Shown here: in pieces, positions 1-64,000 of the stretch | Layout of the letters: each line of letters starts with the position of its first letter | How positions within the stretch are numbered: position 1 is the first letter of the stretch | NCBI GenBank assembly: GCA_019057475.1 | Contig: DXJO01000028.1 | Span: 1-64,000, forward strand | Length of the DNA: 64,000 nt | Direction: 5' to 3' | Source of the DNA: Candidatus Thorarchaeota archaeon | Lineage (GTDB): Archaea > Asgardarchaeota > Thorarchaeia > Thorarchaeales > Thorarchaeaceae | Notes under the pieces: model-generated | The model's input: only the letters and a program-made list of their open reading frames with translations | The model's database searches: none | Told to the model about the DNA's origin: nothing | Made by a program: the position numbers and the translations under genes

Positions 1-10
1 TATAGGGGAT

Positions 11-322
11 ATGTGCCAGGGTGCTGTCTTTGAGACTTCTCTTAAACGAGCAAAGGAGTTAAAGAGGGCCGGAGTGGTTGAGATAATGGAGAGGATCCCC
101 GAGCCGGATAGACTCCCGGAAATTATCAAATTAAGGGAGCAGGGGTTAACTTATCGAGCTATCGGAGAAAAACTTGACCTCTCAAAAGTAGCTGTCTATA
201 AGCGGTTGAGGAAAGAAGGTCTGGCCGGAAGGGGTAGCCTCGTTAATCAGATAAGAGGTCTCCGGGAGAGGGTCGGCAGACTGGAAAAAGAGGTTAAGAG
301 GCTGATAAATGATCAGGAATAA
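11..322 (+). CDS. Small HTH DNA-binding protein, possibly 5'-incomplete
   Basis: About 103 aa, rich in Lys, Arg and Glu. Residues ~38-68 read as a helix-turn-helix of the resolvase/Hin type (LREQGLTYRAIGEKLDLSK, then VAVYKRLRKEG). The last ~25 residues form a Leu/Arg/Glu heptad-like helix (LRERVGRLEKEVKRL), a likely short coiled coil for dimerisation. The chosen ATG has a purine-rich AGGGGAT just before it, very close to the start codon, and no in-frame stop is visible in the ten bases upstream, so the gene may begin outside the window. It lies in the purine-biased accessory block at the left end. Likely role, by inference: a DNA-binding regulator or partitioning/recombination accessory of a mobile element. 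No specific family assignment is safe. Confidence 0.6.
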   Translation: MCQGAVFETSLKRAKELKRAGVVEIMERIPEPDRLPEIIKLREQGLTYRAIGEKLDLSKVAVYKRLRKEGLAGRGSLVNQIRGLRERVGRLEKEVKRLINDQE

Positions 323-482
323 CTTGGTTTTAATGCTAGAGATTCAATTAAGGAAAGGATTTGAGACATTTTTGTTCGTGAAAAAGGGGGATAATAAGGG
401 CCTAAAACGCCTCTTTCTCTGTTGGGAGTCGAGGATTGAGTAGTCTATTTTTCAATAATTGAGTAAAAGGGGGTGAAAAACA

Positions 483-938
483 ATGTCAAAGCGGTATCGT
501 AGTAGGGATAGTTACATATCGAAAGATCCGATCAAGAGGCAGCACTCCTTGGATAATCTTGTCCAGTATAGGGAAGGCAGGGCTGAAAGGGAGAGGGTCT
601 TGAGGGAGATAGGCTATTACATTGTTTGCCCTTACTGTAAAAGGTCGGTGGTGAGAAAGAACCTCAAGGCGATTGAGTCGCTTCTTCATTTCTCCAGGTG
701 CAGGGATTGTCAGCACTTTGAGAGGCTTCCTGAACCTAAAGATTTGATGTGGGATCACCAGGTTATAGAGATAGTCGCTCAATGCAAAGATGAGCTATAC
801 GGTGAGAAGCATAGGACTTTTTTCACAGAGGAGCAATTAGACAGGGATAATGCGTCTATCGTCAATGAGCTAGGCTGCACCTACTCGAAAGAGGAAAGAG
901 AGGAGTTAGTTTGTTGCTCGTTTGAGCCTAAGAAATGA
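483..938 (+). CDS. Zinc-ribbon-like hypothetical protein of the accessory block
   Basis: 151 aa. Start supported by a strong Shine-Dalgarno (AAGGGGGTG) about 8 bases before the ATG. Basic N-terminus, then a CPYCKRSVVRKN motif (~residues 51-62) and a CRDCQHF motif (~78-84), which together give a CxxC...CxxC zinc knuckle with a His between them. The C-terminal third is acidic and holds further Cys residues including a CC pair near the end. Such short zinc-finger proteins are common in archaeal and bacterial plasmids and viruses, but I cannot name a family. Its stop overlaps the first unit of the 10-bp-period repeat ladder that follows. Codon use is dominated by AGG/AGA arginine codons and the sense strand is purine-rich, like the other genes up to ~2.8 kb and unlike the genes to the right. 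Confidence 0.6.
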   Translation: MSKRYRSRDSYISKDPIKRQHSLDNLVQYREGRAERERVLREIGYYIVCPYCKRSVVRKNLKAIESLLHFSRCRDCQHFERLPEPKDLMWDHQVIEIVAQCKDELYGEKHRTFFTEEQLDRDNASIVNELGCTYSKEEREELVCCSFEPKK

Positions 939-1130
939 CTAGAAATGACCTGGTTTCGACTCAATAAATGCTAAGAAAAGCTAAGATTTTAACGGATAAT
1001 AACAGATATTTTCCGGAAAAAAGGAACTTGCTCTCGTGGGATTTGGCTCTGCGTTTGAGGCTGTCGTATGCTGACAAATGCTGATATTTGAGTTAACAAA
1101 AGTTAACTTTCTATGTTGAGAAAAGTTGAG
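931..1130. repeat. Five successive pairs of direct repeats, each with a 10-bp period
   Basis: Within 200 bp of non-coding sequence there are five pairs of short direct repeats, each pair repeating after exactly 10 bp: AGAAATGAC (931, 941), GCTAAGA (970, 980), ATGCTGA (1068, 1078), AGTTAAC (1091, 1101) and GTTGAG (1115, 1125). Repeat units differ between pairs but three of them have an AAAA spacer. One helical turn of spacing suggests protein binding on one face of the DNA, as in iterons or operator arrays. The gap 939-1620 has no supportable gene on either strand, so this could be a replication or control region of the element; that role is inference. Confidence 0.5.
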
Positions 1131-1252
1131 ATCTCAGGGGGGTAAATTTGAGGTCTAAGTCTTTGTTAAAATTAGGGTTTGGCCGGAGGAAACAGCCGAG
1201 TCCTCTTTTATTTGACCTGGAGGTAGGGGATAACTCAAGGGGGACTCCCCGA

Positions 1253-1280
1253 AGCCTTAAATGAGCCTTAAATGGCCTTA
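1253..1280. repeat. Perfect 11-bp tandem repeat AGCCTTAAATG x2 plus a partial third copy
   Basis: AGCCTTAAATG occurs at 1253-1263 and again at 1264-1274, followed by GCCTTA at 1275-1280. It lies in the same 680-bp gene-free interval as the 10-bp-period repeat ladder and may belong to the same control or replication region. Confidence 0.5.
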
Positions 1281-1364
1281 TTCTCTGAAGATAGTTACTA
1301 GAGAGGAGATAAGAGATAATTATAAGATTAGGGAGTTTATGATTCTGGGTTACATAATCAGTTA

Positions 1365-1567
1365 TTATCGGAACCAAGAATTTGAGTAGAAATAGAGGGT
1401 TGAAAGACAGTTATAATAAGGGTTTTAATGATTAAAGTTAGGCTCTTATCCTGGGTATCTATAAGGATCTTGGCTATCCTCTCATTATCGGCTGTAATAT
1501 GGTATAGACAGGGAATAGCTCAATTTAGGGTAGGTAGTTTGGTTAACATAATGTCTCTTATCGGAAC
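1365..1567. repeat. Repeated 10-mer TTATCGGAAC upstream of the sigma70-like promoter
   Basis: TTATCGGAAC occurs at 1365-1374 and 1558-1567, with the 7-base core TTATCGG also at 1485-1491. The last copy ends 15 bases before the -35-like hexamer, so these may be binding sites for a regulator of the promoter at 1583-1610. Between them I see no gene. Confidence 0.35.
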
Positions 1568-1582
1568 ATATCGTATTAGGTC

Positions 1583-1610
1583 TTGACAAATAATAATACG
1601 ATGTTATAAT
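1583..1610 (+). promoter_or_regulatory. Near-consensus bacterial sigma70-type promoter
   Basis: TTGACA at 1583-1588, a 16-bp spacer, then TATAAT at 1605-1610, both perfect matches to the bacterial -35 and -10 consensus. It sits 33 bases before the preferred start of the excisionase-like gene at 1643. This is unexpected next to an archaeal chromosome whose other promoters are TATA/BRE-like, and argues that the left block is of bacterial or bacteriophage/plasmid origin, or is a separate assembly piece. Confidence 0.6.
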
Positions 1611-1642
1611 GAGATAGAGAAATGAGAGAGGAGGTCTTAATA

Positions 1643-1825
1643 ATGGGAAAGCTGTTATCAGTCAAAGAGGTCGCTGGTATCCTGGGACTCCACGAGGCAG
1701 TTATCCGGCGTTATATTCGGAGTGGAGTCTTGTCTGCTGTTAGACTAGAGGGAGCATATCGGATTGATGAGAAAGACTTAAATAACTGGCTGGAAAAGAG
1801 AAAGACAGGCCAGGGAGAGAAATAA
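1643..1825 (+). CDS. Excisionase/MerR-like helix-turn-helix protein
   Basis: 60 aa if started at the ATG at 1643, which has a good Shine-Dalgarno (GAGAGGAGGT) 8 bases upstream; an earlier in-frame ATG at 1622 would overlap that signal. The sequence LLSVKEVAGILGLHEAVIRRYIRSGVL and then AVRLEGAYRIDEKDLNNWLE matches the winged-HTH 'excisionase family DNA-binding domain' pattern: helix-turn-helix, a beta wing, and the closing I-x-x-x-DL-x-x-WL signature. In mobile elements such proteins direct excision or act as small repressors. It is placed directly behind the sigma70-like promoter. I infer a Xis-like or regulatory role; no integrase is visible in the window. Confidence 0.75.
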   Translation: MGKLLSVKEVAGILGLHEAVIRRYIRSGVLSAVRLEGAYRIDEKDLNNWLEKRKTGQGEK

Positions 1826-1834
1826 AAATAAAAA

Positions 1835-1874
1835 GGGGGAGGCCCTTAACCGCTAGGCAAAGGAAAACCTCCCC
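1835..1874 (+). promoter_or_regulatory. Leader hairpin before the 1889 gene
   Basis: GGGGAGG (1836-1842) can pair with CCTCCCC (1868-1874) across a 25-base loop, in the 60-base gap between the excisionase-like gene and the next ORF. There is no T-run after it, so it resembles a leader structure or mRNA-processing element more than a terminator. Confidence 0.35.
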
Positions 1875-1888
1875 GAAGGGAGTCAACG

Positions 1889-2272
1889 ATGAAGTATTCC
1901 CCCTTCGTGCAAGAAGGTAGCAAAGAGGGAGAAAAGGTCAAGGACTGGGATACAATTATCCATATCCAGAAAGAAAAAAAGGAGAGATTCTCGGAGGACC
2001 TGAACAGGACTCTCAACGAATTGTTTGACCTCAACCTAGGCCAGAATAGAGCGAAGCGAGTCGGAGAGAAACGGGAAGCAAACGAAAAATACAATCTCAA
2101 ATACCAGGAGCTAAAGGGTCTTATCCGAGGGGTAATGAAAAGCCCGGGAATAGGGATCAAGGTCTATGATAAATTGAGCCGGTTATTTACCCAGGTACTG
2201 AAGCACCGGGCCAGCGTCCAGTATTTAGTGTTGAACGGTATTGTGGAGAAGGTAGAGAATGAAAGTCGCTAA
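1889..2272 (+). CDS. Charged helical hypothetical protein of the accessory block
   Basis: 127 aa, unrecognised. Start ATG preceded by AAGGGAG seven bases upstream. Very rich in Lys, Glu, Arg and Asn, predicted largely helical by composition, with no TM segment or Cys. The last 14 bases overlap the start of the PC4-like gene (ATG at 2259, TAA ending 2272), so the two are translationally coupled. The neighbour suggests a nucleic-acid-related job in the element, but nothing in the sequence proves it. Confidence 0.55.
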   Translation: MKYSPFVQEGSKEGEKVKDWDTIIHIQKEKKERFSEDLNRTLNELFDLNLGQNRAKRVGEKREANEKYNLKYQELKGLIRGVMKSPGIGIKVYDKLSRLFTQVLKHRASVQYLVLNGIVEKVENESR

Positions 2273-2492
2273 GAAGCAAGAAGAAATCGGAAGGGTTAAG
2301 CTCTCAGACTCTCAGGAGCTTGTTGTTTCAGTAGTGGATGATGAGAGGCTGGATCTTAGGCTTTGGGTCAAGACGGACAGCTATACCGGGCCTACCAAGA
2401 GGGGAGTAAGGTTTTATCTGTTCGACGAGATATGGGAGCGTTTTAAGGGTCTTATGGAGAAGGTTGATAAGGTCTATAATGACCTTGCCTAG
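2259..2492 (+). CDS. PC4/p15-like single-stranded-DNA-binding protein
   Basis: 77 aa. The pattern ELVVSVVDDERLDLRLWVK followed by TGPTKRGVRFYLFDEIWERF resembles the PC4 / transcriptional coactivator p15 fold: strands with a 'DLRxW' signature, a Pro-x-x-(K/R)-G turn, and then a closing amphipathic helix (here FDEIWERFKGLMEKVDK). PC4-like proteins bind single-stranded DNA and are frequent in phages, plasmids and some archaea. Coupled to the upstream helical ORF by a 14-base overlap. The call rests on motif pattern only; a different small beta-rich DNA-binding protein is possible. Confidence 0.6.
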   Translation: MKVAKKQEEIGRVKLSDSQELVVSVVDDERLDLRLWVKTDSYTGPTKRGVRFYLFDEIWERFKGLMEKVDKVYNDLA

Positions 2493-2625
2493 AGGATTTA
2501 AGAGAACTGGGATTTTCCTAGTTCGTTCTATCCGGGGGGGTTCTGGATCTCCTGGTCTTTCCTCCCCGGGTAGAGAATAGCTATTAGGCTCGGGGTTACT
2601 CCCTGGCCCCGGGCCAACCAGGGAG
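2493..2625 (+). promoter_or_regulatory. Structured leader with the ribosome-binding site in a hairpin
   Basis: This 133-base gap holds at least two GC-rich inverted repeats. One pairs CTCCCTGG (2599-2606) with CCAGGGAG (2618-2625), placing the only Shine-Dalgarno-like GGGAG inside a stem that ends exactly at the ATG at 2626. Another pairs CCGGGG near 2540 with CCCCGG near 2565. Sequestering the ribosome site would make translation of the next ORF conditional; this is inference from base pairing only. Confidence 0.4.
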
Positions 2626-2826
2626 ATGATAAGGGTGGAGGAAATCAAGAGACTAGAGGACTTTGAGAGGACTAGAGGAAAGCTGAGGCTGCCTGCCGAT
2701 ACGAAGCCTTGTATTGTTAAACTGCTGGAAGATCCCTCCGTGAGAGAGGCCGATAATGCCTTTGTAGTTGCGGTAGAGTTGCATAGGGTCGGGAGGACGA
2801 ACGTATCTGGAGAACTTATGCTCTGA
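2626..2826 (+). pseudogene. 5' fragment of an element gene, cut at the ~2.8-kb junction
   Basis: 66 codons remain. From about residue 19 the text KLRLPADTKPCIVKLLED and then NAFVVAVELHRVGRTN resembles the start of a C-terminal primase-associated helical domain found in plasmid/viral primases (Pro-x-Cys-Ile...LL...N-x-x-hydrophobic helix); this resemblance is weak. The frame stops abruptly after about 2800-2810, where another reading frame takes over as the 3' end of a SpoIIM-like membrane protein, so the final four or five residues (GELML) are probably not native. Either ATG 2626 or GTG 2635 could start it: the GGGAG at 2621-2625 gives a 9-base spacing only for GTG 2635. Confidence 0.45.
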
Positions 2827-2903
2827 TTGTGTTCTTCTTGCTGATTGCGGCGCTAATCGAATCCTTTGTCACTCCACTTGTTGTAATGATGGTCGGTGGA
2901 TAA
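2802..2903 (+). pseudogene. 3' end of a SpoIIM-like (DUF95) membrane protein
   Basis: In the frame ending at TAA 2901-2903 the sequence reads RIWRTYALIVFFLLIAAL and then IESFVTPLVVMMVGG. The hydrophobic run followed by (A/I)xxEAF(V/I)TP is characteristic of the last membrane helix of the SpoIIM/DUF95 family, whose members are usually ~180-330 aa. Only about 33 residues are present; upstream of ~2800 the DNA belongs to the purine-rich accessory block. So the gene is either interrupted by an inserted element or artificially joined in assembly. The left boundary given is approximate. Its stop overlaps the start of a small TM protein, showing it was the end of a genuine host operon. Confidence 0.55.
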
Positions 2904-3027
2904 AGGCGGAGTACGGATTTGGTTAAGGCTACAGAACCTATCTTCGACCGCCATGATACTGGCAGGCATAGGTTTGGCCATGATTGTGATACTGGTCATG
3001 GTGTTCCAGAGAAAGCGGCGCATGTAG
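2896..3027 (+). CDS. Small single-span membrane protein (43 aa)
   Basis: GTG at 2896 opens an ORF whose first 8 bases (GTGGATAA) overlap the SpoIIM-like stop; the same overlap octamer joins two hdr genes at 38294. The protein has a soluble N-terminal stretch (VDKGGVRIWLRLQNLSSTA), one strong TM helix (MILAGIGLAMIVILVMVF) and a basic tail QRKRRM. Orientation by the positive-inside rule puts the C-terminus in the cytoplasm. Coupling and the TM helix make it a plausible partner of the membrane protein it follows. Too short for family recognition. Confidence 0.5.
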   Translation: MDKGGVRIWLRLQNLSSTAMILAGIGLAMIVILVMVFQRKRRM

Positions 3028-3030
3028 TTG

Positions 3031-3120
3031 ATGAAAACGGGCCAAGTGCTCGATCTCCTCTCCTTTTTTGAAAGCCTTCTATCGACTCCGCGAGAAACGG
3101 ATGCACCCCCTCTAGTATAA
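3031..3120 (+). CDS. Possible 29-aa ORF at the operon end
   Basis: ATG three bases after the previous stop, reading MKTGQVLDLLSFFESLLST and then PRETDAPPLV to TAA at 3118-3120. The tight spacing favours coupling, but there is no ribosome-binding signal and no family, so it may be chance. Confidence 0.2.
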   Translation: MKTGQVLDLLSFFESLLSTPRETDAPPLV

Positions 3121-3162
3121 TTCTCCGCAGGCTCGCATTTCATATATCCACAAATATCTTAT

Positions 3163-3193
3163 ATTCATAAATATGAATTACTCTTAATATATC
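3163..3193 (+). promoter_or_regulatory. Promoter region with a dyad operator for the giant surface protein
   Basis: A perfect inverted repeat ATTCAT-AAAT-ATGAAT (3163-3178) lies just before an archaeal TATA-like CTTAATATATCC (3182-3193). A start site about 25 bases later would leave roughly an 80-base leader before the ATG at 3298. The dyad is a plausible repressor or activator site. Confidence 0.4.
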
Positions 3194-3297
3194 CTATCAA
3201 CACGCGCCGCGGATACGAGTTGGTATAATGGAGTTTGCTAATCGCGAGGCATGACTCCGACCTTGTTCAATCCACGGTGCGGAAGGGGACAGAACAA

Positions 3298-6200
3298 ATG
3301 CAACGGAATCAAACAAAACGCACGCTTATTTCTCTAGTTGCTATTGCGGTTTTTCTATTCTCAATGGTCTATGCAAGCAGCAATGCTACATTGCCCATTC
3401 ATCCAGTGAGTGACTCTGTTCTTGAGTTCACTTATGCACAGGATCCAGATCCGCAATATGAGCCTGAAGCAGGTACTCACGTCTGGTGGGACCAAAACAG
3501 CAACAGCACTAGCGATGAGTGGTCATGGGATCACAGAAACTGGCTATTCGGGCCGAGTCCTACGTTCGAGGTCTTCCACGAAGACGGCTCTCTGCTGACT
3601 GGAGATAGCTACGCAGAAATCGGTGAGGTCATACACTTCGTGGTGACTGTACCCAAGAATGTGTTCACTGAAGACGCAGATCTAGGACGTGTCAGCGTTC
3701 ATGGTTGGTACACGACCGCGGACTGGAACTTCACTGCAAATTTCAACATGGACTTTGACGCTAACCCCTACGCCTTCGACCGGTGGATGGCTGGAAGCTG
3801 GCAATACAACTCCACAGAGGAGTTTGGTCCGCCACAACCCAGCTTCTTGAACATAACTCCTGAACAGTGCTCAAACACAAGTGACGCTAGCAACTACTAT
3901 ATCGACTTCGCAGTATCATTCACTGGCGATGCACCTCAGGGTCTCTACCAGATTGATATGTCCGTGGAGGACACCAACGGGAACTGGATAGGTTCATACA
4001 ATTATGGTTCCGGCTGGGATTTCAAGGGCATAGCCGTCGGAATGCATGCCGACCTTGCATGGGCACACTCGTTCGGAGGGGGCTACACCCTTCAGAAGAT
4101 TGACCTGGAGGGCGACCCGCTCTATTCCGTGAGCAGAGGCATGGATTTCATCATGCGATTCAACATCAGTGGAGATGAGCCTGAATTTGTACGTCTGAGG
4201 TTCCATATCCCAAGTGGGATTGACGTGTGGGTCAACGAAACTGGCTGGCATGACGAACTTGTCACCAGCAACGGAGGGTGGCAGTTCGATGAGGTTCTTG
4301 AAACATACGTCTGGAATGACACAATCGAGGTTACGACCCTCGAACAAGTCTACGGCGAGTATCAACGACGTGAATGGGTCAACATTGGCACGAGCGAAGA
4401 GATCAATGTGACTCGACTCTGGGACTACTGGGACGACGAAATCGAGGAATGGGTCTACGAGATTGTGAACGAAACTTGGTGGATTGAGAAGGAGTTCATC
4501 TTTGAGTACAACGGAACTCACTTCGAAACTTACTATGGTTACACATACTGGGGCTACCCGTATGAGGAGTATATCCCTGGTACTTGGAATGAGGAGATAA
4601 CTGTCCTCGAACCAATCCCCGAAGATATGCCCATCTTTTACGAGCTCAACACTTCACAATGTTCTGCAGCAACAATCGGTCCTGAGTTTGTGGTCGAATT
4701 CATTGGTCACTTCACAGACGAAATGCCTGTTAGCAACATGTATCAGAATTTCATGTTTCAAGACGAGGTAATGGGGCCTGATAACTATCAATACTGGCCG
4801 GCTACTCATGGTGAGTATCCAAAGCAGACTCAGAGCGAGTACGAGATGGCGAAACAGATTGCTATCGAAACCCCTGTGACCATTGCCAAGCTACTCAGGG
4901 CTGATGGAACAGAACCCACTGGCTGGATGTTCCAGATTGACAAGGGCGACGACTTCATGATTAGCGGCAGGCTTCAAGGTGGCGGTTCAGTGGCTGACGA
5001 TATAGATGCCTCGCAGCTCGCTCTTAACGCGTACAGTGGTTACTGGACTGAGGATGAGTGGGGCTGGTCTGAGCTCACCTACGAAGTTTCTATTGATATG
5101 GACGGCATTCCAACATTTAGAGCATTCAACAGGACTGAGAAGAATAACTACACCCACGGTGTTTATGAGGACTGGATCCTTACCAACAGCACTGGCTGGT
5201 TCTATGCCTACAACGAAACCACTGGCATGTGGGATTGGGCATATGGCAATTACACGGATTGGCAATGGGTCGAGGTCGAAGGTTGGCACTGGGCTTGGTG
5301 GTATTACAACCATCTCACTGGTGAATGGCAAGAGAAGTACATTCCACACAGAAGTGCTGAAACTGTGATTCCTGCAGACTTCTGCACTATCAGTGGCTTC
5401 ACGTCATTGGTAGATGAAGGGGACCTTTATGTCACGTTCCTTGTCAACATGACCGAGAGCGTGCCTGACACCAACTATTGGTGGGAATTCGCTTTCATGA
5501 ACAACACTTGGTATCAGGACTACTCCAGCGAGTACGGCGAGCATGAGGTCCTGAGCTGGGAGCGCGAGTGGGTCTATAGCTTTGACTACCTTGGCGACAA
5601 GGTCTACATGGAACCATTTGTCAAGAATCAGCTCGTATACCAGTTCACCAACGGTTCACTCAGCTCCGATTACATGATTGGATTTGAGAGTCCCTATATT
5701 GTTCTTGGTGACGAGGAACTGCCCATCAAGGTCCGAGAGAACTACGATCCATGGTCGAGTACTACCTGGACTGAGATGTTCTTCTATGATCACTGGGATC
5801 CTGGGACTGGCAATGACTACTACTACTATGAGTTGCTGAATGATACGAAGATCTTGGTCACATACACCGATACGGTATACATCTACAATGTAACAACCAC
5901 CACAGGCGATTCATTCCTCACAGCCATGGAGTGGGATTGGGGCTACCAATCCTATGGAACTCACCACGACTACTGGGTTGACCTGAATGGGTCCGTGCAT
6001 CAAGGTGGAATAGAGTATCAGAGATGGAACCTTCTTGACTTCGAGTTCCACGACAAGGTCGAGATCTCATATCATGATGAGGGTTGGTTCGTCCGATACG
6101 GCCCTACTGACAACATAATGCTGATCAGTAACTTTTGGTGGGAGAGCCTGGATAACACCTACTACATGACTAGCTTGGACGGCAATCTCTACCAAGTAAT

Positions 6201-9108
6201 CTACAACGAGATGTATGGGCACAATGAGGCCTTCATCGACGGATTTTGGCAGGCAGTGGGTTGGTTTGAGCATTACTACACAGCTGAATATGACGGTCAT
6301 GATGTGATGCTTGTCACGCATAACACGCATCGCAGCTGGTATCATGAGAATGGTGCCGAGCTGGAGATGCCATACCCAGGTGCAAACGCTGAGTGGCACG
6401 ACGAGCTGAACAGGATTCAGAGTGATGGCGGAAAGGTACCAACTACCAAGTCACTTGTCTACGACGGCGTAACCTATCCAGTGTACAACACCACAGTGGA
6501 TGACTGCTATGTTGACATTGAAGGCACAACGTACTCCATCAACCACACACTCATGTTCCACACTGTGGCAAATGGCACCGATATCTGGTTGGAGGACTCG
6601 ACACCCGTCGGCTATCAGGCTGACGTCGGCACATTCGACAACAGTCTTGCATTCACCAATGTGGAACCCGTTCAGTACAACACTGACGATATGTGGGGTT
6701 GGCCACGCATGGACTGGGATAATGGCTACTACGTAGTCGATCTGTTCAACGGCACTACCTGGATTGCCAACTACACGAATGTCATGCTCCTATTCAAGTA
6801 TGATCTCGAAGGTGAGATCTTCTACTCTATGCAGGAGTGGCCATACTGGCACGAGCTGGGCAACGAGTCATGGTACTCGTACGTTGCCATCAACGGTACA
6901 GAGATTGAGGTACTAAGCCCAGATCCTCTTCCAAAGATGGCCTCCCATCTAGTATACACCTACTTCAATGGAAGCCATGATGTCTACGACTTCATGAGTG
7001 GGACTTATGCCATCCATTCGTGGGGCCCTTCGATTTGGGCGTTCAAGATACACAACGCTACATACAGCGGCGACCTGTTCTTGAACATGCAAGGTGGTGG
7101 CAGGGAGCTCTATGTCTTTGACTACCTTGGCACTCCTGTGTTGGCAACCCCGTCCTATGAGAGCATCCACAGATATCGTTTGAGGTGGGGTCACGCCCTG
7201 ATCTACGGGCCTACACCTATCGAGAGCTCGGTGCACAGGAACTTCTACGATCTTGTCATCGGAGTCCCCGAGTGGGGCATGTGGGGCATGCAGAATTGGG
7301 CGACCAACCCGGACAACGGGGCACTCGACCTAGATGGCAACCTCGACACCACTGATGACCAATACTTCGTACAAGAGGAGTATTCATCGATTGACAGCTG
7401 GACACACACCTGGGAAGCCCTATGGACCAACATCAACTGGGATCCCAACGCAACAGCGTGGGGCGATGAAATGAATATCCACTCTTGGATGGGTGTTGAT
7501 TCATTCACATGGACCTACGAGTGGAGTCAGTCCTTCGATTGGTACTTTGCCGGCAACATGAGCGCTTTGACTACTGGTCAAATGGATGCTGTGAGGGACA
7601 TTCTTCTGACGGAGGATGAAGAACCTCGACCAGGTTACTGGGACATCGCTTGGATGGCTCGAGACGTCACCTGGGAGGACATACTCGCAGATGCTGAGGC
7701 GAACGGTTGGGACTGGATAACCTCAAACGAGCAGACCTGGACTTGGCTTAGCTTCGGTGTTGGTCAGAACTATGGAACTACCGTACTGCAGGATGAAGTA
7801 GAGCACTGGCTTAACATTGGCATGCACTATGAGTTCAGCGGCCTTATGATCTGGGAAGACCTCAATGACGATGGTACGATGGGTGTTGACCTTTTCGATC
7901 CATCAGGCAGCGAACTTTCTCACTATTTGATGCCGGACTCTGTGGACAGCGTGTCCTTTGTCACTCCAGGCATGGCCTTTGGTGATTCCAACTCATCTGG
8001 ATGGATGAGTGTTGATATCACTGATGAAGTGACCTGGGGCGTGACGTTCCTTGGTGTCAACGGAACTGCCTTCCCATTCACCGAATGGGGATACTGGGGT
8101 TGGTACGATGGTGTCAATACTGGCTCGGACATGAGGACATTCGATGAGCGCCCGACTAAGGTGCGAATCGATGAGCTCTCATTCCTTGTGCACTTCCAAG
8201 GATACATCGATGAATCTGGTGAAACGTTGAATAACTACGCAGAAGTTAAGGTGGACAACTACGTCGGCAACTGGGATGTCGATATGATTGGCGGTCGCAG
8301 CAATCTCGAGAACAAGTCACTTGCGTTGAACTACTTCGCTGATGTAAACGTGCAGGACTTCGCTTTCAAGGCGAACGGCAATTTCATGTCTGGTGAGGAA
8401 ACAGTAAGCGCTGATACCTTTGCGTTTGAAACTGCTGGAGTCCAATTTGCTGAGATGATCATGGGTGGTGTCACCTATGACTGGAGCAAGAACACATCTG
8501 CTCCGTACGACGTCTTGAGCTACACTACGCCAGTAGGTACATTCCGTGCGGCCTTTGAGTCTGATAGTGGCCAGTCCGCTACTGCTTGGAGCTTCAGCTC
8601 CACCATGTTCTACGTGACCATAGGCTTCCCAGAATGGGACGGTTACAGCGTATATCAAGACCCGGTCTTCGTTAGTTACATCTCTGCGCACGGCACGGAG
8701 AGTGTTCCTGGAAAAGTCGAGTTTGGCGCTTTCAGCATCGGTCCAACGATCCCACACGCCACTGACACTGTGCAAGTGGGGGTTGATATCTACGCTGACG
8801 TGCAGGTGAACAGCGCTGACCTACTCTACGGCACAGATGGAGGGAACCTTGACCAATCGACCCCGATGTGGCAGGAAACTGACACCAGATGGGTTGGCAA
8901 CATCCCACCATACGACGATGGTGTGCAGGTCTTCTACAAGATGGTCGTGCACACTGACTACGGTGACTTTGAGTCACCATTAGGCTCCTACATCGTTGGA
9001 CAAGGCATTGTGGGTCCAGATGGTGGACTCGATATGATAGTCCTCCTTGGAGGATTTGCAGTCCTTGTGATTCTTGTTGTTGTTCTGGCAAGAAGACGGC
9101 GACGATAG
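3298..9108 (+). CDS. Giant Trp/Tyr-rich cell-surface protein with C-terminal anchor
   Basis: 1936 aa when started at ATG 3298, which follows GGAAGGGGACA and opens a classic signal peptide (MQRNQTKRTLISLVAIAVF, cleavage after SMVYASS or nearby); a longer TTG start at 3235 is less likely. The mature chain is extraordinarily rich in Trp, Tyr, Asp, Asn and Gly, with dozens of N-x-S/T sequons, and looks beta-rich. At least three regions share a Cys plus 'F.V.F' pattern (near residues ~190-330, ~455-600 and ~700-800), suggesting divergent internal repeats of about 250-300 aa. Ca-binding-like loops appear (DLDGNLDTTDD; DLNDDGTMGVD). It ends with one TM helix (MIVLLGGFAVLVILVVVLA) and RRRRR, the usual archaeal membrane anchor. 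I infer a surface-layer or extracellular scaffold or adhesin; no enzyme motif is seen. A clean hairpin terminator follows, so it is transcribed alone. Confidence 0.85.
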   Translation: MQRNQTKRTLISLVAIAVFLFSMVYASSNATLPIHPVSDSVLEFTYAQDPDPQYEPEAGTHVWWDQNSNSTSDEWSWDHRNWLFGPSPTFEVFHEDGSLLTGDSYAEIGEVIHFVVTVPKNVFTEDADLGRVSVHGWYTTADWNFTANFNMDFDANPYAFDRWMAGSWQYNSTEEFGPPQPSFLNITPEQCSNTSDASNYYIDFAVSFTGDAPQGLYQIDMSVEDTNGNWIGSYNYGSGWDFKGIAVGMHADLAWAHSFGGGYTLQKIDLEGDPLYSVSRGMDFIMRFNISGDEPEFVRLRFHIPSGIDVWVNETGWHDELVTSNGGWQFDEVLETYVWNDTIEVTTLEQVYGEYQRREWVNIGTSEEINVTRLWDYWDDEIEEWVYEIVNETWWIEKEFIFEYNGTHFETYYGYTYWGYPYEEYIPGTWNEEITVLEPIPEDMPIFYELNTSQCSAATIGPEFVVEFIGHFTDEMPVSNMYQNFMFQDEVMGPDNYQYWPATHGEYPKQTQSEYEMAKQIAIETPVTIAKLLRADGTEPTGWMFQIDKGDDFMISGRLQGGGSVADDIDASQLALNAYSGYWTEDEWGWSELTYEVSIDMDGIPTFRAFNRTEKNNYTHGVYEDWILTNSTGWFYAYNETTGMWDWAYGNYTDWQWVEVEGWHWAWWYYNHLTGEWQEKYIPHRSAETVIPADFCTISGFTSLVDEGDLYVTFLVNMTESVPDTNYWWEFAFMNNTWYQDYSSEYGEHEVLSWEREWVYSFDYLGDKVYMEPFVKNQLVYQFTNGSLSSDYMIGFESPYIVLGDEELPIKVRENYDPWSSTTWTEMFFYDHWDPGTGNDYYYYELLNDTKILVTYTDTVYIYNVTTTTGDSFLTAMEWDWGYQSYGTHHDYWVDLNGSVHQGGIEYQRWNLLDFEFHDKVEISYHDEGWFVRYGPTDNIMLISNFWWESLDNTYYMTSLDGNLYQVIYNEMYGHNEAFIDGFWQAVGWFEHYYTAEYDGHDVMLVTHNTHRSWYHENGAELEMPYPGANAEWHDELNRIQSDGGKVPTTKSLVYDGVTYPVYNTTVDDCYVDIEGTTYSINHTLMFHTVANGTDIWLEDSTPVGYQADVGTFDNSLAFTNVEPVQYNTDDMWGWPRMDWDNGYYVVDLFNGTTWIANYTNVMLLFKYDLEGEIFYSMQEWPYWHELGNESWYSYVAINGTEIEVLSPDPLPKMASHLVYTYFNGSHDVYDFMSGTYAIHSWGPSIWAFKIHNATYSGDLFLNMQGGGRELYVFDYLGTPVLATPSYESIHRYRLRWGHALIYGPTPIESSVHRNFYDLVIGVPEWGMWGMQNWATNPDNGALDLDGNLDTTDDQYFVQEEYSSIDSWTHTWEALWTNINWDPNATAWGDEMNIHSWMGVDSFTWTYEWSQSFDWYFAGNMSALTTGQMDAVRDILLTEDEEPRPGYWDIAWMARDVTWEDILADAEANGWDWITSNEQTWTWLSFGVGQNYGTTVLQDEVEHWLNIGMHYEFSGLMIWEDLNDDGTMGVDLFDPSGSELSHYLMPDSVDSVSFVTPGMAFGDSNSSGWMSVDITDEVTWGVTFLGVNGTAFPFTEWGYWGWYDGVNTGSDMRTFDERPTKVRIDELSFLVHFQGYIDESGETLNNYAEVKVDNYVGNWDVDMIGGRSNLENKSLALNYFADVNVQDFAFKANGNFMSGEETVSADTFAFETAGVQFAEMIMGGVTYDWSKNTSAPYDVLSYTTPVGTFRAAFESDSGQSATAWSFSSTMFYVTIGFPEWDGYSVYQDPVFVSYISAHGTESVPGKVEFGAFSIGPTIPHATDTVQVGVDIYADVQVNSADLLYGTDGGNLDQSTPMWQETDTRWVGNIPPYDDGVQVFYKMVVHTDYGDFESPLGSYIVGQGIVGPDGGLDMIVLLGGFAVLVILVVVLARRRRR

Positions 9109-9114
9109 GATATA

Positions 9115-9148
9115 GAAGAGGGGCAGATTCCCCTCTTCGCCCTTTTTT
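9115..9148 (+). terminator. Hairpin plus T-run terminator after the giant protein
   Basis: GAAGAGGGG (9115-9123) pairs perfectly with CCCCTCTTC (9130-9138) around a 6-base loop, followed by a run of Ts. Confidence 0.75.
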
Positions 9149-9170
9149 CTTTCTTATTAGATTGATGAAT

Positions 9171-9578
9171 CTACTCGATGTCGAGTGCTGGTGCTAGTTT
9201 TGTTCTCCAGAACTTGATTCCGGCTATGTGAGCAGCATACGTTGAGCTGAATGCATCATAAGAGATGCCAATCACAGGGATTACGCTTCTTGTCATCAGA
9301 CAGTTCTTCTTATCGATTCCGAAATTCACTTCAACAAGCGACGCATTAGCCTTCAGTAGTTTCTCGTAGACGTGGTTTCTTTCCTTCTTGGAAATGCTCG
9401 AGAGATCCATTAGCCTGGTGGTAAGAGTTATCCAATTCTTACCTGGGAATACCTCTATCTCCTTTGTTTCAGTGAGCGTATACGGATGGAGGCTGAAGGT
9501 CTTTCGACCATGCTCCTCAAAGCTGACCTCCATTCGCTTCAGGTATTCCTTGGCAATGAACCAGGTTGTGCTCATCAT
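9171..9578 (-). CDS. YbjN/chaperone-like fold hypothetical protein
   Basis: 135 aa, cytosolic. The order of helix (WFIAKEYLKRM), strands (FSLHPYTL; WITLTTRLMDL), a short helix with SKKERNHVYEKLLKANASL, strands, and a terminal helix after a central VIPVIGISYDAFS matches the YbjN / type III-chaperone-like alpha-beta fold that is widespread in archaea as uncharacterised proteins. No catalytic residues. Start ATG at 9578 with a GAAGAGAG purine tract upstream. It converges on the giant surface gene, with about 20 bp between the terminator hairpin and its stop. Fold call is inference from pattern. Confidence 0.55.
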   Translation of the reverse strand: MMSTTWFIAKEYLKRMEVSFEEHGRKTFSLHPYTLTETKEIEVFPGKNWITLTTRLMDLSSISKKERNHVYEKLLKANASLVEVNFGIDKKNCLMTRSVIPVIGISYDAFSSTYAAHIAGIKFWRTKLAPALDIE

Positions 9579-9868
9579 TGTTCTCTCTTCCGTCTAGGAG
9601 CGACTCCTCTCTCTAAGTCACGTCTGAGCGAATGACCTAGTTGCTAGAATATTCTCACATTACTAGTAAAAGTCTTCGCCTTCATAGGCAAATTAGAAAA
9701 ACGCTTCAAAATCAGTATTTAGTGAGGCGACATATGATCAAGCCCCTCGAAATTCTTCAACGCGAAATCATGGTTAGTGAAGAAAAACTAGGCCAACAAC
9801 ATGGATGGTTGGACACACTGGATACATGATATTTGCAGGACTACGCGCAGAAACTGACGAGTTGTTCT
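9579..9868. other. AT-rich gap, no supportable gene
   Basis: A 62-codon plus-strand frame exists (9641-9829) but it has no ribosome site, no domain-like composition and no conserved-looking segment. I see no RNA-like fold or repeat here. Confidence 0.4.
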
Positions 9869-9997
9869 CTAAACCTGCCGTTTCTTCCAGAATACAAATA
9901 CCACAAGCAGAACCATGAAGATCGAACTAGGAATCATAATTCCAAGAAATATTGAAATCGGACCCGAATCGACGGATGTTGGAGTTGCAAGGTTCAT
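9869..9997 (-). CDS. Small TM protein or remnant of a membrane-anchored protein
   Basis: 42 aa from ATG 9997: a short Pro/Ser-rich start (MNLATPTSVDSGP), a TM helix (IFLGIMIPSSIFMVLLVVF) and a basic end WKKRQV. That layout equals the C-terminal anchor of the large secreted proteins in this window. The frame stays open upstream for another ~22 codons to a TGA near 10080 without a good start, so this may be the 3' relic of a lost larger surface protein rather than a working gene. Confidence 0.35.
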   Translation of the reverse strand: MNLATPTSVDSGPISIFLGIMIPSSIFMVLLVVFVFWKKRQV

Positions 9998-10118
9998 AAG
10001 TCCATCAGCAATAATGTATATGGAAGTCCAGAGTAAGGTACTAAGATTAAGCCGAATGTATATCCAACAATGATTCTTTAGTCAAGACATGGCTCAAGCA
10101 TAAAGGAGCCATTACAAC

Positions 10119-10988
10119 TTGAGAACATGTGCAAAGTGTGGAAGAGCAAATGATGTACTACGGAAGCACTGCACTCGATGCGGAGCCTCTCTCCTGAAAG
10201 CGGCAGAGGACTCGAAACCATCTGCGTCTATCCCCAAATCAGGAAGAGTAGTCACTGGACCTACCCTTGAGGAAGTCGAGGAACCAGAAGAGGTCGTGAG
10301 TCCAGAGCCAGTGCAGGTTGATTACGAAGAGGGAACGGAAGTAGTAAAACAGATACTTGAGAGGGTCAAAGCAGCTGAAACTCGTACAACGGGCGAAGAG
10401 GCTGCATCGCAGCCAGAAACTGATGTTGAGGTTCTAGAAGAAGAACCCCCAGAGGAGATGGCTGAACCGATGATTCCCGAGGAACCTACGGCTGAAGCTG
10501 AAATACCACGTGACGAGCCAACAGCCCCCCCACCTGAGGAGATGCGTGGACAAGAACCCGCTCCCGTAGCTCCCCCTTCGATGGTTTCCGCGGCTGTTGA
10601 GGACCACCTTCGAGACGAGAAGATCAGGAATCTAGAATCCAACATTAAGGCCTACAATGTTGAACGTGCGCAGCTACAGTCCGAGTTGGACAAGTTGTGC
10701 TCTCGTCTTGACGAAGGAGTCGAACGTTACCGCACCGTTGCTGAAACCAAACGAACCCGTGCTGAAAGGATAGAACGTGAGTTGAGTCTTGCGAAGAAAG
10801 AGTACAATGATGCTAACAAGGAGTACAAGAACGCAGAAAACCGCAGGAACAAGGAATTGTCAAATGCCGAGAAACGGATTCGTGACATGGATAAGCGAGT
10901 CAAGAAGGCTCAGGATGCAAGAGATAAACGGCTTCGGGATCTGGAAAAAGAGCGGTTGAAGCGCGAAGAAGAAGCAAAGAAAGGCTAG
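10119..10988 (+). CDS. Zinc-ribbon, acidic-linker, coiled-coil protein
   Basis: 289 aa from a TTG start; the Shine-Dalgarno AAAGGAG ten bases upstream decides it, since the nearby ATG is out of frame. Residues 4-21 form a rubredoxin-like zinc ribbon (CAKCGRAN...CTRCGASLL). Residues ~35-155 are a low-complexity Pro/Glu-rich linker with many EEP/PEE runs. From ~165 to the end is a long highly charged coiled coil (ERAQLQSELDKLCSRL through repeated KE/ER heptads). This three-part layout (ribbon, disordered acidic linker, coiled coil) is common among Asgard and other archaeal proteins of unknown role, perhaps scaffolds. No membrane segment. Confidence 0.7.
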   Translation: MRTCAKCGRANDVLRKHCTRCGASLLKAAEDSKPSASIPKSGRVVTGPTLEEVEEPEEVVSPEPVQVDYEEGTEVVKQILERVKAAETRTTGEEAASQPETDVEVLEEEPPEEMAEPMIPEEPTAEAEIPRDEPTAPPPEEMRGQEPAPVAPPSMVSAAVEDHLRDEKIRNLESNIKAYNVERAQLQSELDKLCSRLDEGVERYRTVAETKRTRAERIERELSLAKKEYNDANKEYKNAENRRNKELSNAEKRIRDMDKRVKKAQDARDKRLRDLEKERLKREEEAKKG

Positions 10989-11278
10989 GCAATTAGGCCA
11001 TACTATTGGGTGGATGTAGACTTACCAGTGGGTCAAACAGCACAACACCCTAGATGACTGGATATTGCTCGGTGATATATCTCATAAAAGAATAGAGGCA
11101 GGTGGCTGTCATGCCTTCAACCATACAGCTCGGGAGGTAGACCCCTATTACTCCGTCTAATACTCCTGAAAACACAACCTCGAATCTCGAGACTCAGAAT
11201 CTCAATGCCCGAGAAGCAACGTGAGCGTTTTCTTTTTCTCACTAGATCGCCTGACAGAATCTGTATTAGATTCAAGTA
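10989..11278. other. Intergenic stretch without recognisable features
   Basis: Between the coiled-coil gene and the minus-strand terminator. I found no ORF with coding character, no repeat array and no convincing RNA fold. Confidence 0.4.
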
Positions 11279-11319
11279 TTAAAAAAATAGAATGCCCTAC
11301 TCAGCGTATGGCTGAGTAG
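11279..11319 (-). terminator. Terminator of the small secreted protein gene
   Basis: CTACTCAGC (11297-11305) pairs with GCTGAGTAG (11311-11319); on the minus strand the stem is followed by a T-run (the A-run at about 11279-11287 on the plus strand). Confidence 0.7.
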
Positions 11320-11340
11320 AGCTAGCAATTTGCAGTGCTA

Positions 11341-11913
11341 CTACGGCATATAGGGCATCATCCCGTTAGGGAGGAAATTATAGTCGACGCCTGGTGTGAC
11401 ATCGCGTGAACCGAACTCTGGGTGTGGGCCTCCGTCAAATGTGAAGGAAGTCCTTGCTGTGTGTCTCAACCAGACCACCTTTGTTGGGTGTTCACTACCA
11501 TCATCAACGCTCACCATCTCATGACGATGCACGTAACCTAGACTAGCATATGATTCTGCTTTCTCAGGGCTCCACGTGTCTATGATGGCATGAACAATCC
11601 AGAGGAGTTCTCCATCACCTGCGTCTGATGACCACCAACTAGCTGCGCCAAATGGACCGGTGTTGTAATGTTTCCCAACCAACTGATTTGGTCCCGCTTG
11701 GACCCAGTAGTGGCCAGGGATATCAGTTGCTCCACCAGCTCCATCTGGAGCACCAGCCATGTAGTAGTTCTCTCCGTCAACGAGTATCGTTATCCCGTGG
11801 ACGAATCCGTCGCTCTCAATGTCGTTCGAAGTTGGTGTTGCAGCTGCTGATACCATAGGTATCGTAAGTGCTGCAACGATCAACACAACGAAGGTTAGCA
11901 TAGATTTCTTCAA
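11341..11913 (-). CDS. Secreted protein of unknown function
   Basis: 190 aa from a TTG start at 11913, chosen because GGAGA lies 7-8 bases upstream and the translation then opens with a textbook signal peptide (MKKSMLTFVVLIVAALTIP, cleavage around MVSAAA). The longer ATG ORF to 11985 adds a Cys-rich stretch that would bury the signal. The mature domain (~165 aa) is Gly/Asp/His/Trp-rich, has no Cys and no C-terminal anchor, so it is probably released or loosely attached. Motifs such as ILVDGENYYMAGAPDG and LLWIVHAIIDTWSPEKAE suggest a compact beta-rich domain; no family recognised. Own terminator, single-gene unit. Confidence 0.65.
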   Translation of the reverse strand: MKKSMLTFVVLIVAALTIPMVSAAATPTSNDIESDGFVHGITILVDGENYYMAGAPDGAGGATDIPGHYWVQAGPNQLVGKHYNTGPFGAASWWSSDAGDGELLWIVHAIIDTWSPEKAESYASLGYVHRHEMVSVDDGSEHPTKVVWLRHTARTSFTFDGGPHPEFGSRDVTPGVDYNFLPNGMMPYMP

Positions 11914-12056
11914 ATTAGTATCTCCAAAGATATTGTATCTATCATTACACACATAACAATAGTTAATAACGATTTCCTCGAACATTTCAGGATGACCTTG
12001 AAACTATCAAGGGATTGGAGATAGTGATGGGTCATCTGTGAGGAAGTTGGAAGAAA

Positions 12057-12713
12057 ATGAAGACTCTACATATCGCTACAGTTGGTGAAGATACGGAAAC
12101 GGTCCTTGTGGGGATGAAAAATGTTCCAACGCACAGATTGGATCTTATTTGCTTACATGAACACAGGGATTCTGTGAATGCCTTCGCACTAAACTTGGAG
12201 AAGACTCTCAAAATAGATGTGGATGTCCATGTTGTTGATGGTAAGATAGTAGAAGGCGTTCTTGAAACGGTTGCAGATATCTTGAATGAACACAATGGGA
12301 AATTCGATGATGTGGTGCTGAATGTTGCTGGTGGAGAGAAGGTCTTAACCTGTGCAGCCGTCACTGCAGCATTCTTCAATGGACTCAAGGCCTTTCATCT
12401 GAAAAACGAAACTCCAGTAATGCTTCCAGTTATGAAGGTCAAATACAGCGACATAATCTCGAAGGCGAAGATGGCTGTAATCAAGGCAATCCATGATGCG
12501 GGTGGAGCAATTCAAAGTCTAGGTCAGCTGAGTGACATCTCAGGCTATGGAAGACCTCTACTAAGCTACCACATCTGGGGTGATGATGAGTCACGAGGAC
12601 TGGTTGAACTCGGTCTTGTAGAAGCTGAACGTGGAAGGCATGGACGACTTGAAGCCCGCCTTACAGTACTGGGCAGAGCGATGGTTCTAGCTCAGTCATC
12701 AACTGATCGTTAG
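12057..12713 (+). CDS. CARF-domain winged-HTH regulator (Csa3-like / DUF6293-like)
   Basis: 218 aa. The N-terminal ~130 residues show a Rossmann-like CARF pattern: TLHIATVGEDTETVLVGM at the start, a ligand-loop segment NVAGGEKVLTCAAVTAAFF and alternating strands and helices. Residues ~140-215 form a winged helix (AKMAVIKAIHDAGGAIQ, LGQLSDISGYGRPLLSYHI, LVELGLVEAERGRHGRL with an LTVLGRAM tail). CARF-wHTH proteins such as Csa3 sense cyclic oligoadenylate or related nucleotides and control CRISPR or other stress genes. No CRISPR array or cas gene lies in the window, so this is an orphan regulator here. Function by family analogy; the CARF call is from motif order. Confidence 0.7.
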   Translation: MKTLHIATVGEDTETVLVGMKNVPTHRLDLICLHEHRDSVNAFALNLEKTLKIDVDVHVVDGKIVEGVLETVADILNEHNGKFDDVVLNVAGGEKVLTCAAVTAAFFNGLKAFHLKNETPVMLPVMKVKYSDIISKAKMAVIKAIHDAGGAIQSLGQLSDISGYGRPLLSYHIWGDDESRGLVELGLVEAERGRHGRLEARLTVLGRAMVLAQSSTDR

Positions 12714-12829
12714 AACTTGAAATGCTATAGAAGCATCTCATGTTCGTTAAAGGGAATTAAGATTACATACAGTATAGTTTAGAAACAGGATGATTATGTT
12801 CAAGGGGATTCATTTCTACTCAATTCTGT

Positions 12830-13186
12830 TCATATTTGGAATTCTAGGTGGTCTTCCATTGTTTCTGGAACCGGTCCAGTTAGCATGATTTGATTGCGAC
12901 TATCAAGTGAGTTGTTGAAATATGAAAGCGGGTTAGCTACTAGTAGATGATTTCCAGTTGCGAAGACTAAGTAACCAATAACCGGCACTGTTTTCCTAAT
13001 GAGATTCTCATTGCTCTCGCCAGTTACATCGGCAATGCTTAATGGCACATCTTCAAATGATACGGAATTGTCTAACACCGTGAAGTACGCCAATGTTGCA
13101 ACGTTTGTAGCAGCGAGCATTACGACCAAAAGAATCAAGGCAGTTGGTCTTTAACTTTTTTTCTTACTTTTCCCTTTCTTAGACAT
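12830..13186 (-). pseudogene. Small membrane protein gene with an in-frame stop
   Basis: From an ATG at 13186 the frame reads MSKKGKSKKKS, then TAA (13151-13153), then continues without shift as RPTALILLVVMLAATNVATL and ~90 further residues to TGA at 12830. The Lys-rich start followed by a TM helix is the normal layout of a type II membrane or signal-anchored protein, so the TAA looks like a single nonsense change (for example of a Lys codon). A TTG at 13138 could still start a 102-aa product without the basic N-terminus. The extracytoplasmic part has no known domain. Confidence 0.5.
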
Positions 13187-13330
13187 AGCGTTGACATCTA
13201 CAGAACTAGTATTTGAGTAGGCACCATTACATTCCATTGTAATAAACACAACCTAACTTCAAACATATTGATGAAAATACACTAATACGACTTTGAATGG
13301 ATGATGCATTGACAAGCTAGAAATTCAGTC

Positions 13331-13350
13331 GAGTAACTTATTAGTTACTC
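13331..13350 (+). promoter_or_regulatory. Dyad GAGTAACT-TATT-AGTTACTC before the binding-protein gene
   Basis: Perfect 8-bp arms with a 4-base AT centre, 35 bp before the TTG start at 13386. The AT centre could be part of the TATA box, so a bound regulator would block initiation. Confidence 0.5.
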
Positions 13351-13385
13351 ATCGTGGATATTCCCAAACACTTGGAGGGTGTTGA

Positions 13386-16300
13386 TTGAAACAGGTGTAT
13401 TCATTTACAATAACCTTTGTTCTACTTTTTGGCATTGCTTCATCATTTGGGTTTGTATCAGCAACGCCTGCAGGAGTACATGTTGAAGCTCTTGTTTTTT
13501 CCATAATAACCTCAGATGATGAACAGGTTCTTGCACTTCTCAATGATGAAATTGATCTGATTGGAGAGATGATTGATCCCAGCTTTCTTCAAGCTCTTGC
13601 AGAAGCAGAGGATATAGAGGTAGCAAACGTTTCGCGGAATGGTTATGGTTATCTCACAATCAATTGTGATAAATATCCTTTGAATATCACAGCATTTAGA
13701 CGAGCATTTTCATTTGCCTTGGATAAAGAAGCTATCTCAGATGACGTCTGGGAGGGCTTATCTGTACCACAGGACAGTGTTGTTCCACAAGTCAATCCAT
13801 TTTCAATTGAGGGACAGCTTCCTTACACCTATTATGAAGCGAATGTAGTTATAGGTCAACAACTTCTAGCTGATGCTGGCTTTTCTGATATTGACGAAGA
13901 CAATTACCTTGAAGCTCCTAATGGGAGTGACTTTAATGTCAAAATCGAGGTGGCGCAGTCATCAAGTATTGCAATCGAGATAGGGCAGAAGGCTGCTGAG
14001 GCCCTCACCGCTTTAGGTATTAACGCGACATCCGTTCCGACAGATTTCTACGAATATCTCAATAGATTGTATTTCCATGGGGACTATGATATCGCCTTTC
14101 TTGGAACTACTTTCGGCAATTTCGATGTTGATTGGCTTGCCTATGAATATTGGTCCGAGTATGCGGATGAACCGTATCATAACTTTCCGAATTTCCGAAA
14201 TGCAAGTTATGACGTTTGGAGGGATCAACTTCTCCATGCAACTGAATACGAAGATGTCTATGACGCTGCAATTGAAATGCAACGTATCCTCGTCCATGAG
14301 AGCCCCATTGTTGTCTGTTATGAGAATATTCTTTTGTCTGCTTACAGAACCGATCGTTTTGAGGGTCATATAAATCAGCCAAGTAAAGGCGTGCCAAATT
14401 GGTGGACCTTCTATAATGTGCGTCAATCTCCTGCTGGAGGCACTTTCAGAACAAATTTGGCGTTGGATGTAGATTCTTTCAATTTCATGGTTTCAAGCTC
14501 GCATTACTCCGAATTGGTAAATATGGAAATGTGGGATTCCTTGATTAGGTTAGGTCCAGATGGAGATGATGTTCTTTGGTTAGCGGAATCCTGTATTGTC
14601 GAAACCCATGCTGATAACCCTGCTGTGCCTGCTGGCCATACAAGATTCACGTTCGATATTGTGGAGAATGCTACTTGGACTGATGGTACTGCATTAACTG
14701 CAGAGGATGTTGCATACTCATTCAACTACTACCGTGACGCACCTGGTAACCCATACGGTGTTGATCTCGCTGAGATGACCGCAGCATACGCACCAACCCC
14801 ATACACAGTAATCGCTGAATTCAATAGTGAGTCCTACTGGCACTTGCATACTATTGGCTACAAACCAATCATTCCGAAACATATCTTCGAAGTTATAGGG
14901 ATCGATGGTTGGAATACTTGGAATCCCAATCCTCCCGCTGAAGAGATGGTGACATCTGGACCATTCAATGTTTCCGAATACGTTGCGGGCGAATTCATCG
15001 AGATGACGAGGAATCCGAGTTACTTCCGTGCTATACCGGCATCGCAAATAGAAAGCCCGTCAATTACTCCCCAGAGTGATATCACGTATGGATTTGGGTC
15101 TACAGGAAATCAAATCTCGTGGCCTGTTTCTGATTCCAATCCAGATACATACAGCATTTACAGGGACTCCATAGAGATTGAAGCAGGAGTTTGGGTTTCC
15201 GGGAACATAGTGATAGATATCGATGGATTAGATGTGGGTCAATACAACTACACTCTGGAAGTTCATGACACTGATGGCTATTCTGCTGTCGACACTGTCT
15301 TGGTCAATGTAACAACACCTGGATCTGGAAAGATCATATTTGACTATTCACACGGTCAGTATAGTGCATTTGTAGCTGATATCGATCAGTATCTTATGAA
15401 CAACCTTACTGCTCTTGGATATGAGATTGTGTGTGCCTTTGGTGGAATAAACTCATCAATACTGAGTGATGCTGATGGTCTGATAATCAGCTCGATATAT
15501 GGCACAGACAATGGTTTTAGCGCCTTGGAAATTGATGATATTGCTAACTGGTTCAATGATGCTCCACGGTTCCTATGGATTGGTTATGATTCTGATTATG
15601 ATGGGCGATATGTTAACGATAATATGACTGCCATACTGAGCGGTGTTGGCTCTCATGTTTACGGTGAACCAACTTCAATTGATGATGCAGAAGAAAACTG
15701 TGGAGCTGCGTATAGGGTTGTCGCAAATACAACCAGTTCGAACCCATTCGTATCGGAAATCGTTGAGGGCGTTTCACATGTGATTATGCATGGACCTACA
15801 TGTTTGTATGGAAGTACATTGGCAGATTCTACCAATGGGGTCGTTTCTCTTGAAGACACATCAATCGAAAATGTCTACCCCCTCCTATACTATGGTCAAG
15901 GTGCTACGATCGCAGATAGGGATCTAGTTCCACCGTTGGCTCATACTGACGCGCAAATCGGTGGCTTTGCTGCTGCTGCGATGGAAATCAATGCAGGACT
16001 TGGCGGGAATGGCGTAATAGTAACCTCAGGAGCTTCTCCTTATGGTGACTTTCGTCCAATGTGCACGTTCTTCTATTATCGAGTCTTGACTGGTGATCTT
16101 CTCGTTCGCAATGCCATTGATTTCGGTATGACAAGGATACTTGACACAAGCGCTCCAGTTATTGACGCACCTGAAGACCTGATATACAATGAAGGGGACG
16201 TAGGTAACTACATCAATTGGAGTGCGAGTGTTCTCAATCCTTCATCATATTCTATTTATTTCGAAGAAGAACTACTCTACGCAGGTTTGTGGAACTCAAG

Positions 16301-17435
16301 TTCAGAGATTCTATCTGTCAATGTTGATGGACTTACATTGGGCATCTACAACTATACCATACTCTTTGAGAACGGCTTAGGGAACTCTAGCACTGATACT
16401 GTGTATGTTGAAGTCGTTGATGGAACATCGCCTATTCTTACACATCCAACTGACTTAACCTACTCAGAAGGTTCCACCGGACACACGATCTTATGGCAGG
16501 GAACTGAGAATTATCCTTCCCACTATGAGGTCTTCAAGAATGGATCTATCTATCAATCTGGGCTATGGAATTCTAGTAGTGAACTGATTTCGGTCAGTGT
16601 TGATGGTCTTTCTCTTGGTACCTATAACTATACACTTGTCCTAACCGATGACAGTGGGAATTTCGCACCAGATACAGTCTTTATCACCGTGATTGATACT
16701 ACAGCACCAGAATACAATCTCCTTCCTGATGATATCTCATTCAATGAAGGAGAAACTGGATTTTCCATCATATGGAATTTCACTGATGGTAATCCTGCGC
16801 GATATGTACTATATAGGAATGGTTCAATGGTCGACAGTGGCACTTGGACGAATCCCTATTCATACGAGTACGCGATTTCTGTAACTGCATATGGACTGTA
16901 TAACTTCACAATCGTGGTCAATGACACTACTGGCTTTAGTGCTTCTGACACCATGTGGGTGACAATCAATGACGTCACTCCCCCCTCTTTGAACAACCCT
17001 GCAGATATTTCGTTCCAAGTCGGTGAAACTGGATATGTTGTCGATTGGATTCCATCAGACAACAATCCGCTAACCTATTCAATAACTAGGAATGGAACAG
17101 TTATTGGGAGTGGTCAATGGACATCAGGAGATTCTCTAGTTGTCAATCTGGATGGTCTTACTCAAGGTACCTACTTGTTTACGATAGTGATCTGGGACCA
17201 ATCTGGGAATTTCGCGGTGGATACAGTGGTTGTAAGAGTCCTAGAAACATCCACAACTACCACAACAACAACGACTACAACAACGACTACAACAACGACT
17301 ACAACAACGACTACAACAACGACTACAACAACTGAACCTGACGATATTATGACAGTAATTCTCTTTATCACCGCAATGGGATCATTTGTCGTGATAATCG
17401 TTCTTGTCATAATAGTTATGCGAGCTAGGAAATAA
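13386..17435 (+). CDS. Membrane-anchored family-5 solute-binding surface protein with swapped lobes
   Basis: 1349 aa, TTG start with GGAGGGTG just upstream. Signal peptide 1-26 (MKQVYSFTITFVLLFGIASS). Residues ~30-345 match the C-terminal lobe of SBP_bac_5 (LNDEIDLIGEMID; YLTINCDKYPLNITAFRRAF; then SFALDKEAI). Residues ~351-548 match its N-terminal lobe (GGTFRTNLALDVDSFNF; then FTFDIVENATWTDGTALTAE; IIPKHIFEV; MTRNPSYF). So the lobes occur in reversed order. Then an Ig-like repeat (~555-640), a ~260-aa alpha/beta domain resembling DUF4350/GATase-like folds (KIIFDYSHGQYSAFVADI...), four more ~90-aa Ig-like repeats (~918-1285, each with 'YNEG..G..I.W' and 'YNYT' motifs), 27 consecutive Thr and a TM anchor with RARK. 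Role by family: peptide or oligosaccharide capture at the cell surface. No transporter genes adjacent. Hairpin terminator follows. Confidence 0.85.
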   Translation: MKQVYSFTITFVLLFGIASSFGFVSATPAGVHVEALVFSIITSDDEQVLALLNDEIDLIGEMIDPSFLQALAEAEDIEVANVSRNGYGYLTINCDKYPLNITAFRRAFSFALDKEAISDDVWEGLSVPQDSVVPQVNPFSIEGQLPYTYYEANVVIGQQLLADAGFSDIDEDNYLEAPNGSDFNVKIEVAQSSSIAIEIGQKAAEALTALGINATSVPTDFYEYLNRLYFHGDYDIAFLGTTFGNFDVDWLAYEYWSEYADEPYHNFPNFRNASYDVWRDQLLHATEYEDVYDAAIEMQRILVHESPIVVCYENILLSAYRTDRFEGHINQPSKGVPNWWTFYNVRQSPAGGTFRTNLALDVDSFNFMVSSSHYSELVNMEMWDSLIRLGPDGDDVLWLAESCIVETHADNPAVPAGHTRFTFDIVENATWTDGTALTAEDVAYSFNYYRDAPGNPYGVDLAEMTAAYAPTPYTVIAEFNSESYWHLHTIGYKPIIPKHIFEVIGIDGWNTWNPNPPAEEMVTSGPFNVSEYVAGEFIEMTRNPSYFRAIPASQIESPSITPQSDITYGFGSTGNQISWPVSDSNPDTYSIYRDSIEIEAGVWVSGNIVIDIDGLDVGQYNYTLEVHDTDGYSAVDTVLVNVTTPGSGKIIFDYSHGQYSAFVADIDQYLMNNLTALGYEIVCAFGGINSSILSDADGLIISSIYGTDNGFSALEIDDIANWFNDAPRFLWIGYDSDYDGRYVNDNMTAILSGVGSHVYGEPTSIDDAEENCGAAYRVVANTTSSNPFVSEIVEGVSHVIMHGPTCLYGSTLADSTNGVVSLEDTSIENVYPLLYYGQGATIADRDLVPPLAHTDAQIGGFAAAAMEINAGLGGNGVIVTSGASPYGDFRPMCTFFYYRVLTGDLLVRNAIDFGMTRILDTSAPVIDAPEDLIYNEGDVGNYINWSASVLNPSSYSIYFEEELLYAGLWNSSSEILSVNVDGLTLGIYNYTILFENGLGNSSTDTVYVEVVDGTSPILTHPTDLTYSEGSTGHTILWQGTENYPSHYEVFKNGSIYQSGLWNSSSELISVSVDGLSLGTYNYTLVLTDDSGNFAPDTVFITVIDTTAPEYNLLPDDISFNEGETGFSIIWNFTDGNPARYVLYRNGSMVDSGTWTNPYSYEYAISVTAYGLYNFTIVVNDTTGFSASDTMWVTINDVTPPSLNNPADISFQVGETGYVVDWIPSDNNPLTYSITRNGTVIGSGQWTSGDSLVVNLDGLTQGTYLFTIVIWDQSGNFAVDTVVVRVLETSTTTTTTTTTTTTTTTTTTTTTTTTTTTEPDDIMTVILFITAMGSFVVIIVLVIIVMRARK
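17265..17324 (+). repeat. 12-bp coding tandem repeat (ACAACAACGACT x5) for a Thr stalk
   Basis: Five perfect copies of the 12-mer inside the binding-protein gene, part of an 81-base tract (17253-17333) encoding 27 threonines just before the TM anchor. It is probably an O-glycosylated stalk. Perfect repeats make it prone to length variation by slippage. Confidence 0.85.
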
Positions 17436-17442
17436 ACTGCAA

Positions 17443-17476
17443 AGGAGGCCATTGGCCTCCTAGCACTTTTCTTTCA
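17443..17476 (+). terminator. Terminator of the binding-protein gene
   Basis: AGGAGGCC (17443-17450) pairs with GGCCTCCT (17454-17461), 3-base loop, followed by a T-rich tract. Confidence 0.7.
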
Positions 17477-17648
17477 AGAAATCATGACCCTTGATTCCTA
17501 TTCTTCAAATCTCATCATGTATGTTCATTAGACCCTTTGAATTAGTGGAGAAATGAGTACCCTTTAATCGAACGCCATCCCAGTCACGGTTTAATGGTGT
17601 TATCCAATATGTCGGGCAAGGAATGAGCTGATACGAGGTCTGGTAAGA

Positions 17649-18944
17649 ATGGACGAACATGAGATTGATGACAAGAAGAACACTGTACCATTCACAGCTC
17701 GAATCATTGCTTACTATCGTGCTATGGAAACCAAGTGCGAAAACCCGCTCATCGTTGACCCCTATGCAGAACGTCTTACAGGTGACATGACTGCGTATTT
17801 TGAAGAACACAAACGAACGCGCGGAACAGGGGACTATGCAGTTGTTCGAACTTACTACATCGACAACCATCTGCTAGCACCTTGGTGTAACAAGCATGAG
17901 AAATTCCAGATTGTTCTGCTGGGTGCAGGATTGGATGCGAGAGCTTACCATCTTGAATCGCTCCAAAGAAACGAACATACACTCTTTGAGATTGATTTTG
18001 ATATTGTGAACAGCTACAAGGCTAGCATTCTTCAGGATGACCAACCTCTGTGTGACCTCGTGCGAATCTCTGCAGATTTGTCAAACCCAGCTTGGATCTC
18101 GCAACTGGAAAAAGAGGGGTTTGCGCATGATATTCCTACCTTTTGGCTGCTAGAGGGTCTCGTTTACTATATCGATCAAGAAATGGTCATATCGGTCCTC
18201 AAGGCTGCTGCAAAGAGTTGTGGAGAAGGAAGCCAGATATTCGCAGATGTCTGCGTTCCCGGACTCACACTCGCACAGTTCGGTCCATTCATGATGCATT
18301 TTAGGTGGGGACTAAACAAAGAGGATGTCCCTCAATTCTTTGCGCATTCAGGCTGGAATGTCACTTGCGCGTTTGCCGATGACTATGATCAAGGTTGCGA
18401 TGTGGGACAAAGAGGGCTCATGTTTGTCACTGGATTGCGTGACCTCTCAAGACTAGGAGTTCCTTTGTCTCTGGCTGAATCCGTTGATGATGAGTCAATG
18501 AAGATTCCAGAATCTGAAATCCAGAGTTTTTCGAAAGAATTCATCAAGAAGACTATTCCTGAGATTGAGGGTATCCTCGATATCTACCAGAACAACTCTG
18601 ATGTTGGTATGACCACCTATCTTGAGTTCATCAAGAAAGAAAAACCCAGTCTAAAGAGAATCGTGAAGAGCTTCAACAACATCTACTCTATAGGACAAAT
18701 TTCATCACGACTGTTGAGAGACCCCTCCACAGTAGTACTTCATACTCGAGAAGAGGAGGAAGCGCATATAGTCGGCTATCTCAAGGCTATACTGTATCTT
18801 GGATACTGCGGGGCCAAAGGACTTGCAGGAGAGCAGTTCTCCATTACATCTCTCTATAAGCTGGGTGTGAAAACACAGACTATTAACAAAATGCAGTCAC
18901 TTGTGGACCTTGTCAGAGAGGACTTGCAAATGGCCACTTCTTAG
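17649..18944 (+). CDS. Leucine-carboxyl-methyltransferase-family SAM methyltransferase
   Basis: 431 aa. The first ~270 residues fit the LCM family (PF04072-like): RIIAYYRAMETKCENPLIVDPYAERL, SAM-binding VLLGAGLDARAYHL, acidic FEIDFDIVNSYKASIL after it, and WLLEGLVYYIDQEMV. Family members methylate carboxyl or other oxygen groups on peptides or small molecules (for example polyketide-associated PPM enzymes). The last ~150 residues are an extra all-helical region (SFSKEFIKKTIPEIEGILD onward) not usual for the family, with unknown role. Start ATG has GAGGT about 8 bases upstream. Stand-alone gene. Substrate cannot be told from sequence. Confidence 0.75.
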   Translation: MDEHEIDDKKNTVPFTARIIAYYRAMETKCENPLIVDPYAERLTGDMTAYFEEHKRTRGTGDYAVVRTYYIDNHLLAPWCNKHEKFQIVLLGAGLDARAYHLESLQRNEHTLFEIDFDIVNSYKASILQDDQPLCDLVRISADLSNPAWISQLEKEGFAHDIPTFWLLEGLVYYIDQEMVISVLKAAAKSCGEGSQIFADVCVPGLTLAQFGPFMMHFRWGLNKEDVPQFFAHSGWNVTCAFADDYDQGCDVGQRGLMFVTGLRDLSRLGVPLSLAESVDDESMKIPESEIQSFSKEFIKKTIPEIEGILDIYQNNSDVGMTTYLEFIKKEKPSLKRIVKSFNNIYSIGQISSRLLRDPSTVVLHTREEEEAHIVGYLKAILYLGYCGAKGLAGEQFSITSLYKLGVKTQTINKMQSLVDLVREDLQMATS

Positions 18945-19105
18945 CTCGCTTCAGACCTCCCTTGAAACAGTTTAGGATTACAGCTGCTCCTCTTGCCTGT
19001 TTGGCAGATATCCAGGGCCGAATATCGCACGACCCATAATGACCTTCAGGGCTATTTCGCGAAAATTCTTATTTGAGATAATCTCAAACCAATCAAGGTG
19101 GTAAT

Positions 19106-20290
19106 GTGGAATCTCTTTGGAATGAAGTAGAAACGGAGAACATCTTCCAGCACGTTCTAAATACTGAGAGTGAGAAACATCCCCTGCATAGCCTTGAGAA
19201 GCTGGAGGCGTGTGCTGATTACATCTTGTCTGAGCTCAAATCCTATGGATTAGCCACAGAGGTTCATGGGTTCAAGGTTGATGGTTTTGATCACACATTT
19301 AGAAATGTGGAGGGGTTCATTGGTGAGGGAGAGGGTCCAGAACTCCTCATTGTTTCACATTATGATACAGTACGCCATGCTCCCGGTGCAAACGACAATG
19401 GTAGTGCTATTGCTGTGATGCTTGAAGCAGCACGTATTCTAGTGAAAGCTGGTCTCAAGGGAAACGTTAGGTTTGTGAGTTTCAATCTGGAGGAGGGAAA
19501 TCCCGCAACAAGTGAACAATTGACAAGAATCGCTCGGTCTCATGGTGTAGTAGATGAGCAAGGACGGTATCTATCTTGGCACACAACCGCGATAATGAAA
19601 CGGTGGCGAGCAACTGTCGTCAAGCTAGTATACTCTGGAACTGACTGGGAAACAGCTGCGTCGACGGCAATCTCTGAGTTGATGGATGATTTGCAGGAAA
19701 ACGAGCTCGCACTTCTTAGAGAGGAGGAAAGGCTCCTCAAAGGCTGGACTCATACAAATTGGCCTGGACGTACCGCAATAATGGGAAGTAGTGCCTGGGT
19801 CGAACACGCTATCCTTGAAAAGAAGGAAATCATTGGGGTCTTGTGTCTTGAAACCATGGGTTATGCTTCAGAGGAACCGAACTCTCAGAAGTTTCCTGAC
19901 GAAGTAGACCCCCGAATGTATGAAATCTCCGGAACTCAAGAAGACCTGACTGTCGGTGATTTTCTAGCTGTAATTGCTGATGGAAATTCAAAGAGTCTTG
20001 CAGCATCATTCTGTGAGCAGTGTCAAGATGGTTCTATTGCACTTCCGTATGCATGTCTAAAGACGGATTTTGGCTATGAACAGGCCGCTCACGCAATGCC
20101 TAATATCCTAAGATCTGATCATGCTCCTTTCTGGAGAGAGAATATTCCTGCCTTGTTGATTACTGACACAGCAAACTTCCGTTATCCCTACTACCATACC
20201 CGTGCTGATACTATTGACAAGCTGGATTTTGATTTCCTAACAAAGATATGCAAAGCAACTATTGCCACAGCTATCAAGCTATGTAACTAA
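19106..20290 (+). CDS. M28-family zinc peptidase
   Basis: 394 aa, GTG start after AAGGTGGT; the overlapping ATG at 19104 is out of frame. M28 signatures: SHYDTV (first Zn His and Asp), GANDNGSAIAVMLEAARIL (bridging Asp in the DNGS motif), FNLEEGN (catalytic Glu pair) and the late YYHTRADTIDKLDF (last Zn His). A ~90-residue helical insertion (residues ~155-230) sits between the Glu motif and the next strand and is larger than in typical aminopeptidases. No signal peptide, so it acts in the cytosol, probably as an aminopeptidase or carboxypeptidase in peptide turnover. The exact substrate is unknown. Confidence 0.8.
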   Translation: MESLWNEVETENIFQHVLNTESEKHPLHSLEKLEACADYILSELKSYGLATEVHGFKVDGFDHTFRNVEGFIGEGEGPELLIVSHYDTVRHAPGANDNGSAIAVMLEAARILVKAGLKGNVRFVSFNLEEGNPATSEQLTRIARSHGVVDEQGRYLSWHTTAIMKRWRATVVKLVYSGTDWETAASTAISELMDDLQENELALLREEERLLKGWTHTNWPGRTAIMGSSAWVEHAILEKKEIIGVLCLETMGYASEEPNSQKFPDEVDPRMYEISGTQEDLTVGDFLAVIADGNSKSLAASFCEQCQDGSIALPYACLKTDFGYEQAAHAMPNILRSDHAPFWRENIPALLITDTANFRYPYYHTRADTIDKLDFDFLTKICKATIATAIKLCN

Positions 20291-20354
20291 CCAGAGCTTG
20301 GCGAACTGAAGGATGGAGAGAAGACTGAACATCTGGTTTCAATGAGGTTTAATC

Positions 20355-20366
20355 ACAAGCGCTTGT
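20355..20366. other. 12-bp palindrome ACAAGCGCTTGT between convergent genes
   Basis: Perfect self-complementary 12-mer about 65 bp after the peptidase stop and 50 bp before the end of the minus-strand gene. Could be a small terminator stem or a protein site; no T-run on either side. Confidence 0.3.
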
Positions 20367-20414
20367 TTGTGTAGAGTATCACTTGAATGGGAAGTGACCA
20401 AGAGTTATGTCATG

Positions 20415-20849
20415 TCATTTCTTATCAAGGATTTGTAGCAATTCATCTATGCCAGAAACTATCTGCCCTCCAGCTTCGATTGCACCCATGACATATTGAT
20501 TCTTGTACATTCTTCCGGGCCCTTCTCGATGCCCTCGAATGTCAGTGTAGAAACCGATTATCAACTTTCCAGAAGCATAGGCTACACCTATCTCACAAGC
20601 AACTCCACTATCGATAGGAAACTGATCTATACATGCAACGAGGATATCAGCTTTGACTATCTCTTCAGTGTCCACCCTGAAGATTTCTTCATTTGTGGGA
20701 GCGGTTTCAAATGTCATGGGGGTTTCTTGTGGAAGAAACACAGAATACCCAGCATCACGGAGAATAACTGCACACTTTTCATTGAACTCCCTATCCGCCT
20801 CAGAGAATAGCGCATTAGCCCAGTAGATTCGTGTCTTCTTCTTTGACAA
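20415..20849 (-). CDS. Nucleoside 2-deoxyribosyltransferase-like protein
   Basis: 144 aa. RIYWANALFSEADREFN at the N-terminus replaces the usual IYLAGPLF motif, followed by LRDAGYSVFLPQE, ADILVACIDQFPIDSGVACEIGVAYASGK (the conserved D-x-x-x-D-S-G-x-x-x-E-x-G-x-A signature, whose Glu is the catalytic nucleophile in this family) and the helical C-terminus. Such enzymes cleave or exchange nucleobases on deoxyribonucleosides, or hydrolyse nucleotide N-glycosidic bonds (DNPH1-like). The ORF opens right after a TGA, so TTG at 20849 is the only early start; no Shine-Dalgarno is seen. Divergent from the dodecin gene. Confidence 0.8.
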   Translation of the reverse strand: MSKKKTRIYWANALFSEADREFNEKCAVILRDAGYSVFLPQETPMTFETAPTNEEIFRVDTEEIVKADILVACIDQFPIDSGVACEIGVAYASGKLIIGFYTDIRGHREGPGRMYKNQYVMGAIEAGGQIVSGIDELLQILDKK

Positions 20850-20978
20850 AAGGAATCACTCACGCAAATCTGATGATAACGTCTTGAAAGAGCTTGCGAG
20901 AATAGAATTCGGCGCTCCAACACGCTTTTCACTGAGTAGCTCGCATAGTCTACCATCATTACATGTGGAGATTGAAAG

Positions 20979-21197
20979 ATGACAGAAGATGGAAGTGTCT
21001 ACAAGAGAATTGAGCTCGTTGGAGTAAGCAAAAAGAGTTGGGAAGACGCCATAGGCAGCGTCGTCGCGAAGGCGGCTAAGTCCATCCGTGATTTGCGGAT
21101 TGCAGAGGTTGACCAGCTCGATGTAACAATCGAGAATGGCAAGGTAACTGCCTATCGAGTCAGAGTGAAGATTAGTTTCAAGTATGAGAAGGACTAG
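20979..21197 (+). CDS. Dodecin, flavin-storage protein
   Basis: 72 aa, normal length for the family. VYKRIELVGVSKKSWEDAI (strand then helix), VVAKAAKSIRDLRIAEVDQL and the final strands GKVTAYRVRVKISFKYE are the dodecin pattern. Dodecins form hollow 12-mers that bind flavins (riboflavin in archaea) and buffer free flavin. Here the usual flavin-stacking Trp position in 'RW' is occupied by RIAEV, so the ligand geometry may differ. ATG with GGAG 8-9 bases upstream; strong terminator follows, so a single-gene unit. Confidence 0.85.
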   Translation: MTEDGSVYKRIELVGVSKKSWEDAIGSVVAKAAKSIRDLRIAEVDQLDVTIENGKVTAYRVRVKISFKYEKD

Positions 21198-21198
21198 A

Positions 21199-21229
21199 AG
21201 GGGACCCTGTTCCCCTCCTTCTTTTTTTT
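21199..21229 (+). terminator. Terminator of the dodecin gene
   Basis: AGGGGA (21199-21204) pairs with TCCCCT (21211-21216), followed by eight Ts at 21222-21229. Confidence 0.75.
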
Positions 21230-21300
21230 GCTAGGTCTTTGCTTTCGTCGCCGAGCAGATTTACATTGACCGTCTAAGAGGGTTTTCTCTATACTTTGAG

Positions 21301-22233
21301 TTATCTGAGTAGTCGTTCTGTAATCCACTGCTTGATAGGTTCTCCAGCGGGCATCTTCTTGCGCCAATCAGGGTCTTTGTAGAACCCCTCATGGCGGACT
21401 GTTACAAGATCTTCCAAGCCTGACGGACGGTTCCCCGTGATATCTTCTGTATGGAGGTGGAGGGGATAGTTGTACGTTTGAGGTAGTTCTTGCATCTCTT
21501 CAGTCGTAAGTATTGACAGAATGACCCCTGACAACACTGCTTGGTGGATGAAGATGGCGTAGCGCTCATCTTGCTGATAGAATTCCCGAAATGCAGGCTC
21601 CTGGTATGCTTCGAGGAAAGCATCACGCCAAGCCCTGAGCAAATTCCTCTCTGGGCGGGTGACCAGCAGGCCCGAGTTGAAGTATGGACGAATCTTTTCT
21701 CCTTCCACGTGGGTCATCATGGGAACAACGCGACCTTCAGGAATTTTGCAATAGCTGTAAACCAGTGTCCAGAACGAATCGAGCGGTTCGTCGTAGCGTG
21801 AACCCAGAAGAGTGTGATGAACCGGCTTGAATCCAAAGGTCTTGTTATCCTGCAGAAGGAAGTCTCTTGGTTCTTGAAGCACAATGGTGTTGGGATTCAA
21901 CCATGCAATGAAGTTAGCCTGGTCTAAAGCCATGGACTCAGCGCGGGCGGCAGCTATTGAATGTCCCGTGAACGGAAATCGAAGGACCTCTTCATCGACA
22001 TCAAACGGGACCAGAGTAACATCCAGGACGGATAGTTTGTTCGTGGCGATTGTAGAGAGTTGCTTTCCATTCTGTGGCACGTAGAACCAGACTGGGGCAT
22101 GCGAAAGAGACCCCGCAAAAGCACGGATGCTCTCTGCAAGAAGCAACGCATTTGTTTCTGATGATCTGTCGGGGAATACTATCGAGGCAAACACCAGTTT
22201 CGCTTGTCCATTGGTCCTCTCCCTGGTCGACAT
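21301..22233 (-). CDS. GT-A-fold glycosyltransferase-like protein
   Basis: 310 aa. Alternating strands and helices from AKLVFASIVFPDRSSETNALL, an acidic/Asn motif where a DxD would be expected (NFIAWLNPNTIVLQEP), and FNSGLLVTRPERNLLRAW, which resembles the 'FNSGVL' motif of GT8-type nucleotide-sugar transferases. The absence of a clear DxD makes activity uncertain; it may be a catalytically altered member. Located 55 bp downstream of mutL on the same strand, so possibly co-transcribed, though a functional link is not evident. Confidence 0.5.
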   Translation of the reverse strand: MSTRERTNGQAKLVFASIVFPDRSSETNALLLAESIRAFAGSLSHAPVWFYVPQNGKQLSTIATNKLSVLDVTLVPFDVDEEVLRFPFTGHSIAAARAESMALDQANFIAWLNPNTIVLQEPRDFLLQDNKTFGFKPVHHTLLGSRYDEPLDSFWTLVYSYCKIPEGRVVPMMTHVEGEKIRPYFNSGLLVTRPERNLLRAWRDAFLEAYQEPAFREFYQQDERYAIFIHQAVLSGVILSILTTEEMQELPQTYNYPLHLHTEDITGNRPSGLEDLVTVRHEGFYKDPDWRKKMPAGEPIKQWITERLLR

Positions 22234-22287
22234 AATTCATCCAAAACCGTGCGTCTTACTTAATGAGTCGTTCAGGGCAACCTAGTT

Positions 22288-24105
22288 TCATTCTCGGGTT
22301 TGACCTCGAAGTCGGGCGTTGTATCTCGCTATTGCTTCCGGCCCTGTTCTGCCGAATCTCTTATCAAGTTCATCCTTGCCTATCCTGATTATCGATGGCC
22401 GGCCATGGCAGCAGTTGTACCTGCTCTTGGTTCTGTTGAGCTCGGTGAGCAATGCTCTGATCTCATCAGCGCTGAGATATTGTCCTGCACGGATGGCGGA
22501 GTGACATGCAGTAAGCTTGACCAGCTCATCCATGAATTGCTCCTTTGCGCTCTTGATGCCAACCTCCATGATGCGGTCCACGAGGGCGATAAGCTCATTC
22601 TCTGATGCTCGTCTTCCAAGAACCTCTGGCAATGTGGAAACTAGAACCTCGTTTCCTCCGAAGTGGCTTATTGTATATCCAAGCTCGCCAAGCCTTTCCT
22701 TCAGCCCGAGGATGGCTTCAGCATCCTTGGGTCCAAGGCGCAGCACAATGGGTTGTAGCAGCTCTTGTACCACTACTCGATTTGAGTTAACCTCCTCTCT
22801 AAGCTTCTCGTAGATTATGCGCTCATGCGCAGCGTGTTGGTCAACGAGAATCAGCCCGTCATCTGTGGTGAGAACTATGTAGAGCTTATTGACTTGCCCC
22901 AGGATCCGGAATGTACCGCCAAGAGTCTCAAGGTCAATCCTCTCGTCACCCAATCCCTTAGATTCTTCTAGTGCAAGTTGCTCGAGCAAGCCCGATCGAC
23001 GAGGGGTCGCTGCATGTTCCTCTGCGGGTAGCATCGTACGTGAGGACTCGAGACCCTCTCCAATAGCTGACGCAACCTCTACAAATTCCTCAAGCGACTG
23101 TGTGACGTCAGGTAACTTCACATCAGCAAGCGCATTCTTCACAGCATCCCTGACGACTTCTGTTACACTGTCGATATCCTGTATCCGGACTTCCCTCTTC
23201 GTTGGATGGACATTTGCATCCACGCGGGCGATGTCCACACCTATGTCGATTGCACAGATTGGGAATCGCCCCTTCATCAGCAAGGTTGAGTAGGCTGTTT
23301 CCACTGCGTTGCCGAGTTTGCTGTCCTCGATTGGCCTTTTACGAACAGAGAAGTACTCACGAGTGCGATTTCCTCTGGACATCGGCGGCCTAGCTATGAA
23401 CCCCGAAACCGTAACTCCCTGATGAGTCAGTGCAACATCAACTAAGCTTTCAGCAATATCTGGTCCCCACAGCGAAAGCACCCGGGTTTCTGCAATCTGG
23501 CCCGGAGGGCAATCTATGATGACCTTGTTGTCCTTGGTGAGTCGGAAACCCACATCGTTTCTGATGATTGCGTGCTTCATTGTGGTTTCAAGAATTCGTT
23601 GACTCTCAACCTTTGGAGTGGAGAGATATTTTCTTCGAGCTGGAACTTTCTCGAATAAGCCAGTAACTTCTACAGTTGTGCCCTGTGGCCTGGAGGCATC
23701 CGTTTGTGCCGGGATTTCGCCAGCTCTCGACACGAGTCGGGTCCCGGTTTTCTCATCCTCATGACGCGTTGTGATGGCAAGGTCAGCCACGGCCGCAATG
23801 CTTGCTAGAGCCTCTCCTCTGAATCCGTAGGTCAGGATTGCGTTAATGTCCTCTCGTCGACTGATCTTACTGGTGGAGTGCCTTAGCGTGCAAATCGGAC
23901 AATCCTCCTTGAGGATTCCTGAGCCGTTGTCAGAGATGATAATCGACTCCATGCCTCCCTCGGAAACCCGGATATCGATGTTTGTAGCGTTGGCATCTAG
24001 TGCGTTCTCTATAAGTTCCTTAACAATGGATGCGGGATTCTCGATAACCTCGCCAGCTGAGATGAGGGAAACGAGATCATCAGCTAGAATCTGGATTCTG
24101 CCCAT
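22288..24105 (-). CDS. mutL: DNA mismatch repair protein MutL (endonuclease type)
   Basis: 605 aa, full length. GHKL ATPase N-terminus: IQILADDLVSLISAGEVIEN, ELIENALDAN (Mg-binding Glu/Asn), ISDNGSGI, RHSTSKISRREDI and YGFRGEALASI. The C-terminal dimerisation domain keeps the endonuclease metal motif DQHAAHERIIYE (D-Q-H-A-x2-E-x4-E), an ACHSAIRAG block and CCHGRP. It therefore nicks DNA itself, and works with MutS encoded ~3 kb away on the same strand. Start ATG follows GAGGTGATTCG, 9 bp after the stop of the amidohydrolase. MutS/MutL pairs are patchy in archaea and are thought to come from bacteria. Confidence 0.95.
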   Translation of the reverse strand: MGRIQILADDLVSLISAGEVIENPASIVKELIENALDANATNIDIRVSEGGMESIIISDNGSGILKEDCPICTLRHSTSKISRREDINAILTYGFRGEALASIAAVADLAITTRHEDEKTGTRLVSRAGEIPAQTDASRPQGTTVEVTGLFEKVPARRKYLSTPKVESQRILETTMKHAIIRNDVGFRLTKDNKVIIDCPPGQIAETRVLSLWGPDIAESLVDVALTHQGVTVSGFIARPPMSRGNRTREYFSVRKRPIEDSKLGNAVETAYSTLLMKGRFPICAIDIGVDIARVDANVHPTKREVRIQDIDSVTEVVRDAVKNALADVKLPDVTQSLEEFVEVASAIGEGLESSRTMLPAEEHAATPRRSGLLEQLALEESKGLGDERIDLETLGGTFRILGQVNKLYIVLTTDDGLILVDQHAAHERIIYEKLREEVNSNRVVVQELLQPIVLRLGPKDAEAILGLKERLGELGYTISHFGGNEVLVSTLPEVLGRRASENELIALVDRIMEVGIKSAKEQFMDELVKLTACHSAIRAGQYLSADEIRALLTELNRTKSRYNCCHGRPSIIRIGKDELDKRFGRTGPEAIARYNARLRGQTRE

Positions 24106-24114
24106 CGAATCACC

Positions 24115-25668
24115 TCAGGATGCTATGGCTGAGTACTCGACTTGACCGCCCACGATTGTCCACTCAATCTTGATATCACGAATGGAATCAAGAGGCGCCT
24201 CTAATATGTTGTCTGAGAGTACGACGAAGTCTGCTCTCTTGCCCTCTGTGATGCTGCCAACGTTGTTCTCCATGAAGGAAGCATAGGCACTCTCCATGGT
24301 GTAGCATCTAATCGCCTCTTCGACAGTAATTTTGCCCTTAGGACTCGGATGATTGACTGCACACCAGATTCCATAGAGCGGTCCGTACGGCATGCCGTCG
24401 GATCCAAAACAAATTCTTGCACCGTTATCCAAAGCTGTTCTGAATAGGTTCATTCTTTCTGTGCGTTCTTTGCCAAGCCTCTCGTAGTACAACCCGCCTT
24501 TCATCTGCCACTCGCCAACGAAATTGGGCTGCATCGAGAGTATGAGACCAAGGGCCGCAGCTCTTCTAATTTGATCTAGAGTAATCATCTCAGCATGCTC
24601 GATCCTGTGCCTCTGTCTACGTATTATCGCCACGTTTCCAAGGGTTTCGAAAGCAGAAAGAACGAGCTCGATAGCATCATCGCCAATTGCATGAGTGACT
24701 GTTTGAATGTCATTTTGAACAGCCTTTCTTGCTAGATTGGAGAACTCGTGTTGGGACATCAACAACATTCCTTTGTTGTATTTGCTGTTGGCGTAGGGCT
24801 CTGATATCGCAGCTGTGCTAGCGCCAATTGAACCGTCGATGAATGATTTTACGCCGCCGATTCTGACCATGGGGCTTCCCATTCCGGAAGTCAGACCAAG
24901 GCCTATCATATGATCAATTTGCTCAGAAGGTACATTGATGACCATTCGTACAGTGAGTGCATTGAGTCGTTCGGCTTCCCTGATGTGTCGAGCATGCCCT
25001 GCCCATATGTTGTCTACTGCTGCCGTAATTCCAAGTTCGTTAGCAATCTTGTTGCCAGCGGTGATGCCTTGATGTATCTCTTGAGGTGAGGGTTGGAAGC
25101 AATCATAGAGCTCTTCGATGTCCTTCAGAACACCCGTGGGAGTTCCATTCTTATCTTTCTCGACACCCGTTTGACTGGAATCGACATTGAGTTCCTGAAA
25201 GCCCCGGCTATTCACGGAGACAAGATGACCATCAACTCTGAACACACCTATCTTGTGCTCAGTGCTCACCTTATCCAGATCCTTCCCAGTGACGTATCGT
25301 TTGACTTTCCAGTTGCTCTCATCCCATGAAAATCCAAGAACCCATTGGTCCTTGGAGTACCTGCTGAGGGCCTTTTTCAGTTCCTTCTGGACTCCCTTGA
25401 TAGAGTGCACCTTGTCGAGTTGAACGTGCAACGATTTGATACCTGAAACTGAGAGATGTGTGTGGGCGTCTACGAATCCCGGAACCACGGTCTTCCCGTC
25501 TAGGTCAATCACTCTCTTGGCGGAGGGGATCAAATCCATGGCATTTTCATCGTTACCAACAGCCAGAATCTTGTAGCTCTTGACAGCAATCGCAGTCGCC
25601 AATGGTTTCTGTGGGTCCATTGTGATGATGTTTCCATTGAATACGACCAAATCCGCTTCAAGTTTCAT
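24115..25668 (-). CDS. YtcJ-like metal-dependent amidohydrolase
   Basis: 517 aa. Amidohydrolase_3 features: the early beta-sandwich (ADLVVFNGNIITMDPQKPLA), metal motif VDAHTHLSVSG (HxH), a later HAIGDDAIELVLSAFE (His ligand), HRIEHAEMIT (His) and CFGSDGMPYG (final Asp). These enzymes hydrolyse amide or formamide bonds of unknown small molecules. The stop is 9 bp before mutL, so translationally close; upstream it is separated by ~80 bp from the transaldolase stop. No signal peptide. Confidence 0.8.
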   Translation of the reverse strand: MKLEADLVVFNGNIITMDPQKPLATAIAVKSYKILAVGNDENAMDLIPSAKRVIDLDGKTVVPGFVDAHTHLSVSGIKSLHVQLDKVHSIKGVQKELKKALSRYSKDQWVLGFSWDESNWKVKRYVTGKDLDKVSTEHKIGVFRVDGHLVSVNSRGFQELNVDSSQTGVEKDKNGTPTGVLKDIEELYDCFQPSPQEIHQGITAGNKIANELGITAAVDNIWAGHARHIREAERLNALTVRMVINVPSEQIDHMIGLGLTSGMGSPMVRIGGVKSFIDGSIGASTAAISEPYANSKYNKGMLLMSQHEFSNLARKAVQNDIQTVTHAIGDDAIELVLSAFETLGNVAIIRRQRHRIEHAEMITLDQIRRAAALGLILSMQPNFVGEWQMKGGLYYERLGKERTERMNLFRTALDNGARICFGSDGMPYGPLYGIWCAVNHPSPKGKITVEEAIRCYTMESAYASFMENNVGSITEGKRADFVVLSDNILEAPLDSIRDIKIEWTIVGGQVEYSAIAS

Positions 25669-25749
25669 CGAACAGCACGTCCAATCATATGAGTACTAGT
25701 AATTTGCATATGTCATTTGTCATAGTAGATACATCGAATTGGGCAGTTT

Positions 25750-26397
25750 TCATTTATCCTTGACCTTTTCCCAGTCTGCCAGGAATCGCTCAATACCAAC
25801 ATCTGTCATGGGATGATTGACCATCTTATCAAGAACTGCTGGTGGGATTGTCGCAATGTCTGCGCCCACTAGTGCAGCCTCATAGACATGTACAGGATGT
25901 CTGATACTGGCAACTATGATCTCAGTATCATAATCATAGATCGCATATATCTGAGCGATATCTACAACTACTTGCATTCCTACATGACCAATATCGTCAA
26001 GGCGCCCAATGAATGGTGAAACGAATGAGGCTCCAGCCTTAGCTGCAAGAAGTGCTTGGTTTGGACTGAAACACAATGTCACGTTCGTCTGGATGCCTTC
26101 ATCAGCGCAAATCTTAACTGCCTTGAGCCCTTCCCAAGTCATTGGTATCTTGATTGCAGCATTGTCAATCCAGCCATTGAGTTCTCGCGCTTCCTTGACC
26201 ATTCCTTTGGCGTCTTCGCTGACTACCTCAAGGCTGATTGGTCCTTTCACAAAGGATGCTATCTCGTCCACTATCTTACGGAAATTGCGCCCTTCTTTGG
26301 CGACAAGAGATGGGTTGGTTGTAACACCATCGACCATTCCTCTCTCATGCGCTTTGCGAATTGCTTCTACGTTGGCGGTATCAATGAAAAACTTCAT
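25750..26397 (-). CDS. tal: Transaldolase (TalC/MipB type)
   Basis: 215 aa from the ATG giving [16 protein letters not shown], the usual start of this short subfamily; ten extra residues upstream in the ORF are ignored. [24 protein letters not shown] (catalytic Schiff-base Lys in the KIP motif), [20 protein letters not shown] and [11 protein letters not shown] are all present. It exchanges dihydroxyacetone units between sugar phosphates in the non-oxidative pentose phosphate pathway; related members are fructose-6-phosphate aldolases. Next to ribulose-phosphate epimerase, which supports the pentose phosphate role. Confidence 0.9.
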
Positions 26398-26493
26398 CGA
26401 GTTCAACTCACACCTCAGTGTTGGCATCGAGAAGCAGACTGGTCTTATATTATGTTGCCTATCTTGCCTAAGTAGAAAAGATGAAGCAGTGAA

Positions 26494-27150
26494 TTACTTG
26501 AGAGCGGCTTTCAGGGTCCGGACCTCTCCCTCAATGTCATCGGCTCGAAACACCGCTGACCCCACAATGAAGAAGTCAGCGCCAGCTTCGTACAGCTCTT
26601 TGATGTTCTTGCGATTGACCCCTCCGTCTACTGCGATCCGGACACTTGGCTTTAGCTCCTCAAGCATCTTCCTTAGGGATGAAATTTTCTTTATAGTTGA
26701 GGAGATGAACTCCTGCCCACCGAAACCAGGACACACGCTCATTAGGAGCACAGAGTCAACAAGGTCTATCAATGGTTCAACTTCTGCGATTGGTGTTCCG
26801 GGATTGAGCGTGATTCCTGCTCTTGCTCCAAGGTCGGTTACCAACTGAACAGTCCGGTACACATCGTATGACGCCTCAACATGAGGGTAGATGAGTTCAA
26901 CACCTGCATCCACGAACTTGGGGATGTACTCTTTGGGTTTTGTTATCATAAGGTGCGCATCGAGTGGAATATCCGTAATACCCTTCATGGTCTTCGCGAT
27001 CCAAGGTCCGAAGGAGATGTTTGGAACGAAGTGTGAATCCATGATATCAAGATGAAAATAGTCGGCTCCACCTTTCTCAGCGGCCTTGACGTCATCTTCT
27101 AAGTGTGCGAAGTTCGCTGCTAGAATTGAAGGAGCAATTATTGGTTTCAT
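26494..27150 (-). CDS. rpe: Ribulose-phosphate 3-epimerase
   Basis: 218 aa from ATG 27150 (GGTGAGA a few bases upstream); a GTG start 15 bases earlier is less likely. TIM-barrel signatures: APSILAANFAHLEDDV, FHLDIMDSHFVPN (metal His/Asp), DAHLMITKP, LMSVCPGFGGQEF and IAVDGGVNRKN. It interconverts ribulose-5-phosphate and xylulose-5-phosphate. Together with the transaldolase just downstream it supplies a partial pentose phosphate route; transketolase is not in the window. Confidence 0.95.
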   Translation of the reverse strand: MKPIIAPSILAANFAHLEDDVKAAEKGGADYFHLDIMDSHFVPNISFGPWIAKTMKGITDIPLDAHLMITKPKEYIPKFVDAGVELIYPHVEASYDVYRTVQLVTDLGARAGITLNPGTPIAEVEPLIDLVDSVLLMSVCPGFGGQEFISSTIKKISSLRKMLEELKPSVRIAVDGGVNRKNIKELYEAGADFFIVGSAVFRADDIEGEVRTLKAALK

Positions 27151-27221
27151 GGTTCTCTCACCCACTGGTGATGCTGTTCGCCTGTTGTCGCATATTTATC
27201 CTTCGACGAGCTCCTTGACAG

Positions 27222-29825
27222 TCATTTCTCTCTTCGCTTGATCTTGTCCTGCATCTCTTTTAGCTCGTTGAGTGCATCGAGGGGTGTGGTTCTCTCTAGT
27301 TCCATATGCTTTATCTGATCAACAATAGGGTCATCGATTGTAAGGGCTTCAAGAGACGTCTGCAGGGTTTCTACGGGTTCATCAGGTACATCCCCGAGGT
27401 CAACGATATTCTCCTTCTCGAGCCTAATCAAGAGCTGTTTAGCCCTCTTGACAACTGCGTCGGGCACTCCTGCAAGGGAGGCGACGTGCACACCGTAGGA
27501 CTTGTCAGTTCCTCCTGGAACAACCTTATGCAGAAAGACAATCGTGTTTCCGGATTCCTTGGCTAAGGTGTGGACGTTCTTGACGCCATGATACATGCTT
27601 GCCATTGATGTAAGGTGATGGAAGTGCGTAGCGAACAATGTTCGGGTTCTCATCAGAACAATCTGTTCGGCTACGGCCCAAGCCAGCGCCATGCCATCGA
27701 AAGTCGACGTTCCTCTACCTATCTCGTCCAGAATGACAAGGCTTCGATCTGTAGCACTATTGAGGATATTCGCGGTTTCAATCATCTCCACCATGAAAGT
27801 GCTCTGTCTGGCTGTTAAGTCATCGAAAGCGCCGACCCTGGTGAATATTCTGTCAACCAGTCCTACCTCAGCTTCCTTAGCAGGGACGAAGGAGCCCATC
27901 TGGGCCATCAGTACGATCTGTGCTGCCTGTCGCATGTAGGTGCTCTTTCCTGCCATGTTCGGACCCGTTACAATGAGCAGAGTTGTGCCACCATCTCCAA
28001 TCTCGAGGTTGTTTGGTACAAACTCATTTCGTCCGAGGATGACCTCCAACACTGGATGTCTGCCGTCAACTATCTTGATCAACGTTCCATCGGTGACCAC
28101 AGGTCTTGTGTATCCTCTTGTAACCGCTACATCCGCTAAGGATACCAGAACATCTGCTGTTGCCACGGCTACTGAGTTTCTTCGGAGTGTATCTAGGGCG
28201 TCTTGCACCTTCTCTCGCAATTCCTCATAAATCTCGTACTCAAGCCGGTTTGTCTTCTCCTCTCCCGCAAGAACTGTGGTTTCTTTTTCTTTCAGGTTTG
28301 GAGTTATGAAGCGCTCCGCATTGGTCAGAGTCTGCTTTCTCGTGTACTCCTCAGGAATCTTGCTAATGTTTGGTTTCGTAACCTCTATGTAATAACCAAA
28401 GACTTTGTTGAACCCAACCTTGAGTGTCTTGATGCCTGTCCGGCGTCGTTCTCTAACCTGAAGGGAAGCAATCCAATTCTTGTCCTCGGAGATAGAACTA
28501 GTGAGCTTGTCAAGTTCCTTGCTGTAGCCCTCCCGAATCATTCTTCCCTCTTTCACTGACACAGGCGGTTCGTCCACGATTGCATTGTCAAGGGTTTCTC
28601 GCAGTTCTGTCAGAAGGTCGATGGCCTTTCCAGCAGCTACAAGCATCTCAGCTCCGCAGGCGCTCAATGCATCCTTTATCTGTGGAATTCTCCCCAACGC
28701 AGTCCGCAAGGAAACGAGGTCTCTGGCCCCAGCAACCCCAAATACAATCCTGCTTGTGATTCTCTCGAGGTCTCCCAGGTTCCTTAAGCTATCCGCCAAT
28801 CTTCTGCGGTTCAGGGCAGCACGTGCTAGCTCCTCCACTGCATCCAATCTTCTCTCTATCGCGGCACGTTCTCTTAGTGGCTGAAGCATCCATTGCTTGA
28901 GTCTTCTTTTCCCCATCGGCGTTAATGTTTTGGAGAGCACTGAGAGGAGTGTGCCCCTCGTGCTCCCGTCACGCGCATTCCGCACAAGTTCGAGGTTCCT
29001 CTGGGTCGTGCTATCCACCACCATGTGGGCGTCCACGGTGTATGCTCTCATGCCAGTGATAGTTACTGTATTGGTCTTATGCACGTCCTGAAGATATGCC
29101 ATCACTGCCCCGGCGGCACCCAATGCTACCTTCTTATTGCCCATGCCATAACCATCTAAAGTGGAAACTCGAAACTGCTCTGTCAATCGTCGTTCAGCAG
29201 ACCTTGCAGAGAAGTCTACGTCGTTTCTGAAGGTAAGATGCCTTCCAGGTTCCTCGAGCTTGATCCTAACGCTCTCGTTCTTCGAGGTAGAATCCGGCAG
29301 AAGGATCTCAGTGGGGCTAAGCCGCCCCAGTTCGTTCATTGTCCTCTCACTTGTGTAGTTCCCCTCGAACTCAGTAGCCATGAACTCCCCGGTTGAAACA
29401 TCAACCGCTGCCATGCCTATTCTATCCCCATGTTCAATCAGTGCAACGAGGTAATTATTTGCTGAATCTTCGAGCATCGAGGATTCGAGCACTGTTCCAG
29501 GTGTGACAACGCGGACCACATCTCTCTTGACAAGCCCCTTTGCTTGTGATGCATCTTCCACCTGATCAGCAATAGCAACGGTGTAGCCCGCCAATAATAG
29601 CTTCGCGATATAGCCGTCAACTGCATGGTGTGGCACCCCACACATCGGCCATTTGTCAACTCCTTCCCCTCGTGCAGTGAGTATGATGTCCAGCACAGGG
29701 CTCGCAGTCTTAGCGTCCTCATTGAACATCTCATAGAAGTCACCAAGTCTGAACATCATGATGCAGTCTGGATACTGTTTCTTCAACTGAAGGTACTGCC
29801 GCTGCATTGGGGTTGGTTTCTTCAC
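27222..29825 (-). CDS. mutS: DNA mismatch recognition ATPase MutS
   Basis: 867 aa from GTG 29825, which has GGGAGA upstream and gives VKKPTPMQRQYLQLKK; the longer TTG frame adds ten residues. Domain I has the mismatch-wedge motif FRLGDFYEMF (Phe-x-Glu). Core, lever and clamp domains follow. The ATPase carries Walker A GPNMAGKSTYM, a signature region STFMVEM, Walker B LVILDEIGRGTSTFDG and the TLFATHFHHL His-switch. MutS1-type length. Same strand as mutL, separated by three metabolic genes. Recruits MutL to mismatches. Confidence 0.95.
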   Translation of the reverse strand: MKKPTPMQRQYLQLKKQYPDCIMMFRLGDFYEMFNEDAKTASPVLDIILTARGEGVDKWPMCGVPHHAVDGYIAKLLLAGYTVAIADQVEDASQAKGLVKRDVVRVVTPGTVLESSMLEDSANNYLVALIEHGDRIGMAAVDVSTGEFMATEFEGNYTSERTMNELGRLSPTEILLPDSTSKNESVRIKLEEPGRHLTFRNDVDFSARSAERRLTEQFRVSTLDGYGMGNKKVALGAAGAVMAYLQDVHKTNTVTITGMRAYTVDAHMVVDSTTQRNLELVRNARDGSTRGTLLSVLSKTLTPMGKRRLKQWMLQPLRERAAIERRLDAVEELARAALNRRRLADSLRNLGDLERITSRIVFGVAGARDLVSLRTALGRIPQIKDALSACGAEMLVAAGKAIDLLTELRETLDNAIVDEPPVSVKEGRMIREGYSKELDKLTSSISEDKNWIASLQVRERRRTGIKTLKVGFNKVFGYYIEVTKPNISKIPEEYTRKQTLTNAERFITPNLKEKETTVLAGEEKTNRLEYEIYEELREKVQDALDTLRRNSVAVATADVLVSLADVAVTRGYTRPVVTDGTLIKIVDGRHPVLEVILGRNEFVPNNLEIGDGGTTLLIVTGPNMAGKSTYMRQAAQIVLMAQMGSFVPAKEAEVGLVDRIFTRVGAFDDLTARQSTFMVEMIETANILNSATDRSLVILDEIGRGTSTFDGMALAWAVAEQIVLMRTRTLFATHFHHLTSMASMYHGVKNVHTLAKESGNTIVFLHKVVPGGTDKSYGVHVASLAGVPDAVVKRAKQLLIRLEKENIVDLGDVPDEPVETLQTSLEALTIDDPIVDQIKHMELERTTPLDALNELKEMQDKIKRREK

Positions 29826-29930
29826 GGCTTCTCCCGCTCTACACGTCGCGCTCAAGGCAATCTCAATGATGCACGCAGTCTAGCATTACTTCCCACAAAT
29901 AGATTTCCTAAGAGCGAATGTCAGCAATCA

Positions 29931-29940
29931 TTAAATACAA
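29931..29940 (+). promoter_or_regulatory. TATA box giving a leaderless PAP2-like mRNA
   Basis: TTAAATACAA at 29931-29940 is a good archaeal TATA element. A start ~25 bases downstream falls at about 29961, right at the ATG (29964) of the next gene; no Shine-Dalgarno is present, consistent with leaderless translation. Confidence 0.5.
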
Positions 29941-29963
29941 TTCACAGAAGCTGCAGTCCTATC

Positions 29964-30575
29964 ATGCAGGACTCCACGCCACGCCGCTATGACAGAATGC
30001 TTCTTGCCAAAGTCATATCTGGGCTTGGCTCACCGATGATTCTGGCTTTCCCTGCATTCATTGCTCTCATAATTACCACGAACCCTCCTTCTTTGCCCCT
30101 GCTATTACTAGTGGCATTTTTCTTTGGTTCTGCTTTCCCCATGCTGGTAATCTATTTCATGTACAAGATGGGCAAAGTCGGAGACTTGGATGTTACAGAC
30201 CGGAGCCAACGCACGGTTCCATTCATATTGAACATCCTTATGTACGCATTGGGCACAATCATCATGCTCGCCCTGAATGCGCCTGCAATTGTGAGCGCAT
30301 TGATGTTCTGCTACACAATGAACACGCTTGTTACTTTTCTCATCAGCCTTCACTGGAAGATTAGCGTGCACGCTATCGGTGTGGCAGGACCATTCACGTG
30401 CCTAATCTACTTCTTGGGTTGGCTGTACAGTCCGCTGCTCCTGCTCATCATACCTATTGGTTGGTCGAGAGTAGAATTGAAAGCACACACTTTGGCACAA
30501 GTAGTTGCAGGATTCCTGCTATCCATGGCAATGACTTGGGCTCAACTCGTCTTACTGTTTCGATTCTTCCTGTGA
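29964..30575 (+). CDS. PAP2-superfamily integral membrane protein
   Basis: 203 aa, six predicted TM helices. Starts MQDSTPRRYDRMLLAKVISG. The loop VGDLDVTDRSQRTVPF supplies the first basic/acidic PAP2 motif, SLHWKISVHAIG stands where the PSGH motif normally lies (Ser and His kept in altered spacing) and WSRVELKAHTLAQVVAG matches the SRxxxxxHxxxDxxxG motif except that Asp is replaced by Gln. It may be a lipid phosphate phosphatase or, given the degenerate motifs, a non-catalytic relative in isoprenoid lipid metabolism. Predicted leaderless start. Diverges from mutS. Confidence 0.65.
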   Translation: MQDSTPRRYDRMLLAKVISGLGSPMILAFPAFIALIITTNPPSLPLLLLVAFFFGSAFPMLVIYFMYKMGKVGDLDVTDRSQRTVPFILNILMYALGTIIMLALNAPAIVSALMFCYTMNTLVTFLISLHWKISVHAIGVAGPFTCLIYFLGWLYSPLLLLIIPIGWSRVELKAHTLAQVVAGFLLSMAMTWAQLVLLFRFFL

Positions 30576-30611
30576 ATACCACTTCTGTTCCAAGTAGCAG
30601 CCATTCTAGCG

Positions 30612-31985
30612 TCAGCGCGACAACGCGCTGGCCAAAGCTTGGGCGGCGCGCTCAGGGACTGAGAATACCGGAATTCCCGCATTCTCTAGGAGCTCCTTTC
30701 CTGGTGGTGGTTTACATTCAGGCGCATTGAGAATCGCGATCACGAGCTTGTGTGTCTGTTTCCTGGTTTCAACTATGATGTCTATCGGCATGCCTCCACC
30801 GATGTCATCAAGGTAGTTGGGCGAGAAGACAATCATGGCCGCATCATATTGTTCTTCGTTCATGACCAGACGGAACGCCTCGCCGAAAATTCGTGGTTGT
30901 GACCATCCCTGTGCCAGTAAGTCAATCGGGTTTGAAACCGGTATCTCAATTGGCATTGCCAACAATTCCTGCACACGCTTGATAGTATTGTCCGAAGGCG
31001 GAGGGAGTTGGATTCCCTGCTCCTCAAGAACTTGTGTTGCGATCAAGGCAGGGCCTAGGGTATGAGTGACAATGGCAACCCTGTTCCCTTTGGGACGGGA
31101 GCCATGCAGTGAAATCACCTTGGCAGTGTCAATCATCTCGGTGACGTTTTTAACCTCGATTCCACCCGCCTGTTTAACGGCGGCACTATAGAGCTCAGGT
31201 TGACCTGCTAGGCTGCCTGTGTGGCTCAAGGCTGCGCTTCTAGATACAGGGGTCTTTCCGACTTTGTATACAATGATTGGCTTCTTTGTCGCGACCTTGG
31301 ACATCTCCTCGTACATCATCCGTCCGTGTTCTGTGCCCTCTATGAACAGACAAACCACTTCAGTGTCGGAGTCCTGATTCAAGAATTTCAGCATGTCATG
31401 GAAGTCAATATTGACGCGATTACCTATACTGGCGAACTTAGCAACGCCGAGGTTAGAATCGGACGCGGCATAGATCATGAGACCCGCCACCCCCCCACTC
31501 TGGCTTACAAACGAAACATTTCCTCCTCGGAGCGGAATGAAATTTTGTGGGAAGAATGTCGCATTGAGTTTGACATTCAGGTTACCCGCACCCAGGCAGT
31601 TTGGTCCAATCACCGCAATCTGAGCGCTGTCAGCAATCTCCTTGATGTGGCTCTGCAATTGCTCACCAAGCGTTCCCAGCTCCTTGAAACCTGCAGAGAA
31701 GATTATTGCAGAACCCACCCCCGCTTCCGCGCATTCACTCAAAGCTGTTGGGACTGTTGGAGCTCCGACAGCAATTATCGCCAAGTCAATATTGGATTCG
31801 ATGTTTACAACGCTGGGATAGCATTTCAAGTCGTCGAGTTGTGACAACCTTGGATTGACAGGGTAGAGGTTTCCTTCAAAGGAACGTAACGCACGTAGCG
31901 TCAGCGCGCCAAGCTTGTTTGGTTTGTCTGAAGCTCCAATCACGGCCACGGACTTTGGGTTGAACAGCTTCTGCAGGGAGTCCAT
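30612..31985 (-). CDS. ADP-forming acyl-CoA synthetase, alpha subunit type
   Basis: 457 aa from MDSLQKLFNPKSVAVIGASD, the usual family opening (a TTG four codons earlier is possible). CoA-binding Rossmann domain (SVAVIGASDKPNKLG; GNLYPVNPRL), two succinyl-CoA-ligase-like flavodoxin domains with VIGPNCLGAGN, VSFVSQSGGVAG, and the phosphorylated His in ALSHTGSLAG. The beta (ATP-grasp) subunit is not fused and not adjacent, so it must be elsewhere. Family reaction: acyl-CoA + ADP + Pi to acid + CoA + ATP, energy conservation from acetyl- or aryl-CoA in archaeal fermentation. Confidence 0.9.
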   Translation of the reverse strand: MDSLQKLFNPKSVAVIGASDKPNKLGALTLRALRSFEGNLYPVNPRLSQLDDLKCYPSVVNIESNIDLAIIAVGAPTVPTALSECAEAGVGSAIIFSAGFKELGTLGEQLQSHIKEIADSAQIAVIGPNCLGAGNLNVKLNATFFPQNFIPLRGGNVSFVSQSGGVAGLMIYAASDSNLGVAKFASIGNRVNIDFHDMLKFLNQDSDTEVVCLFIEGTEHGRMMYEEMSKVATKKPIIVYKVGKTPVSRSAALSHTGSLAGQPELYSAAVKQAGGIEVKNVTEMIDTAKVISLHGSRPKGNRVAIVTHTLGPALIATQVLEEQGIQLPPPSDNTIKRVQELLAMPIEIPVSNPIDLLAQGWSQPRIFGEAFRLVMNEEQYDAAMIVFSPNYLDDIGGGMPIDIIVETRKQTHKLVIAILNAPECKPPPGKELLENAGIPVFSVPERAAQALASALSR

Positions 31986-32014
31986 CTTCCATGCCAATAG
32001 GTAAGCACCCCCCT

Positions 32015-32917
32015 TTATGCCTTGAAGTCTTCAATTATGCTCTCTATCTTGGCGACAACAAGTTGACAGATAGCGTCCTCGGCTTGCCTGTAGTCGGTGA
32101 ACCCTACGATTTCCGTTTCAGATTTGAAAACACACTGCACCATGTAATCTTGAATCAATCGTGCGGCACGAAACTCTTTGAACCTGTCACTCTCATTATC
32201 AGACACAGTCCTCAGTTTGCCTGTCAGGTGCTTCGTGATAAACATCTCTTTGTGAACTTTGGGCGCAAGGTTGACTAGCACCTCTAGAACGCTTGGGCAA
32301 ATATCGTGAAGGTCCCCCGGAAGAATATGTACTCCCTCAACAATAGTATCAGCACCTTCAGCGACTACACGTTGCACCATCCTCTGCACGTGAGGGCAAA
32401 TCAGCTCACATTGGGCCAGATAACCTCTCACGACTGGGTTCAGATTCTCGGGACCGGTCTGCCTATGAGCGTGCGCTTGGTATGTGTGACAATGGAGTTC
32501 AGGGTTAGTTTCCTTTGGCCTGAAATCCCTGAGGATTTGCCTTAGCGTATCTGTGCTGATGATACGGGTGGCCGCCATATTGAAAATCATATTGAGGGCT
32601 AACATTGACTTTCCAGTTCCTGAGGCTCCTTCCAAGACAAGGACTACAGGTGGTGGACCTATTTTTTCTCTCCTCAACCGTTCATACTCGGTGAGGACAT
32701 CGAAGCTGTGCTGCACAGCGAGATCTTTGGGGGGTATCTTGCTTCTGCAGGCTTGAACTAAGTCCTCCTCTTTAACGGTGTTGCGTTTTCTGAGGGCATG
32801 AGCTGCGTTCGCAACGATTCTCTCAACATCCCAAGGATTCACGCCACTCAATCTCAGTCGGCCTCGAAGCACAACCCACGGATATGGAATTGAATGTCCC
32901 TCGACATCGATGTTCAA
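32015..32917 (-). CDS. 2-phosphoglycerate kinase-like P-loop kinase
   Basis: 300 aa from a TTG with GAGGAG 9 bases upstream. N-terminal ~75 residues resemble an ATP-cone-type domain (RGRLRLSGVNPWDVERIVAN). Then a kinase with Walker A LEGASGTGKSML, ISTDTLRQILRDF, a family-typical Gln/His stretch TYQAHAHRQTGPEN and VVAEGADTIVEGVHILPGDL. Archaeal 2PGK makes 2,3-bisphosphoglycerate, precursor of the thermoprotectant cyclic DPG. No cDPG synthase nearby, so the physiological product is unsure. About 30 bp upstream of the acyl-CoA synthetase on the same strand. Confidence 0.75.
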   Translation of the reverse strand: MNIDVEGHSIPYPWVVLRGRLRLSGVNPWDVERIVANAAHALRKRNTVKEEDLVQACRSKIPPKDLAVQHSFDVLTEYERLRREKIGPPPVVLVLEGASGTGKSMLALNMIFNMAATRIISTDTLRQILRDFRPKETNPELHCHTYQAHAHRQTGPENLNPVVRGYLAQCELICPHVQRMVQRVVAEGADTIVEGVHILPGDLHDICPSVLEVLVNLAPKVHKEMFITKHLTGKLRTVSDNESDRFKEFRAARLIQDYMVQCVFKSETEIVGFTDYRQAEDAICQLVVAKIESIIEDFKA

Positions 32918-32958
32918 AGAAGTTCGCTCCTCTTGGTCCTATTGAATCAAGAACCACC

Positions 32959-33426
32959 TCAAAAGCTCTTCCATGAGCAATAGCCGCGAGATTCCCGTCT
33001 CTGAGTTCCTCGGAATGTCCTCCCCTTATCTGACCTCTCTCGTTTCTTCTTGGGTTTCTTTCCTGCAAATGGCCTGCTCATATCGTGACTGTCGTTCACA
33101 GTTTCAACAGGAGATTTGGAAGCCAATATCTCGCCGAATCGACCCCTCGTCAACCTCATTCTATAGCTGAATTCATTGACATACCCATTTCTGATGACGT
33201 AGCTCTTGCCTGTTTCAATCGATTCAATGTCATTATCCCAGATGGTCAACAGGATCCTTGCAGATTCATCTGCGACCTGTGACTCTACAACTCGGTGCAT
33301 CCTGCCCGTCTTCTTCACGATGACCTCTTTCTGATCCCCCATCTCAAGCACCTTGAATTGTACCAGTTCTACTCGCGATCTAGGGGTGAGGTTTGCAATG
33401 AGAGTCCTTCTATGGGCGGCTTCCAT
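32959..33426 (-). CDS. SOSS-B/hSSB1-like OB-fold ssDNA-binding protein
   Basis: 155 aa from ATG 33426 with GAGGT 9 bases upstream (a TTG at 33444 is the longer choice). Residues ~5-110 form an OB fold: LIANLTPRSRVELVQFKVLE, HRVVESQVADESARILLTIW, DNDIESIETGKSYVIRNGYV, NEFSYRMRLTRGRFGEI. The tail (~120-155) is strongly basic and Gly/Ser/Arg-rich (KKPKKKRERSDKGRTFRG), typical of disordered nucleic-acid-binding tails. Family members bind single-stranded DNA or RNA in repair. Same strand and close to the 2PGK gene. Confidence 0.75.
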   Translation of the reverse strand: MEAAHRRTLIANLTPRSRVELVQFKVLEMGDQKEVIVKKTGRMHRVVESQVADESARILLTIWDNDIESIETGKSYVIRNGYVNEFSYRMRLTRGRFGEILASKSPVETVNDSHDMSRPFAGKKPKKKRERSDKGRTFRGTQRRESRGYCSWKSF

Positions 33427-33593
33427 GATTTCAACCTCTGACAAGTCCGGTGCACCTTCATCACTCTATCCGATCTGACCCTAAAGAGCACCTCCGTTCT
33501 CTGAACCATCGTTTTCCAATGTCGTTAGTTACGGTGTGTAAGTCCTTGGAGCCGCTTAGTCAGTTTTTGTACCAAGCGGTGAGCTAAAATACA

Positions 33594-33614
33594 CCTTTTA
33601 TTTTTGCATGCAAA
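33594..33614 (+). promoter_or_regulatory. TATA box and 12-bp palindrome at the hdr operon promoter
   Basis: CCTTTTATTTTTG (33594-33606) looks like a BRE/TATA element and is followed at 33603-33614 by the perfect palindrome TTTGCATGCAAA. Upstream, CCGCTT (33552-33557) and AAGCGG (33584-33589) form another dyad. Transcription would start near 33630, giving a short leader with GGTGG before the ATG at 33648. The palindrome is a candidate operator. Confidence 0.45.
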
Positions 33615-33647
33615 TACTTGGCGAGCAGCAAGTGGTGGAAAATTGTA

Positions 33648-34175
33648 ATGGTCGTACGTAGGTCCACTTCCGATTTAGCTTTCCGTAACTGGGTTCTAGA
33701 GCAGCCTGAAGGAGAAACGCTGCTTAGGTGCTATCAGTGTGGACGATGCACCAGCGCTTGCCCAGTCGCAGCGATTGACAACTCATTCAATCCTCGACTG
33801 TTCCTTCAAAAGATCCTGCTTGCTGATGAGTCCTTGGCTGAGGAACAGCTAGTCTGGACTTGCTTGACCTGCGAGCAATGCGAGGTTAGATGTCCCGAGC
33901 ATGTCAAGATACCGCATCTGCTTATTCTGGCGAAAGTCAGGGGCCTTGTGGGAGGCAACATACCTCAGGCAGCTCTCGACAGGGCAAGGGCAATACTCGC
34001 TGGTGGACGCATCATTATGGTGAACGAATCTATGCTCAAGACCAGAGACAAGATGGGTCTCCCCGACCTTGGCCAGCCTCCAGTTGACCAAATCGCAAGT
34101 GTGCTTAAGGAAATTGGGCTTGCAAAGAAGTTGGAGAATGTGGAGTCAGTATATGGAGGTGGGAGCAATGAGTAA
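33648..34175 (+). CDS. hdrC: Heterodisulfide reductase subunit C-like ferredoxin
   Basis: 175 aa. ATG 33648 is chosen because GGTGG lies 11 bases upstream; the longer TTG frame at 33618 lacks support. Two CxxCxxCxxxC(P) motifs bind [4Fe-4S] clusters: CYQCGRCTSACP (Cys 28, 31, 34, 38) and CLTCEQCEVRCP (Cys 72, 75, 78, 82). The C-terminal ~90 residues are helical (VRGLVGGNIPQAALDRARAI). HdrC passes electrons between HdrA and HdrB. The last 8 bases overlap the start of hdrB. First gene of a six-gene operon. Confidence 0.92.
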   Translation: MVVRRSTSDLAFRNWVLEQPEGETLLRCYQCGRCTSACPVAAIDNSFNPRLFLQKILLADESLAEEQLVWTCLTCEQCEVRCPEHVKIPHLLILAKVRGLVGGNIPQAALDRARAILAGGRIIMVNESMLKTRDKMGLPDLGQPPVDQIASVLKEIGLAKKLENVESVYGGGSNE

Positions 34176-35070
34176 GATGAAGACTTACACTTACTTCCCC
34201 GGATGCATGGTCCCGTTTAGGCTTCCGCATTTCGAGTTGGCCGCACGAGCAGTGCTGAAGAAGCTCGACATAGAGTTGGAGGCGAACCCGGGACATGCCT
34301 GTTGTCCAGAACCCACGACGTTCACAGGAGTCGATTTCGAGGCTTGGATAACGCTCGCCGCTAGAAATGTCGCTGTTAGCGAAACTACTGGATTGGAAAC
34401 TCTTTCTCTCTGTAGTGGTTGTTTCCATACTTTGGCTGTTGCTAACCACATGATTCAGGAAGACGAAAATCTGAAGGGCAGAATCAATGAGCGGCTCAAA
34501 ACGGTCGGGCTGAAGGTGACTGGACGCTTAATTGTCAAGAATATCCTTCATGTTCTTCATGGGGACGTTGGGCTGGAACGAATAAAGAAGGAGATTACTC
34601 ATCCACTCACAGGATTAAAGTTCGCACCCCACTATGGATGCCATCTTGTGAGGCCGCTAGAAGCAACTCACATGGACGATGCTGAGCAACCAAAGTGGAT
34701 GGATGATTTAATAGAAGTCACAGGTGCCGAGGTGGCGGACTTCGAAGACAAGATGGCTTGCTGTGGGGCACCGATTATGCCTTCAGATGCAGACAAAGCC
34801 TTCACACTCACTGCGGACAGAATCGAGAAAATCCGAGCATCAGGCGCGGATGCTATCATAGTAGTTTGCCCGACTTGCTACACTCAGTTGGAAACGCAGC
34901 AGAAAAAGGCAACCGCAAAATTCGATCCGGAGTATAGCATCCCTGTGCTGTATCTGGGCGAGTTACTGGCCATATCGATGGGCATGAAGGACATGGTCAT
35001 ATCTAATGCAAGACGGTATCATCGTGTCAAAGTGGGGCCACTGCTTGAAAAAATCGGAGGTGCCGCATAG
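34168..35070 (+). CDS. hdrB: Heterodisulfide reductase subunit B
   Basis: 300 aa from ATG 34168, overlapping hdrC (ATGAGTAA). Two complete CCG domains: C13, C45-C46, C82-x2-C85 and C158, C198-C199, C234-x2-C237, which fit the CX31-39CCX35-36CxxC rule and can hold the two noncubane [4Fe-4S] clusters that reduce disulfides. So this is a catalytically competent HdrB, not a degenerate CCG protein. Substrate in a non-methanogen is unknown; CoM-S-S-CoB is possible only if those thiols are made. Followed directly by hdrA. Confidence 0.92.
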   Translation: MSKMKTYTYFPGCMVPFRLPHFELAARAVLKKLDIELEANPGHACCPEPTTFTGVDFEAWITLAARNVAVSETTGLETLSLCSGCFHTLAVANHMIQEDENLKGRINERLKTVGLKVTGRLIVKNILHVLHGDVGLERIKKEITHPLTGLKFAPHYGCHLVRPLEATHMDDAEQPKWMDDLIEVTGAEVADFEDKMACCGAPIMPSDADKAFTLTADRIEKIRASGADAIIVVCPTCYTQLETQQKKATAKFDPEYSIPVLYLGELLAISMGMKDMVISNARRYHRVKVGPLLEKIGGAA

Positions 35071-36336
35071 ATGACAAAGACTGTTGTTGTTATCGGAGCT
35101 GGTTTAGCTGGTATTCAAGTCACTCAGCAGCTCACTGACTTGGGTGTTACCGTTCATCTAATCGAAAAGGAGTCTATTATCGGCGGCCTCGCAACACACT
35201 TGGGGCGTGTCTTCCCCACAGGCGACTGTGCTCTTTGTCTAGATGCGTGTGAAGAGCTGTTCGACGGGCATCATCGACGGTGTCAGTACAGAAGTCTACT
35301 GACGTCGAAGAAGAATCTAAAATTATACACTCAGACGGAGATAAGGTCGATAACTGAAGTAGATGGAAAGTTCTCTCTTTCCATTAAATCGCATCCGCGC
35401 TACGTTCTTCTTGACCGATGTGTTGTATGCCTCGAGTGCATCAATGTATGCGACGTTGAAATCCCGGATGAATACGCAATTCGGGGCGGTACTAGAAAAG
35501 CAATCTATCGACCGATATCTCAAGGTGTTCCACTCGTTCCGCTTATTGACATGGACCACTGCACCCAGTGTGGCAAGTGTGTTGAAGTCTGTGGAGTCGA
35601 TGCGATTGACCTTGCAGAGAAAGCTAAGACCCGTACAATCAAAGCTGATGCTCTGATTCTAGCGACGGGCGTTGAGGAGAAGATACCTCTCAATTTGCCC
35701 GGCTATGCTTACAGTGAATCTGACGACATAATCACCCAAAGAGAACTAGCAAGGCTGATTGACCCAACTGGTGATACGGATGGTCAAGTAATCACATCAT
35801 CCGGAGATGCTGCAGCTAAGGTAACGATGATATTATGCGCTGGCAGCCGGGATTTGGAAGCCACTGAGTACTGCTCCCAAGCTTGTTGTACTTACAGCCT
35901 GAAGCACGCAAACATGCTGAGGGACAAGGAGATCGATGTGACAATATGCTACATGGATCTGCGCGTTCAGAAAGCAAGCAACCACTATCTGGACTTGGCA
36001 AGAGAGAAGGGCGTAAAATTCCTCAGAGGAAAGCCTGACCGGGTTGTTGTCAGGAACGGCAAGCCTACTACAATCGTTGAAGATACACAGACCCAGCAAC
36101 GGATGGAGATTGAATCTGACATAGTGGTTCTGGCATCCCCATTATCTCCACTTGCCAGTCAGAGTGAGGTTTTGGCCGATTTCCTGGGTGAATACGGGTT
36201 TGCGTTAAGAGTGGTCAAAGAAGGACGTGTCTATGCGTGTGGCACGGCCACAGGTCCTGAGGATATACCGACCAGTATTGCTGAGGCGAATGCCATTGCA
36301 CTGAGAGTGTATGCAGACTTGGAGGGTGGTCGTTAG
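35071..36336 (+). CDS. hdrA: Short HdrA-like flavoprotein
   Basis: 421 aa, shorter than the ~650-aa methanogen HdrA. Starts with the FAD dinucleotide motif VVVIGAGLAGIQV (GxGxxG at 9-14), then the HdrA Cys motif FPTGDCALCLDAC (Cys 53, 56, 60, 71), two ferredoxin motifs (Cys 117-127 and 164-174: CVVCLECINVC, CTQCGKCVEVC) and the second FAD-binding half with LCAGSRDLEATEYCSQACC. It lacks the N-terminal ferredoxin-like segment of full HdrA. FAD here would take part in splitting electrons. ATG directly follows the hdrB stop, so translation is coupled. Confidence 0.88.
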   Translation: MTKTVVVIGAGLAGIQVTQQLTDLGVTVHLIEKESIIGGLATHLGRVFPTGDCALCLDACEELFDGHHRRCQYRSLLTSKKNLKLYTQTEIRSITEVDGKFSLSIKSHPRYVLLDRCVVCLECINVCDVEIPDEYAIRGGTRKAIYRPISQGVPLVPLIDMDHCTQCGKCVEVCGVDAIDLAEKAKTRTIKADALILATGVEEKIPLNLPGYAYSESDDIITQRELARLIDPTGDTDGQVITSSGDAAAKVTMILCAGSRDLEATEYCSQACCTYSLKHANMLRDKEIDVTICYMDLRVQKASNHYLDLAREKGVKFLRGKPDRVVVRNGKPTTIVEDTQTQQRMEIESDIVVLASPLSPLASQSEVLADFLGEYGFALRVVKEGRVYACGTATGPEDIPTSIAEANAIALRVYADLEGGR

Positions 36337-38301
36337 ATGAAGAAGCTGTTTCTGTGTACCTGCAACAAGACACTCGATAAGAAGCTAGACTTTCTGCGCA
36401 TTGAGAAGGAGCTGAAGGGCGTCTTCGACAGTGTTCAGATTCACGACGCGCTGTGCCTGAAGGAAGGACTTGCCTTTTTGGAATCAGAAGTTTCCAATGA
36501 GGACAGCGTAGTTATTGGAGCCTGCACATCACAAATTATTGGCATGCCCATGTCTGAGAAACTGAAGACTGAGTCTGTTTCCTTTGTGCCTTTGAGAGAA
36601 CACGTGGCATGGGTTCACTCTAACGACTTGAAGGGCGCTTCAAACAAGGCTGTAGTGCTATTGTGTGATGCAGCAATCAGAGTTGACCACATGGATTCCC
36701 CAACGGTTGTGGAGAACCATATGGAGAAGGAGGTCCTAATTGTCGGTGGGGGCATGTGTGGCCTGAAGGTAGCTGCAGACCTTCTACACTTGGGCATTGA
36801 TGTGACAATTCTTGAGCCTTGTCCGTGGGATGATACGGCCTATGTTGAGGCTGGCCAATTCATGGCTGACAAAAATACACTCACGAAAATGGTCAAGGAG
36901 TTGGTATCTGCCACTGCATCCGCGACGACGATATGCTGTACCATAACCGGACTCGAGGGTCGGGCTGGGAAGTATGGCGTGTCCCTCGCGTGTCTTGATG
37001 GAAAAGTATCGACCATTGACTGTGGCTCGATTGTTATTGCGACCAATGTCGAGCAAAAGCCGCCGCCCATGGCAAAGAAGTTACTCTATGGCAAGTCCGA
37101 TCGAACGATCCTCCTCGGGAATCTTGCAACCCTCGTTGAAAAGCAAGGACCGAAGGACGTTAGGACAGTATTGGTAGCAGTTGACCCAACTCATCATCTC
37201 AGTGCTGTTGAGGGCGGTTATCTTCTTCGAGTTGTCACTGAGGCTGCGAAGAAGGGCAACACTGTCATTGTGGCACATTCAAACATAAGAACCGACGATG
37301 AGAACATTTACCGCGCCGCTCGAGAATCTGGTGTCATCTTTGTCAGAGGCACCTTGGAGAAGGCCAAAGATACCAAGGACGGAATGGTCTGCCGGCTGGA
37401 GAATACGCTGGAGTCGCAGATTAGAGAGTTTGTTGTTGATCTACTAGTACTTCAAACAATGACTCGGCCGAGAGGCGATACAGCTGAGCTCGCTAGAATA
37501 GCGGGGTTGAGTCTGGATGAAGATGGATTCATCACGACACGGTACTCGAAGAACAAGCCCGTCCAGACCTCCAAGAGAGGAATCTACATTGCTGGCAATG
37601 GCAAGATGCCAATGAGTATTGATGATGCGATAGCATCCGCCGGGAATGCGGCCCTCGAAGTATTCAAGGATATTCGAACCACCACTCGACGCAAAGGCTG
37701 GATTCCAATCATTGACGAGGAGCAATGTGATGTGTGTGAGGCGTGCATTGAGGCATGTCCGAATGACGCACTGAGACTTGTGGATGGCAAGGTAACTCAC
37801 ATTTCTCAGCATTGCGAGTTTTGTGGCATCTGCGTTTCGGTTTGTCCAACGCGGGCGATTGAGTTCCAATCTCACAGCAAGGAATCGTGGTTTGCCAGGC
37901 TCGAAGCTCTTGCAGAGAATCACAAAAAGATGGAGGGTGAGAAACCCTTCACATTCGTATACGCATGCAGTGAGTGCGCGAATGCATCGATAGACCTTGC
38001 TGGTTTCACCGGAAAGGGCTATCCTACCGGAACCTATGTGATTCAATTCCCGTGCGCGGGAATGGTTTCCCCAATAGAGATTCTGAAAGGGTTGGCGGTT
38101 GGCGCTGAACGCATTGTGGTTGCGCATTGTCCACCTGGCGGCTGTCATCATCAGACGGGAGATCATATGGCTGAGCTTGTTGTAAAATTCACACAGGACA
38201 TGTTGCGAAGCATAGGACAGGACCCTGAACGAGTAAAGGCCACGTATATGATTGCGGCGTTACCTAACAAGATGCAGGAGGAGGTGGCACACCGTGGATA
38301 A
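36337..38301 (+). CDS. HdrA-MvhD fusion protein
   Basis: 654 aa. Residues 1-~130 are the HdrA N-terminal module (CTCNKTLDKKLDF...), then a Rossmann FAD domain (LIVGGGMCGLKVAADLL). This domain lacks the central 'DCxxC' and CCxxxC cysteines of active HdrA, so the flavin site looks degenerate. Two ferredoxin motifs follow (CDVCEACIEACP ~463-475; CEFCGICVSVCP ~491-503). The last ~120 residues are an MvhD domain (FVYACSECANASIDLAGF; CAGMVSPIEILKGLAVGA; AHCPPGGCHHQTGDH), which in methanogens links hydrogenase to Hdr with a [2Fe-2S] cluster. The ATG directly abuts the previous stop; the end overlaps the next gene by 8 bases. Confidence 0.85.
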   Translation: MKKLFLCTCNKTLDKKLDFLRIEKELKGVFDSVQIHDALCLKEGLAFLESEVSNEDSVVIGACTSQIIGMPMSEKLKTESVSFVPLREHVAWVHSNDLKGASNKAVVLLCDAAIRVDHMDSPTVVENHMEKEVLIVGGGMCGLKVAADLLHLGIDVTILEPCPWDDTAYVEAGQFMADKNTLTKMVKELVSATASATTICCTITGLEGRAGKYGVSLACLDGKVSTIDCGSIVIATNVEQKPPPMAKKLLYGKSDRTILLGNLATLVEKQGPKDVRTVLVAVDPTHHLSAVEGGYLLRVVTEAAKKGNTVIVAHSNIRTDDENIYRAARESGVIFVRGTLEKAKDTKDGMVCRLENTLESQIREFVVDLLVLQTMTRPRGDTAELARIAGLSLDEDGFITTRYSKNKPVQTSKRGIYIAGNGKMPMSIDDAIASAGNAALEVFKDIRTTTRRKGWIPIIDEEQCDVCEACIEACPNDALRLVDGKVTHISQHCEFCGICVSVCPTRAIEFQSHSKESWFARLEALAENHKKMEGEKPFTFVYACSECANASIDLAGFTGKGYPTGTYVIQFPCAGMVSPIEILKGLAVGAERIVVAHCPPGGCHHQTGDHMAELVVKFTQDMLRSIGQDPERVKATYMIAALPNKMQEEVAHRG

Positions 38302-39208
38302 ACGTGACCAGCTCATCCAGAAGCTCCGGAACATCGCCGTAAAAACCCCTGAAAATGACGTCGAAGTGCCGGAGAAGGTTGAAGGCTTTGGAACCATCGA
38401 GTACGGCGCACAGACGTGTAGCGCCTGCAAGAAGTGCATCCTAGCCTGCGAGCCTGCCGCGTTGGACATGGACCCAACGATGAATCTTCCTGACTACTTG
38501 AAGGCTACAATTCCACACGACGGCTTCAGGTCCAAGAACCGAGAATCTCTCGTAACCCTCCTACAAGGACTTAGGGAAGAAGGCAATGTAGTGGCCATCT
38601 CGGTTCCTGATGGACTTCCTGGCTATGGTTCTATTGCATGGGCTGCAGATCGGTGCATTGCCTGCGACAAGTGCATTGAGGCTTGTCTTGAGGACTGTCT
38701 TACGTTGGAGAAGACGTACAAGCTACCAGAGATAATCGGCGAGGTGAAACCGCCTCCGTCAATCACCGTGAGTAAGGACTGGGAGCCATTCATACTTTGC
38801 TTTGTGTGTTGGGAGTGCTCGCATGCGGCGGCCGACTTAGCGGGTCTTATGCACTTGCACTATCCCACGAACATCAGAACTATTAGAATACCCTGTCTTG
38901 GCGCGGTCGAACCCATGCACATCATGACCGCATTGGAGAACGGAGTCGATGGAGTCTTGTTGACAGGTTGTCTCCTCTCAGAGTGTCACTATGGAGGAGA
39001 TAGCCCAAAGGCTGGCAATTTCATGCAGTACGACTTCGTAAAGTTCTGGATGGATGTTCTTGAAGAGATTGGCATGGGCGGCAGGATTCATATTGACTCC
39101 GCATCCGCGGCCATGGGCATTAAATTCGCTGATATCGTGAAGGAATTCACTGAGAAAATACAGAATCTGGGGCCCAGCCCGATTCGGGGAAAGCTGGAGG
39201 TGCGGTAG
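38294..39208 (+). CDS. Ferredoxin-MvhD electron-transfer protein
   Basis: 304 aa from GTG 38294; GGAGGAGGTGG directly upstream and the GTGGATAA overlap with the preceding stop decide this start over the longer ORF. Two [4Fe-4S] motifs: CSACKKCILACEP (Cys 42-52) and CIACDKCIEAC (Cys 121-131). The MvhD domain from ~160 has FILCFVCWECSHAAADLAGL, PCLGAVEPMHIMTALENGVD and GCLLSECHYGGDSPKAGN. It is a second MvhD in the same operon, so the complex could dock to two electron donors or form an asymmetric pair. No hydrogenase or formate dehydrogenase gene is in the window. Confidence 0.85.
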   Translation: MDKRDQLIQKLRNIAVKTPENDVEVPEKVEGFGTIEYGAQTCSACKKCILACEPAALDMDPTMNLPDYLKATIPHDGFRSKNRESLVTLLQGLREEGNVVAISVPDGLPGYGSIAWAADRCIACDKCIEACLEDCLTLEKTYKLPEIIGEVKPPPSITVSKDWEPFILCFVCWECSHAAADLAGLMHLHYPTNIRTIRIPCLGAVEPMHIMTALENGVDGVLLTGCLLSECHYGGDSPKAGNFMQYDFVKFWMDVLEEIGMGGRIHIDSASAAMGIKFADIVKEFTEKIQNLGPSPIRGKLEVR

Positions 39209-39209
39209 A

Positions 39210-42200
39210 ATGCCTAAGAAGAAAAAGACTGAAGATCGCATTGGTGTATTTGTTTGTAGCTGCGGGACAAACATTGGTGGAGTTATTGATGTCGATAAAC
39301 TTGCCAAAGAGTTCGAGGACTATCCAGGCGTTGCGTTATCGGCCTGGAACATGTTCACGTGCTCAAAAGAGGGGCAGGTCCGAATTGCAGAAACCATCGA
39401 GGAACAGAACCTTACAGGCGTTGTAGTAGCATCGTGCACGCCGAAGCTTCACGAGGAACTATTCAGGGACATCTTGGAAGAGAAGGGTCTCAATAGGTTT
39501 AGACTAGCACAGGCGAACCTCAGAGAGCACAACACATGGGTTCATGATGACGAACCCGAGAAAGCCTACGAAATAGCTTATGACCTGATTTCAGGAGCAA
39601 TCGAGAGAGCCAAGCTGCTAGAGGACATAGGATTCGAGGAGTATCCAGTTGAAACGAGCGTGCTTGTTGTTGGTGCTGGCGTTTCCGGAATTCAAACAGC
39701 ATTGGATCTCGCTGACAAGGACATCAAAGTTCATCTAATCGAGCGCAATGTTGCTATCGGCGGCTATATGCCCAAGTTGGAGAAGACATTCCCCACCCTC
39801 GATTGTTCCATGTGCATCCTTTCACCAAAACTGAGCGCTGTTGACAGGAGCAAGAATATCGACATACACACATGCACTGAAATCATCGACGTGGAGCGGG
39901 ACTATGGCAACTTCAAAGTCAAACTGCGAACGCGTCCTCGTTACATAGACCTTGAGAAATGCAATGCCTGTGGAGATTGCGTGGAGGTCTGTCCAGTACT
40001 TACCCCCAATGATCATGACCTTGGCATGTCATTGCGAAAAGCAACGTACAAGCCGTATCCCCAAGCAGTCCCCGGTGCCTTCGCAATCGAAAAGCTGGGG
40101 CACGCCGCGTGCAAGATATCCTGTCCTGCACATGTGAGTTGTCAAGCATTTATCACGCTTACACGTGAAGGCACGTACGATAAGGCTCTCAGTCTCGTGA
40201 GAGAAGCAATACCGTTCCCCGGCTCGTTGGGACGTGTATGTCCAGCTTTCTGTGAAGACCAGTGCGAGAGAGGAACACACGACAAGAGCGTGAGCATCAG
40301 AAACGTTCACCGATTCCTCCACGATTATGAGCTTGAAACCGGACCTGTTGAGTCTGTTGAACCAGCAATAGACAAGGAGGAGCAAGTAGCGGTAGTCGGT
40401 GGTGGACCCGCAGGGATTGCATGTGCTCTATACCTTGCCAGACTTGGATATCCAGTGACGGTCTTCGAAGAAAAGAAGGAGGCGGGTGGCTTGCTCAGAT
40501 GGGGCATTCCTGAACATCGTCTACCTCGGGATATCCTCCGATCAGAAATTGCTTTCGTAGAACAGCACGGAGTCAAGATTGTTACCGGAACTCGGGTTGA
40601 TTCCATTGAACAGTTGAAGAAGCAGGGTTACAAAGCTGTGTTCCTCGGAACTGGTGCGCCTGTAAGTTCACAACTGAGACTGACTGGTGAAAACGCGAAA
40701 GGCGTTCATCACGCACTCGACTTCCTTTATCGCGTTAATAGTGGTAAGAAGGTCCAGCTTGGAAAGCATGTCGCCATCATAGGAGGTGGCAACTCTGCGG
40801 TTGACTCGGCAAGGGTCGCTTTGCGCCTTGGAGCGGACACAGTGACAATTGTCTATCGAAGGTCAAGGACAGAGATGCCGGCCATCCAGAGCGAGATAGA
40901 TGATGCAGTGAAAGAGGGCGTGAAACTCAAACTGCTTACTAACCCCGTTGAGGTCTTAGTGTCCAATGGTGCAGTATTCGGCTTGAAGTGCATCAAGATG
41001 AAGCTGGGAGAACCCGACGATTCAGGAAGAAGGCGTCCCATTCCAATCCCCGGTTCAGAGTTTGATATTGAGGTTGACGACATGATCGTCGCCATTGGCC
41101 AGAAGGTGGGGCCTGACGGTATACACTCCGGGCTCGAATTGACACGTTGGGGTACTGTCGATGTGGATCCTCTCACAATGCAGACAAGCATGGATGACGT
41201 GTTTGCGGGTGGGGACCTTGTGACTGGTCCAGCTCTCGCCGTGGAGGCGGTTGGTGCGGGGAATGAAGCGGCGGAGTCAATTCATAGGTACCTCCGCAGT
41301 CTTGACCTTCGTGAAGGCAGGCCATTTGTCCTGCCTCAAGCGCCCCCGCCAGATGTTGCTCCTGATGCACTCCCTGGTGGTTCACGAGCCAGGATGAAGA
41401 AATTGTCTGCAAAGAAGAGAGCAACCAATTTTGACGAAGTGGAGCTTGGTTTCACTGAGAAAATTGCAGTCAAGGAATCTGAGCGTTGTCTTGGTTGTGC
41501 AATCTGTTGCGAGTGCAAGCTATGCGTCGAGGCTTGTCAAAAGGATGCCATCGACCATTACATGAAGGAAGAGGTGTTTGAACTGACTGTTGGCGCGATA
41601 GTTGCTGCCACAGGGTTCCAAGAGATAAGTATGGAAGAGCTGCCAGAATACGGTGGCGGGAAGTTCCAAAGGGTAATTACAGCTGGTCAGTACGGTCGGC
41701 TGTTGAGCCTTGTCGGTCCGACGGCCGGGAAGATAATGATCCCTCCCGACTATACTGAAACGCCAAAGCGCATTGCTTACATTAACTGCGCAGGGTCTCG
41801 TGACGAGGGTTGCAGACCATGGTGCTGCAACTTTGGATGCATGTACACACTTAGGCACGCAGAGATGACCAACCGTGAATATGGCGACTCGATGGAGCAA
41901 TGGATAATCTATCATGAGCTCCGTGCAGGAGGAAAGGAGTACGAGCAATTTTACAGGAGAGTAAGAGAGCACGGTATTCGTTTTGTGCGAGGCTTCCCCA
42001 GCGATTTCACTGAGGAAAAGGACGGTACAATTAGCTTCTCAATCTTCGACCAAGGATCGGGCCAGCTCCTTCGGTTGAACTTTGATCTCGTTGTGCTCAC
42101 AATGGCGGTTGATCCGTCGGAGGGAACTGCAGAACTTGCACACATACTGGGAGTTGACAGAAGCGAAGGTGGCTTCATGAAGGAGCTACATCCGAAACTC

Positions 42201-42614
42201 GAGCCAGTGAACACAAAGGCTCGCGGAGTGTACATTGCAGGCACGTGTCAAAGTCCGAAGGATATCCCGTCTTGCGTTTCGGATGCAAAGGCTGCAGCAA
42301 GCGCAGCAGCATCACATGTGCTCAAGGGCATAGTAAGAGTGCAGATGGACAAGGCGATGATCGATGAGGACATCTGTATTGGGTGCGGGCTCTGTGAGAA
42401 GGTATGTCCGTTCGATGCTATCACAATGAAGGATCGAGATGAAGGGCCACAGCTTGCAGAGGTCAACTCGCTTCTATGCACAGGTTGTGGTAAGTGTCAG
42501 GTGGTCTGCCCCACTGGAGCAGCAAAGCGCAAGCATTACACGACTGAGCAAATCGAAGCAGAGGTTCTTGGTCTGATAGCGTCTCACAGGAGGCAGCAGG
42601 CAGCGCGACACTAG
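39210..42614 (+). CDS. HdrA with an inserted GltD/NfnB-like NAD(P)H oxidoreductase module
   Basis: 1134 aa. Residues 1-~290 are HdrA: N-terminal CSCGTNIGG module, FAD motif VLVVGAGVSGIQT (~151), FPTLDCSMCILSPK (~195) and CNACGDCVEVCP (~252), then the HdrA 'RKATYKPYPQAVP' segment. Instead of the next ferredoxin, a ~410-residue GltD/NfnB-type module follows (~293-700): CKISCPAHVSCQAF, CPAFCEDQCERG cluster ligands, FAD motif VVGGGPAGIACALYLARLG, NAD(P) motif IIGGGNSAVDSARVALRLG and the closing FAGGDLVTGPA. HdrA then resumes with CLGCAICCECKLCVEAC, INCAGSRDEGCRPWCC, and two C-terminal [4Fe-4S] motifs (CIGCGLCEKVCP, CTGCGKCQVVCP). Two FADs of HdrA/GltD type plus an NAD(P) site in one chain point to electron bifurcation with NAD(P)H. 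Last gene of the hdr operon. Confidence 0.9.
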   Translation: MPKKKKTEDRIGVFVCSCGTNIGGVIDVDKLAKEFEDYPGVALSAWNMFTCSKEGQVRIAETIEEQNLTGVVVASCTPKLHEELFRDILEEKGLNRFRLAQANLREHNTWVHDDEPEKAYEIAYDLISGAIERAKLLEDIGFEEYPVETSVLVVGAGVSGIQTALDLADKDIKVHLIERNVAIGGYMPKLEKTFPTLDCSMCILSPKLSAVDRSKNIDIHTCTEIIDVERDYGNFKVKLRTRPRYIDLEKCNACGDCVEVCPVLTPNDHDLGMSLRKATYKPYPQAVPGAFAIEKLGHAACKISCPAHVSCQAFITLTREGTYDKALSLVREAIPFPGSLGRVCPAFCEDQCERGTHDKSVSIRNVHRFLHDYELETGPVESVEPAIDKEEQVAVVGGGPAGIACALYLARLGYPVTVFEEKKEAGGLLRWGIPEHRLPRDILRSEIAFVEQHGVKIVTGTRVDSIEQLKKQGYKAVFLGTGAPVSSQLRLTGENAKGVHHALDFLYRVNSGKKVQLGKHVAIIGGGNSAVDSARVALRLGADTVTIVYRRSRTEMPAIQSEIDDAVKEGVKLKLLTNPVEVLVSNGAVFGLKCIKMKLGEPDDSGRRRPIPIPGSEFDIEVDDMIVAIGQKVGPDGIHSGLELTRWGTVDVDPLTMQTSMDDVFAGGDLVTGPALAVEAVGAGNEAAESIHRYLRSLDLREGRPFVLPQAPPPDVAPDALPGGSRARMKKLSAKKRATNFDEVELGFTEKIAVKESERCLGCAICCECKLCVEACQKDAIDHYMKEEVFELTVGAIVAATGFQEISMEELPEYGGGKFQRVITAGQYGRLLSLVGPTAGKIMIPPDYTETPKRIAYINCAGSRDEGCRPWCCNFGCMYTLRHAEMTNREYGDSMEQWIIYHELRAGGKEYEQFYRRVREHGIRFVRGFPSDFTEEKDGTISFSIFDQGSGQLLRLNFDLVVLTMAVDPSEGTAELAHILGVDRSEGGFMKELHPKLEPVNTKARGVYIAGTCQSPKDIPSCVSDAKAAASAAASHVLKGIVRVQMDKAMIDEDICIGCGLCEKVCPFDAITMKDRDEGPQLAEVNSLLCTGCGKCQVVCPTGAAKRKHYTTEQIEAEVLGLIASHRRQQAARH

Positions 42615-42731
42615 CATTCCGCTGGATGCACTTTGGTCCGTATTCGCATGGGACACGCTAAATGCCGCTATACTTAAGGTACCCTTGGTCTAATGAAACA
42701 CATCATAATCCTCCTTTGATAAAATCCCAAA

Positions 42732-43148
42732 GTGAGCCAGACGATGACCATTAGAATCCTCCTAGTAGACGATGAGCCATCACTTGCCGGTGTCATGGAA
42801 CTATATTTGAGAAAATTCATTGAGGATTTCGAGATAATCCCCTCTCTTAATGGGAGGGACGCAGTTGAGAAGGTCAAAGAGCTACTGGAATTGGGGACTC
42901 CTCCGGACTTGACTCTGATGGACTTGCGCATGCCTGCTATGGACGGTATTGAGTGCACAAAGGTCCTAGCTGAAATGGGCTTGCGTAACATACACATCCT
43001 CTCAGCCTATGTGGATGCTGAACTCCTAACAGAAGCTCAGTCCGCGGGCGCCAAGGGGGTCTTGAAGAAAAGCGAAGGCTTCAAGGCGAATGCCATCAAG
43101 GTTGCTGAGATGGTCCGTGTAATTCGGAAACCAAACCCAGCTGCGTGA
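42732..43148 (+). CDS. Stand-alone response-regulator receiver domain
   Basis: 138 aa (GTG at 42732; ATG at 42744 also possible, giving MTIRILLVDDEPSLAG). Receiver signature: acidic pair DDE at the first strand, phosphoacceptor Asp in LTLMDLRMPAMDG, and the late Lys in AKGVLKKSEGF. No output domain, so it acts by protein contact, as in many archaeal signalling systems. No histidine kinase nearby. Separated by ~120 bp from the hdr operon and ~65 bp from the following membrane protein. Confidence 0.85.
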   Translation: MSQTMTIRILLVDDEPSLAGVMELYLRKFIEDFEIIPSLNGRDAVEKVKELLELGTPPDLTLMDLRMPAMDGIECTKVLAEMGLRNIHILSAYVDAELLTEAQSAGAKGVLKKSEGFKANAIKVAEMVRVIRKPNPAA

Positions 43149-43213
43149 CACACAAAACCCTTTTCTGATGCGATTGCAAATCTTGCTGCTAATTGCAAGG
43201 TGATGATTAGGCA

Positions 43214-44896
43214 ATGACACGTTCACGTACAAGGGTTCTCTTACTAGGAATGGCATTGGCATTAATTTTGCTCTTCATGGTTTCCACCACGAGAGTAAGG
43301 GCTCAGGGATATGACGACACTTGGATTGGAGATACCAAGCTTCACATCCTAGTTAGGATTAATGGTGCGCCCTTGGCTGACGCGAAGGATTCGGCAAGTG
43401 CTATCGGCATTGATCTCAAAACCCCAATAGAGATTTACTTCGACACAAACGTAACCAATGACAAAGACCTGAATGTGACAGCATCACTGGTGTTCCACTA
43501 CCAAGGTTATCCGCTGTTTTCTGTTGATGTGGTCAATGAAGCGACTGGATTACCCTGGATTATTGCCCCGCATGACGCGGACATCGATCCGGTCACGTCG
43601 ATTCTCGACCTCAGCAATCTGACTCTAGGTCCTATCAGCCTCTTCACCGCCGTTATCGAAGTGCAATTCCTTTTTGAATACACAGAGATGCCCCTACAGG
43701 ATACGGTGAGCAGAGTTCGGAAACTTTTCTATCTCAAGACGCCCACTGATCCTACATCCATATTGACATCGGCTACAGGAATCCTTGGCGTTGTGGCGAC
43801 GGGAACAACAGCTTTTGCCCTTGTATCGAACTTCAACATGCTACTCGATGCCGTGAGAACTTCACACAAGCTTAGGAGTATTCAGAAGAAGGCTTCTGAA
43901 CTGAGGTCTCTGCCTAACCTTGCCGTGCTGGGTGCATTACCCGCATTGTTCGCTCTCGTATCAGGGATGTCCAAAGGTGTCAAGAGAAAAGAGCGCAAGG
44001 ATGGAGCAGAAGCACCATCCGAGAGCAGTGTCAGCGAGTACATGGTACGCCAGCGAATCCGTGAAACTGCCGGCGGTGCATGGCTTATGGACAAATGTCC
44101 AAAATGTAAGCGAAAGTGGAACAAGAAGACGAACGAATGCAAGAAGTGCGGTTTTGACTTGGAAGATGGTCAAAGAGCCTATGCGGACCTGCTAACATCC
44201 AAGGTGACTCCTGCCCTTCGCTTGCTCAACAAGAAGAAGAATGTATCAATTAAGCAGCTTGCAAAGAAGACAAAGTCCAATAACTACAATGCGGGTGTTC
44301 TTGGAGCTGCTCTCGTGGATTCAGAGCTGAGTGAGATAACCAAGGTGTCGACTCCATTCAAGAGCTTCGTTATGAACATCGCAGGTCTCGCTTTTCTTAT
44401 AATAACTTGGGATCAGCTTCTAGGAGGTAGCACTAGCAGTTTCGAGGACACCTTGACAATCATTGGAGCTACGCTCTCTCTCGGAGTGATAGTTGCGCTT
44501 TACTTCACTCGCAAGTCACAGATTAAGAAATTCAGGACTGATGCCAATGGAATTACTCTTGAAACGCCACCCCCAGAGGAAGATGTAGCTACAGACGAAC
44601 CAGATGAGTTCGTAGATGAGGAACCATCTGCTGAGTCTGATGAAATCGAATCTCCTGAAGAGCCTGTGGAAGAGGAAGAGCCTGCTGAAGAAGAATTGGA
44701 TGCCGAACCCGATGAGGCTGAAGATTCAGAAGAGTCTGTGGAAGAGCCTGTAGAAACAGACGAAGCAGAGCTCTCCTCTGAGAAGGCAGTCGAGGACAAA
44801 GATTCCGTTGAACTCGATGAGCCAAAGGCAGACTCAAACGAAGAAGAGGGGTTTGACCAGCTGACTCCGGAAGAGTTGGACAAGGAACGTATGTAG
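43214..44896 (+). CDS. Membrane protein with zinc ribbon and long acidic tail
   Basis: 560 aa. Signal peptide or signal anchor (RVLLLGMALALILLFMVSTT), an extracytoplasmic beta-rich domain to ~185, a TM region near 200-225 (ILTSATGILGVVATGTTAFA), a cytosolic segment with a zinc ribbon (KCPKCKRKWNKKTNECKKCGF ~295-315, written here in part), a winged-helix-like stretch (ADLLTSKVTPALRLLNKKKN), two more TM helices (~395-435) and a ~110-residue Glu/Asp/Pro-rich tail. Unrecognised as a whole; perhaps a membrane sensor or scaffold. ATG has AAGGTGAT upstream. Confidence 0.65.
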   Translation: MTRSRTRVLLLGMALALILLFMVSTTRVRAQGYDDTWIGDTKLHILVRINGAPLADAKDSASAIGIDLKTPIEIYFDTNVTNDKDLNVTASLVFHYQGYPLFSVDVVNEATGLPWIIAPHDADIDPVTSILDLSNLTLGPISLFTAVIEVQFLFEYTEMPLQDTVSRVRKLFYLKTPTDPTSILTSATGILGVVATGTTAFALVSNFNMLLDAVRTSHKLRSIQKKASELRSLPNLAVLGALPALFALVSGMSKGVKRKERKDGAEAPSESSVSEYMVRQRIRETAGGAWLMDKCPKCKRKWNKKTNECKKCGFDLEDGQRAYADLLTSKVTPALRLLNKKKNVSIKQLAKKTKSNNYNAGVLGAALVDSELSEITKVSTPFKSFVMNIAGLAFLIITWDQLLGGSTSSFEDTLTIIGATLSLGVIVALYFTRKSQIKKFRTDANGITLETPPPEEDVATDEPDEFVDEEPSAESDEIESPEEPVEEEEPAEEELDAEPDEAEDSEESVEEPVETDEAELSSEKAVEDKDSVELDEPKADSNEEEGFDQLTPEELDKERM

Positions 44897-45027
44897 TCCA
44901 GAGGGACGATAAGTTCCTCTGTTCTCCTTGGCCAGTTGATTCAACATGTAGATTCCCAAAGATTGAAGTTCAGGCATTTGCCGAGCAGGGCTCACTACTG
45001 CTCCAACTAATCTCGGAGTGTTAAGCA

Positions 45028-46389
45028 ATGGTTGACCAAATCGCAATTATTGGATGTGGTGCCGCTGGCGCAACTGTCGCAATGCAGGCAAGGAAGTTCA
45101 ATCGAAAAGTAGGAATCTCGATTATTAACAAGGAACCGTACTCTCAGTATTCCCGATGTGGCCTTCCTTACACGATTTCTGGAAAGGTAAAGACATTTGA
45201 CGATCTTATCCTCATGCCGGTTGACAGCTGGTCCGGACTCAGGATTGACGCCAAGTTTGGCACAACAGTTACAAAGATTGACCACAAAGCCAAGACATTG
45301 TTCTACGAGGGCCCAGAGGGTTTGGGGAGCTGTGAATATGATGCTCTGATCTTCGCAACTGGTGCACGCAACGCTGACCCTCCGATAAAGGGTCTCGACA
45401 AGAAGCGCGTGTACGGCCTGAGAACTCTGGACGACGCCAAAGCCCTTGCCGCAGAAGTTGGCAAAACAAAGAATGCCGTCATCATTGGCGGTGGCCTTGT
45501 AGGTATGGAGGCTGCGGAAGCATTCCATGAGAAAGGCGTGAACGTGACCGTCGTTGAATTCCTACCCAACATCCTTCTGGCGATGGTTGACCCCGATATG
45601 GCAAGTATCGTAGAGGACCACTGCAAAGAGCACGGTCTGGAGATACTCACCAATACTGCCGCCCAAGAGATTACTGGTGATGAAACGCCCCGCACTGTAT
45701 TAGTTCAAAATAGAGAAACTCAGGAAATAAAGGAGATACCTGCCGACATAGTCGTTGTATCGACTGGTGTGAGAGCTGTCACCGATCTTGCAGCATCAAT
45801 CGGTGCGGAGATTGGCACGACAAGGGGCATCAAGACCAACGAGCGAATGATGACGAACTTGAAGGACGTCTACGCCGTCGGCGACTGTTCCGAGAATGTT
45901 GGATTCATGACGAGAAAACCCGTTCCCGGTGGTCTCGGAACTGTTGCAGTGAGACAGGCACGTGTTGCAGGAATCAATGCTGCAGGTGGTGACGTGAAGT
46001 TCCCTGGAATTGTTGGAGCTAAGGTCACCAAACTGTTTGGGCTTGAAGTTGCTAGCACAGGCTTCATTGAATACACTGCTAAAATCTTCGAAGTAGAAAT
46101 CGTCAAGGGTTCTGTTAAAGGGAGCACCAAGCCCCATTACTATGCTGGTGGGAAAGATATCAAGGTCAAGACGTTCTATGAGAAGGGCACAGGGAAGCTC
46201 GTGGGCGGCCAGATTGTGGGTCTCGAAGACGCTGCGATGAGAATCAATGTGATTACGCTCGGAATTCAGCACAAGATAACTGCGGCTGACCTATTTAACA
46301 TGGAGAATTGCTACGCCCCTGCGATTTGCGACACATGGGATCCGCTGGTCACATCTGCAGAAGCGGCTCGACGCAGACTGAAGATCTGA
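45028..46389 (+). CDS. CoA-disulfide reductase / NADH oxidase-like flavoprotein
   Basis: 453 aa. Pyridine nucleotide-disulfide oxidoreductase layout: FAD motif IAIIGCGAAGATVAMQARKF, single redox Cys in QYSRCGLPYTISG (the CoADR/NOX-type active Cys near position 43), NAD(P) motif VIIGGGLVGMEAAEAFHEKG, second FAD motif VYAVGDCSE and a C-terminal dimerisation domain. Family activities are CoA-disulfide reduction, NAD(P)H oxidation to water or peroxide, or polysulfide reduction; they cannot be told apart here. GGAGTG precedes the ATG. Stand-alone. Confidence 0.85.
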   Translation: MVDQIAIIGCGAAGATVAMQARKFNRKVGISIINKEPYSQYSRCGLPYTISGKVKTFDDLILMPVDSWSGLRIDAKFGTTVTKIDHKAKTLFYEGPEGLGSCEYDALIFATGARNADPPIKGLDKKRVYGLRTLDDAKALAAEVGKTKNAVIIGGGLVGMEAAEAFHEKGVNVTVVEFLPNILLAMVDPDMASIVEDHCKEHGLEILTNTAAQEITGDETPRTVLVQNRETQEIKEIPADIVVVSTGVRAVTDLAASIGAEIGTTRGIKTNERMMTNLKDVYAVGDCSENVGFMTRKPVPGGLGTVAVRQARVAGINAAGGDVKFPGIVGAKVTKLFGLEVASTGFIEYTAKIFEVEIVKGSVKGSTKPHYYAGGKDIKVKTFYEKGTGKLVGGQIVGLEDAAMRINVITLGIQHKITAADLFNMENCYAPAICDTWDPLVTSAEAARRRLKI

Positions 46390-46443
46390 ATTCCCCCATC
46401 ATCCACAATCTCAAGCAGTGCTCCAAGGTAGTTCGCCCTTGGC

Positions 46444-46932
46444 TCATTCATAGGTGATTGTCTTGATGTTGTCAAGCGCGTATTGAAATGACGAAACCTG
46501 CGTGGGTGAGCTTGCCACAAGGGCTATTCTCTCCACGCTTTCCGCGTTCTTGGCATGGGCATGAACCGCCTTCACAATCTCCTCGGCGGTTTCCCACGTG
46601 GGAATTCTTCCGACTTCTAGTCCCATTGTGAAGAATCCGACTTCCTTGACCTCAAGACCCTCTGCTGTCCGTAGAGCTTTGCTAGTCGCGTCATAGATTA
46701 TTGCCCGTCGACCCGAATCGGTCATTGAAACGCTCGGCCAGTGCTCCACATTCTCAGATGATGTGGCCTCTTGGATTGTTATCCCAAAGCTCCCAAGGTG
46801 GCCGCTTGCACTTCCTGTGTTCGTGCCCACCTGAATGTTCTTTGCCTTGACGACTAAACCAAGGTCTGTGTCATCCGCGCGGCCAAGCGAAATGGATACA
46901 GAGATGTTGCCAATCATCCATTCCTCTTTCAC
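46444..46932 (-). CDS. Conserved hypothetical protein coupled to the macrodomain gene
   Basis: 162 aa from GTG 46932, overlapping the macrodomain stop by 4 bases (GTGA). The sequence alternates strand/helix with RRAIIYDATSKALRTAEG, EVKEVGFFTMGLEVGRIPTW and IALVASSPTQVSSFQYALD, which resembles the later part of a macrodomain-like fold without the ADP-ribose loop. I infer a divergent, possibly non-catalytic macro-like partner. The strict coupling argues for a shared role in ADP-ribose or nucleotide metabolism. Confidence 0.5.
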   Translation of the reverse strand: MKEEWMIGNISVSISLGRADDTDLGLVVKAKNIQVGTNTGSASGHLGSFGITIQEATSSENVEHWPSVSMTDSGRRAIIYDATSKALRTAEGLEVKEVGFFTMGLEVGRIPTWETAEEIVKAVHAHAKNAESVERIALVASSPTQVSSFQYALDNIKTITYE

Positions 46933-47489
46933 ATCCCTGCCCCCGTGATCTTTAGTGCCCCCTCAAATGCGCCGTTCACTTCAGGACCTAACGATGCAAG
47001 AATCACTTCCTTGAGGGAACTGGCGCTGGTTGAATGGTCCTCGATCGCCTCAACAACAGCCTTCGCGGATTGTTCTTTGGAGAGTCCCCCGACACCTGCT
47101 CCGATTGCTGGAAATGCAATCGATGTCAATTCATTCTCAGTTGCCAGTCTAAGCGCTTCTCGAACAGATGACTTGACGCTGTCATATGTGGCGGGTTTTC
47201 CTGGTGACATTCCTGCGCAATGAACTACATGTTTTGCGGAGAGCGCTCCTGCACTGGTGATGACTGCCTCGCCCGGCTTAATGGGTCCTTGAGCCATCGC
47301 TTCTTGCTCTATGATGTCTCCTCCTTTTCTCTTGATGGCACCAGCAACACCAGAACCCATCCATAGATCCGAGTTGGCGGCGTTGACAACTGCATCAACA
47401 CTTAACGCAGTGATGTTCCCGATGTGCGTTCGGACCAATATGCCTCCCATTTTCTTTTCCACAAATGCCACTTCCTCGCTTGGACGCAT
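46929..47489 (-). CDS. Macrodomain protein (ADP-ribose binding or hydrolase)
   Basis: 186 aa from ATG 47489; the ORF extends upstream, and ATG 47450 (MGGILVRTHIGN) is an alternative leaderless start. Macro signatures: GNITALSVDAVVNAANSDLWMGSGVAGAI split across the ligand site (N-A-A-N and the GSGVAGAI loop), ITSAGALSAKHVVHCAGM, and FPAIGAGVGGLSKEQ. MacroD/Af1521-like; binds or hydrolyses ADP-ribose or O-acetyl-ADP-ribose. Co-transcribed with the downstream macro-like gene and divergent from a Nudix gene, a common companion in ADP-ribose turnover. Confidence 0.85.
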   Translation of the reverse strand: MRPSEEVAFVEKKMGGILVRTHIGNITALSVDAVVNAANSDLWMGSGVAGAIKRKGGDIIEQEAMAQGPIKPGEAVITSAGALSAKHVVHCAGMSPGKPATYDSVKSSVREALRLATENELTSIAFPAIGAGVGGLSKEQSAKAVVEAIEDHSTSASSLKEVILASLGPEVNGAFEGALKITGAGM

Positions 47490-47563
47490 TGAATATATGG
47501 CGCGAACACGTAAAAGTATGTCGAGGTACACAACCCTTTTCTCTGCATCAGAATGCGTTCCTA

Positions 47564-48151
47564 GTGGCGAGTCAACTGAACGACATAGATCCTGCCGAAC
47601 TCGAGTCCATTATCAACGAATATGGAGCACCCAGACGCCTCCATTTTAAGGCTAATTTCGTTGAGTTCGAATGTGAGCTTGTAAGGCGAAGTGCTTCCAA
47701 GAATCGATACCATGACATAACGTGTTTCATACCCTATGATGGGGGCTATGTTGGAATACAGAAACCAGGCTATGCCGGGTCAGGAATCTTCAGAGCCCCC
47801 TCAGGAGGTGCCAATCTTGGAGAGTCCTTACGGAAGGCGGCTGTACGTGAGATGCACGAGGAAACCGGTCTCGATATACAGCTCATCAGATTCGTCCTGG
47901 ACCTTACCCTAGATGTAGTGTGCAGTGATGGAGTCATACCATGGAGGTCGTTGGTTTTCTTAGTTGAGGCAACTGGCGGTGAGATGAAACCCATTGACAC
48001 CCACGAGATTTTTGACATCAGAGTCGTTACTCGTGAGGAGATGCTGGGCGAAATAACTCGTTTCATGGAAGAGTCTGGTTGGGGTGGCTTCAAGTACCGA
48101 GCATTTCTCACCAAATCGTTCTTCGAGAGAATAGACGAGCTTGGTTTCTGA
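47564..48151 (+). CDS. Nudix hydrolase
   Basis: 195 aa from GTG 47564, placed after a shared AT-rich ATATAT element at ~47491-47498; a longer frame from 47465 would overlap the divergent gene. Nudix box is canonical: GGANLGESLRKAAV then REMHEETGL (G-x5-E-x7-R-E-x-x-E-E-x-G). Preceded by a GxFRAPSGG motif. Hydrolyses nucleoside diphosphates linked to another moiety; with the divergent macrodomain gene, ADP-ribose is a reasonable guess. The N-terminal ~65 residues are an extra alpha/beta segment. Confidence 0.8.
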   Translation: MASQLNDIDPAELESIINEYGAPRRLHFKANFVEFECELVRRSASKNRYHDITCFIPYDGGYVGIQKPGYAGSGIFRAPSGGANLGESLRKAAVREMHEETGLDIQLIRFVLDLTLDVVCSDGVIPWRSLVFLVEATGGEMKPIDTHEIFDIRVVTREEMLGEITRFMEESGWGGFKYRAFLTKSFFERIDELGF

Positions 48152-48187
48152 TGTGTTTGATCCCGTATTGCAGAGAATAGGACGGTC

Positions 48188-48208
48188 GGCTGCAGCGGTA
48201 CTGCAGCC
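48188..48208. terminator. Hairpin between convergent Nudix and TFB genes
   Basis: GGCTGCAG (48188-48195) pairs perfectly with CTGCAGCC (48201-48208) around CGGTA. No T-run on either side, so possibly a bidirectional barrier rather than a classical terminator. Confidence 0.4.
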
Positions 48209-48217
48209 TACTCAGCT

Positions 48218-49180
48218 CTATGGAGTCATTGTAATGTTGAGCCTTTTTACCAGCTCTTTGTACCTATTCCTGACAGTCACTTCAGTGACTCCCGCAGCCA
48301 TTGCGATATCGCGCTGGGTGACTCTGCTGTCTTCTAGGATAGATGCGATATAGATAGCGGCAGCTGCAAGTCCTCTGGGGTCTCTCCCAGTAATGAGGCT
48401 TCTCTGCTTCTTTGCATCTTCAAGGATTTCCAAGACCCTGCGTTGAACTTTGCCTGGAAGGCCTAATTGCGTGATGAATCTTGGAACATAGTTAGCAGGC
48501 TCTGAAACAGGCATTCTTAATCCAAGCTTTTCAACAAGAAGCCTGTAGTGTTGCCCAATCTTCTTCTTGGACACGCGTGAGTGCCTTGATATTTCTTCGA
48601 GCGACCTTGGAGCGGTTCTTAGTCTGCATGCGGCATAGATTGCTGCTCCGACCATGGCGTCGATTGATCTACTGCGTGCGAGCCTTCGAATGATGAGCTT
48701 TCTGTACAAGAGCGCAGCAAGCTCTTTGATGCTCCTTGTAAGTCCAAGTTGTGAAGCCAGTCTATCAAGCTCGCTCATGGCTTGTGCTAGATTTCTATCC
48801 ACAGAGCTGTGAACCCGTGTCCGAATCTGCCACTTACGAAGCCTGTAGATTTCAGATCTCTTCTTAGCTGTGAATCGCTTGCCCTGTGAGTCATGGTCTC
48901 GCCAATCAATCATGGTTGAGAGACCCTTATCATGGATAGCATAGTTCGTTGGTGCTCCAGTCCTCGAACGTGCATTCTTCTCATCAGCTGTGAAAGCTCT
49001 CCACTCTGGGCCTGTGTCTATTCTGTGATCACTGATCACAAGACCGCACGCGGCGCAGATCCTCTCCCCTTTCTCAAGGTCCTGTACGACCTCAGTCCCT
49101 CCGCACTCTGAACATGTGAAGCCGGATTTACTGCGTGCGCGCTCCCCACGTTTCTCTGTGCGGTTCATATTTGATGCCAT
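48218..49180 (-). CDS. tfb: Transcription initiation factor TFIIB (TFB)
   Basis: 320 aa. N-terminal zinc ribbon TCSECGGTEVVQDLEKGERI with CAACGLVI, B-reader/linker (GPEWRAFTADEKNARSRTG), then two cyclin repeats (NLAQAMSELDRLASQLGL... and RFITQLGLPGKVQRRVLEIL). The C-terminal HTH (SRVTQRDIAMAAGVTEVTV, then RNRYKELVKRL) contacts the BRE. A definitive marker that this part of the window is archaeal. Start ATG has GAGAGGT 8 bases upstream. Confidence 0.97.
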   Translation of the reverse strand: MASNMNRTEKRGERARSKSGFTCSECGGTEVVQDLEKGERICAACGLVISDHRIDTGPEWRAFTADEKNARSRTGAPTNYAIHDKGLSTMIDWRDHDSQGKRFTAKKRSEIYRLRKWQIRTRVHSSVDRNLAQAMSELDRLASQLGLTRSIKELAALLYRKLIIRRLARSRSIDAMVGAAIYAACRLRTAPRSLEEISRHSRVSKKKIGQHYRLLVEKLGLRMPVSEPANYVPRFITQLGLPGKVQRRVLEILEDAKKQRSLITGRDPRGLAAAAIYIASILEDSRVTQRDIAMAAGVTEVTVRNRYKELVKRLNITMTP

Positions 49181-49488
49181 CTTCTTGTTACCTCTCCCTC
49201 GGATCTTAGAACGCTAGCCAGCACTGTACCGGTCAATAGCTTCCGTTGCGGATGCTATTTCGGTGGTGATATGACGCAAGAAATCGGTCAGATTCTGCTA
49301 AGGCCCCGTCGAATCCGTTACACTTATATATAAACCCGCAATCGCACTTAAAAATCTTTCGTTTTATGCTCGGATAGCACCAATTCTAATTGTTTCCCTC
49401 TCCCCGTTCCCAATGTTGGTTTCATTTGCTATTAAAGATTGCGAAATCAGGAACTCGCCCCAAGAATGCATTTTTCCAAGTAACTGTT
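49181..49488 (-). promoter_or_regulatory. TFB promoter region
   Basis: A near-ideal TATA element TTATATATAAA at 49324-49334 would drive tfb (minus strand) from about 49298, leaving a ~115-base leader with no obvious regulatory fold. The rest of this 308-bp gap up to the end of the DtxR gene holds no ORF I can support. Confidence 0.5.
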
Positions 49489-50010
49489 TTAACAATCGCA
49501 GTCTTCCGGACGGTCGCCGGTCGCAGCGAACTCCTCAAAGTGCTTCAGCCATTTCGGTTTCTTGGGAGCTGTCTGGATGAACTCAACGAACTTAGTAACC
49601 CGATCGATTGTTTCGGGATGAGCGATATGCTCAATCTCACAAGCGTCTATGCTTGCTATCTCCTCTTCAATGCCTATGAACAGAAAGAAATTCTTCAGTA
49701 TATTGTGAACCCTCTCAAGGTATTCGCCTATCTTTCGCCCTTGAACAGTCAGGGTTACACTTCTGTAGGGCTTGTACTTGACCATTCCTAGATCATGAAG
49801 TCGCTTGAGGGCAGAGGTAACACTTGGCGCCTTCACATCCAATGAGTTGGCAATATCAGAAACTGCGGCTGAACCCTTCTCTTTCTCAAGAATGTGAATT
49901 GTCTTGATATACTCCTCAAGAGTTCTTGTAAGCCTTGAGTCGGCTCTGCTTCGTTTAATCGACTTGATTCTTCCGTGAATAATTGGTATTCCCTCCTTAA
50001 CGCTGTACAT
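49489..50010 (-). CDS. DtxR/MntR-family metal-dependent repressor
   Basis: 173 aa. Winged HTH (LEEYIKTIHILEKEKGSAAV, SDIANSLDVKAPSVTSALKRL) and a helical dimerisation/metal-binding domain with FFLFIGIEEEIASIDACEIEHIAH (family Glu/Cys/His ligands in the C-E-x-E-H pattern), then HPETIDRV and a C-terminal EDCDC. Last gene of the feo operon, overlapping the FeoC-like gene by 14 bases. The start context is odd: the purine-rich signal sits right against the ATG, while a better AAGGAGGG follows a few codons in. It is the natural candidate to bind the GTTAGAC dyads in the feo promoter. Confidence 0.85.
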   Translation of the reverse strand: MYSVKEGIPIIHGRIKSIKRSRADSRLTRTLEEYIKTIHILEKEKGSAAVSDIANSLDVKAPSVTSALKRLHDLGMVKYKPYRSVTLTVQGRKIGEYLERVHNILKNFFLFIGIEEEIASIDACEIEHIAHPETIDRVTKFVEFIQTAPKKPKWLKHFEEFAATGDRPEDCDC

Positions 50011-50260
50011 ACCTCTTGCCCTTTGCAGTCACGTAGTATGCTTGTCCTGATACCTCGGTGTTGCAGCTGCCTGCAGACGGACAACTCGAACAGACGACCT
50101 TCTCAGAGGTTTCGCACTCAGAGAGCCTGAGGTAGCCTCTCTCAAGCAGAATCTTCAACATGTCATCTAGGGTCTCCATCTGCACTCCCACACGTTCAGC
50201 CATCTCTCTCTTGTAGAGTATGCCGTCATTCACTATTAGCTGGAGTATCTTCTTGAGCAC
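49997..50260 (-). CDS. FeoC-like winged-helix protein with Cys cluster
   Basis: 87 aa from GTG 50260 with GGGGGG upstream. Winged helix (MLKKILQLIVNDGILYKREM, AERVGVQMETLDDMLKILLE, RGYLRL) followed by Cys residues CETSEKVVCSSCPSAGSC, fitting the FeoC pattern in which the Cys loop binds an Fe-S cluster and modulates FeoB stability or transcription. Sits between the TM protein and dtxR in the iron operon. Confidence 0.75.
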   Translation of the reverse strand: MLKKILQLIVNDGILYKREMAERVGVQMETLDDMLKILLERGYLRLSECETSEKVVCSSCPSAGSCNTEVSGQAYYVTAKGKRYVQR

Positions 50261-50264
50261 TAAT

Positions 50265-50726
50265 CTATGCCCCCCTTCTCGCTCTCCTTTTTTCTCTGTG
50301 CATCGATATCGCTATCGGGAGAACTGGGATGAAGAGTAACAGTGCGGGCGTTAAATCGCCGAGGAGAATCCACTCTCTCCAATCTTCAAGTTGTAGCCAC
50401 CATCCCAAAGCGTTGGTCCCCAGGATGATAAGCTGCAGAACGAAAAGAATGCCCCCCAAAATCGATCCAACAGCTAAGTAGGCATAACCCTCCCGATCCT
50501 CTCCGAGTAGAGGACGAACTCCGGAGATGTATACAAGAGCAACAACAACCAGCATGATTCCGCCTATTGGGTCGCTAATGAGCGCGTTCAGATTCATCAT
50601 GCCGATTCCCACGAGAATCTGCAACACTCCAAGTATACCGTATCCTGCGCCAGCAAGCGCAGCGATTATGGCTGCAGTTCTAAATTCCGAGGAAGTACTT
50701 GAATGGAAACCTCCACTCCTATCCAA
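50265..50726 (-). CDS. Four-TM membrane protein in the feo operon
   Basis: 153 aa, TTG start overlapping the permease stop by 8 bases (TTGGATAG). Four TM helices separated by short loops (IIAALAGAGYGILGVLQILV; GGIMLVVVALVYISGV; GYAYLAVGSILGGILFVLQL; LLGDLTPALLLFIPVLPIAI) and a basic tail HREKRRARRG. No recognised family. Its place between FeoB and FeoC suggests an accessory to ferrous iron transport. Confidence 0.6.
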   Translation of the reverse strand: MDRSGGFHSSTSSEFRTAAIIAALAGAGYGILGVLQILVGIGMMNLNALISDPIGGIMLVVVALVYISGVRPLLGEDREGYAYLAVGSILGGILFVLQLIILGTNALGWWLQLEDWREWILLGDLTPALLLFIPVLPIAISMHREKRRARRGA

Positions 50727-52026
50727 CCAACAACCCTCCTACAACAACTACAACAAGCGCCGCCGCGTATGCCAGCACTATCTGGTATACCACTGAGAAC
50801 ACAGTCCATTTGTTGGAACCTGTTTCCTTTCTTACTATGCCAATTACTGCGATACAGGGCGTATAAAGCAAGACAAACACCATGAGCGCGAGTGCCGAAA
50901 CTGGGGTGATGCTTGCAGCCAACGCCCCAGCTAATGCAGCCTCTCCCTGAGCTGCGTAGATGACACCAATTGCTTCGACGACTACTTCCTTCGCCAGCAA
51001 GCCGAAGATCAGGGCGGCGACAATCTGCCAGTTGAAGCCTAGCGGTGCAAAAATCGGCTCGAAGAGGTGCCCAAGTATGCTAACAAAGGACTCCTCAACA
51101 GGCACACCAAATCCGCCTGGACCGGTGTTCGATATGAACCACAGGATAATAGCCCCTGCCAGAAGATACGTTCCTGCTTTCTTCAGGAATAGCGATGCTC
51201 TCTCCCACATATGGATGATGGACCCGTGAAATGTTGGGACTTGGTACATCGGGAGTTCCATGAGCAATGGTGTTGATTCCTCTCTAAAAATGGTTTTTTT
51301 GAAGATCAGTGCCATAGTGACTGCCATAACAATCCCCAATATGTACAGCAGGAAGACAATGGTCCCCGCAATGTCCGGAAAGAAGACTCCCGCAATCAAT
51401 ACATAGACTGGCAATCTTGCGGCACATGACATGAGTGGGCTCACTAGGATTGTGGTCAGTCGATTTGAATCGCCGTCCACTGTCCTTGCTGCCATGATAG
51501 CTGGCACAGTACATCCAAATCCCAACAGAAGTGGTATGAATGACCTGCCCTGTAGGCCCATTCTGACCATGATGCGATCCATAACGAATGCCGCTCTCGC
51601 GAGGTACCCGCTATCTTCGAGGACGGAGATTGCAAAGTACATGAACATTATCGGAGGAACGAATACAAGTATGAAACCAACTCCCCCAATTACCCCATCT
51701 GTGAGTAAGGATGCAAGCCATGGGATTGGAATCTGAGATGTATAGCTGCCTACCCATTCAAAGATCACCTCGATAATTGCCATAAAGACAGCTGATGCCT
51801 GAAATGTGAAATTAAACATGGACCAGATTATCACTAGAAAAACAGGTAATCCGAGGTACCGGTTGAGGAACACCTTATCCAACGAGTCACTCCAGCTCCA
51901 TTTCGCGTGACCCGGTTCATAGACATCGCACAGAATCTCGCCAATTATTGAGTACCTTTCGTCAGCTAGTATTATCTGAGGGTCCATTCCTTCTTCGACA
52001 TCCAGGATTTCGCTGGACACTTTCAT
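50719..52026 (-). CDS. feoB: FeoB membrane permease half (split FeoB)
   Basis: 435 aa, 8-10 TM helices. Starts with the helical connector ADERYSIIGEIL that in intact FeoB follows the G domain, then the Nucleoside_recog/Gate core with GFGCTVPAIMAARTV (conserved Cys of the translocation path), LVSPLMSCAARLPVYVLI, and the second gate LLAKEVVVEAIGV. ATG overlaps the G-domain stop by 4 bases (ATGA). So the transporter is made as two coupled polypeptides rather than one ~700-aa protein. Imports ferrous iron across the membrane. Confidence 0.92.
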   Translation of the reverse strand: MKVSSEILDVEEGMDPQIILADERYSIIGEILCDVYEPGHAKWSWSDSLDKVFLNRYLGLPVFLVIIWSMFNFTFQASAVFMAIIEVIFEWVGSYTSQIPIPWLASLLTDGVIGGVGFILVFVPPIMFMYFAISVLEDSGYLARAAFVMDRIMVRMGLQGRSFIPLLLGFGCTVPAIMAARTVDGDSNRLTTILVSPLMSCAARLPVYVLIAGVFFPDIAGTIVFLLYILGIVMAVTMALIFKKTIFREESTPLLMELPMYQVPTFHGSIIHMWERASLFLKKAGTYLLAGAIILWFISNTGPGGFGVPVEESFVSILGHLFEPIFAPLGFNWQIVAALIFGLLAKEVVVEAIGVIYAAQGEAALAGALAASITPVSALALMVFVLLYTPCIAVIGIVRKETGSNKWTVFSVVYQIVLAYAAALVVVVVGGLLVG

Positions 52027-52844
52027 AAGGTCACCTCCAGAAGGGTTTCCTTGAGTTCTTGATTTTCAATGAGTGACAAGATATCGGGGTCCCGTTCGAG
52101 GATTCTAAGCGCAAGCCAGCGAGGCGGGAAACGTTCCATTAGCTCTGGTTCGTTGTCAAGAATCATGACTATCTGCTTCAGGCGCTTCTCGATTCTGTTG
52201 CTGTACTTGATTACGGGCGGCCGGAGGCGTTCATATTGGCCGTGATGATGGAGCTTCGGGTGGTAGTGCAAGTGGTTTCTCTTGGGTTCTTCGCCTGGCA
52301 TGTGTTGCTCCCCCGTAGCATCGGCGGCGCCAGCCAGCTTCGCAGCAACATGATTGGGGGCAGCTCTGAGAATGGCTTCTTTCAGCTCATCCATGCCTTC
52401 CTTTTTTGTTGCGGTGGTCACAACGATTGGCACGCCCAAACGCTCGGAAAGCTTTTCGATGTCGATCTTATCCCCTCGACTTTCGACCACATCATACATG
52501 TTCAAAACAATAACGAGATTCACTTGAAGCTCAATAAGCAGGAGTGCAAGATAGAGGTTTCTCTCGAGTTGTGAGGCGTTTAGGATGTCCACGACCACAT
52601 CGGGTCGGTTGTCTACCAAGTAGTCTCGAGCTACTTGCTCATCTTCCGAACGGGCGCTAAGGCTGTAGACTCCGGGGAGGTCAATGATTTCGAACTTCTG
52701 GTCCTTGTAGGTGAAATATCCCTCTTTCATTTCAACTGTCTTGCCGGGCCAGTTGCCAGTATGCTGCTTAAGACCGGTGAGGTTGTTGAATACAACGCTC
52801 TTGCCGACGTTTGGATTCCCAATTAGGGCGACGCTAATCTTCAT
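52023..52844 (-). CDS. feoB: FeoB N-terminal GTPase half (split FeoB)
   Basis: 273 aa from ATG 52844. G1 IGNPNVGKS, G3 DLPGVYSLS and G4 LNMYD (the FeoB form of NKxD) are present, followed by G5 region TTATKKEG and the GDI helical region to DILSLIENQELKETL. An unusual His-rich insertion in the linker (RNHLHYHPKLHHHGQY, ~205-220) may bind metal. The gene ends exactly where the TM part normally begins and overlaps the permease gene by ATGA, so this is a clean fission, not a decay event. Confidence 0.92.
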   Translation of the reverse strand: MKISVALIGNPNVGKSVVFNNLTGLKQHTGNWPGKTVEMKEGYFTYKDQKFEIIDLPGVYSLSARSEDEQVARDYLVDNRPDVVVDILNASQLERNLYLALLLIELQVNLVIVLNMYDVVESRGDKIDIEKLSERLGVPIVVTTATKKEGMDELKEAILRAAPNHVAAKLAGAADATGEQHMPGEEPKRNHLHYHPKLHHHGQYERLRPPVIKYSNRIEKRLKQIVMILDNEPELMERFPPRWLALRILERDPDILSLIENQELKETLLEVTL

Positions 52845-52851
52845 AGTCCCT

Positions 52852-53205
52852 TTAGACCTCCTTAACAAGAATTCTGGCGGCGAGGCGATGACCGAGAGCT
52901 ATTCTCGTTCCCCGCACTTCAACCAATACAGGACCTCTGCCTCCTCCATGAACCACTAGGAACGTACAGCCCCTTGTGAGACCCAGATCCATAATGCGTC
53001 TCACCATCTCTCTGTGGTGGTGCCTGAACAGCCCTCTGTGACGACCACCGTGTCTTGCTCCTCGCCTTCCATGACCTGCCAAGCGTCGTTGGAATCTCGG
53101 TCCCCGCTCGACTACGTCAACTAGTCTGCACATTGTCCCATCCCTTACTGTTGTCAGTGGTTTGGCTTCGATGTTTGTCACTGGTTTTCTGTCGTCCGCG
53201 GCCAT
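52852..53205 (-). CDS. feoA: FeoA with a His/Arg-rich insert
   Basis: 117 aa from ATG 53205 (GAGGAATC upstream), longer than the usual ~75-85. The SH3-like FeoA core is visible: VRRIMDLGLTRGCTFLVVHG and VLVEVRGTRIALGHRLAARILV. Before it, between the first strand (TMCRLVDVVERG) and the core, lies a ~30-residue insert with many Arg, Gly and His (RRGARHGGRHRGLFRHHH). FeoA stimulates FeoB; the insert could bind metal or nucleic acid. First gene of the feo operon. Confidence 0.85.
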   Translation of the reverse strand: MAADDRKPVTNIEAKPLTTVRDGTMCRLVDVVERGPRFQRRLAGHGRRGARHGGRHRGLFRHHHREMVRRIMDLGLTRGCTFLVVHGGGRGPVLVEVRGTRIALGHRLAARILVKEV

Positions 53206-53255
53206 GTTGGTGATTCCTCTCTGCATTATGATTTGCCCGCACAGCATTGGAAAAA

Positions 53256-53306
53256 GTTAGACTCGTCTAACTCATGCAAAAGTTAGACTTGTCTAAGATA
53301 TAAATG
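53256..53306. promoter_or_regulatory. Two DtxR-type operators and TATA box for feo and possibly larA-like gene
   Basis: GTTAGAC-TC-GTCTAAC (53256-53271, perfect) and GTTAGAC-TT-GTCTAAG (53282-53297, one mismatch) are two near-identical 16-bp dyads, centres 26 bp apart. On the minus strand they lie just downstream of the TATA-like CATTTATATC (53297-53306), where a bound repressor would block feo. The AT core is also readable as a TATA element on the plus strand, so the divergent gene at 53423 may share control. Confidence 0.75.
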
Positions 53307-53422
53307 TTTTCAAGGCGGCTGCATAAAGCGAACAGTCGCTGCCCATGGACTAGTTGGATTGATAAATCACAAACCGAAATCATTACATATCGCGACCAGT
53401 CATCTGCGAAGAGGGAAATAGC

Positions 53423-54811
53423 ATGTCCTATCACAAAACTCCACTCAAGTATGGCACTGTTACAGTCGATGAGTTCATTCCAACTGACCTAACTGACGTA
53501 ACGGTCCTTCAGATTGCTGAATATCAGTCCGACTTCACGGATTTCAAGGCCAAGTTCAATGAGGTTCTGGCGAATCCGATAGGGTCCAAGCCTTTCGATG
53601 ATTTGGTCAAGGGTCTTTACAAAGAAGGCAAGAAAATGACCCTCCTTATCGATGATAACACAAGACCGAACATCCACACAAGAGCCCTTCTACCTCTTGT
53701 TACTGGGCGGCTGCTGAGTCTTGGTGTCCTGAAGGAAGACATCCAAATCCTCATCGCGAGTGGGTCCCACACTCCCCCCACCCCCGATAAGATTAGGGCA
53801 CGAATTCTGAATGACGAACTGCTTGCTGAGTGGAATGACAACCTGCTAATCCACAATTGTGATGATGGAAACCGTCATCTCGGCAAGAGCACTCGAGGAA
53901 CGCCTATCCTCATCGATGAGCGGGTTCTAGAGTCAAGCCTCGTAATTCCATTGAGTGACTCGGAGTACCACTATTTCGCAGGGCAAGCAGGAACTGTCAA
54001 GCTCTTTTGTCCTGGCGTCGCTGGTCGGGAGACCATTCGTGTGAACCATCCAAGGATGTTTGACTTGGAGCTTGGTTTCAACCGTGGTTGCAGCCTTGGA
54101 AACTGCGATGGGAACCCAGTCATCGAGGACATGATCGAGATTGCCACAATCGTGAAAGCAGATCTTCCAATGTTTTGCATTGACACGATTATCCACCACG
54201 GCGAAATGGTGTACATGCAAGCAGGCGACCTAATTGAGTGCCACAAGGCGGCGGCTGCGCCTTTGAAGAAGCTGAGAGTGGTTGATGTTGATGAGCCTGG
54301 TGATATTGTGTTTGTGTCAGTGGGTGAGCTCGGATTGAACCTCTATCAGGCTGGCAAGGGTGTGCACGCTGCTTGGAATGCAGTACGTCATGATCGGAAG
54401 GGATGGATTATCTTGCTTGCTCCGTGTCAGGACGGGATCGGGAATCAATCATACGAAGATGCCATGGATGCAGCAAAGGACAAGAATGTGAAAGATGCTT
54501 TGAGGTTCGTTATCGAAACCTATGGTAGCGAGCAAACTTTCAAGATAGGAAACCAGAAACCTCCTGATCTATTTCGTATCCTACTCGATGTGGCTGAGCG
54601 GAATATCAAAATCATCACAGAATTAGATCCCCAGAAAATGGGCGAGGTTTACAGGATGGAGGCATTGAACCCGGATAGTCCGGATGAGTGTCCGAAAGTT
54701 CTACGAGAACTAGTGCAGAAGTTTCTTGACGAGAGCGGAGTTTCACAGCCAAAGATCTACGTGTTGGATGATCCTGGCCTCTTGATTAAGGTGAAGAACC
54801 AGAAGCATTAG
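53423..54811 (+). CDS. LarA-like (DUF2088) nickel-pincer racemase family protein
   Basis: 462 aa, ATG after GAGGGAAA. DUF2088 features: LLIDDNTRPNIHTRALLPLV (substrate/cofactor loop with Arg-Pro), LIASGSHTPPTPDKI (GxH motif), NCDDGNRHLGKSTRGTP, YHYFAGQAGTVKLFCPGVAG (catalytic-site Lys region), and HPRMFDLELGF. The lactate racemase LarA uses a nickel pincer nucleotide; related members epimerise other hydroxy acids. Cofactor genes larB/C/E are not in the window, so the reaction is unproven. Possibly under the same metal regulator as the divergent feo operon. Confidence 0.8.
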   Translation: MSYHKTPLKYGTVTVDEFIPTDLTDVTVLQIAEYQSDFTDFKAKFNEVLANPIGSKPFDDLVKGLYKEGKKMTLLIDDNTRPNIHTRALLPLVTGRLLSLGVLKEDIQILIASGSHTPPTPDKIRARILNDELLAEWNDNLLIHNCDDGNRHLGKSTRGTPILIDERVLESSLVIPLSDSEYHYFAGQAGTVKLFCPGVAGRETIRVNHPRMFDLELGFNRGCSLGNCDGNPVIEDMIEIATIVKADLPMFCIDTIIHHGEMVYMQAGDLIECHKAAAAPLKKLRVVDVDEPGDIVFVSVGELGLNLYQAGKGVHAAWNAVRHDRKGWIILLAPCQDGIGNQSYEDAMDAAKDKNVKDALRFVIETYGSEQTFKIGNQKPPDLFRILLDVAERNIKIITELDPQKMGEVYRMEALNPDSPDECPKVLRELVQKFLDESGVSQPKIYVLDDPGLLIKVKNQKH

Positions 54812-54822
54812 TAGGTTTTAGT

Positions 54823-54849
54823 TGGAGGACCTTGGAATCTGGTCCTCCA
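54823..54849 (+). terminator. Hairpin terminator after the LarA-like gene
   Basis: TGGAGGACC (54823-54831) pairs perfectly with GGTCCTCCA (54841-54849), 9-base loop, followed by a T-rich stretch. Confidence 0.65.
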
Positions 54850-54964
54850 GTTCATGATTTTGATGACGTGGTTTGGTCTGGTTAACGATTCGTCAATAAC
54901 TCTTGATGTATTTGAACTATGCATCTAGAAACGCAGATCTAGACTATACTTTTTTGGATAATGG

Positions 54965-56275
54965 CTAGCAATAGCAATAATGTATGTGACTCTCGCCTTT
55001 CGGAAAGAGTGTATCAATAAATGCCTTGATATCGCCTGAGAACATGATGTCTGCATGCATTCGTTTTAGCTCTAGCAAGTCGCTCTCTCCAAAGATGAGT
55101 CTGACTAAATCGTGGTAACGAATTGAGAGGTCTCCCCAAGGTTTGACACCTAGATCTCTAACTGAATTCAATTTACCATCTTCAAAGACCAGCGAGTAGC
55201 AGTTATGATAAGTATTGATTGTCAGCTCACGTGTAAGATTTGAAAACACTGTTCCCTTAAGATGACGTTCAAGAGCAGGGACGATAGCTCGAAGTATAAG
55301 CTCCATATCGGGAACGCGAATTTGGTATTTCCAAGCAGTATCTATTGTGCCACCCAAATCAATGCAGATTCGGCTCAAATTGTCTGCTGATGTGATTGGG
55401 AGAAAGATGAGAGGGATACCATCTTTGATTGCAATTTCTTTGAGATAATGTAGCACACGCATTACACCATCATACGAGGTGATGCTACTCTCAATGACAT
55501 CAATCGATGATGTACTCCAAACCAGAGACATTGGGGAATCTTCACCATGAGTTACATATCTGAAGTAACCGTCTATCTCACCCTCGCGTTCAACTATCTT
55601 GGTCTGAAAATCAAATGCTCTCCACTTCCTTAACTGCTCCTGAATTTTCCAGAGCTCTCTACTTCTGCCACTTCGAACAAGTAAACGAGCGCCAAGCTCA
55701 CCGAATAATCGTATTATCTCATCTAAGTCAGGAATGTCTGCATCTCTGATATTGAGGGTCATGAATGAAGGTGTATCATCTGCCATTATGCGGGGAATCT
55801 GATCAACTCTTAATGCCACATGTGAAAACTGAGGTAAGGGAAACATGAAATCATAGCCAAACTGACGAAAGAATTCAGGGATTCCCTGGAGTGAAGATAT
55901 ATGATATTCGCCACGATTCAATTCTCCCTGGAATTTGGAGTAGAGTAAACGAATGAACCCTCTCTTTCTAAATTGTTCCGATGTACCAACACAGTCTAAC
56001 TCCAAATTGCGAAGAGGAACACCATCATACTCCCAGGTACTAGGAATAGCACTAAGCGATGATACTATTTCACCTGTATCTAGATTACGAATGTAAAAGT
56101 TGAGTTCGCGTTTGAAGTCAGGAAGTTGTTCTAATCGCCGTTCCAAGTAACTCGCAATCAGTTCGTTATGAATAGTAGTATTGAATTTGATGAATTCATC
56201 AACTTCATCATCGCTCTTAACGAATCCCAGTTCAAATCCTTCAGGTACGCTAAGGGAATTCGAGTCACTCTTCAA
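54965..56275 (-). CDS. GNAT-family acetyltransferase, Eis-like two-domain type
   Basis: 436 aa from TTG 56275, supported by GAGGG ~6 bases upstream. The N-terminal GNAT has FNTTIHNELIASYLERRL, SSLSAIPSTWEYDGVPLR, the acetyl-CoA loop VGTSEQFRKRGFIRLLYS (V-x(n)-R-x-x-G) and FFRQFGYDFMFPLPQF. A second GNAT-like region and a C-terminal SCP2-like beta part (LEDGKLNSVRDLG; GDLSIRYHDLVRLIFGE) give the Eis-type layout. Acceptor unknown. Stands alone. Confidence 0.7.
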   Translation of the reverse strand: MKSDSNSLSVPEGFELGFVKSDDEVDEFIKFNTTIHNELIASYLERRLEQLPDFKRELNFYIRNLDTGEIVSSLSAIPSTWEYDGVPLRNLELDCVGTSEQFRKRGFIRLLYSKFQGELNRGEYHISSLQGIPEFFRQFGYDFMFPLPQFSHVALRVDQIPRIMADDTPSFMTLNIRDADIPDLDEIIRLFGELGARLLVRSGRSRELWKIQEQLRKWRAFDFQTKIVEREGEIDGYFRYVTHGEDSPMSLVWSTSSIDVIESSITSYDGVMRVLHYLKEIAIKDGIPLIFLPITSADNLSRICIDLGGTIDTAWKYQIRVPDMELILRAIVPALERHLKGTVFSNLTRELTINTYHNCYSLVFEDGKLNSVRDLGVKPWGDLSIRYHDLVRLIFGESDLLELKRMHADIMFSGDIKAFIDTLFPKGESHIHYCYC

Positions 56276-56416
56276 ATCAATCCCTCAACCCAGTAGAACG
56301 CTCTTCATAGTGGGCGCACTTTGATTTCTATGTTTGTAATCGAGCAATGGATACTGGGTGCTGAGAGAAGTCAACTCTCATAGAAGTAGAAGTAGCCATT
56401 GTCTACTTGCCTTGAG

Positions 56417-56590
56417 ATGACACCAAGAGAAGCATATATGGAGTATGCGTCTGAAGACTTCCATTGATTTGACCAGGCTTTCCTCCTTCTTGACTCTTCT
56501 CACTTCCGCGATTATGACAGAAGAAGTGCAACACAAAGGCTGGAAGACGTAGACCGACTCATAGCCACTCTGCGCGTCCACAGCCTTTGA
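56417..56590 (+). pseudogene. Short ORF relic with an in-frame TGA
   Basis: Plus-strand frame from ATG 56417 reads MTPREAYMEYASEDFH, then TGA (56465-56467), then continues in frame as FDQAFLLLDSSHFRDYDRR and ~20 more residues to TGA 56588-56590. Composition is like a real soluble helical protein and better than the competing minus-strand frame. It may be a nonsense-mutated remnant; a recoded codon is a remote alternative. The rest of the 56276-56611 gap holds nothing I recognise. Confidence 0.3.
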
Positions 56591-56611
56591 ATTGCTGATG
56601 CTCAAGTACGC

Positions 56612-59233
56612 CTATGGGGGCTCCCCCTTGTGTATCTTAATACTTCCACCGCCGAGTTCCGTTCCTCCATCACCGTTATCGTAGATAATGAATTCCTCAC
56701 CAGTTTCTACGTCCTCTGTCCAGATCTTAATCCTGAACCTATCGGGGTCGCCGATGAGATCCCCGTCCCATGCTGTGACCATGAATTTATACGAACCTAT
56801 TCCGTTGATTGTTCCGGTGCCCTTGAATATTGCCTTTGGTCCTGCAATTAACAACCAATCATAAGCATCCGAGTGGAAATTCAAATCACCTGCTTTGAAC
56901 TGGAATTCAGTGGTTCCTGTGGGTACTTCAGCACCTTTCTTATACTTGGAAACGAAGCCAAAGCTTGCTTTGCCGCTGAGAGAAGGATCCGAAGGATCTG
57001 CTCCAGGAGGTGAATCTATCCAACCACCACCAGTGACAAAACCAGCTGAGGGGTCGTAGATGACGCAGAATTGTGACCACGTCATTGTATCACTTTCATC
57101 AAAGGAATCTGTAACAGTGAGAGTGACTGTGTACACTCCAGATGTTCCGTATACATGGGAACCAGTAACTGTGCGTTCTGTTTGATCTACTGTACCCACT
57201 GAAGTTGTACCATCGCCCCAATCCCATATAGCGGAATGTATGTCATCAATGTCTGGATCGGTGAACGTTCCAGTCATTTCATAAGCGGTTTCTAATTCGA
57301 CAGGTTCCAAAGGTCCACTAATTGATATGATCTCTGGGGGCAAGTTACAGGGGTCTCTGTAAACCCGCCTGTCCACCGTGATGGAGTTGCCGAGAGTATC
57401 TGTAACTACAATGGTTATGATATTCCATTTATTGACCACAAGTCCTTCCACAGTAGTGCTGAAGGAAACCTCATTAGGATCATCTGGATTTCCGGTAGAT
57501 TCAACATCTGCTACTGTGCCGTTAACCGTTATGGATCCCACACCTGAAACATCTGTTGCTGTACCTGCCACTACGACGGTAGAACCACAGATATGTTCAG
57601 ACCCACCTGGTTGGGTTACATCAACTGTCGGAGCCTCAACATCCTGCGTAATAACGTCACCAGCTTCCACGGTAACCGTGAATTCCCCGAACTTTGTATA
57701 AGATCCCTCAACATAGGCATAGGCTCCAATGATGTGCGTCCCCGGAAATACCGTTATGGTACACTTACCGAAAGTTGTAAGTTCATCACTCCCCCACCCT
57801 TGGACTGATGAAACTATCCTATCCGCCCCAATGCCCTCGTCTGATTTTGCGACCAAGTAAGGTGAGCGAAGTTGTCCCTCCAAATCCCCGAGTAATTCTA
57901 CCCTATAATTGACGGTGATTGTAGCTGTACCATAAGAGAAGTCGACTCCACTAACTTCAGTTCCAGGCTCGACACTTATTTGAGGTGCACCGTAATTTAT
58001 CAGGAACATGTCCGACCTAATTTCAGGGTCATCATAAGTGAAGTATAGATTTTGATAAGGATAACCAATGTGCCAAGTTCCTTCATATAAAATTAACCTA
58101 TAATCACTGCCTGGAGAAGATGCCATCGCTTGACCTGCTGGGGGAGGCCAACCGTAAATCCTAGTCCCAACCAAGTTTCCATGTGCTCCATAGAGGTTAA
58201 CACTCCCGCTCACATAACCAGGATTGTAATTCCAGTTGATTTCTTTGCGTTCATCAATCGCAAGTGTTACACTTTTTCCATGGATTGCCAAAATGTTGTA
58301 ACCATCGGATCCATGGCTAAAGTATACCCATCCCCCAACCTTCCAAGTTCCTGGAAGAAGGTTGAAATCATGACCCTGACTAGCAGGATTGACGTTATGG
58401 GTTACACGGATTCTATTGCCATCGATCGTTGCAATTGCAACAAGATAGTAACTTGTGGGCGGGGACGCCTCAAATACAACATGTCCATGTAAGCTACTCG
58501 AGAAATCCAAGCTCCATTCAACAACTGTTGTTTCAGACACAATCACGTCTATATACTGGGGTGTTAGGGGGTACATTGTACCTTTGATCCAGACATCTCC
58601 ACCAACCCTGACATACGTATCACCTGAGTCAGTGTAGTCTCCATTATTATTCGCGTCATTGCTGACCCATGGTCTCATGGGAAAAGTTGATTCATCACCA
58701 TTAAGGATGAAGCCAGTTTTGGCACGTATATCATGAAATGCAGCATTGAACTCCGACTCTGGGAGCTCGAAATCCGTTGTCACACGGAATACCATTCTTT
58801 GGATCTCGGCATTCGTAACTGTCACAATTGGTGCGATACGTCCGGGAACTAATGTGAAATTGAAATTATCTACAGTTTCACCAACCGCCACATACGTATC
58901 CTGTCTGCCAATCGATACAGTGCTCCAATACCAGTACGATGGGTAACCAGCTCTTATGTGGGCTTTACTGAATACCTTATACTCATAGTCCCCTTCAACG
59001 GTCACAAAGTAACTGCCGCCTGGTACATCATAATCATGACCATCAAAATCACCTGTCAGAGAGTATGCATCTACAGTTCCGCCTGCCAGATATTCTTCTC
59101 CCATTAAACCAGTCACATCTATTGTGCCGGTAATATAGCCAGGATGCAATATGGCAGTTCCCGATACTGAAGTGACTGCAAATCCGAGTACCATTATTGC
59201 TAGCCAAACAGCTAGTGTTTTTTTACTTTTCAT
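56612..59233 (-). CDS. Secreted PKD-domain protein with post-COAP-1-like C-terminus
   Basis: 873 aa from ATG 59233, chosen for GGAGG 9 bases upstream and the signal peptide it exposes (MKSKKTLAVWLAIMVLGFAV). Then several carboxypeptidase-regulatory/beta-sandwich units (GYITGTIDVTG; GYVSGSVNLYGAHG), an Ig-like bacterial domain (~545-640, VAGTATDVSGVGSITVNG), a PKD domain (~650-735, FTDPDIDDIHSAIWDWGDG, GSHVYGTSGVYTVTLTV), and a C-terminal domain FVTGGGWIDSPPGADP...KASFGFVSKYKKG that matches the pattern of the 'post-COAP-1' domain known in methanogen surface proteins. No C-terminal anchor. Likely an extracellular structural or binding protein. Confidence 0.8.
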   Translation of the reverse strand: MKSKKTLAVWLAIMVLGFAVTSVSGTAILHPGYITGTIDVTGLMGEEYLAGGTVDAYSLTGDFDGHDYDVPGGSYFVTVEGDYEYKVFSKAHIRAGYPSYWYWSTVSIGRQDTYVAVGETVDNFNFTLVPGRIAPIVTVTNAEIQRMVFRVTTDFELPESEFNAAFHDIRAKTGFILNGDESTFPMRPWVSNDANNNGDYTDSGDTYVRVGGDVWIKGTMYPLTPQYIDVIVSETTVVEWSLDFSSSLHGHVVFEASPPTSYYLVAIATIDGNRIRVTHNVNPASQGHDFNLLPGTWKVGGWVYFSHGSDGYNILAIHGKSVTLAIDERKEINWNYNPGYVSGSVNLYGAHGNLVGTRIYGWPPPAGQAMASSPGSDYRLILYEGTWHIGYPYQNLYFTYDDPEIRSDMFLINYGAPQISVEPGTEVSGVDFSYGTATITVNYRVELLGDLEGQLRSPYLVAKSDEGIGADRIVSSVQGWGSDELTTFGKCTITVFPGTHIIGAYAYVEGSYTKFGEFTVTVEAGDVITQDVEAPTVDVTQPGGSEHICGSTVVVAGTATDVSGVGSITVNGTVADVESTGNPDDPNEVSFSTTVEGLVVNKWNIITIVVTDTLGNSITVDRRVYRDPCNLPPEIISISGPLEPVELETAYEMTGTFTDPDIDDIHSAIWDWGDGTTSVGTVDQTERTVTGSHVYGTSGVYTVTLTVTDSFDESDTMTWSQFCVIYDPSAGFVTGGGWIDSPPGADPSDPSLSGKASFGFVSKYKKGAEVPTGTTEFQFKAGDLNFHSDAYDWLLIAGPKAIFKGTGTINGIGSYKFMVTAWDGDLIGDPDRFRIKIWTEDVETGEEFIIYDNGDGGTELGGGSIKIHKGEPP

Positions 59234-59376
59234 CTCACTCTTCCTCCATTCCATTATTTTCAAGTATTACAGACTATAGTAACGCTATTTTTTTTACAAT
59301 AGTCAAAGTCAAAATATGAAATTCTATAAAAATCTTGTCATTTTTTTAATAAAGAATCGATTTTTGCATATAGGTC

Positions 59377-59514
59377 GGATGTCGTGTCGGGAACATCCTC
59401 CGGAACTACTGCTGTGCTTTAAGTCATAGATACCATTGCACTGAACCAGCGGGCCCTCGCGGGGCCGTCTGACATGACCCGCATCTTTAGGCACATGTCT
59501 TCATCCATCGCTGG
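59377..59514 (+). ncRNA. Candidate structured RNA in an AT-rich gap
   Basis: A GC-rich island in the otherwise AT-rich 59234-59553 gap. Stems seen: GGATGT/ACATCC (59377-59382 with 59393-59398), and a three-way junction with outer stem CCAGCG/CGCTGG (59446-59451 with 59509-59514) enclosing GGCCC/GGGCC (59452-59456 with 59462-59466) and GACATG/CATGTC (59471-59476 with 59494-59499). A TTTAATAAAG TATA-like element ~25-30 bases before 59377 favours plus-strand transcription, but the strand is not certain. No match to tRNA, RNase P or SRP signatures was recognised. Confidence 0.4.
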
Positions 59515-59553
59515 CTAGCAAGGTGTAATAGTTCGGCCATAGATTTGGTCTGG

Positions 59554-60987
59554 CTAACTCATCTTCCACGTGGAACCGTCCTTCGTGTCTGAAACAGTGA
59601 TGCCAAGTTCTCCAAGCCGGTCACGAATCTTATCCGCGGCTGTGTAGTCCTTAGCCTTCCTGGCGTCCTCCCTGAGTTCGAGAAGGAGTTCAATAGTACT
59701 CTTGAGCAAGTCCCCCGACTCAGCTGATGCCGCAGTTTCTTCTAAAGTCAGATCAATACCAAGAATTCCCACGAGCTCTATCAATGCAGCAAGAGATTCT
59801 CGAAGGACTGCCGCGCCACCTACGTCTTTCGTGTGAGTGTTAATCTCACGAACGAAGGTGAAAACCTCGGCGAGAGCACCAGGAGTGTTGAAGTCATCAT
59901 CCATCTCCTTTTCGAACCCTTCTTTGAGCTTTTTGACAGCCTTCAAGAGCTTGGTATCCGCTTTGGATTCTCGACTTCCCTTCCTCTCGAGTATAGTTAT
60001 CCTGCCATGAAGAGTATCAGTCGCGTTCTTGATTCGTTCCAGCGATTGGATCGCCTGTTTCAAGACCTTGTCACCATAGTCGAGTGGTTGACGGTATTGC
60101 CCGGAAACCAGGTACAGTCGCACTGCTTGTTTGTCGTAGTTGTCAAGGACCTCTCTTGCTGTGGAGAATCCGCCTTCCGACTTGGACATCTTTTCGGCAT
60201 TCAACGTAAGGAACCCGTTGTGAAGCCAATACTTCACAGGCGTTTTGATGCCGTAGGCCGCCGCGGACTGAGCTATCTCGTTCTCATGGTGCGGGAATAT
60301 CAGATCCTGGCCTCCTCCGTGAATGTCGAATGGCAGTCCTAGGTAGTGCTTTCCCATCACTGAGCATTCAGCATGCCATCCGGGCCGTCCTTTGCCCCAT
60401 GGGCTATCCCAAGACGGTTCACCAGGCTTCTCAGCTTTCCATAAGGCGAAGTCCCGCGGGTCCTGCTTCTTCTCGTCAATCTCAACTCTGGCTCCTGCAG
60501 TCAGATCATCAGTCGATACACGTGATAGGACACCGTAGTCTTTCCAAGCACTTACATCGAAGTAGACATCACCGTCGACAACGTATCCCTTACCGTTTTT
60601 CACAATGAGCTCTACCATCTCTACGATGTCATCCATGTGCTCAGTGGCCCGGGGGTTGATTGACGCTGGCTTCAGGTTTAGCTGGTCTGCAATGATCTTG
60701 TATTCTGCGATGAACTTGTTGGCTAGTTCCGCAACCGTGATACCTTCCTCTTTCGCACGGTTGATCATCTTGTCGTCGATATCAGTGAAATTGGTAACAA
60801 AGTACACACGGTATCCCTTGTACTCCAGATATCGCCGGATTGTATCGAACACTGCGAAAGACCTGGCGTTGCCTATGTGGGGGTAATCATAGACGGTCGG
60901 ACCACAGACATACATTCTTACAGTGTTCTCTTCCTGCGGCCTGAATTCTTCCTTTGATCGGGACAGCGTATTGTATACCTTTAGCAT
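59554..60987 (-). CDS. cysS: Cysteinyl-tRNA synthetase
   Basis: 477 aa, full length. Class I signatures: CGPTVYDYPHIGNARSFAVF (Zn ligand Cys and the HIGH-like HIGN), WHAECSVMGKHYLG and HGGGQDLIFPHHENEIAQS (Zn ligands Cys, His, Glu), and AEKMSKSEGGF (KMSKS). C-terminal DALR helical domain with LLLELREDARKAKDYTAADKI. Charges tRNA-Cys directly, so this organism need not rely on the SepRS/SepCysS route. Confidence 0.97.
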   Translation of the reverse strand: MLKVYNTLSRSKEEFRPQEENTVRMYVCGPTVYDYPHIGNARSFAVFDTIRRYLEYKGYRVYFVTNFTDIDDKMINRAKEEGITVAELANKFIAEYKIIADQLNLKPASINPRATEHMDDIVEMVELIVKNGKGYVVDGDVYFDVSAWKDYGVLSRVSTDDLTAGARVEIDEKKQDPRDFALWKAEKPGEPSWDSPWGKGRPGWHAECSVMGKHYLGLPFDIHGGGQDLIFPHHENEIAQSAAAYGIKTPVKYWLHNGFLTLNAEKMSKSEGGFSTAREVLDNYDKQAVRLYLVSGQYRQPLDYGDKVLKQAIQSLERIKNATDTLHGRITILERKGSRESKADTKLLKAVKKLKEGFEKEMDDDFNTPGALAEVFTFVREINTHTKDVGGAAVLRESLAALIELVGILGIDLTLEETAASAESGDLLKSTIELLLELREDARKAKDYTAADKIRDRLGELGITVSDTKDGSTWKMS

Positions 60988-61070
60988 CGGTACTACCCTG
61001 CTGCCTCTGGCTCAGCCTGCATAAAAAGGCGTCTGCAATTCTTGCCTGCATCATGTAATCCAGCAGCTTG

Positions 61071-61358
61071 CTACTGCCACTGATATGTGCAGATATCCAT
61101 GTCTTCGGGCAACGCTGCCCGTGAAGTGAAGATGAGGTGTTGGTTTGCATCATTCGCAAACCATGCATGAAGCCTGGTATCTGAGAGAACCTCCAACATC
61201 TTTCCTCTCTCGTTGAAATCAAGACCCATGACCTTCAGCAGGCTTGTTAGGCTTACCAGTCTGTCGACATTCTTGTTGATGGCGGCAAGGATTCGAACCT
61301 TTGAGCCCGTTTCCATTTGAAGAATCTCTGTATCCCGAAGCACCGCCTTAATCCTCAT
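61071..61358 (-). CDS. Conserved small hypothetical protein
   Basis: 95 aa. KVRILAAINKNVDRLVSLTSL, then GKMLEVLSDTRLHAWFANDA and HLIFTSRAALPEDMDI: a soluble alpha/beta protein without Cys or TM segments. No family I can name. It sits ~80 bp upstream of cysS on the same strand and 60 bp downstream of padR. Coding character and coherent hydrophobic pattern make it likely real. Confidence 0.5.
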   Translation of the reverse strand: MRIKAVLRDTEILQMETGSKVRILAAINKNVDRLVSLTSLLKVMGLDFNERGKMLEVLSDTRLHAWFANDANQHLIFTSRAALPEDMDICTYQWQ

Positions 61359-61417
61359 AGTAATCGCCTATTCTAGAGATGATGATGAAGAAATAAGAAC
61401 TTCTTGGAGGTGGCCAT

Positions 61418-61786
61418 TCAACACTTCTTACAATCATCGATGCGCACAATGATGACCTTACATTCTTCAGCGATGTCGCCGAAAGCTTGGTAGAAGTATC
61501 TCGCGGCTTCATCGCGCCCTTGTTGGCCAACATCAGTTAGGCGATAGATTACCTGATTGCCTTCCTTGACGCCCTCGATCAGTCCCCGTTCCTTCAAGTC
61601 CTTTAGCGCCGGATATATCGTACCTGGTGTGGGTTTGGAGCCGCGCCTCTTTGATATCTTTTCAGCAATTTGCTGTCCATTTAAGCGCTCCTTACCTAAC
61701 TCCCAAAGTATCTGGAATGTAAGAAATCCCCTCATGTCACAACAGTCTGGCGGACAGCACCTACCTGACTTCTCGTCGCTTGACAT
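61418..61786 (-). CDS. PadR-family repressor with Cys pairs (arsenic-type sensor)
   Basis: 122 aa from ATG 61786; the longer ORF crosses the operator and is rejected. PadR winged helix: GFLTFQILWELGKERLNGQQ, IAEKISKRRGSKPTPGTIYP, ALKDLKERGLIEG, VIYRLTDVGQQGRDEA and a dimerisation helix. The N-terminus carries CCPPDCCD and the C-terminus ends CKKC, suggesting a thiol-metalloid site for As(III). The predicted start of transcription is close to the ATG (leaderless), with operator 1 directly upstream. Divergent from arsM. Confidence 0.85.
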   Translation of the reverse strand: MSSDEKSGRCCPPDCCDMRGFLTFQILWELGKERLNGQQIAEKISKRRGSKPTPGTIYPALKDLKERGLIEGVKEGNQVIYRLTDVGQQGRDEAARYFYQAFGDIAEECKVIIVRIDDCKKC

Positions 61787-61792
61787 GTTGAG

Positions 61793-61852
61793 TATTGGAC
61801 ATCCAATATACTTAAATGTATATGTCTGATGCCCAATATTGGTCATCCAATA
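61793..61852. promoter_or_regulatory. Duplicated operator TATTGG-N4-CCAATA between padR and arsM
   Basis: TATTGGACATCCAATA (61793-61808) and TATTGGTCATCCAATA (61837-61852) are the same perfect 6-4-6 dyad, 44 bp apart. Between them lies an AT-rich ATATACTTAAATGTATAT that can act as a TATA region in both directions. Two identical sites flanking a divergent promoter strongly suggest binding of the PadR protein, with release on arsenite. Confidence 0.8.
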
Positions 61853-61863
61853 TTGACTATCGA

Positions 61864-62679
61864 ATGAATGCGGTGAAGGAATTGAGCGATACGAAACGAA
61901 TCAGCGATATGACAGACGATGAGATTAAGGACGAAGTGAAAAAGGCTTACTCAAAAGTTGCTCAGCGAACCGGGACGAAATGCTGTGACCAGGAAGACAA
62001 TCCCTCTAGGGAGTCCACATCCAGCTGCTGCAATCCCTCTCCAAGTGATATGAAACGACTTGTTCTGTCATTTGGGTATTCTGTTGACGGGCTTCCTGCG
62101 TCAGCGACTGAGTCGTATGCAGGCTGCGGCAACCCTGTCGCTTTGGCAAGCTTACGAGAGGGTGAGGTTGTTCTGGACTTGGGGAGTGGAGCAGGCTTAG
62201 ATGTGTTTGAAGCCGCCAAGAGGGTCGGCGAAACCGGTCGGGTTATTGGTGTTGACATGACACAGGAAATGCTTCAGAAAGCTGAGGAGAATGCCGTTAA
62301 GCTTGGGGTGACGAATGTAGAATTCCGGAAGGGTGACATCGAAAACCTGCCTATCGAAGATGATTCGATTGACATCATCATCAGTAATTGTGTCATCAAC
62401 CTCGCCCCGGACAAGTCCAAGGTGTTTCGCGAAGCATTCAGAGTACTCAAACCTGGCGGCCGCGTGATGATATCGGATATTGTCCTGCATGGTCCGCTGC
62501 CTAAGGATATACGCGACGAGGTCATCACCTACACTGGCTGCCTTGGTGGGGCTATTCCGGAGGAGAAGTATCTGCAATTGATGCGCGATGCAGGCTTTGA
62601 GAGAGTAGAAGTGGTTGAGAAGTTTGAAATCAATCTCGGTTCCAGTGCAAGGATTTCAGGGTACAAGCCCAAAGAGTGA
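61864..62679 (+). CDS. arsM: Arsenite S-adenosylmethionine methyltransferase
   Basis: 271 aa from ATG 61864 ([16 protein letters not shown]). The upstream in-frame ATGs at 61816/61822 would place coding sequence over operator 2, so the downstream start is preferred. SAM site [21 protein letters not shown] and [20 protein letters not shown]. ArsM cysteines: [24 protein letters not shown] and YTGCLGGAI, matching the three conserved As(III)-binding Cys; an extra N-terminal CC and SSCC lie in a flexible region. Methylates arsenite to methylated arsenicals for detoxification. Regulated by the divergent PadR. Confidence 0.92.
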
Positions 62680-62704
62680 CCCGCAAACCGCGTGAGTCCG
62701 GATA

Positions 62705-64000
62705 CTACGTGCATGAAATCATTGCTTTGGCTAGAATCTCCTGAGCCGATCGTCCCACGAGGATTTCGAAGTCACCAGGTTCAACCACCCACTCATGTCT
62801 ATGGATGTCATAGAATGCCAAATCCTCTGCTCTAACAGCAATGGAAGCTGTCTTCTTCTCGCCTGACTTCAATCGAATCTTTCCAAAACCGACTAGTTCC
62901 TTCTGAGGACGCATAACAGAAGATTGGATGTCTCGAGAATACACTTGAACGACCTCAGCACCAGAACGCTCGCCAGTGTTTACGACTTCCAGATCGACAA
63001 CGAATGTGTCATCTGTACGCGTGATGGACTTCTTATCCAGATGTATGCTCCCGTATTCGAATGTAGTGTACGACATGCCGAAGCCGAAGGGAAATAGAGG
63101 GGCAATCTCTTCCTTGTCGAACCATCGGTAACCAACGAAGATTCCCTCATCGTAGTAGACCTTTTTCTCTTCGTCACCCGGGTAAGTCCTGCTCAAGCCA
63201 CTGCTATGTGCAGGGGAGTCAGCGAGTTTTCTAGGGAATGTCAACGGGAGTTTCCCAGATGGGTTAACGTCCCCAAATAGAACGTTGGCAATCGCGCGAC
63301 CTCCCTCCATTCCCGAATACCATGCTTCCAAGACAACTGGCACGGCTTCTAGCCAATCGTCCATTGCTATTGGGCTCCCTGCTATCAGAACAACAATCGT
63401 GTTTGGATTAGTAGCTACAGTCCGATTGATCAATGCAATCTGGTTTCCAGGTAGATCCAGTGAAGCCCGATCCTGAAACTCTGAATCCCCGCCCTTCCCG
63501 TTATCCAGACCTGCAAAGACTATGGCAAGGTCCGCTTGCGAAGCATCAGTAACAATCTTGATTCTACCTTTGCATTTTTCTTTCATACCAGCTAGGGGCG
63601 TTATCTCGAATGGCGGCTTAACTCCTGATGAACCTCCTTTGAGAAATCCGCCGAATTTCTTCTTCAAGTTGGGTCCGAGGAGCGCTATCTTGTCTATTGC
63701 GTCGATGTCGAGTGGTAGGACGCCTCCGTCGTTCTTCAGAAGTACCATTCCTTCTTCAGCTACTCGACGAGCAAGGTCATGATGTTGAGCGGTGTTTCGA
63801 GACCCTTTGGGTTGTGCTTTCGTATCCCCGATTGCCCCCGTCAGCATCATCACACGTAAGTTCCTTCGAGCTAAGTCGTTCAGAGTTTCATCGGTGAGAA
63901 TCCCATCGGTGTAGGCTTTCTTCAATAACTTGACCTTGTACTTAATTGGCCATGGCATCTCCAGAGAGAGTCCCGCTTTGATACATCCCTCAGTAGTCTG
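62705..64000 (-). CDS. GH3 beta-glucosidase-type glycoside hydrolase, C-terminal part
   Basis: At least 431 aa visible; the frame is open to the window edge, so the N-terminal catalytic barrel with the nucleophile Asp lies outside. Visible: end of the barrel (EGCIKAGLSLEMPWPIKYKV, DGILTDETLNDLARRNLRVM), the alpha/beta sandwich domain (EEGMVLLKNDGGVLPLD, VFAGLDNGKGGDSEFQDRA with the likely acid/base Glu or Asp region, LPGNQIALI, AWYSGMEGGRAIANVLFGD, NPSGKLPLTFPR) and the fibronectin III-like domain (VVDLEVVNTGERSGAEVVQV, QKELVGFGKIRLKSG). Hydrolyses beta-glucosides or xylosides. No signal peptide can be judged. Confidence 0.92.
   Translation of the reverse strand, partial: QTTEGCIKAGLSLEMPWPIKYKVKLLKKAYTDGILTDETLNDLARRNLRVMMLTGAIGDTKAQPKGSRNTAQHHDLARRVAEEGMVLLKNDGGVLPLDIDAIDKIALLGPNLKKKFGGFLKGGSSGVKPPFEITPLAGMKEKCKGRIKIVTDASQADLAIVFAGLDNGKGGDSEFQDRASLDLPGNQIALINRTVATNPNTIVVLIAGSPIAMDDWLEAVPVVLEAWYSGMEGGRAIANVLFGDVNPSGKLPLTFPRKLADSPAHSSGLSRTYPGDEEKKVYYDEGIFVGYRWFDKEEIAPLFPFGFGMSYTTFEYGSIHLDKKSITRTDDTFVVDLEVVNTGERSGAEVVQVYSRDIQSSVMRPQKELVGFGKIRLKSGEKKTASIAVRAEDLAFYDIHRHEWVVEPGDFEILVGRSAQEILAKAMISCT

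Follow-up and report, generated by a model that had tools for sequence, protein, structure and literature searches.

Chimeric contigs that arise by misassembly are an accepted but fairly rare class of error in metagenome assemblies (PMC8201837). In one short-read benchmark, 2.63 chimeric contigs per genome were produced by SPAdes and 22.15 by megahit (PMC11261854). The DNA described here (the window) is a stretch of 64,000 nucleotides from a Candidatus Thorarchaeota assembly. It comprises bases 1-64000 of contig C8 (98,270 bp), and base 1 of the window is the first base of the contig. The assembly totals 3.34 Mb in 56 contigs and is 96.4% complete and 2.6% contaminated; archaeal RNase P RNA is found on another of its contigs (C42), and the assembly is therefore archaeal. 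The very start of C8 (bases 1-2795) is a block of foreign DNA, which is followed by archaeal genes. An earlier, sequence-only reading of the window had noted that the sequence switches near 2800 into a SpoIIM-like gene, and had proposed either that a mobile element is inserted in this gene or that two unrelated pieces were joined. Its description of the switch is accurate. What it describes is most probably an assembly artefact and not a genuine feature of the genome.

The joint at 2795/2796 and the native gene order

To the right of the joint, the last 36 codons and the stop codon (2901-2903) of a gene encoding a SpoIIM-domain membrane protein are present (bases 2796-2903, plus strand); they correspond to residues 874-909 of a 909-aa protein. 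The gene itself is found complete and uninterrupted on contig C47 (102,027 bp) of the same assembly, which is where a search for its 5' part, as the sequence-only reading had advised, leads. The full-length protein matches the Pfam family SpoIIM (PF01944) at its C-terminus, over residues 801-901 (E 1.7e-14; 54.5 bits against a cut-off of 26.9). The guess that the gene is SpoIIM-like was thus correct. The count of about 33 codons was slightly too low.

When C8 is aligned with the intact C47 gene in register, the switch falls exactly at 2795/2796, at a single base and without a gap. Bases 2796-2842 are identical to C47 at 47 of 47 positions, and bases 2796-2895 at 97 of 100. Left of the joint, identity falls to chance level: 12/50 for 2746-2795, and 25/100, 26/100 and 28/100 further left. 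It had been considered that a continuous SpoIIM frame might reappear once a sequencing error was corrected; this is ruled out by the lack of homology to the left of 2796. The host gene and a foreign replication-type gene are both broken mid-frame at the same base. The four bases GACG at 2796-2799 (plus strand) can be assigned to either side when the sequences of C8, C47 and a congener (G001) are compared, and are a putative microhomology of about 4 bp. They were perhaps common to both parent sequences; on the foreign side this is suggested by a threonine which aligns with the related protein of a phage contig, L040. No end-type repeat, as expected of an element terminus, is seen at the joint.

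The last 263 bases of C47 overlap with bases 2796-3058 of the window (plus strand). The overlap is gap-free and 90% identical. Its 27 mismatches lie mostly in 2904-3058 (23 mismatches); the first 100 bases have 3. The two contigs differ by 10% in the overlap (about 3% in coding and about 15% in intergenic sequence) and therefore seemingly come from different strains. Compared with G001, both have lost the same internal stretch of about 360 bp, and they are therefore alleles of one locus. One SpoIIM-domain gene and one downstream S-layer-like gene were found in the assembly, split between C47 and C8. A second copy of the 5' part of the SpoIIM-domain gene was not found in the assembly; only the intact gene on C47 is present.

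C47 and C8 from base 2796 together tile one continuous stretch of a single G001 contig (C133), which contains, uninterrupted, the counterparts of the last 7 kb of C47 and of the part of C8 between 2796 and a point past 9.7 kb. In six relatives (G001, G007, G009, G011, G015 and G020), a counterpart or paralog of the S-layer-like gene lies 205-688 bp downstream of the SpoIIM-domain gene, and no foreign DNA is found between the two. Small genes directly upstream of a naturally short SpoIIM fragment, an arrangement which would have spoken for a native origin of the block, were looked for in the relatives and not found. Taken together, the overlap with C47, the single gene copies and the intact order in relatives establish the native order, in which C8 from base 2796 onward comes after C47 and bases 1-2795 have no place. 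In two congeners, the contigs end inside the SpoIIM-domain gene (G004 C110 and G006 C348); the locus therefore seems to be hard to assemble.

Between the SpoIIM-domain and S-layer-like genes (window 2896-3058) lies the 3' end of a gene for a small secreted-type protein (2932-3027, plus strand), left by the deletion common to C8 and C47. Only the membrane anchor, ending in VFQRKRRM, is kept here. The G001 counterpart, a 208-aa ORF (L009 1043-1669), combines a Pro/Thr/Glu linker with a membrane anchor that has the same VFQRKRRM end. The S-layer-like gene (3235-9108, plus strand), which lies downstream of the SpoIIM-domain gene in relatives, encodes a giant membrane-anchored protein of 1957 aa. 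It is rich in Trp, Tyr and Asp and has a C-terminal membrane anchor and an RRRRR tail; it has no Pfam match. Some relatives, G015 and G013 for example, have paralogs close to it. Further downstream, a strong AT skew (0.296) at 10-11 kb coincides with a gene at 10119-10989; by eye, its product has a zinc-ribbon-like part and a long acidic, coiled-coil-like part.

Genes and composition of bases 1-2795

The block is a run of small genes, all on one strand (plus). The first encodes a helix-turn-helix (HTH) protein of 106 aa (2-322), the 5' end of which is cut by the contig start; it matches Pfam HTH_23 (E 1.1e-5) and the DNA-binding protein family phrog_664 (E 9e-6). Next is a 151-aa protein (483-938) with zinc-ribbon-like cysteines (CPYC...CRDC). 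A perfect sigma-70 consensus promoter, TTGACA-16-TATAAT, is present at 1583-1610 (12/12 matches), so that the bacterial-type promoter reported from the sequence is borne out. It lies upstream of a gene encoding a 60-aa excisionase-family DNA-binding protein (1643-1825; ATG at 1643 after AGGAGG, longest ORF from 1622). This protein matches Pfam HTH_17 (E 2.4e-14), the excisionase/regulator family phrog_66 (E 1.7e-11) and TIGR01764 excise (41.2 bits, above the cut-off of 28.8). It is followed by genes for a 127-aa protein (1889-2272) and a 77-aa protein (2259-2492), which overlap. No relatives of the 151-, 127- and 77-aa proteins were found in the collections searched; the last matches Pfam PC4 only at E 0.12. 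Profile searches of the ORFs in bases 1-2795 found no integrase or transposase; the far end of the block lies beyond the contig start, where such a gene could be sited.

The last gene of the block encodes the N-terminal 53-54 codons of a phage or plasmid replication-type protein (2635-2796, plus strand). It is broken at the joint, in agreement with the earlier observation that the element's own ORF is truncated; the break lies at about 2796-2799. The start is most likely GTG 2635, because the alignment with the L040 protein suggests so. The two proteins are 57% identical over 53 aa (L040:1301-1459). The L040 protein is full-length at 220 aa and matches the replication initiation protein family phrog_19658 (E 2.9e-6); judged by its length, the ORF of the block stops about a quarter of the way into the gene. 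The foreign gene continues uninterrupted only in this distant relative. By eye, the GC-rich leader upstream of the replication-type gene is similar in the block and in L040. The broken ORF can be read on to 2826, with a match to residue 63; this reading was rejected, as C8 beyond the joint has the same sequence as chromosomal C47.

In L040 (phage contig IMGVR_UViG_3300030414_000214; 1-1960), the gene for capsid protein E is directly followed by that for the replication-type protein. The latter has a winged helix and a weak match to PriCT_1 (E 0.077). It has no relatives in the phage, plasmid and species-genome collections searched. For the block proteins as a whole, searches of viral contigs, species genomes, phages and plasmids gave only one real relative, on L040, and two short HTH matches of 28 aa (L038 and L039). 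The exact 23-mer left of the joint is absent from the viral contigs searched.

The block has no DNA matches elsewhere in its own assembly or in 38 related genomes. A comparison of tetranucleotide use with the rest of the assembly, also proposed from the sequence alone, puts it first among 346 windows of equal size: its deviation is 1.90, for a mean of 0.78 (s.d. 0.17). Its tetranucleotide profile correlates with that of the L040 phage contig (r 0.66); there is no such correlation with the host DNA next to it (r -0.29). Several features described in the sequence-only reading hold on counting. AGG makes up 50% of the arginine codons of the block and 20% of those of host ORFs, and the purine fraction of the sense strand is 0.592, compared with 0.531 +/- 0.034 in host ORFs. 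The claim of strong Shine-Dalgarno sites holds only in part: AGGAGG precedes ATG 1643, the other sites are of moderate strength, and such motifs also occur in roughly one in two host ORFs. The two sides of the joint thus differ in genomic origin, as seen in the lack of matches, the composition, the promoter and the gene order. From its genes and composition, the block is best read as a probable piece of a bacterial phage or phage-like plasmid.

Of all 56 contig starts, only that of C8 has a strong compositional deviation with no native explanation. The starts of C11 and C42 also have a deviant composition. They were rejected as further chimeras; they encode long, repetitive, Asn/Thr-rich secreted-type proteins, unlike bases 1-2795. 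C32 was considered as the source of the block and rejected: it carries no relatives of the block genes despite a compositional correlation of r 0.52. This contig (L073; 19,972 bp) is AT-richer and carries transposase (DDE) fragments, a Dam-like methyltransferase, a restriction-methylation-type protein of 1304 aa and other defence-type genes. Judged by eye, it looks like a defence island.

Origin of the joint

Bases 1-2795 have very probably been joined by mistake to archaeal DNA, at the left end of a contig whose true left neighbour is the SpoIIM-domain gene on C47. The block is situated at a contig end and stops mid-gene where the host gene breaks, and the uninterrupted site is present on C47; a chimeric join would look like this. 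This is the second of the two explanations offered from the sequence alone, and it agrees with the intact 5' part on C47, with the overlap from 2796 and with the gene order in six relatives: in C47 and in these six, the native neighbour of the host side is present and the joint is not. A real insertion, in which the C8 strain carries in the 3' end of the gene a mobile element that lacks its left half only through the contig end, is improbable. The excisionase-family and phage-like genes of the block would suit it, and C47 and C8 seemingly represent different strains, so that the gene could be interrupted in just one of them. However, an integrating element ends at its own terminus, with its genes complete. 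Here the block stops not at an element end but within its own replication-type gene, which is cut mid-frame after about a quarter of its length. Moreover, the assembly yielded no further copy of the 5' part of the host gene, such a block is found in none of the 38 relatives, and its promoter is of the bacterial type. The proposal of a mobile element inserted in the SpoIIM gene is thus unsupported; the join is strongly favoured over it, as the host-gene part that C8 lacks is preserved intact at the end of C47.

Two genes broken at one point with few shared bases could also result from end joining in the archaeon, if a fragment of viral or plasmid DNA had been captured in one lineage in place of the 5' part of the gene. 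Such an illegitimate recombination is very doubtful. It would require a conserved gene to have been mostly lost in exactly the strain whose other half falls on C47; furthermore, the position of the block coincides exactly with a contig end, and its foreign composition shows no amelioration. That the gene is naturally short or frameshifted, and that the small genes are its native neighbours, has a negligible probability, as the gene is full-length in relatives, which never carry the small genes, and identity left of 2796 is at chance level. Even taken together, insertion and end joining as rare real events in one strain are unlikely. It is hard to credit that the archaeal strain carries bacterial-phage-like DNA, captured by insertion or end joining, in a cell-surface gene cluster, which would be a recent uptake between domains.

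For the mistaken join, we infer that it was made during library preparation or assembly and not in a living cell. Two strains would coexist in the sample, with about 3% coding and about 15% intergenic divergence. The assembly graph probably broke in the diverged intergenic stretch at 2843-3058, where C47 stops; C8 would have extended leftward to 2796 and then run into foreign sequence via a few shared bases. The source of the error might be a chimeric read or an extension of a tip by the assembler. A k-mer assembler would normally require a longer shared sequence than the putative 4 bp or so at this joint, and the join therefore presupposes a chimeric read or a step of gap closing.

C8 should be trimmed of bases 1-2795 before claims about mobile elements or inter-domain transfer are made for this genome. 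Otherwise, the excisionase-like gene, the consensus promoter and the phage replication gene would be miscredited to an archaeal genome as evidence of such elements or transfer. A likely true contig order is also gained: C47, then C8 from base 2796.

Comparison with known systems

Integrative elements with excisionase-family proteins (HTH_17/TIGR01764) resemble the block in having a small HTH_17 protein among small genes. They differ from it in that no integrase, attachment site or element end was found in the window. The phage contig IMGVR_UViG_3300030414_000214 (L040/L042) is the sole source in which a relative of the broken gene was found, and its tetranucleotide use is similar to that of the block. 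It also encodes a major capsid protein E and an integrase; the other genes of the block are absent from the stretch of it that was examined. The locus is like inter-genome misassemblies in metagenome-assembled genomes (PMC8201837, PMC11261854). As in these, two sequences of different origin are joined abruptly at a contig end, and the true neighbour, judged here from assembled sequence, lies on another contig of the same bin.

Follow-up and report, generated by a model that had tools for sequence, protein, structure and literature searches.

Hdr-type complexes are modular electron hubs, and the Asgard archaea have many that are uncharacterised. Among described systems, the Qmo complex of Gram-positive sulfate reducers occurs without QmoC, as QmoAB-HdrBC (PMC10504309, PMC4759654). 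Heterodimers of HdrA have been predicted in ANME archaea on the basis of a complementary pattern, in which the N-terminal domain and Cys197 are found on different partners (PMC9012536). HdrA proteins with an inserted GltD-like domain (type III HdrA, or HdrA-NfnB) are known from ANME-1 and Bathyarchaeota (PMC12054007, PMC9012536), and two separate GltD insertions have already been inferred in methane archaea (PMC12054007). In Stn, the corresponding module is a non-bifurcating NADPH conduit (PMC10482914). For HdrA itself, the residue pair E356 and K409 is the published signature of bifurcation (PMC9430772, PMC12054007).

Here we describe a six-gene Hdr operon of a Candidatus Thorarchaeota archaeon, for which our searches of the open-licence literature found no published description. 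The most informative fact about it, and one that the window itself does not show, is that relatives carry an alternative operon, referred to below as form B.

Organization and conservation of the operon

The window analysed is the whole stretch of 64,000 nucleotides at positions 1 to 64,000 of contig DXJO01000028.1 (C8; forward strand, assembly GCA_019057475.1), from a genome of 3.34 Mb. Six consecutive genes on the + strand fill positions 33648-42614 (Table 1), in the order HdrC, HdrB, short HdrA, HdrA-MvhD, ferredoxin-MvhD and HdrA with a GltD insertion. A sequence-only reading of the window had proposed a six-gene Hdr operon here, and its coordinates and domains hold, as does the gene order, which is conserved in relatives. 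That reading also had every junction overlapping or touching, which is correct for the first four (-11, 0, 0 and -5 nt); the last is a gap of +1 nt. The complete cluster ligands that it had assigned to HdrC and HdrB are likewise in place, with two CxxCxxCxxxC and two CCG motifs, respectively, present in all orthologs. All relatives with contigs extending that far upstream have an hdrC1 ortholog in this place; for hdrB1, alternative upstream starts are possible.

Table 1. Features of the operon, in coordinates of the window
Feature	Position	Strand	Description
hdrC1	33648..34175	+	175 aa; two CxxCxxCxxxC [4Fe-4S] motifs: CYQCGRCTSAC, CLTCEQCEVRC
hdrB1	34165..35070	+	301 aa; two complete CCG motifs (non-cubane [4Fe-4S] sites of HdrB); TIGR03288, 1.8e-81
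QmoA-like short HdrA	35071..36336	+	421 aa; FAD/TrxR domain and inserted ferredoxin (8 Cys)
QmoB-like degenerate HdrA with C-terminal ferredoxin and MvhD	36337..38301	+	654 aa
Ferredoxin-MvhD protein	38297..39208	+	303 aa; two CxxCxxCxxxC motifs and FlpD/MvhD domain; presumed bridge
HdrA with inserted GltD (type III layout)	39210..42614	+	1134 aa
GltD insertion	40104..41300	+	aa 299-697 of the third HdrA; Fer4_20 domain, FAD fold GGGPAG, nucleotide fold GGGNSA then VYRRS
Mosaic segment, approximate extent	39930..41579	+	aa 241-790; inserted-ferredoxin halves, GltD and linker; from sliding identity

All six genes are under purifying selection, with dN/dS between two congeners (this genome and G005) ranging from 0.04 to 0.12 (HdrC, 0.04; HdrB, 0.08; QmoA-like, 0.12; QmoB-like, 0.09; ferredoxin-MvhD, 0.05; HdrA-GltD, 0.05). 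Together with the gene order and tight junctions, which recur in relatives, these values place the operon far beyond chance. A scan for sigma-70-type promoters and terminators is uninformative for an archaeal host. A gene for a pyridine nucleotide-disulphide oxidoreductase with a dimerisation domain (NADH oxidase/CoA-disulfide reductase-like) lies 2.4 kb downstream of the operon, at 45028-46389, and is absent from the genes adjoining the operon in G005.

An HdrA divided between two proteins

Cofactor ligands were mapped on Methanothermococcus HdrA (5odc) and on paralogues from the same genome. The QmoA-like short HdrA is without the N-terminal domain and the C-terminal ferredoxin; it keeps the FAD fold, the inserted ferredoxin with eight Cys, Cys197, K409 and equivalents of the TrxR-domain cluster Cys 386, 399, 403 and 404. 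Its residue at the position of E356 is Ala, and among its orthologs this is Ala or, in one, Gly. The QmoB-like protein keeps the N-domain Cys 7, 9, 40 and 63, the Rossmann GxGxxG, two [4Fe-4S] motifs and the [2Fe-2S] Cys of MvhD, and has lost Cys197, the inserted ferredoxin, the four TrxR-domain cluster Cys and K409. The degenerate flavin site noted earlier for this HdrA-MvhD protein is therefore real, and it is degenerate in every ortholog; given its dN/dS, the site sits in a gene that is under selection and is maintained rather than decaying.

The QmoA-like and QmoB-like proteins are complementary halves of one HdrA: neither is complete, and jointly they have all HdrA domains. Since the N-terminal cluster domain is on one and Cys197 on the other, an asymmetric heterodimer is predicted.

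A third HdrA with an inserted GltD cassette

The last protein of the operon had been described as an HdrA-GltD hybrid. Both parts are present, and the description can be refined: the HdrA is complete and houses GltD within its inserted-ferredoxin domain. In every ortholog covering the sites, residues 356 and 409 are Gly and Arg, and the cluster Cys pattern is shifted, to CC-x3-C instead of C-x3-CC. The E356/K409 pair is thus incomplete in all three HdrA-type proteins of the operon (Gly/Arg in the third HdrA, Ala/Lys in the QmoA-like protein, neither residue in the QmoB-like protein) and, judged by the published criterion, none of the three carries the full bifurcation signature. Both Glu and Lys are retained in HdrA proteins encoded elsewhere in the genome, on contigs C42, C18, C6 (a 1155-aa protein) and C29, among them both other HdrA-GltD proteins. 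Loss of E356 and K409 through the acquisition of GltD was rejected as an explanation, since Gly/Arg is also found in the HdrA of form B, which has no GltD.

The insert matches GltD-type chains of Stn, Nfn and glutamate synthase. Its nucleotide fold, GGGNSA...YRRS, points to NADP(H) by the criterion of PMC12054007, the choice of NADP over NAD being a motif argument. At the proximal cluster there is a Cys at the position of Stn Cys114 and a His where Nfn has Glu and Stn has Lys170; this His is a putative cluster ligand. With respect to the aligned cluster ligand, GltD here is more like the NADPH module of Stn than like Nfn. Because the Stn module is non-bifurcating, a conduit is the safer reading for GltD here.

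The protein shares 69-83 per cent identity with form-B HdrA across the N-domain, both TrxR parts and the C-terminal ferredoxin, falling to 42-49 and 29-32 per cent for the two inserted-ferredoxin halves. Compared with the HdrA-GltD paralogues on C29, the FAD/nucleotide domain of GltD is 61-66 per cent identical and the second ferredoxin half up to 71 per cent, with HdrA flanks at 34-52 per cent. Relative divergence, taken as the ratio of flank to cassette, comes to 3.2 (bootstrap 2.3-4.5; random-split control 0.7-1.4). By these identities the protein reads as a mosaic, its flanks closest to form-B HdrA and its GltD cassette closest to the HdrA-GltD proteins encoded beside hydrogenases in the same genome. 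The same contrast is seen between the two C29 paralogues (C29a and C29b), GltD being more conserved than HdrA, suggesting that cassettes may have moved repeatedly. Alternatively, slower evolution of GltD between paralogues may be the source of the mosaic; counting against this, GltD is the less conserved part within form A.

Two forms of the operon in one family

With the ferredoxin-MvhD protein as query, a survey of 227 genomes of the phylum found an ortholog in 13, all in three genera (g1, g5 and g3) of one family. Form A ends with HdrA-GltD and is complete in the operon studied here and in G005, G035 and G226; in G010 and G034 the contig ends within HdrA-GltD. In form B (G217, G223, G224, G032 and G019), an HdrA of 676-679 aa without GltD is followed by HdrC2-HdrB2. 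The contigs of G006 and G001 stop earlier, so their form cannot be read from HdrA. G027 (C1:232000-250000; L087) has a form-B-like HdrA with neither GltD nor HdrC2B2; a run of N cuts its QmoB-like gene, and an assembly gap and real loss are both possible. A second HdrC-HdrB pair is thus found in five of the six operons without GltD, and the generalization that every such operon has HdrC2B2 is weakened by G027.

Trees of the operon part A from B with a support of 100. By contrast, in a MutS tree the g5 genomes carrying A group with those carrying B, so the history must include either transfer or old paralogy with sorting. Since there is a single A/B split, finding GltD where form B has HdrC2B2 counts as one event rather than as a statistical association. 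The HdrB of the HdrC-HdrB-QmoA-QmoB cluster on C18 shares 70-75 per cent identity with HdrB2, and form-A genomes also have a cluster of this type. A peptide-pattern scan of contigs with the QmoB-like protein returned only near-identical Thorarchaeota matches (94-96 per cent protein identity); it missed known g3 and g5 orthologs and says little on distribution outside the phylum.

In the form-B genome G223 (L084 12991-15001), genes for ETF beta and then ETF alpha with ferredoxin motifs lie 3' of HdrB2 on the same strand. G224 (L086) has two genes of the same size and order there, with gaps of 82 and 53 nt; the domain scan covered only the L084 pair.

Genomic partners and candidate substrates

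The earlier observation that the operon has no hydrogenase extends to its contig, on which a domain search found no [NiFe]-hydrogenase or molybdopterin oxidoreductase domain. Such domains do co-occur in the genome, on other contigs only (C29, C6, C21 and C7), with [NiFe]-hydrogenases on C29 and C6. Neither MCR alpha nor DsrC was found in the genome, in searches whose positive controls worked, making CoM-S-S-CoB and DsrC unlikely as substrates of HdrB. The APS reductase domain PF12139 had no match in the genome, and none in control genomes either.

Other Hdr loci were observed in this survey. At about 44.4-66.5 kb of C29 (L045 4376-19901, L046 1-6647), two Hdr-GltD-MvhD clusters lie next to each other, and both have an MvhD of their own and a [NiFe]-hydrogenase pair at the end. 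The large subunits of the two hydrogenases have identical scores, a possible recent duplication. On C18 (L047 7941-15055), and at L062 8021-15131, the next gene after the HdrC-HdrB-QmoA-QmoB cluster encodes a protein of 760 aa. It has long stretches that look helical, a weak match of HTH type, no known enzyme domain and, at its C-terminus, a two-cluster ferredoxin like that of the ferredoxin-MvhD protein. Also on C18 (L048 7941-16054), an aldehyde ferredoxin oxidoreductase and a polyferredoxin are encoded beside HdrA-MvhD and HdrBC, possibly as an AOR-Hdr complex.

A proposed electron path and its alternatives

We propose, giving the idea an even chance, that the operon encodes one soluble, NAD(P)H-linked composite of Qmo and Hdr modules that would exchange electrons between NAD(P)H and the disulfide or thiol on which HdrB1 acts. 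We infer co-transcription from gene order, and assembly from gene order and ligands; as the sequence-only reading had supposed, a single complex of the six proteins is likely, given the conserved tight linkage. The QmoA-like and QmoB-like proteins would form an obligate heterodimer serving HdrC1B1, with the ferredoxin-MvhD protein as its wire to the third HdrA. The exchange of electrons with NAD(P)H in form A would go via the FAD of GltD, its [4Fe-4S] clusters and HdrA; in form B, HdrC2B2 may take the place of GltD. The full path, which could run in either direction, would lead from NAD(P)H through the GltD FAD and clusters, HdrA, ferredoxin-MvhD, the QmoB-like protein, the QmoA-like FAD and HdrC1 to HdrB1. 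The likely net reaction is one of NAD(P)H with a disulfide or thiol substrate of HdrB1, and ferredoxin is a possible third partner at the inserted ferredoxin of the QmoA-like protein. The flavin of the third HdrA would probably be a relay, its E/K pair being lost, and that of GltD a conduit; if there is bifurcation at all, the QmoA-like flavin, with K409 kept and E356 lost, would be the best candidate site. More speculatively, and with doubt outweighing confidence, GltD cassettes may move between HdrA backbones in Thorarchaeota at one fixed insertion point, here replacing a second HdrBC reductase unit and turning a three-flavoprotein Qmo/Hdr complex with two disulfide reactions into an NAD(P)H enzyme, as a natural swap of modules on a conserved docking HdrA that gave up bifurcation.

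The operon had at first been read as encoding an asymmetric, possibly new, bifurcating complex. Asymmetry is upheld by the complementary N-domain and Cys197; the tandem-HdrA layout of QmoA/QmoB and type III HdrA are both known, so taken singly neither is novel; and bifurcation is weakened because each of the three HdrA-type proteins has an incomplete E356/K409 pair. In true flavin-based bifurcation, NAD(P)H would be oxidised at GltD and its electrons divided at one flavin, that of the QmoA-like protein, or at two, so that ferredoxin and the HdrB1 disulfide are reduced together; confurcation would be the reverse. Hdr and Nfn relatives do bifurcate, the QmoA-like protein retains K409, the TrxR-domain cluster and the ferredoxin-docking domain, the cluster chain looks complete, and the GltD-bearing HdrA of M. 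thermoacetica keeps both E/K pairs (PMC9430772). Nonetheless, we consider bifurcation somewhat unlikely here, given the Ala (Gly in one) in place of E356 in QmoA-like orthologs, the Gly/Arg of the third HdrA where all published type III HdrA keep both residues (PMC12054007), and a GltD without the Glu cluster ligand of Nfn.

It is less probable again that the operon encodes two separate, co-regulated enzymes that are not joined, HdrC1B1-QmoA-QmoB and ferredoxin-MvhD with HdrA (with GltD or HdrC2B2). Wherever the operon can be read, junctions overlap and the order is fixed; proteins of the ferredoxin-MvhD kind connect HdrA with its partners; and none of the genomes seen has one complete half alone on an intact contig. 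Such a division would nevertheless fit the separate HdrC-HdrB-QmoA-QmoB cluster on C18, which has no third HdrA, the provision in form B of an HdrA with its own HdrC2B2, and G027, in which the downstream half adjoins a gap. Lastly, the complex might dock a hydrogenase or other enzyme encoded elsewhere via its MvhD domains, with GltD as an accessory: the genome does have [NiFe]-hydrogenases, the closest HdrA-GltD paralogues adjoin hydrogenases, and MvhD is the usual hydrogenase adaptor. We regard this as very improbable, since the hydrogenases on C29 come with MvhD genes of their own alongside and, with 12 MvhD domains in the genome, sharing is not needed.

Comparison with known systems

Like QmoAB-HdrBC, the operon has a short HdrA (QmoA; FAD fold, no N-domain) adjoining an HdrA-MvhD protein (QmoB), together with HdrC and HdrB, a likeness in layout and ligands. 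Unlike it, the operon contains no Apr or Sat and has two extra genes, for ferredoxin-MvhD and HdrA-GltD. The ANME tandem pairs HdrA5/6 and HdrA12/13 also have one copy with the N-domain and without Cys197 and another with Cys197 and without the N-domain; linkage to ferredoxin-MvhD and a type III HdrA is not among the features described for them in the passages concerned (PMC9012536). As in type III HdrA, a GltD/NfnB-like domain lies inside the inserted-ferredoxin domain; however, published members all keep K409 and E356 (PMC12054007), where the protein here has Arg and Gly, and it is partnered with a QmoAB-like pair and no hydrogenase. It also has GGGNSA then YRR as against the reported GXGXXG, although which of two Rossmann motifs that paper intended is uncertain.

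The HdrABC-MvhD-MetVF complex of Moorella thermoacetica similarly combines a GltD-bearing HdrA, two HdrA TrxR domains and MvhD without a hydrogenase (PMC9430772, PMC9012536), but its HdrA is fused, with both E/K pairs, and is accompanied by MetVF, whereas here there are three separate HdrA-type proteins and no MetVF in the operon. Dred_1325-1330 of Desulfotomaculum reducens shares HdrC, HdrB, a large HdrA with NADH-binding domains, HdrA and MvhD, and differs in gene order, in an extra formate-dehydrogenase-like gene and in being bacterial and sulfate-induced (PMC4759654). The two CCG motifs of HdrB are as in HdrABC-MvhADG, although here the cluster has no MvhAG hydrogenase and the E356 and K409 of the bifurcating FAD are incomplete. 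Unlike in Nfn, the alignment column of the Glu ligand to the proximal cluster holds His.

Because the two forms differ by one module on an orthologous HdrA, a comparison of two such close natural variants makes it testable what GltD does in type III HdrA and whether HdrA can act as a non-bifurcating relay. With relatives that share its core and differ in the end module, the operon seems to be a naturally occurring plug-in version of an enzyme type already known, and not a wholly new bifurcating machine.

Follow-up and report, generated by a model that had tools for sequence, protein, structure and literature searches.

A GltD-like module within the inner ferredoxin domain of a Thorarchaeotal HdrA, a putative NADP(H) port

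Background

The switching of electron carriers by Hdr-type complexes is an open question of anaerobic energy metabolism. HdrA proteins in which a GltD/NfnB-like domain of ~450–500 aa lies within the inner ferredoxin domain were described in 2022 as HdrA9/10/11 of ANME-1, with inserts 45% identical to NfnB and two suggested bifurcation sites (PMC9012536). The name 'type III HdrA' was given in 2025, when NADH was suggested as carrier, along with two insertions; NAD was inferred there from GXGXXG, rather than the GXGXXA motif of NADP, in GltD, and the insert was argued to block ferredoxin (PMC12054007). In the same study K409 and E356, cited as a mark of bifurcating HdrA, were conserved in all type III sequences. 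A comparable GltD module occurs in StnC of StnABC (8oh5_C), where its FAD is, by experiment, a non-bifurcating site of NADPH entry, where an arginine shared with NfnB does not make that FAD bifurcate, and where the FdhF part is an inherited domain turned structural (PMC10482914).

For Thorarchaeota, one study reports fusions of HdrA but does not mention glutamate synthase (PMC11237513), while both 'Asgard' and 'Thorarchae-' are absent from the text of PMC12054007. No account of an Asgard type III HdrA was found in the open-licence literature, and earlier reports may exist elsewhere. The protein described here is encoded in a stretch of 64,000 nucleotides of Candidatus Thorarchaeota DNA (the window), and was compared with the ANME-1 and Bathyarchaeota proteins through the descriptions in those papers rather than through their sequences. 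Its architecture, known from methane-metabolising archaea, is not new; the new elements are its Asgard distribution, an orthologue without the insert, signs of cassette exchange, a nucleotide site of apparent NADP type and the loss of the residue pair associated with bifurcation.

Results

A GltD-like module interrupts HdrA

The gene was a single uninterrupted reading frame from an ATG at 39210 to a stop codon ending at 42614, divided as follows:

39210..42614, + strand: hdrA-gltD, a type III HdrA of 1134 aa (reading frame, domain models, PDB matches)
39210..40097, + strand: N-terminal part of HdrA, aa 1–296 (domain models, PDB matches, motif alignment)
40098..41504, + strand: inserted GltD/StnC-like module, aa ~297–765, absent from the syntenic orthologue (domain models, alignment)
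41505..42614, + strand: resumption of HdrA, with the second half of the inner ferredoxin domain, the flavin domain and the C-terminal 2x[4Fe-4S] ferredoxin (domain models, PDB matches)

HdrA models (NCBIfam) matched two separate pieces, aa 10–308 and aa ~756/765–1124, and the gap was filled by the GltD-like model PRK12771 (aa 299–796). Matches in the PDB gave the same division, with HdrA at aa 4–295 and 765–1120, and NfnB, StnC and DPD at aa ~298–697/777. The agreement of these borders bore out the original prediction, made from the letters of the window, of a GltD/NfnB-like module inside HdrA between its ferredoxin motifs. Its presence was thus upheld, but not its supposed length of ~410 residues; the module covers ~470 residues, and the net gain relative to the uninserted orthologue (676 aa) was 458. 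It splits the inner 2x[4Fe-4S] ferredoxin domain, such that one cysteine motif (C251, C254, C257 and C261) precedes the module and the other (C766/767, C769, C772 and C776) follows it. Around the insert, the protein has the same complete frame, cluster motifs and FAD domain as HdrA of HdrABC-MvhADG (5odc, 8rvu). All HdrA cluster and FAD motifs were retained, including the cysteines of the N-terminal cluster domain (C16, C18, C51, C76), the first FAD motif (GAGVSG, aa 155–160), C199/C202 and the C-terminal ferredoxin (C1056–C1100). With an HdrA core and a GltD domain within the inner ferredoxin domain, the protein is a type III HdrA; it keeps both the N-terminal cluster domain and the C-terminal ferredoxin, as does class A10, for which NAD(P)H is the proposed carrier.

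The same full-length gene was present, in an identical operon order, in L044 (97% identity), L039 and L120 (80%), and L040 and L067 (79%); the named relatives of the protein were Candidatus Thorarchaeota. Relative to L044, dN/dS was 0.03–0.07 in every segment, both junctions included, which indicates purifying selection. The recurrence in independent Thorarchaeota assemblies, together with dN/dS across the junctions, ruled out an assembly chimera or the erroneous joining of two adjacent genes, the latter having been raised with the original prediction. The predicted structure (AlphaFold, 51 sequences) was confident, with pLDDT of 89.1 and pTM of 0.77; Foldseek matched it to HdrA 8rvu_A across the insert (TM 0.91 by target length, 643 residues) and to 9bov_A over 480 columns at 2.6 A.

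Cofactor sites of the insert

The insert was aligned with StnC, NfnABC and NfnB, the equivalences of H367 and R437 coming from residue counts on the alignment. The FAD, NAD(P) and [4Fe-4S] cysteine motifs that the module had been expected to possess were found:

40110..40124, + strand: C301 and C305, two putative ligands of the GltD entry [4Fe-4S] cluster, by analogy with NfnB/StnC
40239..40310, + strand: C344, C348, C352 and H367, a predicted [4Fe-4S] site adjoining the GltD FAD (motif alignment)
40398..40415, + strand: GGGPAG, aa 397–402, FAD motif of the module (motif alignment)
40782..40868, + strand: nucleotide site, GGGNSA (aa 525–530) and YRRSR (aa 549–553) (comparison with NfnB/StnC)
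41481..41498, + strand: ERCLGC (C760, C763), exit end of the insert (alignment)

H367 occupied the position of StnC K170, the fourth ligand, and R437 aligned with StnC R239 and NfnB R201. The motifs predict sites for FAD, NADP(H) and two clusters in a GltD-like module, and by alignment its clusters, like the order of its ends, are as in StnC-type proteins. StnC has a module of this kind, which delivers electrons to a linear chain of clusters within the larger protein, as is proposed here; however, the StnC scaffold is NuoG-like with HydBC-like StnAB as partners, whereas that of the window protein is HdrA with HdrBC and MvhD. In NfnB (4ylf_B, 5jca_L) the sites for FAD, NADP(H) and clusters are homologous, but the RCLxC segment is N-terminal, while that of the insert is C-terminal. 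Since the N-terminal segment of NfnB (R-x-x-x-F-x-E-V-x-L-G ... RCLxC) aligned with the C-terminal end of the insert, C301/C305 and C760/C763 should form one cluster, in which case the two ends would meet at the ferredoxin domain of HdrA.

The nucleotide site looks to be of NADP type, contrary to the published prediction of NAD for type III proteins, because GGGNSA and YRRSR match StnC and NfnB, both of which use NADP(H). Within the insert, GXGXXG is the FAD motif, and the NAD(P) fold carries GGGNSA instead. In other Asgard type III proteins (L105, L106, L110, L112 and the E group, comprising L062, L063 and L069), YRR was replaced by CLE(T/S)R; given this difference, both nucleotide preferences may occur among Asgard type III proteins. 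With both FAD motifs and GGGNSA present, the expectation of two flavin sites and an intact NAD(P) site in one 1134-aa chain was borne out. A non-functional NAD(P) motif, the other objection foreseen, was not seen, as GGGNSA and YRRSR are intact by motif; a dead nucleotide site was rejected on this basis.

The operon and its genome

Five genes lie upstream on the same strand:

33618..34175, + strand: hdrC-like, two [4Fe-4S] motifs (sequence, domain models)
34153..35070, + strand: hdrB-like, two intact CCG (non-cubane cluster) motifs, start codon uncertain
35071..36336, + strand: short HdrA, 421 aa, K409 equivalent kept, Ala at E356
36337..38301, + strand: HdrA-derived protein with C-terminal MvhD/FlpD domain, 654 aa (sequence, domain models)
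38294..39208, + strand: MvhD/FlpD protein, two [4Fe-4S] motifs (sequence)

The last of these probably starts at a GTG at 38294, judging from its relatives, within a reading frame open from 38252; the 654-aa protein is without the flavin-domain cluster motif. In its two CCG motifs (HdrB) and two [4Fe-4S] motifs (HdrC), the operon resembles a bifurcating HdrABC. No NfnA/PyrK-like or StnAB-like partner, as found in Nfn and Stn, was present among the operon proteins. MCR alpha was not found in the window genome, which is 96% complete, and HdrB could act on a disulfide other than CoM-S-S-CoB. The locus differs from the published type III HdrA and HdrA9/10/11 in being from an Asgard archaeon (Thorarchaeota) with no MCR found, in its NADP-type motif, in the operon order hdrC-hdrB-hdrA-hdrA/mvhD-mvhD and in having a known uninserted orthologue.

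These genes modify the original proposal that Hdr disulfide chemistry is coupled directly to NAD(P)H and ferredoxin. Coupling of an Hdr complex to NAD(P)H is still predicted, but the disulfide chemistry itself belongs to the HdrB encoded upstream. Coupling to free ferredoxin is doubtful, as the module occupies the ferredoxin-facing domain, which is blocked according to PMC12054007.

Distribution and paralogues

Asgard archaea commonly encode type III HdrA. When 228 Asgard genomes were searched with a probe spanning the first junction, and rows extending across it were counted by hand, ~55 genomes had such a protein; these included 35 of the 47 genomes in the window's family. A scan of genome contigs for relatives returned Thorarchaeota and one Eubacterium GltD. 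For comparison, proteins were labelled SI (window type), SU (syntenic uninserted orthologue) and PF or PS (long or short GltD-HdrA paralogues). The window genome has two more HdrA-GltD copies on another contig (C29), 51% and 50% identical to the window protein, and the second is without the N-terminal domain, as in class A9. Genes resembling [NiFe]-hydrogenase large subunits, named from sequence, flank this second copy on both sides. In another HdrA of the genome, an in-frame TGA considered as selenocysteine looks like an ordinary stop codon, followed by an unrelated gene.

Four SU loci (L047, L049, L052, L055) have the operon order of the window: hdrC, hdrB, hdrA (421–422 aa), hdrA/mvhD (654 aa), mvhD and uninserted hdrA. 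At these loci the uninserted hdrA is followed by a further hdrC-hdrB pair, which the window does not have. The difference between SI and SU may reflect gain of the insert by the window clade or its loss by the others.

Bifurcation residues

Two positions associated with bifurcation were compared with HdrA of M. thermolithotrophicus:

41694..41696, + strand: G829, aligned with E356 (PDB match, alignment)
41853..41855, + strand: R882, aligned with K409 (PDB match, alignment)

The FAD of the window HdrA is thus without the Lys/Glu pair of bifurcating HdrABC. G829 and R882 were common to all 4 SI and 6 SU proteins aligned, whereas the lysine was kept in the other 37 of 37 full-length type III proteins and the glutamate in all but L107; the other two HdrA-GltD copies of the window genome kept both. 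Published type III HdrA (PMC12054007) likewise has K409 and E356, while HdrA of HdrABC-MvhADG has the pair and no GltD. With Arg and Gly in these places, the HdrA FAD of the window clade probably does not bifurcate. The change from lysine to arginine retains the positive charge, and Arg could still support bifurcation; if the complex does bifurcate, the 421-aa HdrA of the operon would be the better candidate.

A mosaic protein

Identity between the window protein and SU was 60–92% at aa 1–220 and from ~aa 801 onwards, but only ~42–59% beside the insert (aa ~240–300 and 761–800); identity with PF and PS ran in the opposite direction along the protein. Among sites separating SU from PS, the window protein matched SU at none and PS at 5 between aa 757 and 800, while between aa 801 and 1040 it matched SU at 84 and PS at 2. 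The right switch is placed at about aa 800, and the left border anywhere within aa ~223–296. By these comparisons, the window protein is a mosaic. The ferredoxin rim (90 columns) grouped the window with its SU orthologue, at 93/83 and unstarred.

Phylogenies of the core (312 columns, insert and rim excluded) and of GltD were in conflict. The core tree placed SI with SU at 100*, other type III proteins being scattered over several HdrA lineages, and a constraint forcing SI with the PS cores was rejected (p-AU = 8e-92). In the GltD tree, SI belonged to a Thorarchaeal clade (100*) that also contained PF, PS and some GltD proteins from outside HdrA; it was nearest to two PS modules (96* or 94 in two GltD trees). 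A clade of all 13 PS modules was not rejected (p-AU = 0.31), so that more than one Thorarchaeal GltD lineage could have supplied the cassette. The E group was a clearer case than the window: it had a PF core (100*), but its GltD grouped with the modules of another Asgard family. Uniting E with PF was rejected for GltD (p-AU = 4e-47) and compatible for the core (p-AU = 0.53). A single origin of all Thorarchaeal inserts followed by vertical descent was rejected by the conflict between core and GltD trees, which is a sign that the GltD-ferredoxin cassette was swapped between HdrA paralogues by recombination. The insertion is real, but the original view of it as unusual needs revision, since the architecture is published (PMC9012536; PMC12054007) and the cassette has apparently moved between paralogues.

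Discussion

The best reading, given a probability of about 0.62, is that the module is an NADP(H) port joined by a linear Fe-S chain to an HdrBC disulfide-reductase complex, probably without bifurcation at its own HdrA flavin. The gene would then encode HdrA for an HdrABC/MvhD-type complex of Thorarchaeota, its inner ferredoxin domain having taken in a StnC/PRK12771-type GltD domain. Hydride would pass from NADPH to the GltD FAD, assigned as a plain entry flavin because that of StnC is a non-bifurcating NADPH entry site (PMC10482914). Single electrons would then move to the [4Fe-4S] cluster of C344/C348/C352/H367, to the cluster shared by both insert ends (C301, C305, C760, C763), to the two clusters of the HdrA inner ferredoxin domain, and on to the FAD and other clusters of HdrA, to MvhD and to HdrBC; there HdrB would reduce or form a disulfide. 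The path could run in either direction. The architecture, motifs, operon and mosaicism are read from sequence, whereas cofactor occupancy, NADP preference, path, direction, loss of bifurcation and substrate are inferred.

Alternatively, the complex might bifurcate or confurcate, NADPH or NADH acting as a mid-potential donor whose electrons are split by the HdrA FAD between HdrBC/disulfide and a low-potential acceptor. Such a role has been proposed for the type III HdrA of ANME-1 and Bathyarchaeota (PMC12054007, PMC9012536), and the retention of every HdrA cluster and FAD motif, the chance that Arg stands in for Lys, and the intact K and E of the genome's other two copies all speak for it. Nevertheless, it is considered unlikely, as the window clade has neither of the discriminating residues K409 and E356 (PMC12054007) and the insert occupies the ferredoxin-facing domain. 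Bifurcation at the GltD FAD, as in NfnAB, would create two such sites, as suggested for the NfnB-like inserts of ANME-1 (PMC9012536), and R437 is conserved at the position of NfnB R201. However, NfnB bifurcates with NfnA, and no NfnA/PyrK-like acceptor is encoded in the operon; the closest structural relatives are StnC and the NfnABC large subunits, and StnC has the same Arg without bifurcation (PMC10482914), which makes this idea quite improbable. Least credible of all is a decayed or purely structural insert without NAD(P) chemistry; the FdhF part of StnC offers a precedent (PMC10482914), but the FAD, nucleotide and cluster motifs here are all intact and dN/dS stays at 0.03–0.07 across the insert.

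Concerning origin, it is tentatively proposed that in Asgard archaea the GltD-ferredoxin unit serves as an interchangeable cassette for NAD(P)H input, moved between HdrA paralogues by homologous recombination and switching successive Hdr complexes to a different electron carrier; the window clade, without the bifurcation pair, would be a direct NADPH-disulfide oxidoreductase derived from a bifurcating scaffold. A separate gain of a free GltD gene by the window HdrA, without exchange between paralogues, could draw on the non-HdrA GltD proteins in the Thorarchaeal GltD clade (L059–L061, L124) and on the weak grouping of the ferredoxin rim with the uninserted orthologue. Such a gain appears rather improbable, since aa 757–800 share 5 discriminating sites with GltD-bearing HdrAs and none with the uninserted orthologue, while the window GltD is nearest to PS-type modules (94–96).

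Syntenic HdrA proteins with and without the module, mostly 60–92% alike outside it, are a ready pair for testing what the insert contributes, and the window protein allows the K409/E356 criterion to be tried on a type III HdrA. NADPH, not NADH, is the carrier suggested by its nucleotide motif. Asgard archaea matter for ideas on how eukaryotes arose, and the finding bears on how NADPH, ferredoxin and disulfides would be balanced without MCR.

Additional genes in the window

Outside the Hdr operon, the window contained the following genes, among which the MutL and MutS homologues represented mismatch repair of bacterial type within an Asgard genome:
45028-46389 (+), flavoprotein resembling CoA-disulfide reductase, downstream of the operon
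22288-24105 (-), MutL homologue, full-length
27222-29855 (-), MutS homologue, full-length

GltD modules and HdrA in other loci

The Asgard loci compared (L-numbers) included these arrangements:
L065:4952-7717 (-), HdrC-GltD-HdrB-like protein, ~920 aa, another Asgard family; counterparts in L066 and L073
L064:6982-11928 (+), 1648-aa GltD-bearing HdrA fusion; also L113 and L115
L060:4057-11000 (-), hdrB cluster with HdrA-like genes and a GltD protein
L106:1943-7255, L110:2507-7819 and L112:2413-7821, tandem HdrA pair, uninserted then GltD-inserted

The L065 protein combined an HdrC-like dicluster ferredoxin, a GltD module and two HdrB-like CCG domains in one chain, and is possibly a direct NAD(P)H-to-HdrB enzyme; the domain check covered L065, while L066 and L073 were assigned by length and GltD match only. 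In the L064 protein, a GltD-inserted short HdrA was joined to a second HdrA, with an MvhD domain at the C-terminus.

L060 belonged to a relative having the window-type gene. There, an hdrB resembling the one found after uninserted HdrA was placed in a separate cluster that also carried two HdrA-like genes, along with a GltD protein of 972 aa. Within the window's own genome, both remaining GltD-inserted HdrAs were housed in a large Hdr-hydrogenase cluster (L070 and L071, contig C29). This cluster also contained genes resembling hydrogenase large subunits, in addition to several hdrB, hdrC and mvhD genes.

In the L106, L110 and L112 tandems, the GltD-inserted HdrA followed directly after the uninserted gene and the cores of both were closely related; these tandems provide a further natural pair of HdrAs with and without the insert.
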